A DNA stretch of 40,340 nt, from NCBI GenBank assembly GCA_019561555.1, contig JAHEQB010000105.1:1-40340 (forward strand). Direction: 5' to 3'. The position numbers and the translations under genes were made by a program. Shown here piece after piece: positions 1-40,340 of the stretch. The notes under the pieces were generated by a model that made no database searches, was not told the DNA's origin, and was given only the letters and a program-made list of their open reading frames with translations. How positions within the stretch are numbered: position 1 is the stretch's first letter; every line of letters starts with the position of its first letter. This DNA is from Methanothermococcus sp. SCGC AD-155-C09. GTDB lineage: Archaea > AGJL01 > Methanococci > Methanococcales > Methanococcaceae.

Positions 1-196
1 GGAGTGCTGCATCCTTCTGCTCTCTAATCTTTCTATTTAATTCTTCTTCTGATAAATGTTTTATAACCTTATAAATGCATTTTCCGCTCATGTTATTACG
101 TTGTTATATTTATAACATAAATATTTTATGTGATCATTACTTAATATATTCATGTTATTATATAAAGTATAGTTTAGATAATTATGTTCTTGACTA
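1..196 (-). mobile_element. Terminal part of an IS630-like insertion sequence; the rest lies left of the window
   Basis: Reverse complement of 1-196 matches 38576-38771 with about 6 mismatches by eye. Transposase ATG at 89-91 reads leftward (MSGKCIYKVIKHLSEEELNRKIREQKDAAL). TA at 197-198 is a candidate target duplication. Confidence 0.85.
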
Positions 197-643
197 TATT
201 TTTGATATCATATGTAATGAAGCAAGAAGATAAACGTGATTATCCCAACTTCCAGCAACCACATACTCCCCATTTGGAGTTATTGATACTGATCTAACAA
301 TACCATCTATCTTATACTCCCATAACAAATTCCCTTCTTTGTTGAAGAGGTAAACGTGATTATCCCAACTTCCAGCAACCACATACTCCCCATTTGGAGT
401 TATTGATACTGAATAAACACTACCATCTGTCTTATACTTCCATAACAACTTCCCTTCTCTGTTGAAGAGATAAACATTATAATCATCACTTCCAGCAACA
501 ATGTGTTCCCCATCTGGAGTTATAGATACTGATCTAACTCGATCATCTGTCTCATGCTTCCACAACATACTATATTCCTGAGCATGAACTACGTTAAACA
601 AACTTAGAGATAATAATAAACTTAACATTATTAATCTCTTCAT
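194..643 (-). pseudogene. Secreted WD40/PQQ-like beta-propeller repeat protein, truncated at its 3' end by the IS
   Basis: Signal-peptide-like N-terminus (MKRLIMLSLLLSLSLFNVVHA) and ~40-aa repeats (SVSITPNGEYVVAGSWDNHVYLF). The frame ends at a TAG formed at the IS boundary. Confidence 0.75.
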
Positions 644-1021
644 TATATCAACCTTAAAAACCTTTTATTTTTTAATTAATAATTTATTTTTTATTATTTA
701 TAAATATATTATTTTTTATTATTATTTTATTTTTTTTAATAATTATATTTTTTATTATTAAATTAATAATTTTTTTTTATATTGTAATAAAATATATTAA
801 TATTCCTACTAATTTAATAAATTCATAAATTAATTATATTTTATATCATTTAAAATTACTTTAATATTGTTTTTATAAATTTTTTTAAAATTAAAACATT
901 ATTTATTTATAACCTCAGAATTATAATACATATATGGAAAATAAATAATACCTGCAAAATAGTAATCTTTAAATATATCACCATCCAATATAATTAGGGT
1001 TAATTTTATGGAGGTCAATGG

Positions 1022-2059
1022 ATGACATGTACAATAGTAGTTGGTGGCCAATGGGGCGACGAAGGGAAGGGTAAAATTATTAGTTATATATGCAACAAGG
1101 ATAATCCCTATATTGTTGCAAGGGGAGGAGTAGGCCCCAATGCAGGGCATACTGTTGAAGTTGATGGTAAAAACTACGGTATAAGAATGGTGCCTACAGG
1201 GTTTCCAAATAGAGACTCCATACTTGCCATTGGAGCAGGAGTGTTAGTCGATCCAGAGGTACTTTTAAAAGAAATAGAAATGCTTAGTGACTTTAATATA
1301 AAAAATAGGATAGTGGTGGATTACAACTGTGGAATTATTGAGGAAAAACATAAGGAGATGGATAAATCAAATAGCCATCTATCTAAGGAAATAGGCTCCA
1401 CTGGAACAGGATGTGGTCCAGCAAATGTTGATAGAGCCATGAGAACATTAAAACTTGCCAAGGATATTGAAGTATTAAAGGAATACTTGGGAGATGTATC
1501 CAACCTAGTAAATGAGACCTTAGAGGAGGGCAATAAAAATATTGTAATTGAAGGAACCCAGGGTACCTTACTATCCCTATACTATGGAAGTTATCCTTAT
1601 GTTACCTCAAAGGATACAACGGCTTCATCATTTGCAGCCGATGTTGGAGTGGGACCTACAAAGATTGATGAGGTTATAGTGGTATTTAAATCATATCCTA
1701 CGAGGGTAGGAGAGGGGCCCTTCCCAACTGAAATGTCCCTTGAAGAGGCAGAGAGATTAAATCTTGTAGAGTATGGAACAGTTACTGGGCGAAGGAGAAG
1801 AATAGGTTATTTTGATTATAATTTGGCAAAGAGGGCCTGTAGATTAAATGGTGCTACCCAGATGGCCCTAACTTGCTTAGATAAGTATGACAGTGAATGT
1901 TATGGTGTTACCAATTATGAGGACTTAAGTGAAAAAGGGAAGAGATTTATCAAAGAAATTGAAGAGAGGGTTGGAGTGCCTGTTACCCTTATATCCACAG
2001 GTCCAGAGTTACATCAAACTATTGATTTACGGAAGGAATATGGTATTAAGGATGAATGA
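1022..2059 (+). CDS. purA: Adenylosuccinate synthetase, short archaeal form
   Basis: [11 protein letters not shown] near the N-terminus, [29 protein letters not shown]; upstream GGAGGT RBS. Confidence 0.95.
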
Positions 2060-2866
2060 TAGTGAAAACATAAAATTATGGAATTATAAAATAATAAAAA
2101 TAGAAAATTAAAAATTTTTATAATATTTTATTGTTATATTTCTTTTTTTAATTTTTTTATATTTGATTAAAATATTTTTTTATATTTTTTTATTGGATCA
2201 AATAAAAATAATTGTTATTGTAATAAGAAAATAAAATAGTTAAAAAAATAATAAAAATCTTTAAAAAACATAATAAAATTAAAGGAACAATAAAAAATAT
2301 AGAATAAAATATAAAATTATTTCTTAAAAAAGTTACCATATTATGGGTAAAAATAAATAAAAAGGATAAAAAGAAGGAATAAAAAAAATAAAAATAAAAA
2401 AAAGAAAATTATAAATAGCAAAACACCTAAGGATATGGATTGGAAGATAAAAATCCATAAAAAGACATAAAATTCCTCAAAAGGCTTTAAATATAGGACA
2501 TTCCTATAGGGTAAGGAGCATTAAAAAATAGTAAAGTTATAAGAGTTATAAAACCAGGCATTATATCCAAGAAAATGGAAAAAGAACCATAAATATTTAA
2601 TTATATTCAAAATATAATAATGAAAAAAACCCTAAATCACAGAAGAGATCACTACTTACGTTAAAATAAAATAAAGAATACTCTTGAATAAAAATTTAGA
2701 AAAGATTAACTTTAAAGATTAATCAATAAAGTTCATACACCTAAGAAATGTTTTAAAATTCTTAGAAGAGATTTGAAGTTATGTACAGATTATAAAAATA
2801 ATTCAAAAAAATAATTAAAAAGTAATAATAAGAAATAATTAAAAAATAAGAAAAGGAGGAGATTAT

Positions 2867-4483
2867 TTGCACTGGACTGATGCAATGGCCAAAAAAATAA
2901 TTAAAAAAAGAGAAAAGCAGAATCCTGAAAAATATCTTGTGGCCTGTGGAATTACTCCCTCGGGACATATCCACATAGGCAATGCAAGGGAGACCATCAC
3001 TGCAGATGGGCTTTACAAGGGCCTTTTAAATTGCAATGTTAATTCTGAACTTATATTTATAGCCGATACCTATGACCCCCTTAGAAAGGTTTATCCCTTT
3101 TTACCTGAAAGTTATGAAAAGTATGTTGGTATGCCCTTAAGTGAAATCCCCTGCCCTGAGGGATGTTGTAAAAACTATTCTGATCACTTTTTAAATCCCT
3201 TTTTAAATAGTTTAAAGGATTTAGGTATTGAATTAACCCTTTATAAGGCCGATGAATGCTATAAAGATGGACTATATGATGAGGCTATAGTACTTGCACT
3301 TGAAAACAGAGAAAAAATAAGGGATATATTAAATAAATACAGGAAAGATCCCCTTAATGAGGATTGGTATCCATTAAATATACTATGTGAAAGTTGTGGT
3401 AAATTGAACACCACAGAGGTAATAAATTACAATCCTGAAGAAAAAACAGTGGATTATAGGTGCTCCTGTGGGCATAGTAATACGGTGGAGCCATTTAAGG
3501 GCAGGGGTAAATTACCCTGGAGAGTAGATTGGCCAGCAAGATGGAGTTTATTTAAAGTAGTGGCAGAACCTATGGGCAAGGATCATGGGACCTCAGGGGG
3601 CTCATATGATACAGGGGTGAAAATAGCCAGGGCAGTTTATAATTATCAGGCCCCTGAAAAGATAATCTATGAATGGATACAATTAAAAATAGGAGAAAAA
3701 TCAGTGCCAATGTCCTCCTCATCTGGAGTGGTATTTGCAGTTAAGGATTGGACAAAAATATGCCATCCTGAAGTTCTAAGGTATTTACTTTTGAGAAGTA
3801 AGCCCTCAAAGCATATTGATTTTGATTTAAAAACAATACCCAATCTTGTAGAGGACTATGATGAATTGGAGAGAAATTACTTTGAATTAATAGATAAAAT
3901 GAATAATGGCCAGGAGTTAAATGAAAATGAAAGGGATAAAATAAGACTTTATGAGATTTCAACTCCCAAAATACCAGATAAATTACCTTTACAGATACCC
4001 TATAGGTTCTGTGTTGTAATCTCTCAAATAGCCTACAATACTGAGAAGAATGAAATAGATATGGATAGAGTATTGGAGATCCTAAGGAGAAATAATTATG
4101 GGGATATTGATAAAATAGATAAACAGGATTTTGAGAGATTAAAAGATAGATTGTATATGGCAAGAAATTGGGCCCTAAATTATGGAGAGGTATTAACCAT
4201 AATAGATCTTAAGGAGGCCATTGAGGAATACAATAAATTAAATGAAAGGCAGAAAGAATGGATAAATTTATTTAAAGAAAGATTAAAGGAAATAGAATTC
4301 CAGGGAATAGATCTACATGAATCAATATACAACAGTGCAAAGGAGATAGGATTAAATCCAAAGGAGGCCTTTTTAGCATCCTATAGGATATTCCTTGGAA
4401 AGAATTATGGACCTAAGTTAGGAAGTTTTTTATCTTCCCTTGATAGAGATTTTGTAATTGATAGGTATTCATTAAGGAGATAA
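2867..4483 (+). CDS. lysS: Lysyl-tRNA synthetase, class I; TTG start
   Basis: [10 protein letters not shown] start, [15 protein letters not shown] (HIGH-like) and PMSSSSG (KMSKS-like) motifs; strong RBS AAGGAGGAG. Confidence 0.93.
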
Positions 4484-4639
4484 TAAATAATTATGATAAA
4501 TAAAGAAGATTAATATACTAAATCCATAAAAAAATAAAATAATTAAAAAAATATTAAAATAATAAAAAATAATTTAAAAAATTAAAATTAAAGGATAGTT
4601 AAGATAAAAATAAAATAATAAAGGGTTTTAAAATAAAAA

Positions 4640-4951
4640 ACAAAAATAAAATTAATCTAAATTCTAAGATATAAAAGAAAAAATAAATATTTAAAAAGAT
4701 AAAAGAAAAGTAAGTATTTAAGTAAATACTTAAGAAGTAGAAATCCCATACTACTTAAGGATATGAGAGAAAGCAGATACTTAAAAAGTAGAATCCCCTA
4801 CCACCATCTCCCTCCCTACAATCCAAGTACTGGACGTGCAGAGTAAATTCTTTAAGTATTAGATTACTATATTATAATAAGTTTAAATGTTGCATGTTTA
4901 TTATAATTTTTATGTTGTAATTATAAGTTTAAAATATTATGTATTTAACTA
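4640..4951 (+). repeat. IS630-derived MITE-like element, copy A (right TIR retained)
   Basis: AAATACTTAAGAAGTAGAAATCCCATACTAC.., second AAGTAGAATCCCCTACC.., AAGTACTGG core, ..TTTAAGTATTAGATTACTA.., ending AATTATAAGTTTAAAATATTATGTATTTAACTA then TA. Confidence 0.55.
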
Positions 4952-5010
4952 TAATAATAATTAATAATAATTTTTTTTATTTTAAATTTTTTATAATCTT
5001 TGGTGAAAAT

Positions 5011-5796
5011 ATGATTGAAATTATATCCTATCAGGAGATTAAGGGGAATAATGAGAATATTGTAAAGGAGGAATTTGAAAAGTTAGTAAATGATATTAAA
5101 AGTAAATATAAATGTGATATTCTATCTGTTGAAGAGGATTTAGAAGATGATCTCTATACCATAGTTACAGAGTTAAAAATATCATTTAATTCCTTTTTAG
5201 AGTATATAAAATTCCCTTTAAACTATTCTGCTGATTTGGATGTTATAGAACCCCCTAAATTAAAAGTTGATCCTAAGGAGTTTGGGGAGGCCCTGGCCCA
5301 TATAATAACCTTTTTTAAGAATTTTTATGAGAGATACAATGTGGCCTTCAATATACCCATAAATGAAAACATAACCATTAATTTAGAGGATTATAAAAAG
5401 GGAAAATATGATGAGGATGAATTATTTGCATTTGAGGAAGAGGAGGGCCTTATAAAAGCAAAGGCAGTTTTTGAGGGATATGGTACCTCTGAGGAAGAGG
5501 TAATTAAAAGGATACTCCTATCCCTTGAAGATAATGTAATTATAAATAAGGTTATTACAAAGGAGTTAGAAAAAGAGGAGCCCTATAAAAATGTGGGATT
5601 TTATGGCCTTATTGCCCTAGAATTATTTTGTAAGCCCTTGGATATTATAGAAATTGCCTATAAATTTTTACCTGTTGTGGTATCTATAAAAAGTGAAAGT
5701 ATAGAACTTGATAGTTTAGAACTTCAGGATATTGGCAATGAATTAGGGGGAGTGATTTTTGAACTTACCCACAAAGTAGTTATGGGGAGGTTGTAA
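5011..5796 (+). CDS. Conserved hypothetical protein upstream of korB
   Basis: ORF track gives 4939; the ATG at 5011 after TGGTGAAAAT is the more likely start (MIEIISYQEIKGNNENIV). No family recognised. Confidence 0.65.
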   Translation: MIEIISYQEIKGNNENIVKEEFEKLVNDIKSKYKCDILSVEEDLEDDLYTIVTELKISFNSFLEYIKFPLNYSADLDVIEPPKLKVDPKEFGEALAHIITFFKNFYERYNVAFNIPINENITINLEDYKKGKYDEDELFAFEEEEGLIKAKAVFEGYGTSEEEVIKRILLSLEDNVIINKVITKELEKEEPYKNVGFYGLIALELFCKPLDIIEIAYKFLPVVVSIKSESIELDSLELQDIGNELGGVIFELTHKVVMGRL

Positions 5797-5972
5797 TTAT
5801 ATTAATTTTAATAAAATAGGGCTAAAATTATATATAGTATTAATTCTATAATTTTAAATATCAATAAATGTTGTAATTATAAGTATATTCTATTATTTAC
5901 ATCTTTTTTAGATATATCTATTAGTCAGTACCATTCATTATATTTTTATATATCATATGATGAGGTGAGTAA

Positions 5973-6785
5973 ATGCATCCAGCATTAAAATATATGAGAG
6001 AGGACAGACTTCCCCATATTTTCTGTTCAGGATGTGGAAATGGCATAGTATTAAACTGTTTTACTAATGCAATTGATAAATTAAACATTAAACCTGAGGA
6101 CTATATTGCCACATCAGGTATAGGATGTTCCTCCAGAATACCTGGTTATTTATATTGTGATTCACTTCATACAACCCATGGAAGGCCAATAGCATTTGCT
6201 ACAGGAATAAAAACAGTTCTTCATGATAAAAAGGTTGTTGTATTTACAGGAGATGGAGATTTGTCGGCAATAGGTGGGAATCACTTCATACATGGCTGTA
6301 GGCGAAATATAGATATTACAGTTATTTGTGTAAATAATCATATATATGGAATGACAGGAGGACAGGTTTCACCAACTACCCCCCATGAGAAAAAGGCCAC
6401 TACAGCCCCCTATGGTAATATAGAAAATACCATGGATCTATGTGAGTTAGCCATTGCAGCAGGGGCAACCTATGTGGCTAGGTGGACTACAGCCCATCCT
6501 ATACAACTATCAAACAGTATAAGGAAGGGACTTTCTAAAAAGGGATTCTCCTTTATTGAGGTAATTGCCCAATGCCATACTTACTATGGTAGATTCAATA
6601 TTTCAAGGAATCCAGTGGATATGATGAGATTATTCAAGGAAATCACCATAAATATTAAAAAGGCCAAAGACTTGCCCAAAGAGGAGTTAAACAATAAAAT
6701 AATAATAGGGGAACTTTTAAACACTGAAAAACCAGAATTCACTGAAGGCTTAAGATCCTTACATAAAATAGTAGATAAACAATAA
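5973..6785 (+). CDS. korB: 2-oxoglutarate (2-oxoacid) ferredoxin oxidoreductase, beta subunit
   Basis: CSGCGNGIVL, GIGCSSR, GDGDLSAIGGNHFIHGCRRN TPP-binding motif, NNHIYGMTGGQ. Confidence 0.92.
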   Translation: MHPALKYMREDRLPHIFCSGCGNGIVLNCFTNAIDKLNIKPEDYIATSGIGCSSRIPGYLYCDSLHTTHGRPIAFATGIKTVLHDKKVVVFTGDGDLSAIGGNHFIHGCRRNIDITVICVNNHIYGMTGGQVSPTTPHEKKATTAPYGNIENTMDLCELAIAAGATYVARWTTAHPIQLSNSIRKGLSKKGFSFIEVIAQCHTYYGRFNISRNPVDMMRLFKEITINIKKAKDLPKEELNNKIIIGELLNTEKPEFTEGLRSLHKIVDKQ

Positions 6786-6803
6786 TAAGATTTAGGTGAA
6801 ATT

Positions 6804-7343
6804 ATGAGAAAAGAGTTTAGAATATCTGGTTTTGGAGGCCAGGGGATTGTTTTATCTGGTGTAATCTTAGGTAGAAGTGCGGCTATTTATGATAATAAAA
6901 ATGCAGTACAAACCCAATCCTATGGACCTGAAGCAAGGGGTGGGGCAAGTAGATCTGAGGTTGTAATTTCCGAGGATATTATAGATTTTCCAAAGGTTAT
7001 AAAGCCTGATGTATTGGTTTGTATGTCTCAGCCAGCCTTTGATTCCTATGGTGGGGATATTAAGGATCAGGGGGTAGTTATTGTAGATAGGGACTTAGTT
7101 ACAGTACCAGAGGGTTATAAAGAGAAATACAATGTTAAAGTATATGAAATCCCATTTACTGAGATTGCCTATAAGGAGATAGGGTTAAAGATTGTGGCCA
7201 ATATTGTAATGTTAGGATCCCTTACAAAAATAACCAATATAGTGTCCAAGGAAGCCATGGAAAAGGCAATATTGGACAGTGTGCCTAAGGGTACTGGAGA
7301 AAAGAACATATTGGCCTTTGAAAAGGGATATAATTATATTTAA
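6804..7343 (+). CDS. korG: 2-oxoglutarate (2-oxoacid) ferredoxin oxidoreductase, gamma subunit
   Basis: FRISGFGGQGIVLSGVILG, QTQSYGPEARGGASRSEVVIS; follows korB by 18 bp. Confidence 0.92.
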   Translation: MRKEFRISGFGGQGIVLSGVILGRSAAIYDNKNAVQTQSYGPEARGGASRSEVVISEDIIDFPKVIKPDVLVCMSQPAFDSYGGDIKDQGVVIVDRDLVTVPEGYKEKYNVKVYEIPFTEIAYKEIGLKIVANIVMLGSLTKITNIVSKEAMEKAILDSVPKGTGEKNILAFEKGYNYI

Positions 7344-7439
7344 TAATTAAAAATTATAATTAAAATTCATTATTTTTAAAAATTAATTATAAAGAACAAT
7401 TGCCCTACCCCACATAAAATAAACATTATATATAACAAT

Positions 7440-7917
7440 GGCACTGATAAGTTAAGAAGTTATCAAGGAGAACTATCAAATTAATGACCTCCAGAGATTA
7501 TAGAATGCTACAAAGCTCTCTAACTATATGGCTAAATATTCTTTGATATCAACATCTATAGCACTTCAGACAAAGACCTGAGTGTTCCAATCTCTGTTTT
7601 TTCATCAATGGCTATAGGTCTTCTATCCCTTTTTTCAGGAGGTTTAATAACCTCTTTTATTTTGTGATGGTATGTTCTTACAGACTCATAACTTATTTCT
7701 TGGAAACAGGATATAAACTCATCCTTTTTCTGAGAGAAGTCCCTAAGTAATACAATAATGCTTTAAGCACTTTTAATTTAATATCTTTTTTATTTCTCTT
7801 GAAGATTTTTCTAATTTTTACTTCATGTAACAAATATTCTAATTGTGATCTTATAGGTTATAGTTATATTTACTATTAGATATATTTTTTAGTATCTATC
7901 TTATCTTGACAGTGCCC
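7440..7917 (-). mobile_element. Decayed, internally deleted IS remnant with IS6/IS240-like transposase fragments
   Basis: Imperfect terminal repeats GGCACTGATAAGTTAAGA / GGCACTGTCAAGATAAGA. Minus-strand fragments EFISCFQEISYESVRTYHHKIKEVI..PPEKRDRRPIAIDE..IDVDIKEYLAI and a tail ESFVAFYNLWRSLI. Confidence 0.6.
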
Positions 7918-8145
7918 ATTTGCATATAACAAAAAAGACAAAATATTAATAAAAAAGGATACTTAAGTTCTATTTTATAAGTATAACATATATTCCTTTA
8001 AAGGATTTCTATTTATTCTATGAGTACTTAGAGTATTAGAGGGATAATGTTAGGGTTTTAATTTTTATGTTTTTATTTTCACTATTTTTTAGGTATATAT
8101 TTTATTTTCTATTTTTTAATGTATTTATTCTTTTTTAGTAAATTA

Positions 8146-9318
8146 TTATTCGATATTTTGTATAACCTTGTTATATACATCAATGGTATTATGGGCTATT
8201 GCCTCCCAACTGTACTTATTATAAACATCCTTTTTTGCATTATTTACAATCCATTCTCTAAATCCTTCATCTGATAAAACCCTATTAACTCCCCATGCAA
8301 TGGAATCAGGATTATGAGGATATACTGTAACCCCATTGTACTCATGATGTATTATCTCCTTTAATCCACCTACGGCACTTGCAACAACAGGGCTCCCTGC
8401 AGCCATGGCCTCTAAGGCAACTATGCCAAAGGGTTCATATATAGAGGGAATTACAGTTAAATCAGAGGATTTATAAAGTTTTTTAAGCATTTGCCCACTG
8501 ATAAATCCTAAGAATATTATTTTATCCCTGCAACCCAATTGAAATGCTAAATCCTCCAAATATCCTCTCATATCTCCAGAACCTGCTATAACTACCTTGG
8601 AATTGGGATGGTTTTTAATTATATCTGGCACAGCCCTTATAAGATACTCCACTCCCTTCTGATAAACTAACCTTCCAACAAAGAGTATCATTTTTTCATG
8701 GGGCTGTATTCCAATACTTAATTTGAAATTATTTTTCTCCTGTTCATCCATTGGGATATCAAATTCCTCTGGATTTATGCCATTGTATATTACATTTACC
8801 TTATCCCATGGCACATTAAATATTGAGCATATCTCCTCCTTTGTGGAATTACTTACAGTTATTAGGGCATGGGATTCATAGGTACTCCACCACTCCAAAT
8901 CATTTATTACCTTGGAATCCTCAGAATGGATACCACCACATCTTCCCATTTCTGTACTATGTATAGATTGAATATAGGGTTTATTGAGGAGATGCTTTAT
9001 ACTACTACCAACAGAGTGAGTCATCCAATCATGGCAATGTATAACATCATAATTATCTATTCCCAATAACCCCAATTTTTTTTTCATGGCATTCTCCATA
9101 AGTAAGGCCCATGTTAAAAAGTGCCCATGTTTTATAGGCCTTACCCTATGTATATTTACCCCATTTACATTTTCATATTCAGGTAATTCATAACCAACTG
9201 TGATTATATCCACATCATGTCCAATTTTAACAAGTGCTTCAGCAAGTCCTTTGCAATGGACTGATAATCCTCCCACCATTATTGGAGGATATTCCCAAGT
9301 AATCATGGCTATTTTCAC
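8146..9318 (-). CDS. GT4-family glycosyltransferase / glycogen synthase-like
   Basis: MKIAMITWEYPPIMVGGLSVHCKGLAEAL; VGRLVYQKGVEYLIRA; PSIYEPFGIVALEAMAAGSPVVAS. Confidence 0.88.
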   Translation of the reverse strand: MKIAMITWEYPPIMVGGLSVHCKGLAEALVKIGHDVDIITVGYELPEYENVNGVNIHRVRPIKHGHFLTWALLMENAMKKKLGLLGIDNYDVIHCHDWMTHSVGSSIKHLLNKPYIQSIHSTEMGRCGGIHSEDSKVINDLEWWSTYESHALITVSNSTKEEICSIFNVPWDKVNVIYNGINPEEFDIPMDEQEKNNFKLSIGIQPHEKMILFVGRLVYQKGVEYLIRAVPDIIKNHPNSKVVIAGSGDMRGYLEDLAFQLGCRDKIIFLGFISGQMLKKLYKSSDLTVIPSIYEPFGIVALEAMAAGSPVVASAVGGLKEIIHHEYNGVTVYPHNPDSIAWGVNRVLSDEGFREWIVNNAKKDVYNKYSWEAIAHNTIDVYNKVIQNIE

Positions 9319-9461
9319 GTTGTCCCTTTAATTATTTTTATATTTATTTTTATAATTATTATTTTTTTATTTTTTTTACATTATTCCCTACTTTCAATGT
9401 TCAATTTATTATTTATTATTATTTATATTTATTGCTATTTTACCATATAACATATTTATTA

Positions 9462-10274
9462 TTATTTATTCCTATGCCTGTAAATCTGTTTTATCAATAG
9501 TGAAGCAAAGGAGGCTGCACCAAAGCCATTATCTATATTTACCACAGTTAAACCTGGGGCACAGGAGGTTAGCATGGAGTATAATGCAGATTTTCCCCCC
9601 TTTCCCACTCCATAGCCCACAGATACAGGAACCCCAATTACAGGAATATCCACCAAACTGGATACTACAGAGGGAAGTGCCCCCTCCATACCAGCAATTA
9701 CTATGATACAACCTACTTCTTCCCTTATCATTTTCTTTAATGGATTAAAAAGGCGATGTATTCCAGCAATACCTACATCATAGGAGCATATAACCTCACA
9801 ACCTAAGAACTCCCCAGTGACTTTTACCTCCTCTGCAATGGGAATATCACTTGTACCTGCTGCTAAGAGGCCTATCTTTCCATACTTTATTGTATTATAG
9901 TCCTTCTTTTTAAGTACTATTGTCTGGGCCCTATGGTTTATTATAAACTCATAATCTTGAATATTTAACTTATTTATTAAATCATCCTTTTTCTTTTCTA
10001 ATTCTAAAATATGCTCCCTTTTAACCTTTGTGGCAAGGGCAATATTATTTCTCTCTGCAGATTTTTTCAATGCTAAGATTATATCCTCAAAATCCTTATT
10101 TTTGGCATAAACTACCTCTGGAATGCCTGATCTTATTTCCCGATATATATCCATTTTTATTTTATTTTCAATTTCTTCAATTTGATATACCTTTAAAAGG
10201 GTTTCTGCCTCTTCAATTGAAATATTATTCTCTACAAGGTCCTTTAATATTTTTTTTAAAGTTTTTTTTCCCAT
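9462..10274 (-). CDS. larB: LarB-like protein (PurE-like carboxylase of nickel-pincer cofactor biosynthesis)
   Basis: GKIGLLAAGTSDIPIAEEV, CSYDVGIAGIHRL, IIVIAGMEGALPSVVSSLVDIPVIGVPVSVGYG. Confidence 0.85.
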   Translation of the reverse strand: MGKKTLKKILKDLVENNISIEEAETLLKVYQIEEIENKIKMDIYREIRSGIPEVVYAKNKDFEDIILALKKSAERNNIALATKVKREHILELEKKKDDLINKLNIQDYEFIINHRAQTIVLKKKDYNTIKYGKIGLLAAGTSDIPIAEEVKVTGEFLGCEVICSYDVGIAGIHRLFNPLKKMIREEVGCIIVIAGMEGALPSVVSSLVDIPVIGVPVSVGYGVGKGGKSALYSMLTSCAPGLTVVNIDNGFGAASFASLLIKQIYRHRNK

Positions 10275-10880
10275 TAATATCTCCCTTTAAATATGGTAGT
10301 CAAGCATTATTTTAAACTTAATTATGAAATAAAAGTAATAAAAATATAATAATAAAAAAATATAATTCTAATAATTACAAGAAATGCTCTAATTCCTTCT
10401 ACCTTAGGTTAATATGGCTATATAATTAATCCTGCCAAGGATTCTGCCTGCTCTCTCATGTGCTTAGGATTATAAGGATGGTAAGAAAAAACCCTATTTT
10501 TTATTATTTATTCCGTTTTAGATATTTAAAATCTTGGATTTTTCTATTTTATGATTATTTTTCTTTTAATTAATAATTTTTTTATTTTTTTTAATTATTT
10601 TTAAATTTTTTTTATTTTTTATTAATATTATATGTTATTTTATTATTAATTTTTTAATAATTATTGTTCATTTATTACATTCTTAAAATCAAGTTTTTTA
10701 TACATTGCAATAGTTTTATTTAAAACTAAATATATAATTAGGAATATATATTAAACCATTATTAATTTAAATTATCAATAACTTTTTATCCTGTTTATTT
10801 ATATTATTTATTAAGGTAATAAAACTAATAAAAATTATTAAATTAATAAAATTAAACCCAAGATAAAAAAAGGTGAAATT

Positions 10881-12101
10881 ATGAAGGCAATACTCTTTAT
10901 TATTGATGGGTTGGGAGATAGACCTAATTCCAATGGAAATACGCCATTAAAGGAGGCAGATATCCCAACATTGGACAGAATGGCAAAGGAAAGTATATGT
11001 GGAATAATGAATGCCATAGATATTGGGATTAGGCCTGGAAGTGATACTGCCCATTTGGCTCTACTTGGATATGATCCCTATAAAAACTATACTGGAAGGG
11101 GACCATTTGAAGCGGCAGGAGTAGGAATAGAAGTAAGACCAGGGGATATAGCATTTAGATGTAATTTTGCCACCTTAGATGAGGATTTAAAGATAGTAGA
11201 TAGAAGGGCTGGGCGAATAAAAAACACTGAAGAATTGGAAAGGGCCATAGATGGAATAGAGATAGATGGTGTTAAAATTATATTTAAACAATCTGGAGGA
11301 TATAGGGCAGCCCTTGTTTTAAGGGGTGAGGAATTGAGCGATAAGGTTTCAGAGGGGGACCCCCATAAAGAAGGAGTTGAAATCCCAGAGATAAAACCCT
11401 TAGAGGATTCTCAGGAGGCAAAAAAAACTGCCAATGTGCTTAATAAACTACTAAAAATAGTTTATGATAGATTGAACAATCACCCAGTGAATAATGAAAG
11501 GAGAAAAAAAGGCCTCCCTCCTGCAAATACCATTTTAATCAGGGGAGCAGGAAAGGTGCCTATAATTGAGCCATTTTATGAAAGATATAAATTAAAGGGT
11601 GCCTGTATTGCAGGTACTGGACTTATAAAGGGAATATCAAAAATGGTAGGATTGGACTTTATAAATGTGGAGGGAGCCACAGGTACTCCCAATACAAATT
11701 ACATGGGTAAGGCAAAGGCCATTGTAGAGGGTATTAAAAAATATGACTTTATAATGGTTAATGTAAAGGGGGCTGATGAGGCCTCCCATGATGGAGATTA
11801 CAATACTAAGGTTAGGGTAATTGAAAATGTAGATAAAATGATGGAATACATTCTGGACAATATCAATAGGGAGGAAGTATATATTGTAGTAACTGGGGAT
11901 CATAGTTCTCCAATAGAGGTTAAGGATCATTCAGCAGATCCCATACCTATAATGATATGGGGTAAGGGGGTAAGACCTGATGAGGTTGATAAATTTGACG
12001 AGTTTTCCACCTATAAAGGGGGCCTATGTTGGATAAGGGGCAAGTATATTATGCCCATTCTATTGGATTTATTAAATAGATCTAAGAAGTATGGAGCCTA
12101 A
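10881..12101 (+). CDS. apgM: 2,3-bisphosphoglycerate-independent phosphoglycerate mutase, archaeal type
   Basis: MKAILFIIDGLGDRP, GSDTAHLALLGYDPYKNYTGRGPFEAAG, VVTGDHSSPIEVKDHSADPIPIMIWG. Confidence 0.93.
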   Translation: MKAILFIIDGLGDRPNSNGNTPLKEADIPTLDRMAKESICGIMNAIDIGIRPGSDTAHLALLGYDPYKNYTGRGPFEAAGVGIEVRPGDIAFRCNFATLDEDLKIVDRRAGRIKNTEELERAIDGIEIDGVKIIFKQSGGYRAALVLRGEELSDKVSEGDPHKEGVEIPEIKPLEDSQEAKKTANVLNKLLKIVYDRLNNHPVNNERRKKGLPPANTILIRGAGKVPIIEPFYERYKLKGACIAGTGLIKGISKMVGLDFINVEGATGTPNTNYMGKAKAIVEGIKKYDFIMVNVKGADEASHDGDYNTKVRVIENVDKMMEYILDNINREEVYIVVTGDHSSPIEVKDHSADPIPIMIWGKGVRPDEVDKFDEFSTYKGGLCWIRGKYIMPILLDLLNRSKKYGA

Positions 12102-12224
12102 GGGGCATAAAATATATTAAAAATAATAAAAAATAAAAAAATAATTTAAAAAAAATTAAAAATAAAAAAATAAAATTAAAAAATTAAAAAAATAATAATA
12201 AAATAGAAAAATAATAAAATTAAT

Positions 12225-12411
12225 CTAAATCTTAAGATAAAAGGAAATAAATACTTAAAAAGATAAAGAAAAATAAATATTCAAAAAGTAGAAATTCCCT
12301 AACACCATCTCCCTTTCACCTATAACCCTAAGCACTGGTAATGCAGAGGAAGTCCTTTAAGTATGGGCCTACCCTATTCATAATAAGTTTAAAATACTAT
12401 GTGTTTTACTA
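12225..12411 (+). repeat. IS630-derived MITE-like element, copy B (right TIR retained, left end decayed)
   Basis: TACTTAAAAAG..GTAGAAATTCCCT..CCTATAACCCTAAGCACTGGTAATGCAGAG..AAGTATGGG.., ending in TAATAAGTTTAAAATACTATGTGTTTTACTA followed by TA. Confidence 0.6.
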
Positions 12412-12632
12412 TAATATAAGAATAAAAACAAATAAGGGTATTTATAGAACAATAAAACATCTTACAAAATACAAAACACTTAAGAAGGAATACATAAGTA
12501 TAAAAACCGATAAAGGTACAATAGGGGCCTTTAAAAAAATTTTACTACATAAAACACCCCATGGAGGGAGAAATATTTAAAGTTTTTAAGAGATAGGTTT
12601 ATAAAAATAAAAAAAATAAAAAAAGTGAAAAA

Positions 12633-13982
12633 ATGGCAGTACATCCAATAGATTTTAGATATGGTTCAAAGGAGATGAAAAAGGTTTGGGAGGAGGAAAA
12701 TAAATTACAAAAAATGCTAGAGGTTGAAGCAGCCCTTGCAAAATCTCAAGGAGAACTTGGCATTATACCTATGGAGGCAGCAGAGGAAATAAATAGAAAA
12801 TCTTCAATAGATTATGTAAAATTGGAAAGAGTAAAGGAAATTGAAAGGGAAACAAAACACGATGTAGTGGCAATGGTAAAGGCCTTTGCAGAAGTTTGTG
12901 AGGGAAATGCAGGGGAATACATACATTTTGGAGCAACTTCCAATGATATCATAGATACAGCCCAGTCCTTACAGTTTAAGGATGCCATAGATATATTGCT
13001 AAATAAATTGGAAACTTTAAAAGAGGAATTAATTAAAAAAGCCAAAGAGCATAAACATACAGTATGTATTGGAAGAACCCATGGTCAGCATGCCATACCT
13101 ACCACCTATGGTATGAAGTTTGCCCTTTGGGCCTCAGAGATTCAACGGCATATTGATAGATTAAAGGAGTGTAAAAAAAGATTATGTGTTTCCATGATTA
13201 CAGGGGCTGTAGGGACAATGGCTGCCCTTGGAGAAAGGGGTATGGAGGTTCATAAAAGGGTTGGAGAGATCTTAGGATTAGATCCTGTTTTAATATCAAA
13301 TCAAGTTATTCAGCGAGATAGACATGGGGAATTTATGGCTCTATTGGCCTTAATTGCCCAAACCCTTAATAAAATAGGAATAACTGTAAGAAATATGCAG
13401 AGAACAGAAATAAAGGAGTTAGAGGAGGAATTTGATCCTTTAAAACAAACTGGAAGTTCCACAATGCCCCATAAGAGAAATCCAATAACCTTTGAACAAA
13501 TTTGTGGGTTATCAAGGGTAATTAAAGTAAATGCCCTTGCAGAATTTGATAACATTCCTATATGGGAGGAGAGGGATTTAACTAACTCCTCACCAGAGAG
13601 ATGTCTTTTTCCAGAATCCTGCGTCCTTTTGGATCATATTTTAAATTTAAGTATAAAGGGAATTAAGAAATTAAATGTGAATATTGAAAATGTAAATAGA
13701 AACCTTGAATTAACAAAGGGGCTCATAATGGCTGAGAGAATAATGATTACCCTTGCTAAAAAAGGTATGGGAAGGCAAACAGCCCATGAGGTTGTAAGGA
13801 GATGTGCCATGAGGGCTCATGATGAAAATAAACATCTAAAAGAGGTTTTAAGGGAGGAAGAGGAGGTTATGAAATATTTAAATGAAGAGGAACTTGATTA
13901 TTTATTTGATTATTCCACATATATAGGACTTGCTCCTGAGATAGTGGAAGAGGTTATGAATGAATTAAAAAATAAAAAATAA
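12633..13982 (+). CDS. purB: Adenylosuccinate lyase
   Basis: HPIDFRYGSKEMKKVWEEENKLQKMLEVE; GSSTMPHKRNPI signature; GRTHGQHAIPTTYG. Confidence 0.95.
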   Translation: MAVHPIDFRYGSKEMKKVWEEENKLQKMLEVEAALAKSQGELGIIPMEAAEEINRKSSIDYVKLERVKEIERETKHDVVAMVKAFAEVCEGNAGEYIHFGATSNDIIDTAQSLQFKDAIDILLNKLETLKEELIKKAKEHKHTVCIGRTHGQHAIPTTYGMKFALWASEIQRHIDRLKECKKRLCVSMITGAVGTMAALGERGMEVHKRVGEILGLDPVLISNQVIQRDRHGEFMALLALIAQTLNKIGITVRNMQRTEIKELEEEFDPLKQTGSSTMPHKRNPITFEQICGLSRVIKVNALAEFDNIPIWEERDLTNSSPERCLFPESCVLLDHILNLSIKGIKKLNVNIENVNRNLELTKGLIMAERIMITLAKKGMGRQTAHEVVRRCAMRAHDENKHLKEVLREEEEVMKYLNEEELDYLFDYSTYIGLAPEIVEEVMNELKNKK

Positions 13983-14270
13983 TAAGAAATAATAAATACT
14001 CTCTCAGTACTGAACATTAGGATTAAAATCTATTGTTTTTTATAATTTTAGATTTCTATTTTTATTATATTCTCTTTCCTGAGTTTTTGCTTAGATTATT
14101 TTTTATTTTTTATATTTTTTAATTATTTTTTTATTTTATTTTTTAAAATTTTATTTTATTATTAATTTTTTTAATTATTTTATTTTTTATGAGGTTTTTA
14201 AATAAAATTAAAATATTATCTATCTAAATAATTTTTTAAACTATATATAGTATGATTAATGGAATAATTA

Positions 14271-14579
14271 TAGTAAAGCACATAATAATTTAAACTTATT
14301 ATAAATATAGAATCACATACTTAAAGGGTTTCCTCTGGACATACAGTGCTTAGGGGTGTAGGGGGAAGGGAGGTAGGTTATAGGATTTCTACTTTTTAAT
14401 TATTTACTTTCTTTTATTTTTCTAAATGTTTAATTTTTTTCTGTATTTTAGGATTTAGGTTATTTTAATTTTATTTATTTTTAATTTTTAATATTTTTTA
14501 ATTATTTTTTTATTGATTTTTTTATATTTTTATTTTTTTATATTTTAGATTATAGTTTAAAAAATTATGTTCTTGGCTA
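14271..14579 (-). mobile_element. IS630-derived MITE-like element, copy C (both TIRs present)
   Basis: Left end TAGTAAAGCACATAATAATTTAAAC, right end GATTATAGTTTAAAAAATTATGTTCTTGGCTA, both resembling the ends of the IS at 38576-39686. Flanked by TA (14269-14270, 14580-14581). No coding capacity. Confidence 0.7.
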
Positions 14580-14719
14580 TAAAAAGAATAAGAATAAAAA
14601 AATAAATAAATAATAAATTTATTAATATTTTATTTATATTATTTTATTTTATTTATATTATTTTGAATTATCAAAAATTTATATCTAATCAACTAATAAA
14701 AAAATAAAAAAAGGAAAAT

Positions 14720-14926
14720 ATGATTTGGATAAAGGAATATCTACATATATTACAGTGTCCCTCCTGTGGAGGAGATTTGGAACTTAAAGAGTATCCTAAA
14801 AGGAATATTTTAAATGTTGATAATATTATTGATAACAGTAATAATAATGAATATAAACTTCTCTGTAAAAAATGTAATAAAACCTATGATATAGTGGAGG
14901 AAATACCAATACTATTGAAAAAGTGA
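14720..14926 (+). CDS. Trm112-like small zinc-ribbon protein
   Basis: LHILQCPSCGGDLEL...LLCKKCNKTYDIVEEIPILL, a typical Trm112 pattern. Confidence 0.7.
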   Translation: MIWIKEYLHILQCPSCGGDLELKEYPKRNILNVDNIIDNSNNNEYKLLCKKCNKTYDIVEEIPILLKK

Positions 14927-14930
14927 AACC

Positions 14931-15449
14931 ATGAGGTGCTTTTTAGCCATAGAGTTAAGTGAGGATATTGTTGAAAAATTAGAGGATTTAAAAAAGGATT
15001 TTAACTTAGAGGGCATAAAATTAGTTGAAAGGGAAAATTTGCATATAACAGTTAAGTTTTTAGGGGAGATTGATGAAAAAACCTTAGAGAAGATAATGAA
15101 TATGGAATTGCCCATAAGATCAATTAAAAGTCATATAGGAAATTTAGGGGTTTTTCCAAATGAAGATTATATAAGGGTAATTTGGGTAGGAGCCTCCAAT
15201 CTTGTGCCTCTCTTTGAAGAAATTGATAATAAATTATTGGATTTAAATTTTAAAAGGGAGAGAGAATATATTCCACATATAACCATAGGTAGAGTAAAAT
15301 TTATTAAAAATAAAAAACTTCTTAAAGATAGGATAAATAAACATAAAGATGTTGATTTGGGAGTTCTCAATGTAAATAGCATAGTTTTAATGAAAAGTAC
15401 ATTAACAAAAGGAGGTCCAATTTATGAGGTAATTAAAAGATGGGATTAA
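14931..15449 (+). CDS. thpR: RNA 2',3'-cyclic phosphodiesterase (2H family)
   Basis: MRCFLAIELSEDI; two HxT motifs (HITVKFLGE, HITIGRVK). Confidence 0.88.
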   Translation: MRCFLAIELSEDIVEKLEDLKKDFNLEGIKLVERENLHITVKFLGEIDEKTLEKIMNMELPIRSIKSHIGNLGVFPNEDYIRVIWVGASNLVPLFEEIDNKLLDLNFKREREYIPHITIGRVKFIKNKKLLKDRINKHKDVDLGVLNVNSIVLMKSTLTKGGPIYEVIKRWD

Positions 15450-15461
15450 TAAATTTTATTT

Positions 15462-17201
15462 TTATCCCTTTCCCCTTTGAATATGGAATATTCTTTTAAC
15501 ATCCTCCAAGGTATTTATGTCCTCAGGGGATTTATCCTCTCTTATTCTAACAACCCTTGGAAATCTAAGGGCATAGCCACATTCATATTTATCAGATTCC
15601 TGTATCTCCTCATAGGTAACCTCCAATACAATCTTAGGCTCAACAATTACTTCATCCTCTATTTCCTCTATTTTTATTGATTCTATCATTTTACTTAATT
15701 TATCCAATTCCTCCTCACTTAAGCCACTACCTACATGGCCAATGGGATATAGATTTCCATTCTCCCCATTTTTAATGGATATTTCAAAGGAACCATACCA
15801 ATCCTTTCTCTTTCCCATCCCTATTTTAGCCCTTGTTATTACCACATCCAAACTTTCCAACGTTGGTTTAAATTTATACATTGTTTTAACCCTACTTCCA
15901 GGGGTATATGGAGCATCAGGGTTTTTAATCATAATACCCTCATGGCCAATACTTAAACTCCATCTATAAAATTCATCAACCCTTTCCACACTATCTGTTG
16001 TTAATTTGTAGGATATATCTATTTTTTTATGGGATTTAATTTCCCTTTCTATTTTCTCCCTCTCCCTTTCCCAATTATTATGTTCTGATAGGATATTTTC
16101 CAATATTTTTCTTCGTTCCCTTAGGGGCCTATCAATTAATATCCCATTGCAATAAAGTATGTCAAAAAAATAGGCCCTTAAAGTTATCTCCTCCCTCATT
16201 TTATCAATATGGTACTTTCTTCTAAATCTTCTTAGTATATCCTGAAAGGGCCTTGGATGCCCAGTATTTAAATCAATGGCCACACATTCTCCCTCTATTA
16301 TCATACTATGTTCCTTTAATTTTTTCACTTCCTCAACAATTTCTGGTAGGGAGTTTGTAATGTCCTCAAGTTTTCTACTGTATATTTTAACAGTATCTCC
16401 CTTTTTATGTACTTGGATTCTTGCCCCATCGTACTTTGTTTCAAATTGTGGGGTGCCTATTTCCTTTATTGCATCCTCAATTGAGGGAATAAGTTGGGCT
16501 AACATTGGTTTTATTGGCCTAAATAATCTTAATTTTAAATCTTGGTCTTTATCCAGATCTACCCCCAACATTAATTTTGCACCTATAATGCCAATATCAT
16601 TTACAAGAGAGTATATTCTTTCCAATTTTTCCTTTGGAACATTAAAATACTTTGAAAAGGCACCTAAGATAGTTGGGACATTCATGCCTATTCTCATATC
16701 CTCCAAGATAATCCTTGCAATATACCTCCTCTCAAGGGGAGAGGTTATTAAAAATAAATTGGATATATGGCGTATTTTCTTTTTTTGGGAATTTACCCCC
16801 TCAATTTCCCCTACCCTTTTTAAGGTTTCATAGACCTCCTCAAGGGCAGGGGGTTTTTGAAATAGGGAAACCTGTTTTATCTGGGAACTTAATTTTTCAA
16901 TGGATAGGGCAATATCCCCAGTTTCTTTAATGGACTTTAATAATTCCTTTTCCTTAATACCTATACTCTTAATTGCCTCCATCAATATATTTGGACCTAT
17001 TCCCAACTCCTTATTTTCATACTCAGGATAAACTCTGCCAATGGATAGATAACATATTTTTTTTAAATTAGAGGGAGAATTTTCCTCCTCTGCCATTTTT
17101 ATTAATTCTATAAAATAATCCATCTTTTCTAATCTCTTAGGGGTATTTTCTATTTTATTAAATACCTTGCACACCTCTAAAAATAGCATTTTTTTCACCA
17201 T
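15462..17201 (-). CDS. lig: ATP-dependent DNA ligase
   Basis: KYDGARIQVHK active-site lysine motif, IEGECVAID, EGIMIKNPDAPYTPGSR, YKFKP. Confidence 0.95.
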   Translation of the reverse strand: MVKKMLFLEVCKVFNKIENTPKRLEKMDYFIELIKMAEEENSPSNLKKICYLSIGRVYPEYENKELGIGPNILMEAIKSIGIKEKELLKSIKETGDIALSIEKLSSQIKQVSLFQKPPALEEVYETLKRVGEIEGVNSQKKKIRHISNLFLITSPLERRYIARIILEDMRIGMNVPTILGAFSKYFNVPKEKLERIYSLVNDIGIIGAKLMLGVDLDKDQDLKLRLFRPIKPMLAQLIPSIEDAIKEIGTPQFETKYDGARIQVHKKGDTVKIYSRKLEDITNSLPEIVEEVKKLKEHSMIIEGECVAIDLNTGHPRPFQDILRRFRRKYHIDKMREEITLRAYFFDILYCNGILIDRPLRERRKILENILSEHNNWEREREKIEREIKSHKKIDISYKLTTDSVERVDEFYRWSLSIGHEGIMIKNPDAPYTPGSRVKTMYKFKPTLESLDVVITRAKIGMGKRKDWYGSFEISIKNGENGNLYPIGHVGSGLSEEELDKLSKMIESIKIEEIEDEVIVEPKIVLEVTYEEIQESDKYECGYALRFPRVVRIREDKSPEDINTLEDVKRIFHIQRGKG

Positions 17202-17683
17202 GGGGGAATAGTAGGCAATTAATAATAATTAATAAATAAATAATAAAAAAAATACTTAATTAATTTTTATTTTAAATTTATGAATTTAATATTAAATTTT
17301 TTAATTATTTCTTTTAATTTGTTTAAAATAAATTTTAAATAAAAATTTTATTTCTTTATTTTTATAATTTTTTAATTTCATTTATATATTTTAATAAAAG
17401 GATGTAATTTCTAAAAAATATCTTGAGGTATGGCCTTGGTTTCATTTTTAAAGTTTTTTCATTTGGTTATTTGTTAAAATAAAGTAAGATTTTTGATCCC
17501 ATATCGATTGTGGATTGTGATTATTTTATATATTTAGATTTAATAATTTATTGGGATTTAGATTAATTAAGGAATTTTATTTGGCTTTATTGTGTCTTCC
17601 TTATAATTTTTCTTTATTTATTTTATTTAATTAATTTTTGGGTTGTATGGTTTAAAATAAGGAAGATTATCAAGTCGCAGGTC

Positions 17684-17737
17684 TTTATATAGAAGTGCCC
17701 TTATCATAGGTTCGAGATAGAAAGGTTTATATAGGAG
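17684..17737 (+). promoter_or_regulatory. Putative CRISPR leader promoter region with repeated TATA-like motif
   Basis: TTTATATAGAAG (17684) and TTTATATAGGAG (17726), 42 bp apart, just upstream of repeat 1. Leader side inferred from distal repeat decay at the other end. Confidence 0.35.
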
Positions 17738-17781
17738 AAGATACAACCTTCTTTATAGTAAAATAAGAAAAATTCCCATCT

Positions 17782-20700
17782 GTTAAAATCAGACCATTGT
17801 GGGATGGAAACGGGGAGAAAATAGAAAAAATAGCCACAGGGACCTTGTTAAAATCAGACCATTGTGGGATGGAAACTCTCTTTTGTTAAATATCTCGAAG
17901 TTTGTGTTATTGCATGTTAAAATCAGACCATTGTGGGATGGAAACACATTAATATACCCTCAAAAAATAAATTTGAGGGTATGTTAAAATCAGACCATTG
18001 TGGGATGGAAACAATAAAATTGTTGCAACTTTTATATTTAATATACAAACGTTAAAATCAGACCATTGTGGGATGGAAACAAGGAATGTAATATTTATCT
18101 CTTTGTTTTTTACAATAGAAGTTAAAATCAGACCATTGTGGGATGGAAACAATGTAAAAATCTAATAATAGTTCATCTTCTTTACAATGTTAAAATCAGA
18201 CCATTGTGGGATGGAAACTATGGTTAAGTAAGTTAATAGGTTAATAATAACCTGTTATATGTTAAAATCAGACCATTGTGGGATGGAAACCTTTTTCTCC
18301 CAATGATATTAATGCTATTGCATTACTGGTTAAAATCAGACCATTGTGGGATGGAAACTTTGGGATAAGTAAATACTATTATTATAAATTTTATTTTCTG
18401 TTAAAATCAGACCATTGTGGGATGGAAACTTTGTTGGTTGCTCTTCCCTTGCCACTTTCTTTAATGCCAAATGTTAAAATCAGACCATTGTGGGATGGAA
18501 ACTTAATAACTTTAATGCCTTCCCGTATGGTATTAATCCTGTTAAAATCAGACCATTGTGGGATGGAAACTTAATAGAAACTCTGATATCTGCAAGAGAA
18601 CCTTCACAAGTTAAAATCAGACCATTGTGGGATGGAAACATATCTATTTTCAAGGTATCTTCTGAAATATTTTTTACGTTAAAATCAGACCATTGTGGGA
18701 TGGAAACACTTATAGTAGGGTTCTTTGTTTGGAGGTGGTTTTTATAAATGTTAAAATCAGACCATTGTGGGATGGAAACCATTACACTCCCGTCCATAAG
18801 GTTATCCAGGCGGGAGTGTTAAAATCAGACCATTGTGGGATGGAAACCCGCGCTATGTTTTTTTGTTAAAATTATAGGTAAATAATGTTAAAATCAGACC
18901 ATTGTGGGATGGAAACCAAAGAATCTTGCTTATTTGTATTTTGCATTTTTTTGTTAAAATCAGACCATTGTGGGATGGAAACATAGATGTTGTAAGTAAA
19001 ATAGTTGGGCATAGTGATGTTGTTAAAATCAGACCATTGTGGGATGGAAACTTTAAACTTAAAAAAGTCATGGAAGCAAAAAAGAAAGTTAAAATCAGAC
19101 CATTGTGGGATGGAAACAAATTAAATTTAGGAATCGGACATAATTCAAACCAAGTTAAAATCAGACCATTGTGGGATGGAAACAAATAGGGGTATCGAGC
19201 ACTTTATCTGCAAGTTTCATTGTTAAAATCAGACCATTGTGGGATGGAAACTGGCTCATTTACCAATGCCCCAATTGATGTAGAATATGTTAAAATCAGA
19301 CCATTGTGGGATGGAAACTTTATTTCTGCATTTATTTTATTCCTATCTTTTGACTTGTTAAAATCAGACCATTGTGGGATGGAAACGAAAATGATATTTG
19401 CACTTGTTCAGTAGATTTTAACGTTAAAATCAGACCATTGTGGGATGGAAACCAAGTTCTAGAAGTAGTAGTTCCTCCTCAAGTTCTAGTTAAAATCAGA
19501 CCATTGTGGGATGGAAACTCTATTCACCCCTTAGAATAGACATTAAGACAGCAGCAAGTTAAAATCAGACCATTGTGGGATGGAAACCATGTAAATACCG
19601 ACATAGGCGTGATTATCTAAGGGTTTAGTTAAAATCAGACCATTGTGGGATGGAAACTAGATAGGCACAAGACTTGCAACACCAGATAACAAGTTAAAAT
19701 CAGACCATTGTGGGATGGAAACTATTCTATGAACTTTTTACCTTTTGATTGAGCACGCCTTTGTTAAAATCAGACCATTGTGGGATGGAAACTATTCAAA
19801 AAAGAATTTAGATTTAAGAGTATGAATATTTAGTTAAAATCAGACCATTGTGGGATGGAAACCCAACCATTTTACAAATGCTGTACTCTCATTAATTAGA
19901 GTTAAAATCAGACCATTGTGGGATGGAAACTTACAATATGGAGCAATAAATACATTAAACATTGATATGTTAAAATCAGACCATTGTGGGATGGAAACAT
20001 TTCTTCCCATCTACGGTAGTTATTACCACATTGCCAGTTAAAATCAGACCATTGTGGGATGGAAACTTTTTCTACATCATCTGCTACGAATGGGGAAAGA
20101 ACAGTTAAAATCAGACCATTGTGGGATGGAAACAATAAATAAATACAATATTGGATTGGAATTTATTAAGGTTAAAATCAGACCATTGTGGGATGGAAAC
20201 TTAATTATTTTATTTTTTTCTTCATCAGTATATAATTTGTTAAAATCAGACCATTGTGGGATGGAAACTCTTTAATTTTTAAGAATTTAAATAATGATTG
20301 GAAGGAGTTAAAATCAGACCATTGTGGGATGGAAACACTTGGAGGCGAGATACTAAAAAGGTTCTTCAGAGAGGAGTTAAAATCAGACCATTGTGGGATG
20401 GAAACCAAGAGCAACAACAAGAGCAATTAATACAATAAGTATGTTAAAATCAGACCATTGTGGGATGGAAACATAAAATTAAAAGAATTTTCATTGTCAA
20501 TTATATATTCATTATCACGTTAAAATCAGACCATTGTGGGATGGAAACGCAATTATCTTATCATTGAGCAATTTAAAATAAGAGTTAAAATCAGACCATT
20601 GTGGGATGGAAACTATTTAATATCAAGATTTTCTACAAATAAAGTAAATATGTTAAAATCAGACCATTGTGGGATGGAAACTCTATTATATTTTTAACAT

Positions 20701-21071
20701 CCTGTATTGAATTCATTAGGTTAAAATCAGACCATTGTGGGATGGAAACTATCTTTTATTTTTTATTGTTAAAATCAGACCATTGTTGGATGGAAACTAT
20801 TATAATAATTAATATTATCTTATTATTTAATTTAAGTTAAAATCAGACCATTGTGGGATGGAAATATGATTATGTAAGTATCTCGTATAAATTTTTTCAC
20901 GTTAAAATCAGACCATTGTGGGATGGAAACACATGTTTCTGGAGGAACATATTCTGTAATTTAGTTCCTGTTGTGTTAAAATCAGACCATTTACAAGCAA
21001 AGGGAATAAATCGTAAAAATTCCGAAGGAATTTTGAATTGTGGAATATTTTTGTGATTATGGAATGGAAAC
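17782..21071 (+). CRISPR. CRISPR array: 47 near-complete 30-bp repeats plus a split 48th; consensus GTTAAAATCAGACCATTGTGGGATGGAAAC
   Basis: Repeats located by eye, starting 17782, 17847, 17916 ... 20836, 20901, with a partial at 20975. Spacers mostly 35-43 bp. The last units are degenerate. No cas gene in the window. Confidence 0.98.
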
Positions 21072-21384
21072 TATTTTTAATTTATTAATTAAGAAATTAT
21101 AAAATAAAAAAATATTAATAATTTTTAATAAATTTGAATATATAAATATAAAAAACTAAATTAAAATTTTAAATTAAAAATACTTTTTTAAATTTTTTTA
21201 TAATTTTTTAAAATTAATTTTTATTTTTTAATTAAATTTTTTTATAAAACCTTTAATTTTTTTATTTTCAATATTAATTTATTTCAATAAAAGAATAAAT
21301 AAATCATAGTATTACTTATCAAATAATATTTAAATACAATTAAATTGGCATATTAGTTATTAAAGAATAATAAGGAGGGAAAAA

Positions 21385-22038
21385 ATGAATATAAGAGAAT
21401 TGATTCTAAATCCAGATAACTTCTTTAAAGATCTATCAAGTAAAGAATCCTCTCTTACAACGCCGTTTCTAATAGTTCTCGCCCTTTCAGTACTTAACTC
21501 TATTTATACTTACTACGAAACATCAATAATATTTAATCTATTCCCACCAGATATGCAGAGTAAAATGTCAATAATAATGATATTCTCGATAGTATCTTCC
21601 TTTATAGGTGGGTTTATAAGCTGGTTATTAATAGCAGGTGTGATGCATCTAATCTCAATGGCATTTAAGGGAGAAGGGCCCTTTAAAAGAACATTGGGAT
21701 TTATAGGCTATGGATTCTTACCAAATCTAATAGGATCCTTAATTACTATTTTAGTAGGTTATTATTTCCTCTCTAATGCTCAGGTCCCAACATTAACAAT
21801 GGAACAGTTACAAAATCCCACAGTTGCAGAGGAGGTTATATCCTCTATAATACCAAAGACTATGGTATATACTAACCTTTTAATTAATATTGCAGTTATT
21901 TTATGGAACTTAGGTTTATGGACCTATGGAATAAAATATGCAAGAGATCTGGAATTAAAAAAGGCATTTATAGTTGCATTGATCCCAGTAGTACTGTTTT
22001 TAATCTATCAGATATATGGTGTAATTAAGATGCTCTAA
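21385..22038 (+). CDS. Yip1-domain-like multispanning membrane protein
   Basis: MNIRELILNPDNFFKDLSSKESSLTTPFLIV N-terminus typical of archaeal Yip1 proteins; several hydrophobic segments. Confidence 0.65.
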   Translation: MNIRELILNPDNFFKDLSSKESSLTTPFLIVLALSVLNSIYTYYETSIIFNLFPPDMQSKMSIIMIFSIVSSFIGGFISWLLIAGVMHLISMAFKGEGPFKRTLGFIGYGFLPNLIGSLITILVGYYFLSNAQVPTLTMEQLQNPTVAEEVISSIIPKTMVYTNLLINIAVILWNLGLWTYGIKYARDLELKKAFIVALIPVVLFLIYQIYGVIKML

Positions 22039-22048
22039 GGTGAAGTTA

Positions 22049-23581
22049 ATGAAAAAACTCCTTATTTTTATTTTATTTTTATTTTTTTTATTATTAATCA
22101 ATCCAATAAATGCAGTGGAATTTACAGGTATTGACTACAAAAATGAATACTTGGAACCTGGAAAGACCTATGACCTATGGGTTATAATTACGCCAGAGAA
22201 GGAGATAAACAATACAGTAATAGGTGTATCCCCCTATGGAGTGGGAAGTGAGTATATCCAAATCATTAAGGGAAGGGACTATGAGGGGAATCTACTTCAA
22301 TCTGAAAAGGGAGTGGGACACTTTATAATACATATTAAAGAAGATGCTCCATCAAAGGATTATAATATCTTAGCATACTGTAATTACACAAAAGATGGAA
22401 AGAAATACTCAGATAATAGAATATTTGAAATTCCCATTAGAGGAAAACCAACACTAACAGTGGAAAATCCATCAGTGATAAATGAGGGAATAAATAGGAT
22501 CTATATAAAAATAAAAAATAAAGGAACAGGGATAGCCCAGAATATAAAAATAAAATTCGAAGAAGGAAACAATATATATGCACTATCAGAGGGATATATT
22601 AAATATTTAAAACCTGGTAAAACAGGGACAGTAGAGATAAAGGTCTATGGAGAAAATAGTGGCATAGCAAAACTACCCTATACCCTTACCTATAGCAATC
22701 CCTATAATGACCTCCAACTGGTAGATAAAAGAGAAACTGAGAGTAGGAAATCAAAAACAATAACCTACAACTACAAAAATCAGAAGACAGTTGAAGAGAG
22801 TGGAAATTTAATATTCAAGATAATTCCAAATGATGCTATTGACTTAAATGTGAAGGACTGCTCTTTTCCTGTTGGAAAGGTAAATAACTTTACTTTATCT
22901 ATTAAAAACAATTATAAAGACAGTAAATTCACTGTAATTATTGGGAAATACTACATAGGGAATAATCAGAAAACTCTATCTATTAATTATGGAGAAATTA
23001 AAAATATAACATTTAACATTAAAGTGGAGGAAATGGGAGTTAAGGAGATTCCAGTAAGGATAATCTTTGGTGGAAATGAAATAGAGAGGAATATATCCGT
23101 AAATATTATTGGAAAAGTAGATTTAGTTTTAACTGGCGTAAATGTTGAAGGAATAACTGAAAAAACCATAACTGGGGATTTATCCAATATTGGGACAGAT
23201 AAGGCAAAGAGCGTATTGATAAGTGTTAAAAAAACAGAGAGGGTAATACCACTGAGGCCCTATGAAAACTACTTTATAGGTACCTTAAATCCTGATGATT
23301 ATGGAAGTTTTGAACTCCATGCTAAGGTAATAAATGAAACAGATTCAATTCCAATAGTTATTCAATATAGGGATGAAAATAACAATTTAATCAAAATTGA
23401 GAAAAATATAAGTATTAAAAACCTAATAAACCCTAACCAAAGCCAGGAAAATAATGATTATATACCCTTAATAATTGGAATATTATTTATTGTCGGTGTT
23501 TTATTTTTATTATATTGGAATTTTTTTAAGAAAAATAAAAAAATAATAATAAAAAATAACAAAAATAATAGAGAGGTTTAA
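22049..23581 (+). CDS. Secreted/membrane-anchored COG1361-like (S-layer/CARDB-type) protein
   Basis: N-terminal signal peptide, repeated beta-rich segments (GTGIAQNIKIKFEEG; IGTDKAKSVLISV), C-terminal TM plus basic tail. ORF track start is a GTG at 22040; ATG at 22049 is more likely. Confidence 0.7.
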   Translation: MKKLLIFILFLFFLLLINPINAVEFTGIDYKNEYLEPGKTYDLWVIITPEKEINNTVIGVSPYGVGSEYIQIIKGRDYEGNLLQSEKGVGHFIIHIKEDAPSKDYNILAYCNYTKDGKKYSDNRIFEIPIRGKPTLTVENPSVINEGINRIYIKIKNKGTGIAQNIKIKFEEGNNIYALSEGYIKYLKPGKTGTVEIKVYGENSGIAKLPYTLTYSNPYNDLQLVDKRETESRKSKTITYNYKNQKTVEESGNLIFKIIPNDAIDLNVKDCSFPVGKVNNFTLSIKNNYKDSKFTVIIGKYYIGNNQKTLSINYGEIKNITFNIKVEEMGVKEIPVRIIFGGNEIERNISVNIIGKVDLVLTGVNVEGITEKTITGDLSNIGTDKAKSVLISVKKTERVIPLRPYENYFIGTLNPDDYGSFELHAKVINETDSIPIVIQYRDENNNLIKIEKNISIKNLINPNQSQENNDYIPLIIGILFIVGVLFLLYWNFFKKNKKIIIKNNKNNREV

Positions 23582-24280
23582 ATGATAGAACTTAAGTACA
23601 TTACAAAATCCTATAATATGGGGGGAGAGGTAATTTATGCCCTGAAGAATATAAATTTAAAGATAAAAGAGAGGGAGTTTGTAGCAATTATGGGACCAAG
23701 TGGAAGTGGAAAATCCACTCTATTGAATATTATAGGATGCTTAGATAGGCCAGACCATGGGGAAATATATATAGATGGTATAAAAATCAAGGATCTTAAT
23801 GATGATGAATTAACAGGAATCAGGAGAGACAAGATTGGATTTGTATTTCAACAGTTTAACCTAATACCTCTTTTAAATGCATTGGAAAATGTTGAAATTC
23901 CCTTGATTTTTAAGTATAGAAACACACTATCTGAAAGGGAGAGAAGGAATAGGGCAATAGAATGTTTAAGGATGGCGGAATTAAATGAAAAATTTGCCAA
24001 TCATTATCCAAATCAATTAAGTGGAGGACAGCAGCAGAGGGTATCCATAGCAAGGGCATTGGCAAATAACCCCCCAATTTTACTCTGTGATGAGCCTACA
24101 GGAAGTTTAGACTCAAAAACTGGAAAAAGAATATTGGAATTATTAAAAAAGTTAAATAACAATGGAAAAACTGTTGTAATAGTTACCCATGATCCATCTG
24201 TGGCAGAATATGCCCATAGGGTGATTCATCTAAGGGATGGGGTAATAAGTTCCATTTCTTCCATTGATAAAAAAGTGTGA
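23582..24280 (+). CDS. ABC transporter ATP-binding protein, MacB/LolD type, MJ0796-like
   Basis: MGPSGSGKSTLLNIIGCLDRP, QLSGGQQQRVSIARALANNPPILLCDEPTGSLDSKTG; sequence recalled as close to M. jannaschii MJ0796. Confidence 0.93.
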   Translation: MIELKYITKSYNMGGEVIYALKNINLKIKEREFVAIMGPSGSGKSTLLNIIGCLDRPDHGEIYIDGIKIKDLNDDELTGIRRDKIGFVFQQFNLIPLLNALENVEIPLIFKYRNTLSERERRNRAIECLRMAELNEKFANHYPNQLSGGQQQRVSIARALANNPPILLCDEPTGSLDSKTGKRILELLKKLNNNGKTVVIVTHDPSVAEYAHRVIHLRDGVISSISSIDKKV

Positions 24281-25388
24281 AATTATGTATCTCATGATGG
24301 CAAAGAGAAACCTAAGGAGGCATATTTTAAGAAGTGCCTTGGCATTGTTAGGTATTATTATAGGGGTTATGACCATTTCCTCCTTGGGGATTTTGGGAGG
24401 GGGATTAAAAGAGGGAATATCTGAGAACTTTGAAGGGATGGCAAATTTAGTTGTCCTATATCCTAACCCTGAGGAGGGGTATTCCTATTTTACAAAAAAA
24501 GATGTGGATATGTTAAAAAAATTAAAGTGCATTGTAATTCCCATATCCTTAAGAACTGATGTTGTATATATTAAAGAAAAAAATAAAAGGACCTATGCAG
24601 CAATATATGGAATAAAAAAAGAGCACATAGGATATTTAAACTTAGATACTAAAAGTAAATTAACAGATACAACAGTTTATGTGGATAGTTTTTTTGCCAA
24701 TACTCATGATGTTGATGTTGGAGATAGAATACTCCTGAGAAATATATCCTTTAGGGTGGAAGGCATCTATAATAGTTCTTTTTTTGTAATATCTCAAAAT
24801 TCAGTGCTTTTATCGGAAAAAACATTTAAAAGATTTTATGGTGATAACTACTCCATGATAGTTCTTTATGTAAAAAATAAAGGGGACATTAATAAAATAA
24901 AAAATGAAACAGAAAAGATTATGAATAAAAAAGAAAAAAAGATTATTATTCTATCCATGGATAAAATTCTCCAATCAATAAATGATGTTATGAATAAAGT
25001 ATCTCTTTTTTTAATGGGTATAGGGGGAATATCCCTATTGGTTGCTGGAATTGGAATTGGAAATGTAATGTTAATGAGTACAGTTGAAAGGACAAAGGAA
25101 ATTGGTGTTATGAAGAGCATTGGTGCATCTAAAAGAGATATAATAATGTTGTTTCTCTATGAATCTTTAATATTGGGAGTTGTTGGAAGTGTTATTGGGG
25201 TATTGTTAAGTTTGGGGATTGGTTATTTAATTGTTCATTATGTACTAAACTCCTCCATAACTATGGAAAGTTTAATTTACCCATTTTTGGGAGTTTTATT
25301 TGGTGTTGGAACCTCTATAATTGCATCACTTTATCCAGCGTATAAGGCTTCAAATTTAGATCCAATAAAGGCCTTAAAGAGTGATTAA
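24264..25388 (+). CDS. ABC transporter permease, MacB/FtsX family
   Basis: Overlaps the ATPase gene; MAKRNLRRHILRSALALLGIIIGVMTISSLG; C-terminal FtsX-like domain (VERTKEIGVMKSIGASKRDI, YPAYKASNLDPIKALKSD). ATG at 24285 is an alternative start. Confidence 0.88.
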   Translation: MIKKCEIMYLMMAKRNLRRHILRSALALLGIIIGVMTISSLGILGGGLKEGISENFEGMANLVVLYPNPEEGYSYFTKKDVDMLKKLKCIVIPISLRTDVVYIKEKNKRTYAAIYGIKKEHIGYLNLDTKSKLTDTTVYVDSFFANTHDVDVGDRILLRNISFRVEGIYNSSFFVISQNSVLLSEKTFKRFYGDNYSMIVLYVKNKGDINKIKNETEKIMNKKEKKIIILSMDKILQSINDVMNKVSLFLMGIGGISLLVAGIGIGNVMLMSTVERTKEIGVMKSIGASKRDIIMLFLYESLILGVVGSVIGVLLSLGIGYLIVHYVLNSSITMESLIYPFLGVLFGVGTSIIASLYPAYKASNLDPIKALKSD

Positions 25389-26012
25389 TATAAGGTTTAT
25401 GTTGATTAATTTTATAACCATAATATTTCGTAAATATAAATATTACCATTTTATATTATTAAAAATCTATATGTGGGATTATAAGCAAAAATAAACTAAT
25501 TTAATAAAAATAACAAATAGTATAAAATTTATCATTTTAAAAAAATTAGTATAATAGGAATAAAAATGAACAGTAAAAATAAAAAAATAAAATCTACAGG
25601 TGTATTAAATAAATAATAATTAAAAAAAATAATAAAATAACTATTTAAAAAAATTAAAAAATAATTAAAATAAATAATAATAAATTAAAATTTTAAATAT
25701 TTAAAAGAGCAGATATATATAAAAAATAAAAACCCTACTATTATTTTCCATGAATGCTCCTAAGCACTGAAGGAAGAATAGATTTCTTTATAAAACCGGC
25801 ATTATAAACTTCACATCATGTTAAAGTAGATATGGACTTGAAAGCATTCTCTTTTAATGTTTATCCTTTTCATTGTTTTTAGTATTATCCCATGTTTTAG
25901 TTATTATGTTAAAATGTAAGTTTAAAATGATATAAATAATATAAATAAAATTTTTTATATTAATAAAAATAATTTTAATTATATTTTATTTTAAAAATTA
26001 AATGGGATAAAA

Positions 26013-27236
26013 ATGAAAGTATTGGTTTTAGACCCTAAGATATCAGGCATATCTGGGGATATGTTAGTATCAGCCCTTGTAGATCTAACAAATGATTTTG
26101 ATATGGTATATGAATTATCTCAGGTCATAGAAGGATTAGATAATTGTAAAAAATTCAAAGTGAATATTAAGGAGGAGGAGATAAATGGAATAAGGGCAAA
26201 AAAACTCAATATGGAGATAGTAGAGGATAGATTGCAAAATCCCAAGGATCTAAAAAACACTATGAATAAAGTATTAAACACTTTGGATCTCCCAGAGAGA
26301 GTAAGAAATATCTCCTTCAACGTCTTAGATGATCTAATATCTGCAGAGATGAAGGTACATGGAAGTAGTGATATTCATCTCCATGAGATCTCCTCCCTTG
26401 ATACCATCTTTGATATTCTTGGAAGTGTTGCAATACTTGAAAAACATGGATACTTAGAGGGTAAAATATACTCCACTCCTCCAGTATTAGGCGGGGGTTA
26501 TATCTACATGGAACATGGTATTCTACCTACACCTGCCCCAAGTACCCTTGAAATACTATGTAGGCACAATATAAAATACACCAATCCCCCCTACAGTAAT
26601 AACTTTGAGCATACTACACCAACAGGCATTGCCATACTAGCAAACATTGTTGATAAGGTACTAAATAACTATCCAGAGATGATACCTTTAAAGGTTGGAT
26701 ATGGAGGGGGCTCCAAAAGATTGGAGGATGTACCAAATGTCCTTAGAGTTGTTGAGGGAAGAATGGATATTGATAGTAAAGAAAGTATAGTAATCCTTGA
26801 AACCAACGTAGATGATGTTCCAGGGGAAATAATTGGAAACCTCTTTGAAGTATTACTAAATAGGGGGGCTAAGGAGGTCTTTGTTGTAAATGGCATAGGG
26901 AAAAAAAATAGGCCCAATAATATTATTACAGTAATCACTGACAATCAGAATCTTGATAGGATGGTAGAAACACTTATGGAGGAGACAGGAACCTTAGGGG
27001 TTAGGATAAGGGAAGTTAATAGAATAAAGGCAGAGCGTAGGATGGAGATACATGATATATCAATAAAAGATAGGCCCTATAAATTCAGAGTTAAAATATC
27101 CTTTATTAATGATAAATTGATAAATATAAAGCCCGAGTATGAGGATGTAAAGAAGATAGCAAGGGATTTAAATTTACCCCTTAGATTGGTATTAAAAAAG
27201 ATAAATAGTAAAATATCAGAGATCTACGGAATATAA
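26013..27236 (+). CDS. larC: LarC-like nickel-insertion protein of nickel-pincer cofactor biosynthesis
   Basis: GISGDMLVSALVDL, HLHEISSLDTIFDILG, ETNVDDVPGEIIG. Confidence 0.88.
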   Translation: MKVLVLDPKISGISGDMLVSALVDLTNDFDMVYELSQVIEGLDNCKKFKVNIKEEEINGIRAKKLNMEIVEDRLQNPKDLKNTMNKVLNTLDLPERVRNISFNVLDDLISAEMKVHGSSDIHLHEISSLDTIFDILGSVAILEKHGYLEGKIYSTPPVLGGGYIYMEHGILPTPAPSTLEILCRHNIKYTNPPYSNNFEHTTPTGIAILANIVDKVLNNYPEMIPLKVGYGGGSKRLEDVPNVLRVVEGRMDIDSKESIVILETNVDDVPGEIIGNLFEVLLNRGAKEVFVVNGIGKKNRPNNIITVITDNQNLDRMVETLMEETGTLGVRIREVNRIKAERRMEIHDISIKDRPYKFRVKISFINDKLINIKPEYEDVKKIARDLNLPLRLVLKKINSKISEIYGI

Positions 27237-27238
27237 TT

Positions 27239-28003
27239 TTAAAATACCTTTAAGTCTATACCTTCAATATATATCCTCTTACCCTCCACTTCCACCACAA
27301 CCCCAGAATGAACCTTCTGCATCATACAGTGGTTGGGTATAAATTTTACAGTGTGTCCAACCTCTGGAACCCTTCCAACAACAATGCCCTCAAAGGCCAA
27401 TACAATTGCAATACCTACATTCTTGTATTTTTTAATTAGATCCTCATCATACCTAATCCTATGGCAGGGACCATCAATATGGACAACATACAATCCATCC
27501 TTTTCCTGAATAATCTTAGCAAAATGGGGTATGGGACAACCTAAGGGCCTATATTGTATATGATCTCCAACATTTAGTGTAATTTTTTTTGGAATCATTA
27601 AGGTTTCCCTACAGGAGGATTCACCAGGTAGGGGATCCAATATAAAATCTCCCCTGTATCCATCTATTATACCAATTACTTCTTTATTTTTATCTTTATT
27701 ATCATTATTATAGTTTATAGTATTTTTAGTATATTTATTATCCTTATTATCATCATTATAATTATTATATTTATTATCATCATTATATTTATTATATTTT
27801 TCACTTTCATTTAATTTTATTATTAAATCCTTTAATTCTTTAAAGTTTTTATTAAAATCCTCTCGAAGTAAAATTGGACAATCCTCTAAAAAAGCATTTT
27901 TCTTTAAAAGTTCCTCTGCAAATAGATCACATTTGGGATAATTACAGGCTCCACAGTTATAACCAGGTAGTAGATCCATAACTTTCCTTAAAATATTTTC
28001 CAT
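27239..28003 (-). CDS. Four-Cys [4Fe-4S]-domain protein with low-complexity insert
   Basis: DLLPGYNCGACNYPKCDLFAEEL..CPILL Fe-S motif; Asn/Asp/Lys/Tyr-rich linker; conserved-looking C-terminal domain. Confidence 0.75.
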   Translation of the reverse strand: MENILRKVMDLLPGYNCGACNYPKCDLFAEELLKKNAFLEDCPILLREDFNKNFKELKDLIIKLNESEKYNKYNDDNKYNNYNDDNKDNKYTKNTINYNNDNKDKNKEVIGIIDGYRGDFILDPLPGESSCRETLMIPKKITLNVGDHIQYRPLGCPIPHFAKIIQEKDGLYVVHIDGPCHRIRYDEDLIKKYKNVGIAIVLAFEGIVVGRVPEVGHTVKFIPNHCMMQKVHSGVVVEVEGKRIYIEGIDLKVF

Positions 28004-28006
28004 GGT

Positions 28007-28759
28007 TTATTCCCCCAGGTACTTTGTAAATCCATCTATTCTTCTTAGAACTCCCCTGTGGTATTTTTTTGAAACTCTCCTTTCGCCAATGCAGAGAGTA
28101 CATATACATAATGGAGCACTATGTCTCAATTCCTCAAATTCCAGTTCCTCATGCATTATGGACTTTGTTTTTGTAATTTCCTTAGCAATCTCTTCGCATC
28201 CCTGCCCACTTAATCCATTTACATCATAAATTCTACATTTTGGATTCATTTCCAGAACTCTCTCCCTAAAAATCTCCCTTTCAGGTTGAGAAATAATATC
28301 TCCCTTTGTAATGGCCACTATATCAGCACCTGTTAAAAATGGCCCTACCTTTTTTGGAGTATTTGGTCCAGAGGTTGCATCTATTACACAGATTCCAAGG
28401 GTATTCTTTGTATAGGGGGCACATCTATGGCATAATCCAGCAGTTTCAACAATAAGTATATCTATATTTTGGCTCTGATTATTTGCCCACTCCACCATTT
28501 CCTCTAGATTATATATTGCAAAATGATCTGGACACATATCTTTACTAAGTCCTACAAGTATAGGAATACCTAATTTTTTATATCTAATATCATCATCAGT
28601 ATATAAACAGTCTATTTTAACCACTGCAGGATTAAACCCTAAGTTTATGAGAGATCTAATTGTATGAATCAGTACTGAGGTTTTACCAGCCCCAGGAGTT
28701 CCCGCTACAATGGCTATCTTTATACCTTTATATGACAATCCATTTTCTTTATCTTCCAT
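28007..28759 (-). CDS. HypB/CooC-like P-loop NTPase (metal-center accessory type)
   Basis: [17 protein letters not shown] Walker [33 protein letters not shown], Cys-rich C-terminus ([14 protein letters not shown]). Confidence 0.75.
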
Positions 28760-28763
28760 TCTA

Positions 28764-29549
28764 TCACATATATTGTTTTTTTATTACATTGTCCAATCCT
28801 AATATTTCTCCATGTCTTATTTTTTCTCTAAGGGAGAGTATCCAATCATCTATCTCACTTAACCTTTTTGAAACCTCTTTTTCCTCTGATGAGGTATTGA
28901 TGATTTTACACATGCCTCCATTCTTCATCACTACTCTCCTATCAGCCATAAGAGCCAAAACTGGATCGTGAGTTACAATCATTACAATTTTCCCATAATC
29001 CGCCAATAGATTTAAAGCCTCATGTTTTTTTATTCCTGCATTTTCTATCTCATCAATTAATACAATGGGAGAATCACTTACAACTGCTACATCTGCCACC
29101 ATGAGACTTCTAGATTGCCCCCCACTTAATACTGTTAAATTATATTCCCTTTCAATTGGTTCCCCAGTTAATTTATTTGCTAAATTTATTACCTTATCCA
29201 CTATATTTTCCCTTTCAATACCTCTACTCTTTGCATGCATCAGTATAAACTCTTCAACAGTCATGTCTGCTAAAAAGTTCATGTTTTGGGAAAGTTGGGC
29301 AATCCTTTTCTTTCGAGGGTTTCTTCTTATATCTTCAGGGGGTATCTCTCCATTTATTAGAATCTTCCTCCCTGAGAGGGTATCCCCCTGTGCCAGTTGC
29401 TCTATATCACTTATTAAATTAGATTTCCCACTACCTGTTGGACCTACAATGCCAAATATTTCCCCTTTTTTTATAGTTAATTCCCTTACATTTTCCAATT
29501 CCCTGTGTTTATTGTATCCTCCAATAATGGTGATTTCTTTGATATTCAT
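28764..29549 (-). CDS. ABC-type ATPase without an adjacent permease
   Basis: [65 protein letters not shown]. Confidence 0.85.
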
Positions 29550-29575
29550 ATATTTTTCCTCCTATATTATTTTTA

Positions 29576-30352
29576 TTAAATATTCACCTTTCCAAGGGTA
29601 TCTCCCCTTAATCCCCTTCTAAGGGTCTCCAAAGAGATCACATCATCATAGGATATGTTTCCTAAATTTACATTACTTCCAATGTTCAATATGAAATAAA
29701 CCTGTTGATTTTTTTGAGGGGCTTCGAATATTAATTTTTCAATGGGAGTGGAATTTATTAGAATATCAAATTCCTCTACTTTAATATTGCCCATATTATC
29801 AAATAACCCAATGGATTTTCCACTCTCTCGGCCTTCAATAATTACATAATCTGCTCCTGCCTCTAAATCCTGATTTATTAAATTTATCCTTTCACTTGTG
29901 GTTATTTTTCTGTCTTCCTCTATACTTTTTTTTCCAACCTCTGTTAATATGGTAAAGTTCCTATCCTTTGCCTCCATTATAACTTCTTTTCTATCCTTTA
30001 AACTAATATCTATGGAACCATTGGATATTTCCAAGGCCTCAAAACCTAAATCCCTACATTCTACTAAATATTCCTCAAATAATCCCTTAGAAAAGCACAC
30101 CTCAAACAATGTTCCTCCAGGGTAGGCCTTTATTCCATATCTTTTGTAAATTTTTATCTTCTCCTTTACAATATCCCTATCCTGCACTGCTGAGGTTCCC
30201 CATCCAAACTTAACAAAGGATATGTAATCCCCACAAACTTTTAAGTAATCCTTTAAAAATTCAGGAGATAATCCCTTATCTAAAACCATTGTTATACCTA
30301 ATTTACCATGATCTTGATCTTTATTTTTATTTAAAAATTCAAAGGCCCTCAT
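29576..30352 (-). CDS. comA: Phosphosulfolactate synthase (coenzyme M biosynthesis)
   Basis: GITMVLDKGLSPEFLKDYLKVCGDYISFVKFGWGTSAV, KAYPGGTLFEV, GFEALEISNGSIDI, DYVIIEGRESGKSIGLFDNMG. Confidence 0.9.
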   Translation of the reverse strand: MRAFEFLNKNKDQDHGKLGITMVLDKGLSPEFLKDYLKVCGDYISFVKFGWGTSAVQDRDIVKEKIKIYKRYGIKAYPGGTLFEVCFSKGLFEEYLVECRDLGFEALEISNGSIDISLKDRKEVIMEAKDRNFTILTEVGKKSIEEDRKITTSERINLINQDLEAGADYVIIEGRESGKSIGLFDNMGNIKVEEFDILINSTPIEKLIFEAPQKNQQVYFILNIGSNVNLGNISYDDVISLETLRRGLRGDTLGKVNI

Positions 30353-30442
30353 AGTATCACCAGTGGGAGTTATTTATATTTTTAAATATTATTTATACTT
30401 AAAGAAAATTTTTAGTAATAAATTATATTATAATATAAATGT

Positions 30443-30473
30443 TGCTTATTATAAGCATACCCTTTTATATATG
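30443..30473 (-). promoter_or_regulatory. Putative comA promoter: TATA-like box with adjacent palindrome
   Basis: Minus strand reads CATATATAAAAGGGTATGCTTATAATAAGCA; TGCTTAT-A-ATAAGCA is a perfect 7+1+7 palindrome. Confidence 0.4.
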
Positions 30474-31066
30474 TTTCGATATTTATCTTTAAAAAAAATA
30501 ACTATTAGGAAATAAATAATTTAATTAAAAAAATAAGAAAAAATAAAATAAAAAATTAAAATAAATTTATTTTAAATAAAAATAATTAAAAAAATAAAAA
30601 TATAAAAAATACAAGATCATGGAAAAATTATTTTTTTAAATAAAATCATTATAAGAAATAAAAATAAATAGAAAAAAGTTTAAAAAAATTTATAAAATAT
30701 ATAACACCTGTAAAAGGAGAAATAGGAAAATAGAAACTCTAAAGGGATATAATATCCTTTAAAAGACTTATTAATAGTACATCCCCATATAGGACAGAGT
30801 ATTAAAAAGTAGCAAACCTAATGGGTTATATGATAAGATTACATATAACTAAGAAGATAAAAAAGGATCAAAAAGTTAATTATGATTTGTAGGGGAAAAA
30901 CCTAACTAACAAAAGAGCATTGCCACATACTATAGTAAAATATCTAACATATATATTCCTTTAAATATAAAGGATTTAAAAAAATTAGCCATAAAAGGAA
31001 ATAAAGGCATATATCGTTTTAGTGCTTTAGAAGTCCCTTGGGAAATAAATTAATACTATTTATTTA

Positions 31067-31367
31067 TGGTAAAACATTTTAAACTTATTTCGTATGTAGT
31101 AATCCCATACTTAATGAATTTCTCCTACATTTCCAGTGCTTAGGGGTATAGGGGGGCAGTAGTATGGGATCTCTACTCTTTAAGTATTTACTTTTGTTTA
31201 TCCTTTTATATAACATAATTTTCTTTATCTTAAATATTTATTAATAAGGTTTAAATTTTTTAATTGTTTTAATTATTTTAATTATATTATTTAATATTTA
31301 ATTATTTTTTAATTATTTTATTTTTTTATATTGTAAATATATGATTTAAGAAATATATTCTTGATTA
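31067..31367 (-). mobile_element. IS630-derived MITE-like element, copy D
   Basis: Ends TGGTAAAACATTTTAAAC and ATGATTTAAGAAATATATTCTTGATTA, each next to TA (31065-31066, 31368-31369). Shares the core CCTATACCCCTAAGCACTGGAAATGTAGGAG with copies A-C. Confidence 0.65.
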
Positions 31368-31395
31368 TAAATAAATTTATAAAAAATTAAATAAA

Positions 31396-32316
31396 ATGAT
31401 AATTATGAAGGAAATTATAGGAAAAAATAATAAAATTAACTCAAACAAAAACTTTAATGGTAGCAATCTAAAGTGTGAAATATGCTTAAATACCCATAAA
31501 ACTGCCAAAATAATAAATCATAATGGAAAAAACATCTGTATAGAATGCTATTATTCCATAAAATATCCAAGGAATCCAAAAAAAATGAAGGAAGAAATAA
31601 AAGAGATTTTAAATAGTAAATTAAACAGTAAGGAATATAAAAATTCATACGACTGCATAATGGCACTCTCTGGGGGAAAGGATAGTATTGTGGCACTTTA
31701 TCTTTTAATAAAGGAATTTAATGTAAAACCCCTATGTATTACTGTGGATAACAATTATCTATCCAAAAGGGCCATTGAAAACTGCTATAATATCACTAGA
31801 TACCTAAATATGGATTGGATAGTCTTAAATAGGGATTTCACTGAATTATTTAAGGAAACAATATTAAAGGGAGAGTCCCCCTGTAGAAAGTGTTCTGAAC
31901 TTATAATAAGGGAGATATGGAGAAAAGCAAAGATGTTAAATATTGATTTAATAATTACTGGGCATGAACTTCCCTTTGGAACCTCTCCCTTTAAAAAATT
32001 GAGGGACAACATAACCATGGTTAGATTGCTAACTGGATACAATCTAACTGATGAAGATAGGCATAATATATTAAAGGAACTTCCCTGGAAAAATCCAGAA
32101 TTAGGGGGATATACCACAAATTGTTTAGTCCTTGCTCCTGCCATAAGGGAGTTTTATAAAAAATATGGTTTTAGTTTTGAATTCAATAGAATCTGTGCCA
32201 TGGTAAGATATGGTTTAATGGATAAAAAAAAGGCCCTTGAAGTGTTAAAATGCCCAGATGTTCCCAAGGAGATCTATGAGGAACTTAAAAAAAGGGGTCT
32301 TAATATAAAAAATTAA
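31396..32316 (+). CDS. PP-loop ATP pyrophosphatase / sulfurtransferase-like, with N-terminal Cys motifs
   Basis: CEICLNTHKT..GKNICIECYY; ALSGGKDSIVALYLL PP-loop; PCRKCSELI; ITGHELPFGTSPF. Confidence 0.8.
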   Translation: MIIMKEIIGKNNKINSNKNFNGSNLKCEICLNTHKTAKIINHNGKNICIECYYSIKYPRNPKKMKEEIKEILNSKLNSKEYKNSYDCIMALSGGKDSIVALYLLIKEFNVKPLCITVDNNYLSKRAIENCYNITRYLNMDWIVLNRDFTELFKETILKGESPCRKCSELIIREIWRKAKMLNIDLIITGHELPFGTSPFKKLRDNITMVRLLTGYNLTDEDRHNILKELPWKNPELGGYTTNCLVLAPAIREFYKKYGFSFEFNRICAMVRYGLMDKKKALEVLKCPDVPKEIYEELKKRGLNIKN

Positions 32317-32340
32317 AATTTTTTATAAATTTTTAATATC

Positions 32341-32730
32341 TTAGTTCTATCAAGGTATAAGTATAGTGAAAGCCTCTAATGATTATAGAATGCCATAAAG
32401 TTCTCTAACCACCTCTTAGGCGAATTAAAGAAATAGTTGTGTGAAAATCCCTTCCAAAATCCTTTTCTTTTTTCTTAACTTAGAAAAGAATCCTTTAAGT
32501 ATTTTTTATCATCAAAGGTTTCACGTCTATACTTTAACCTAACAATAAAACCCATGGATATTAGGCTCCCTATCAACAACAAATTCTGGTTTGTTATCGC
32601 AATATTTAGAACAATTTCTGAGAAATAAGTGAGTTTCAAAACTACTTCTACCTTTAATAGGTCATAATACGATTACTATCAAAATATTTTTATTATCTGT
32701 TTTATCTTGATAATCTCGTAGAGTATAGTG
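32341..32730 (-). mobile_element. Decayed IS6/IS240-like transposase remnant (C-terminal half)
   Basis: Minus-strand fragments FETHLFLRNCSKYC..PEFVVDREP..IHGF, FFSKLRKKKRILEGIFTQ-like frame, RWLENFMAFYNH. The end is similar to 7456-7520. Confidence 0.6.
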
Positions 32731-32768
32731 TATAAAATAAATAAAAAATAGATATATTAAATAGATAA

Positions 32769-33581
32769 TCAAAAATTATATCCCTTAATAATGTGTCTTA
32801 TTCTCTTGCCTGTTTTAATCTCATCTGTTTTTAAGATTAATCCTAAATTTTTTATTTCTCTTTCCAATATCTGTCTTCTCTCCTTGGGTTTATGGGGCAT
32901 CATCAATCCAATTATTCCTCCATGGGATATATACTCCATACCCTCCCTAATAATTTTTAATGAAAAGTTTTCTCCATAGTTTCCTCCTCCAATAAGTTCC
33001 ACTTCCTTAGCATAGGCTCCTCCAAAACTTCTTTTTGAGGGTACAGAGTTTATACTGTAGAAGGGAGGATAGGATATAATTAAATCAAATTTTTTATTAT
33101 TTAACTCTGGGATACCCTTGATAATTTTACCTTTAGAGTCAATTATCTTTATTTTATCCTCCAAATTATTATTAATAACATTTTTCTTTGCTACTTTAAT
33201 ATATTCCTTTACTACCTCTGTGGCATAGACATTACAATTATAGTACTTTGCAATCATTATTGCTATAATGCCAGAGCCAGTTCCAATCTCCAAAATATTT
33301 TTTATTTGGGAATGGGGTTTTTGAACCTCATTTTTAATGTTTCTTTCCTCAAATATGTTTTTTATAAATAAATACCTATTAATTGGGGTAGGTATAAGGG
33401 CATCCCTATGAAAATCCATCTCTAAGTTAAATACATACTTTAATATCATTTTATTGTATAGATATAGGGCCTCCTTATTTTTAAAGTCCAATCTTATTTT
33501 CCCATTTTTGTAAAAAATATATTTTTTTAAATCCTTGTTTAGTAGTATGGCATCCTCTATTTTCAATCCCAATGATTTCAT
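32769..33581 (-). CDS. Class I SAM methyltransferase, METTL16/RlmF-like
   Basis: ILEIGTGSGIIAIMIAKYYNCNVYATEV; YPPF in place of NPPF; IPTPINRYLFI. Confidence 0.75.
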   Translation of the reverse strand: MKSLGLKIEDAILLNKDLKKYIFYKNGKIRLDFKNKEALYLYNKMILKYVFNLEMDFHRDALIPTPINRYLFIKNIFEERNIKNEVQKPHSQIKNILEIGTGSGIIAIMIAKYYNCNVYATEVVKEYIKVAKKNVINNNLEDKIKIIDSKGKIIKGIPELNNKKFDLIISYPPFYSINSVPSKRSFGGAYAKEVELIGGGNYGENFSLKIIREGMEYISHGGIIGLMMPHKPKERRQILEREIKNLGLILKTDEIKTGKRIRHIIKGYNF

Positions 33582-34026
33582 AAAATCACCAAAAAATTAT
33601 ATTAAGAGTTAAAAAAATATAAAATAATAAAAATAAAAAATAGCCTTAAACAAAATTAGTTATATTAAATAAAAAATCTAATTCTCATAAATATTTAATA
33701 AAAAATAATAATTATAAAAAAGATTAATTTAAGAAGGTATAGTAAAAAAATTAATAAATATATAAAAAATTAAATTATAATATTTATTTTTAAATTAATT
33801 TATAGGAGAAATACCATAACTGATAGAGGAGTATTGTTTCCTAAGGTTAAGTTAAGATATAGGATTCTTCTACTTTCCCTTTGAATTTAAAAGATTTATG
33901 AAAAAATTAACTTTAAAAGATTAATAATGTCTGTATATTTAATGTTTTAAATTTCTTAGAGAATAAATTAAGGCATTATATAATTAATCATATTAATTTA
34001 ATGAATAATAAAAAGGCGGTGAAATT

Positions 34027-35421
34027 GTGGAGAACTTTTCAGAGTGGTATGGGAATATACTTGAAAGGGCAGAGATCTACGATTTACGATACCCAATAAA
34101 AGGGTGTGGAGTTTATCTTCCCTATGGATTTAAAATTAGAAAATATGCCTTTGAGATTATAAGGAACTTACTTGATGAAGCAGGGCATGATGAAACACTA
34201 TTTCCATTACTTATCCCTGAGAATCTTCTTGCAAAGGAAGGGGAACATATAAAGGGATTTGAAGATGAGGTATATTGGGTAACTCATGGAGGACAAAGGC
34301 CCCTTGATGTTAAACTTGCCTTAAGGCCCACATCTGAAACCTCCATATACTATATGATGAAGTTATGGATAAAGGTACATAGTGACTTGCCCATAAAGAT
34401 TTATCAGGTTGTAAATACATTTAGATATGAAACAAAACATACTAGGCCCCTTATCAGATTAAGAGAGATAATGACCTTTAAGGAAGCCCATACTGCACAT
34501 GCCACAAGGGAGGATGCTGAAAATCAAGTTAAAGAGGCAATGGACATATATAAAAGATTCTTTGAGAAGTTGGGAATCCCAACTATTGTATCTAAAAGGC
34601 CAGAATGGGATAAATTCCCAGGGGCAGAATATACCATGGCCTTTGATACCATATTTCCAGATGGAAAGATTATGCAGATAGGCACAGTTCATAATTTGGG
34701 ACAGAACTTTGCTAAAACCTTTGATTTAGAGTTTGAAACCCCTGATGGAGAAAAGGACTACGCCTATCAAACATGCTACGGCATATCCGATAGGGCTATA
34801 GCCTCAATTATAGCCATACATGGGGATGAAAAGGGACTTATTCTCCCCCCAAATGTTGCCCCCATTCAGATAGTAATTATTCCGTTATTGTTTAAGGGAA
34901 AGGAAAATATGGTATTGGATAAAGCCAAAGAACTATATAACCTATTGAAGAACTTAGGATTAAGGGTAAAGGTTGATGATAGGGATATAAGGCCGGGGAG
35001 AAAATTCAATGATTGGGAGATTAAAGGAGTGCCCCTTAGAATAGAAATAGGCCCAAGGGATTTGGAAAATGGAAAAATAACAATATATAGAAGAGACACT
35101 GGAGAAAAATTCCAATTAAAGGAGCAAGAACTTAAAGGAGAGATAAACAATATACTTAATGATATAATAAACAATATGAAAGAAAATGCCAAAAATAAAA
35201 TAGGATCATTTATTAGTGTTATTGATTATAAAGAAGAGGATTCCTTAAAGGACTTAATAAATACCATAAGAGAAAAACTTGAAAATAAAGGGGGCATGAT
35301 TCTAATACCCTTTAACAATGAAATATATAATAAGGACTTTGAAGAGAATATAGGTGGTTCCATTCTTGGAACAACTGAATACAATGGAGAGGAATATATT
35401 GCAATTGGGAGGACCTATTAA
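34027..35421 (+). CDS. proS: Prolyl-tRNA synthetase; GTG start
   Basis: [51 protein letters not shown]. Confidence 0.95.
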
Positions 35422-35579
35422 TTATATATTCTTAAAAAAACTTTAATCCTTATTAATTCCAAAAAAAATAATAATTAAAAAAAATAAATATAAAAATAAA
35501 AAATAATAAAATAAAATTTAAAAATAAAAATAAAATATAAAATAAATAAAGAATAATTAAGATAAAAATAAATAACTTA

Positions 35580-35966
35580 AGATTTTAAAATACCTAATAA
35601 AAGAATAAAAACATAAAAAATCAGAAATCCCTTTATTATTTCCTTATACTCCTAAGCACTGAGGGAGTAGGTAATCCTTTAATGAGATGGCATTATGAAT
35701 ACCTTAGAGTATAGCCCTAAACAAAACTATTTAACTATTTCCTATTGGATATAAAGAAATAATAATTATAAAAATTTTAATTTAAAATAAAAAATAACTA
35801 AAACATAAATAGAAAAATAAGGTTTTAAAATACTTACCCTTGACAGAATGGCATTATAAAAGTTATACTGGGTTAAGGTAGGGGCTTAAGTATTTCTTTA
35901 TTGATATTTTTTATTATTTTTATTTATTATTTATTTAGGTTATAATTAAGATTATGTGTTTAGTTA
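35580..35966 (+). repeat. Diverged MITE-like element upstream of crcB (copy F)
   Basis: CTTATACTCCTAAGCACTGAGGGAG core at ~35644-35670; IS630-like end TTATAATTAAGATTATGTGTTTAGTTA then TA at 35967-35968. Confidence 0.45.
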
Positions 35967-36017
35967 TAATTATTATTTAATTAATTTTATTTATTTTATT
36001 TTTATTCGGTGGATTCT

Positions 36018-36416
36018 ATGGTATATGGATATCCTCATGGTATAAAGGAATTTTTAATAATAGGATTTGGGGGATTTTTTGGAGCAATATTTAGATATGT
36101 AATATCCAATATTATTCCTGCTAAATTTGGATTGCCCATTGGAACCTTTACTGTTAATTTAATTGGAAGTTTTGTAGTAGGATTTTTTATGTATTCTCCT
36201 TTAAATAATCTCCCTCCTGAATATAGATTTTTAATAATTACTGGGTTTTGTGGTGCATTATCTACCTTTTCCACATTTACCTATGAGAATTTTTTTCTGT
36301 TGGAAAGGGGTTATTTTATAAATATGATAGTAAATATTTTTTTAAATGTCTTAGGATGTTTAATGGCAATATATGTAGGTAAATCCCTTTCAATGTTTTT
36401 ATTGGGGAATTATTAA
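36018..36416 (+). CDS. crcB: Fluoride channel CrcB/Fluc
   Basis: GFGGFFGAIFRYVISN, GTFTVNLIGSFVVGFF, TGFCGALSTFSTFTYE. ORF track start is a GTG at 36009; ATG at 36018 preferred. Confidence 0.93.
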   Translation: MVYGYPHGIKEFLIIGFGGFFGAIFRYVISNIIPAKFGLPIGTFTVNLIGSFVVGFFMYSPLNNLPPEYRFLIITGFCGALSTFSTFTYENFFLLERGYFINMIVNIFLNVLGCLMAIYVGKSLSMFLLGNY

Positions 36417-36426
36417 AAAATAATAG

Positions 36427-37317
36427 GTGGTATTTTTGAAAATTAAGCCAGAATGTGCTACATGTATTGTAAGACAGGTTGTTGATGCTACTAAGGAAAT
36501 ATCCAATAATGAAGAGGAACAGTTTAAATTAATAAGTGCCTGTTTATCCTGTATAAAAGAGGAATATGGACCTGAGGCTGTTCCTGCATTTATGGGAACT
36601 GCTGTCCATAGGTATCTTAAAAAAATAAGTGGAAATAATGATCCTTATAGTAAATTAAAATATGCTGCCAATAAATTAGCAATGGATTATATAAATTCCA
36701 TGAATGACAGTATATACCAATATAATAACAAGTCTCCCTTGGATAGGCTAAAATATAAGGTAAAATTATCAATAGCAGGTAATGTAATAGATTTTGGGCC
36801 CTATAGTACCACATTGGATATTAATAAAAAATTAAATGAAACTATTAATGGCGAATTAAAAATTGATCATAGTAAGGAGTTATTGGAGGATTTAAATAAG
36901 TCAGATAAATTATTGTATATCTGTGATAATGCAGGGGAGATATTATTTGATAAAATATTAATTGAGGAGTTAAATAAATATTGTGAGGTAGTTGCCTCTG
37001 TTAAGGGGGGCCCCATATTAAATGATGCCACAATGGAGGATGCAAAATCCATTGGACTTGATAAAGTAGTTAAGGTAATAACAACAGGTTGCGATGTTAT
37101 TGGTGTTAATTTGGAAGAATCCTCTGAGGAATTCCTAAAGGAATATTATAATGCAGATTTAATAATAGCAAAGGGAATGGGCAATTTTGAGAGTTTAAGT
37201 GAATACTCTATTGATAAACCACTATACTACATATTTAAGGCAAAGTGTGCTCCCATTGCAGAATTCATAAATGTTAATGTTGGGGATAACATACTTTTGA
37301 AGAATAAAATTCCTTAA
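36427..37317 (+). CDS. DUF89 / ARMT1-like damage-control phosphatase family protein
   Basis: KPECATCIVRQVVDA; LLYICDNAGEILFDKILIEEL; VIAKGMGNFESLSE pattern. TTG at 36436 is an alternative start. Confidence 0.85.
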   Translation: MVFLKIKPECATCIVRQVVDATKEISNNEEEQFKLISACLSCIKEEYGPEAVPAFMGTAVHRYLKKISGNNDPYSKLKYAANKLAMDYINSMNDSIYQYNNKSPLDRLKYKVKLSIAGNVIDFGPYSTTLDINKKLNETINGELKIDHSKELLEDLNKSDKLLYICDNAGEILFDKILIEELNKYCEVVASVKGGPILNDATMEDAKSIGLDKVVKVITTGCDVIGVNLEESSEEFLKEYYNADLIIAKGMGNFESLSEYSIDKPLYYIFKAKCAPIAEFINVNVGDNILLKNKIP

Positions 37318-37449
37318 AATAAATAATTAATAAAAAAAATAAAAATAAAAAAAAGAATAAAAATAAAATAAAAAAGATTTTAAATTATTTAAAAAAATAA
37401 AAAATAAAAATATACAATAAATAAAATAATAAAACACAGTGGAGATAAT

Positions 37450-38502
37450 ATGGTAACCTACAAGGATTCTGGAGTGGATATTTATAAGGAGGATAAAATT
37501 ATAAAGGCACTAACCTCTCAGATAACCTTTAAAAGAACTGATGATTTAAAACCCTCTGAGGAGTTAAAGGGACATTATGCAGGAGCCATTGAATTTGGGG
37601 ATTATTATTTAGTGCTATGTACCGATGGAGTAGGTAGCAAAATGATTATTGCCAAGATGGCAAATAGATTTGATACTGTGCCAATAGATATGATAGGTAT
37701 GAACGTTAATGATGCTATATGTATAGGGGCAGAGCCTGTAGCACTTGTGGATTATATGGCAGTTGAGGATATAAACGAGGATATAGCAAGAGATATTGGC
37801 AAGGGATTAAATGAGGGATTAAAGGAGGCAAATATAAGTTTAATTGGGGGCGAAACTGCAACACTTCCAGATATAGTAAAGGGAATAGATATAGCAGGGA
37901 CCGTCCTTGCCATTGTAAAAAAGGATAAAATAATAACAGGAAAGGATATAAAAGAAGGAGATCTAATTATAGGTCTTAGAAGTAGTGGAATACATAGTAA
38001 TGGTTTATCCCTTGCAAGAAAGGTATTCTTTGAAATTGGAAATATGAATATCAACAGTAAATTATCCTATGGAAAAACCATTGGAGAGGAATTGCTAATA
38101 CCAACAAGGATATATGTAAAACCAGTATTGGAGATGGTAAGGAAATTGAATATAAAGGGCCTTGCCCATATTACAGGAGGAGGGTTCAGGAAATTAAAAA
38201 GACTCAATAAAGATGTAGTTTATCTAATAAATAACCTTCCAGAGGTTCTTCCAATATTCCAGGAAATTCAGAGAATTGGAAATGTCCCTGATGAGGAAAT
38301 GTTTAGGACTTTTAATATGGGTATTGGATTCTGTGTAATAGTGGATAAGAAGGATAGTGAAAGAGTTATTGAAATTGCAAATAATTATAATATTCCAGCA
38401 TACATTATTGGTAAGGTTGTGAATGAGGTTGAGGTTAATGGAGAAAAGGTAAAAAATGGTGCAATTGTAAAATATAATGGTAAATATATGGTAATTAATT
38501 AA
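37450..38502 (+). CDS. purM: Phosphoribosylformylglycinamidine cyclo-ligase
   Basis: TYKDSGVDIYKED; GTDGVGSK-like CTDGVGSKM; GGETATLPDI; LRSSGIHSNGLSLAR; HITGGGF. Confidence 0.95.
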   Translation: MVTYKDSGVDIYKEDKIIKALTSQITFKRTDDLKPSEELKGHYAGAIEFGDYYLVLCTDGVGSKMIIAKMANRFDTVPIDMIGMNVNDAICIGAEPVALVDYMAVEDINEDIARDIGKGLNEGLKEANISLIGGETATLPDIVKGIDIAGTVLAIVKKDKIITGKDIKEGDLIIGLRSSGIHSNGLSLARKVFFEIGNMNINSKLSYGKTIGEELLIPTRIYVKPVLEMVRKLNIKGLAHITGGGFRKLKRLNKDVVYLINNLPEVLPIFQEIQRIGNVPDEEMFRTFNMGIGFCVIVDKKDSERVIEIANNYNIPAYIIGKVVNEVEVNGEKVKNGAIVKYNGKYMVIN

Positions 38503-38575
38503 AAGAGCATGTCTAACTTAAAATTTAATTAGGAAGATAATAATAAAAAAATAAAATAATAATTATTAAAAAATA

Positions 38576-39686
38576 TAGTCAAGCACATAATTATCTAAAC
38601 TATACTTTATATAATAACATGAATATATTAAGTAATGATCACATAAAATATTTATGTTATAAATATAACAATGTAATAACATGAGTGGAAAATGCATTTA
38701 TAAGGTTATAGAACATTTATCAGAAGAAGAATTAAATAGAAAGATTAGAGAGCAGAAGGATGTAACACTCCTTAAAAAAGGATTTTATAAAACACCCCTA
38801 CAAAGAAATGAATGTTAAAAAAGCAACAGAAGCAATAGGAGTTTCTAAGACTACAGGCTATGTATATCTAAAAAAATGGAATTCAGAAGGATATGATGGT
38901 TTACTTCCAAAATACGGAGGGAGACCATCCAAACTTACAAAGAATAATGGGGAAAGAAGAATATTCTAAAGGGAAAAGATTCATGGACAACAAAAGAAAT
39001 ACAGAAGTTAATTAGAGAAAAATTTAATAAAATACTCATTATATCATATCAGAAGGATTCTAAGATCTTTTGGCATGAAATATACTCCGCCTACCAGAAA
39101 GATTATAGAAAGCCAGATAATGCTGAAGAGATTTTAAAAAAAACTTGAATAATGTAGAAATCAATGATATAATAGTTATTCATTGATGAGATGGCAGTTG
39201 AAGGAAATGTAAATAGAACAAGATTCTGGAAGGACTGGATTTGTTAGAAAAGTTGCTATTATCTTAAAGTTAAAGTTATAGGGTTCTACTCTTTAAATGG
39301 AAAGAGTGCATGGATTTCCCAGAGAGCAACAAGATTGAAGACTTTATATCTTTTCTCCGGAGGATAAGGGAGGTTAATCCTGAGAAGAGAATTGTTGTTA
39401 TCTTAGATAATTTTAGAACTCATCATGCAAAGAAGGTTAAAGAAGAATCTGAGAAACTGGACATCCAGTTAGTATATCTCCCCCCTTACTCTCCAGATTT
39501 GAATCCTATAGAACATAAATTGGAAAAGTGTTAAAAGATACATTTCTGAGGAATCTCCATTGAATATAAAAAAATTAAAGGAAATAATATCTAAATCTTT
39601 CAAAAAATTAACAAAATCCATATCATTTGCAGGGAGTTATTAATAAATTTTTAGGTTATGAGTTCAGAGAATTATGTTCTTAACTA
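38576..39686 (+). mobile_element. IS630-like insertion sequence, ~1.1 kb, with degenerate transposase
   Basis: TIRs TAGTCAAGCACATAATTATCTAAACT / TAGTTAAGAACATAATTCTCTGAACT, flanked by TA. IS630 C-terminal motif VVILDNFRTHHAKKVKEESEKLDIQLVYLPPYSPDLNPIEH. Confidence 0.88.
38681..39686 (+). pseudogene. IS630-family transposase with several frameshifts
   Basis: Fragments in changing frames: MSGKCIYKVIEHLSEEEL.., VKKATEAIGVSKTTGYVYLKKWNSEGYDGLLPKYGGRPSKLTKN, MDFPESNKIEDF..PIEHK, VKRYISEESPLNIKKLKEIISKSF. Confidence 0.85.
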
Positions 39687-39760
39687 TAATTTTAGAGATA
39701 TTCGACTGGATTAATATACCTTTTGAATCCATAGGTATAACAAAAGAGGATTCACAATAT

Positions 39761-40340
39761 TAAGGTAATAATAAAGGCATTGATCATAAAAGAATTCGAA
39801 AAACTATCCCTGAGATCTCCAGAGATAAGAGTAAATCAAATTCTCGGAGTGAGAATTGATCATTCTGTCCTACACTTCTGGGAGAAAAAACTATCTCCTT
39901 ATATGGAAGAAATAATTAATATGGTTCTGAAAAAACTCCATATACTAACATATTCTAAAAGTTTTATAGATTCTACAATCATTACGAATAGAAAAAAAGA
40001 AAGGATTGAAATACATGTAATATCTAGATATAACAAAGAACTTAGAACCCTTTTCGGATCGCCGCCTCTATAACCACTTACGAGACTGAAAGTATTAAAA
40101 AACTGCCAGAAGGAAAGGGATACTTCTACGCTGACGGAGGTTACGATAGTAAAAAAGTTTTAAACACTAATTGTTAGTAAAGGGATATTTGCCACAGGTT
40201 AAACCTAGAAAAAACAGAGCAAGGGGATATGGAGCAAGAATTAGAGATAAAATCTTCGATAAAAATGAATATAAAAAAAGAGGAATTTGTGAGGGGTTCT
40301 TCGGAGGTATAATGAACTGATTTGGAGATAGAATCCCTTG
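39761..40340 (+). pseudogene. Degenerate IS5/IS4-type transposase, running off the window
   Basis: IDSTIITNRKKERIEIHVISRY; in other frames YFYADGGYDSKKV, YLPQVKPRKNRARGYGARIRDKIFDKNEYKKRGICEGFFGG. Confidence 0.7.

Follow-up and report, generated by a model that had tools for sequence, protein, structure and literature searches.

The window, by which we mean the whole stretch of 40,340 nucleotides analysed here, is contig C102 of the 1.73-Mb assembly of a heat-loving, methane-making archaeon of the genus Methanothermococcus (genome G000). Using a full-length profile, built from 25 full-length copies, together with a core profile, we found in it seven members of one family of intergenic MITEs, alongside two copies of an IS630-family element whose TIRs match those of the MITE. 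The features are as follows.

1–198, minus strand: left end of another IS630 copy, truncated where the contig ends and 97% identical to the copy at 38574–39688
4642–4953, minus strand: copy A, a subfamily-1 MITE, degraded or composite, with its left TIR at 4927–4953; antisense to both neighbours
10410–10618, plus strand: copy of the older subfamily 2, in a divergent context
12167–12413, minus strand: copy B, a subfamily-1 MITE with its left TIR at 12387–12413; antisense to both neighbour genes
14269–14581 (including the TA duplication), plus strand: copy C, a full-length subfamily-1 MITE; element proper 14271–14579
14271–14295 (14269–14295 with TA), plus strand: TIR-L of copy C
14317–14405, plus strand: core of copy C
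about 14410–14550, plus strand: T-rich tail of copy C
14556–14579 (to 14581 with TA), plus strand: TIR-R of copy C
25715–25781, minus strand: subfamily-2 core with two plus-strand genes around it, and so antisense
31073–31368, plus strand: copy D, an older subfamily-1 MITE between divergent genes
35600–35686, minus strand: copy F, a core of the older subfamily 2; antisense to both neighbour genes
38574–39688, plus strand: IS630-family element; DDE_3 transposase disrupted by several frameshifts

The unit at 14271–14579, described in the initial annotation as non-coding, bounded by TIRs and flanked by TA, is exactly that: the span is the element without its TA duplication, the sequence reading TATAGT from 14269 and CTATA to 14581 with the TA duplication on either side, and TIR-L and TIR-R showing 2–3 mismatches against the family consensus. 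Copy C lies on the strand of both neighbour genes, which is the rarer, 'sense' orientation. At least five related elements had been claimed for the window, and the seven found by profile, two of which (10410–10618 and 25715–25781) were absent from the earlier list, bear this out. Some details changed: copy D, said to match the IS at both ends, is a real family member (profile score of 94 bits) but its left TIR is eroded; copies A and B do each keep one TIR, but it is the left TIR of a reverse-oriented copy rather than the right-hand one; and copy F is related, as proposed, but belongs to the older second subfamily. TIR matches with seven or fewer mismatches were absent from the reversed window, so AT-richness does not account for the TIR match. 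The window also carries a CRISPR array at 17785–20930, with 47 repeats (AAAATCAGACCATTRTGGGATGGAAAC-like) and 45 extracted spacers of about 38–46 bp, which gave weak AT-rich matches only when compared with the sampled DNA of three genomes.

The ends of the MITE had been reported to match those of the IS, and the TIRs are indeed common to both, agreeing at about 24 of 27 positions, and over 49 bp the right ends are up to 92% identical. However, the sequence quoted as the right end of the IS, TATAGTTTAGATAATTATGTTCTTGACTATA, had been misplaced; it is the left end of the second, reverse-oriented copy at 1–198, and the right end of the element at 38574–39688 is AGTTCAGAGAATTATGTTCTTAACTATA. The transposase of the window element matches DDE_3 at 4.5e-20. 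The genome contains at least three full-length IS copies with the same TIRs and about a dozen partial ones, many at contig ends, and only one copy, on contig C32, looks near-intact. Its two open ORFs meet at an A8 run and, read as one 340-residue protein with N-terminal HTH domains, match DDE_3 (3.6e-27) and HTH_32 (1.5e-15). The run at the frame change (TTTTAAAAAAAACTTG) is common to all G000 copies covering the site (L067–L073), which suggests a programmed frameshift, although a defect would look the same in sequence. Adjoining the IS copy, at 39780–40340, a degraded ORF without a Pfam match at 0.001 reads like another transposase (e.g. YFYADGGYDSKKVLN) and runs off the contig end. At C96:30485–30616 there is a 132-bp derivative of the IS that has lost its interior, and a second, shorter element class of about 90–130 bp, consisting of two IS630 ends joined (internal deletions), occurs on C96 and also on C98, C84, C44, C8 and C99.

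The family unit is non-coding and about 300 bp in size, with TIRs of about 27 bp that match the IS630 element of the same genome. Subfamily 1 begins with a left TIR, TATAGTCAAGGACATAATAATTTAAAC, followed about 45 bp further in by the core, then a T-rich tail and a right TIR, TTTAAGAAATTATGTTCTTAACTATA; the left TIR is present at 72 of 113 subfamily-1 cores, mostly at one fixed distance, and at none of the reversed flanks. Subfamily 2, the older of the two, extends further on the left, with its TIR about 140 bp from the core; the two subfamilies have CAGTGCTTAGGAG and GGATTTYTACTTTTTA in common, together with the conserved core CAGTGCTTAGG...GGATTTCTACTTTTTA. Runs of five or more T residues average 7.1 per copy on the plus strand and 0.4 on the minus strand. 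The core is G-rich in an AT-rich genome and the loop CAGTGCTTA can be drawn with stems about it, as would suit a structured non-coding RNA represented by genes or their copies; against this, there was no Rfam match, pairing around the loop equalled the shuffled expectation in 132 and 113 copies, no helix appeared among the top covarying pairs, and copy C folded no better than its shuffles (z = −0.47). We consider a structured RNA very improbable. RNAalifold gave a long pairing, and the stems at CAGTGCTTA were persuasive on inspection, but no excess of pairing emerged from within-pair shuffles.

A first scan of the genome gave at least 40 strong copies, and the core profile gave 167 matches in 660 kb of G000 and none in the reversed sequence, corresponding to a density of about 253 per Mb and, by extrapolation to the genome, about 437 copies, figures that are approximate because part of the 660-kb sample was chosen for holding matches. 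Profile matches make up at least 4.8% of the sampled bases. Element cores inside ORFs numbered none in G000, none in G017 and one in G013. A plain DNA search of the relatives returned mostly poly-T noise outside G013 and G017, and the core model was therefore used, which gave 93 matches in G013, 85 in G017, 35 in G014, 14 in the complete genome G015 and five in G008. Named matches to the core were from Methanothermococcus okinawensis isolate SZUA-1385. The core model found no match in the six other genomes of the genus or in the other genera of the family, and beyond the family the order gave a single marginal match.

The target consensus of 40 full-length copies is the palindrome AAT-TA-ATT, with TA at both ends in 35 of the 40. 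A BLAST search of the junctions against G017 was drowned in AT-rich noise, and a gene-anchored comparison was used in its place. An exact empty site for the copy on C71 was found in the sister species G017, the two reading CTTTATT-TA-[element]-TA-ACTTTT and CTTTATT-TA-ACTTTT, such that the species differ by the element and one TA. Of 43 orthologous gaps compared between G000 and G017, 16 are occupied by an element in at least one of the two; in most of these a single genome has it, which in two cases is G017. Gaps of 29–76 bp in G017 measure 549–1156 bp in G000, and the pgm–purB gap, about 60 bp long and free of the element in G017, measures 532 bp here, where it contains copy B. The repeats are a genuine and dense IS630-type MITE family of Methanothermococcus that inserts at TA and comprises two subfamilies. 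The central proposal of the initial annotation, that of intergenic MITEs having IS630-type TIRs and TA as their target, is upheld by the copy number, the sharp boundaries, the exact empty site, the polymorphism between sister species and the DDE_3 transposase. Further copies, empty sites in a sister species and a TIR similarity far above the control are the opposite of the three outcomes that it had named as counting against such a family.

The initial annotation also had the family mobilised by the IS at the window edge. On the strength of the TIR identity, this element, although its copy in the window is disrupted, likely mobilised the young G000 copies in trans, and it may have mobilised the older ones too. 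A clear IS copy was found only in G000, and not in G013, G014, G015 or G017, all of which have the MITE core, so the older copies may have had another helper. We think it possible, if less likely than not, that the older copies, together with every copy in G013, G014 and G015, owe their movement to another IS630-like transposase that has since been lost, the window-edge IS being a later relative that shares the TIRs. The absence of a clear copy from the other genomes with the core favours such a helper, as does the interior of the MITE, which is not derived from that of the IS. However, the close agreement of the MITE and IS ends given above speaks for the window-edge element, and the assemblies of G013, G014 and G017 are incomplete (81, 64 and 54%, respectively), and IS repeats are easily lost from such assemblies.

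The copies are strongly biased in orientation. Between genes on the same strand, antisense copies outnumber sense copies by 84:18 in G000, 26:0 in G017 and 13:3 in G013. When orientation was counted per intergenic region, so that clusters were not counted twice, regions with only antisense against only sense copies numbered 62:10, 24:0 and 12:2, respectively; this gives 98 against 12 for the three genomes pooled (p = 6e-18, a value not fully independent because the species share some old copies) and p = 3e-10 for G000 alone. In tandem gaps that are short in G017 but hold a copy in G000, the copy was antisense in every case seen. In G000 and G017, convergent gaps have an element density at least equal to that of tandem gaps and divergent gaps are the poorest; in G013, which has few copies, divergent gaps are not depleted.

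The asymmetry in T runs, about seven on the plus strand against 0.4 on the minus strand, makes selection against U-tract terminators facing gene starts the best explanation of this bias. The IS630 transposase would cut and insert the MITEs in trans, and the T-rich plus strand of each copy would act as a one-way U-tract terminator; a copy with its 3' end towards a gene start would cut off transcription of that gene and be lost, while antisense copies would be tolerated, even within former operon gaps, and this filter would leave the orientation bias. In a member of the same family, Methanococcus maripaludis, high termination is obtained with at least two U4 tracts together with aCPSF1 (PMC8716108), and internal terminators reduce the expression of downstream operon genes (PMC10450193). 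The densities, with convergent gaps rich and divergent gaps poorest in G000 and G017, also fit a rule by which no tail may point at a gene start. We hold it highly probable that an IS630/Tc1-type MITE family inserted in trans by an IS630 transposase, combined with a one-way terminator filter, jointly explains the observations. For the bias taken by itself, we favour purifying selection against one-way terminators over insertion preference with moderate confidence.

Insertion preference would mean that the bias arises as the element inserts, transcription or DNA asymmetry guiding the transposition complex with no selection involved. The youngest copies show no weaker a bias (10:2 among those scoring at least 200 bits) than older copies do (36:6 at 70–130 bits), which speaks for such an origin; selection would have had to act fast. 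Nevertheless, the target is palindromic and the mean AT skew of the flanks is small on both sides, and an insertion-direction bias by itself does not predict the scarcity of elements in the divergent gaps of G000 and G017; we therefore think this origin unlikely.

Alternatively, the antisense element might be useful: the gene downstream would obtain a promoter or a regulated 5' leader from the minus strand of the element, and selection would keep the orientation. Between same-strand pairs, about seven in eight elements do have their 5' end towards a gene start, and the core is conserved between both subfamilies. However, convergent gaps, which offer no gene to serve, are not depleted of elements, the distance from element to start codon is broad, insertions are polymorphic between sister species, and even within the genus the element has a patchy distribution. 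In older full-length subfamily-1 copies, the values against the consensus are 0.90–0.93 for the core, 0.81–0.88 for most other segments and 0.92 for the T-tail, a small difference; in orthologous copies shared between genomes, the core does not consistently evolve more slowly than the remainder of the gap. The core thus shows no sign of host-level constraint, and a useful leader seems to us improbable. We have similarly little expectation that the core of the two subfamilies is functional rather than passive cargo, for example as a site for the transposase or a host protein or as a regulated 5' leader read from the minus strand, in which case the antisense bias would reflect that function across hundreds of genes.

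MITEs of this kind are already known from RUP with IS630-Spn1 and from the SM elements of Sulfolobus; what is notable here is the density and the one-way orientation. RUP of Streptococcus pneumoniae, with about 110 copies per genome and with IS630-Spn1 as its proposed mobiliser in trans, is likewise, compared by kind only, a short, AT-rich, intergenic non-coding MITE with TIRs, a target-site duplication and an IS630 link (PMC3049150). RUP is shorter than 200 bp, whereas the Methanothermococcus element is archaeal, about 300 bp long and has a T-rich one-way tail, an estimated two to four times the copy number and a strong antisense bias. SPRITE, also of S. pneumoniae, is a terminator-like intergenic repeat whose placement has been explained by the avoidance of transcription disruption (PMC3049150), but it has a long stem and a T tract, is enriched at gene 3' ends and lacks a known IS partner, whereas our element has no supported stem and a clear IS630 TIR. 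By description, SM1–SM4 of Sulfolobus solfataricus are similar in being archaeal MITEs that rely on resident IS elements, with 25–44 copies per family (PMC10969869). This is far fewer than in Methanothermococcus. SM1 pairs with the IS630-type ISC1048. ERIC, REP and Correia elements also occur in hundreds of intergenic copies able to affect transcript ends, sometimes in an orientation-dependent manner (PMC3049150, PMC10969869), but they differ in TIRs, targets and hosts, and ERIC and Correia act through RNA structure and RNase sites.

An archaeal genome in which such a family reaches about 250 copies per Mb, with the antisense orientation favoured 8:1, constitutes a large natural experiment on the tolerance of U-tract terminators. 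Each copy would in effect be a one-way terminator in a known gap for which sister species supply the empty site, so that rules of archaeal termination and polarity could be derived from transcript data. Much of the AT-rich DNA left blank between annotated genes in this lineage is also accounted for by the family. Three or four copies are found in some single intergenic regions, as head-to-tail and nested clusters (C79:98052–98501 and C17:5966–6908), probably because the TATA ends of the element are themselves TA targets.
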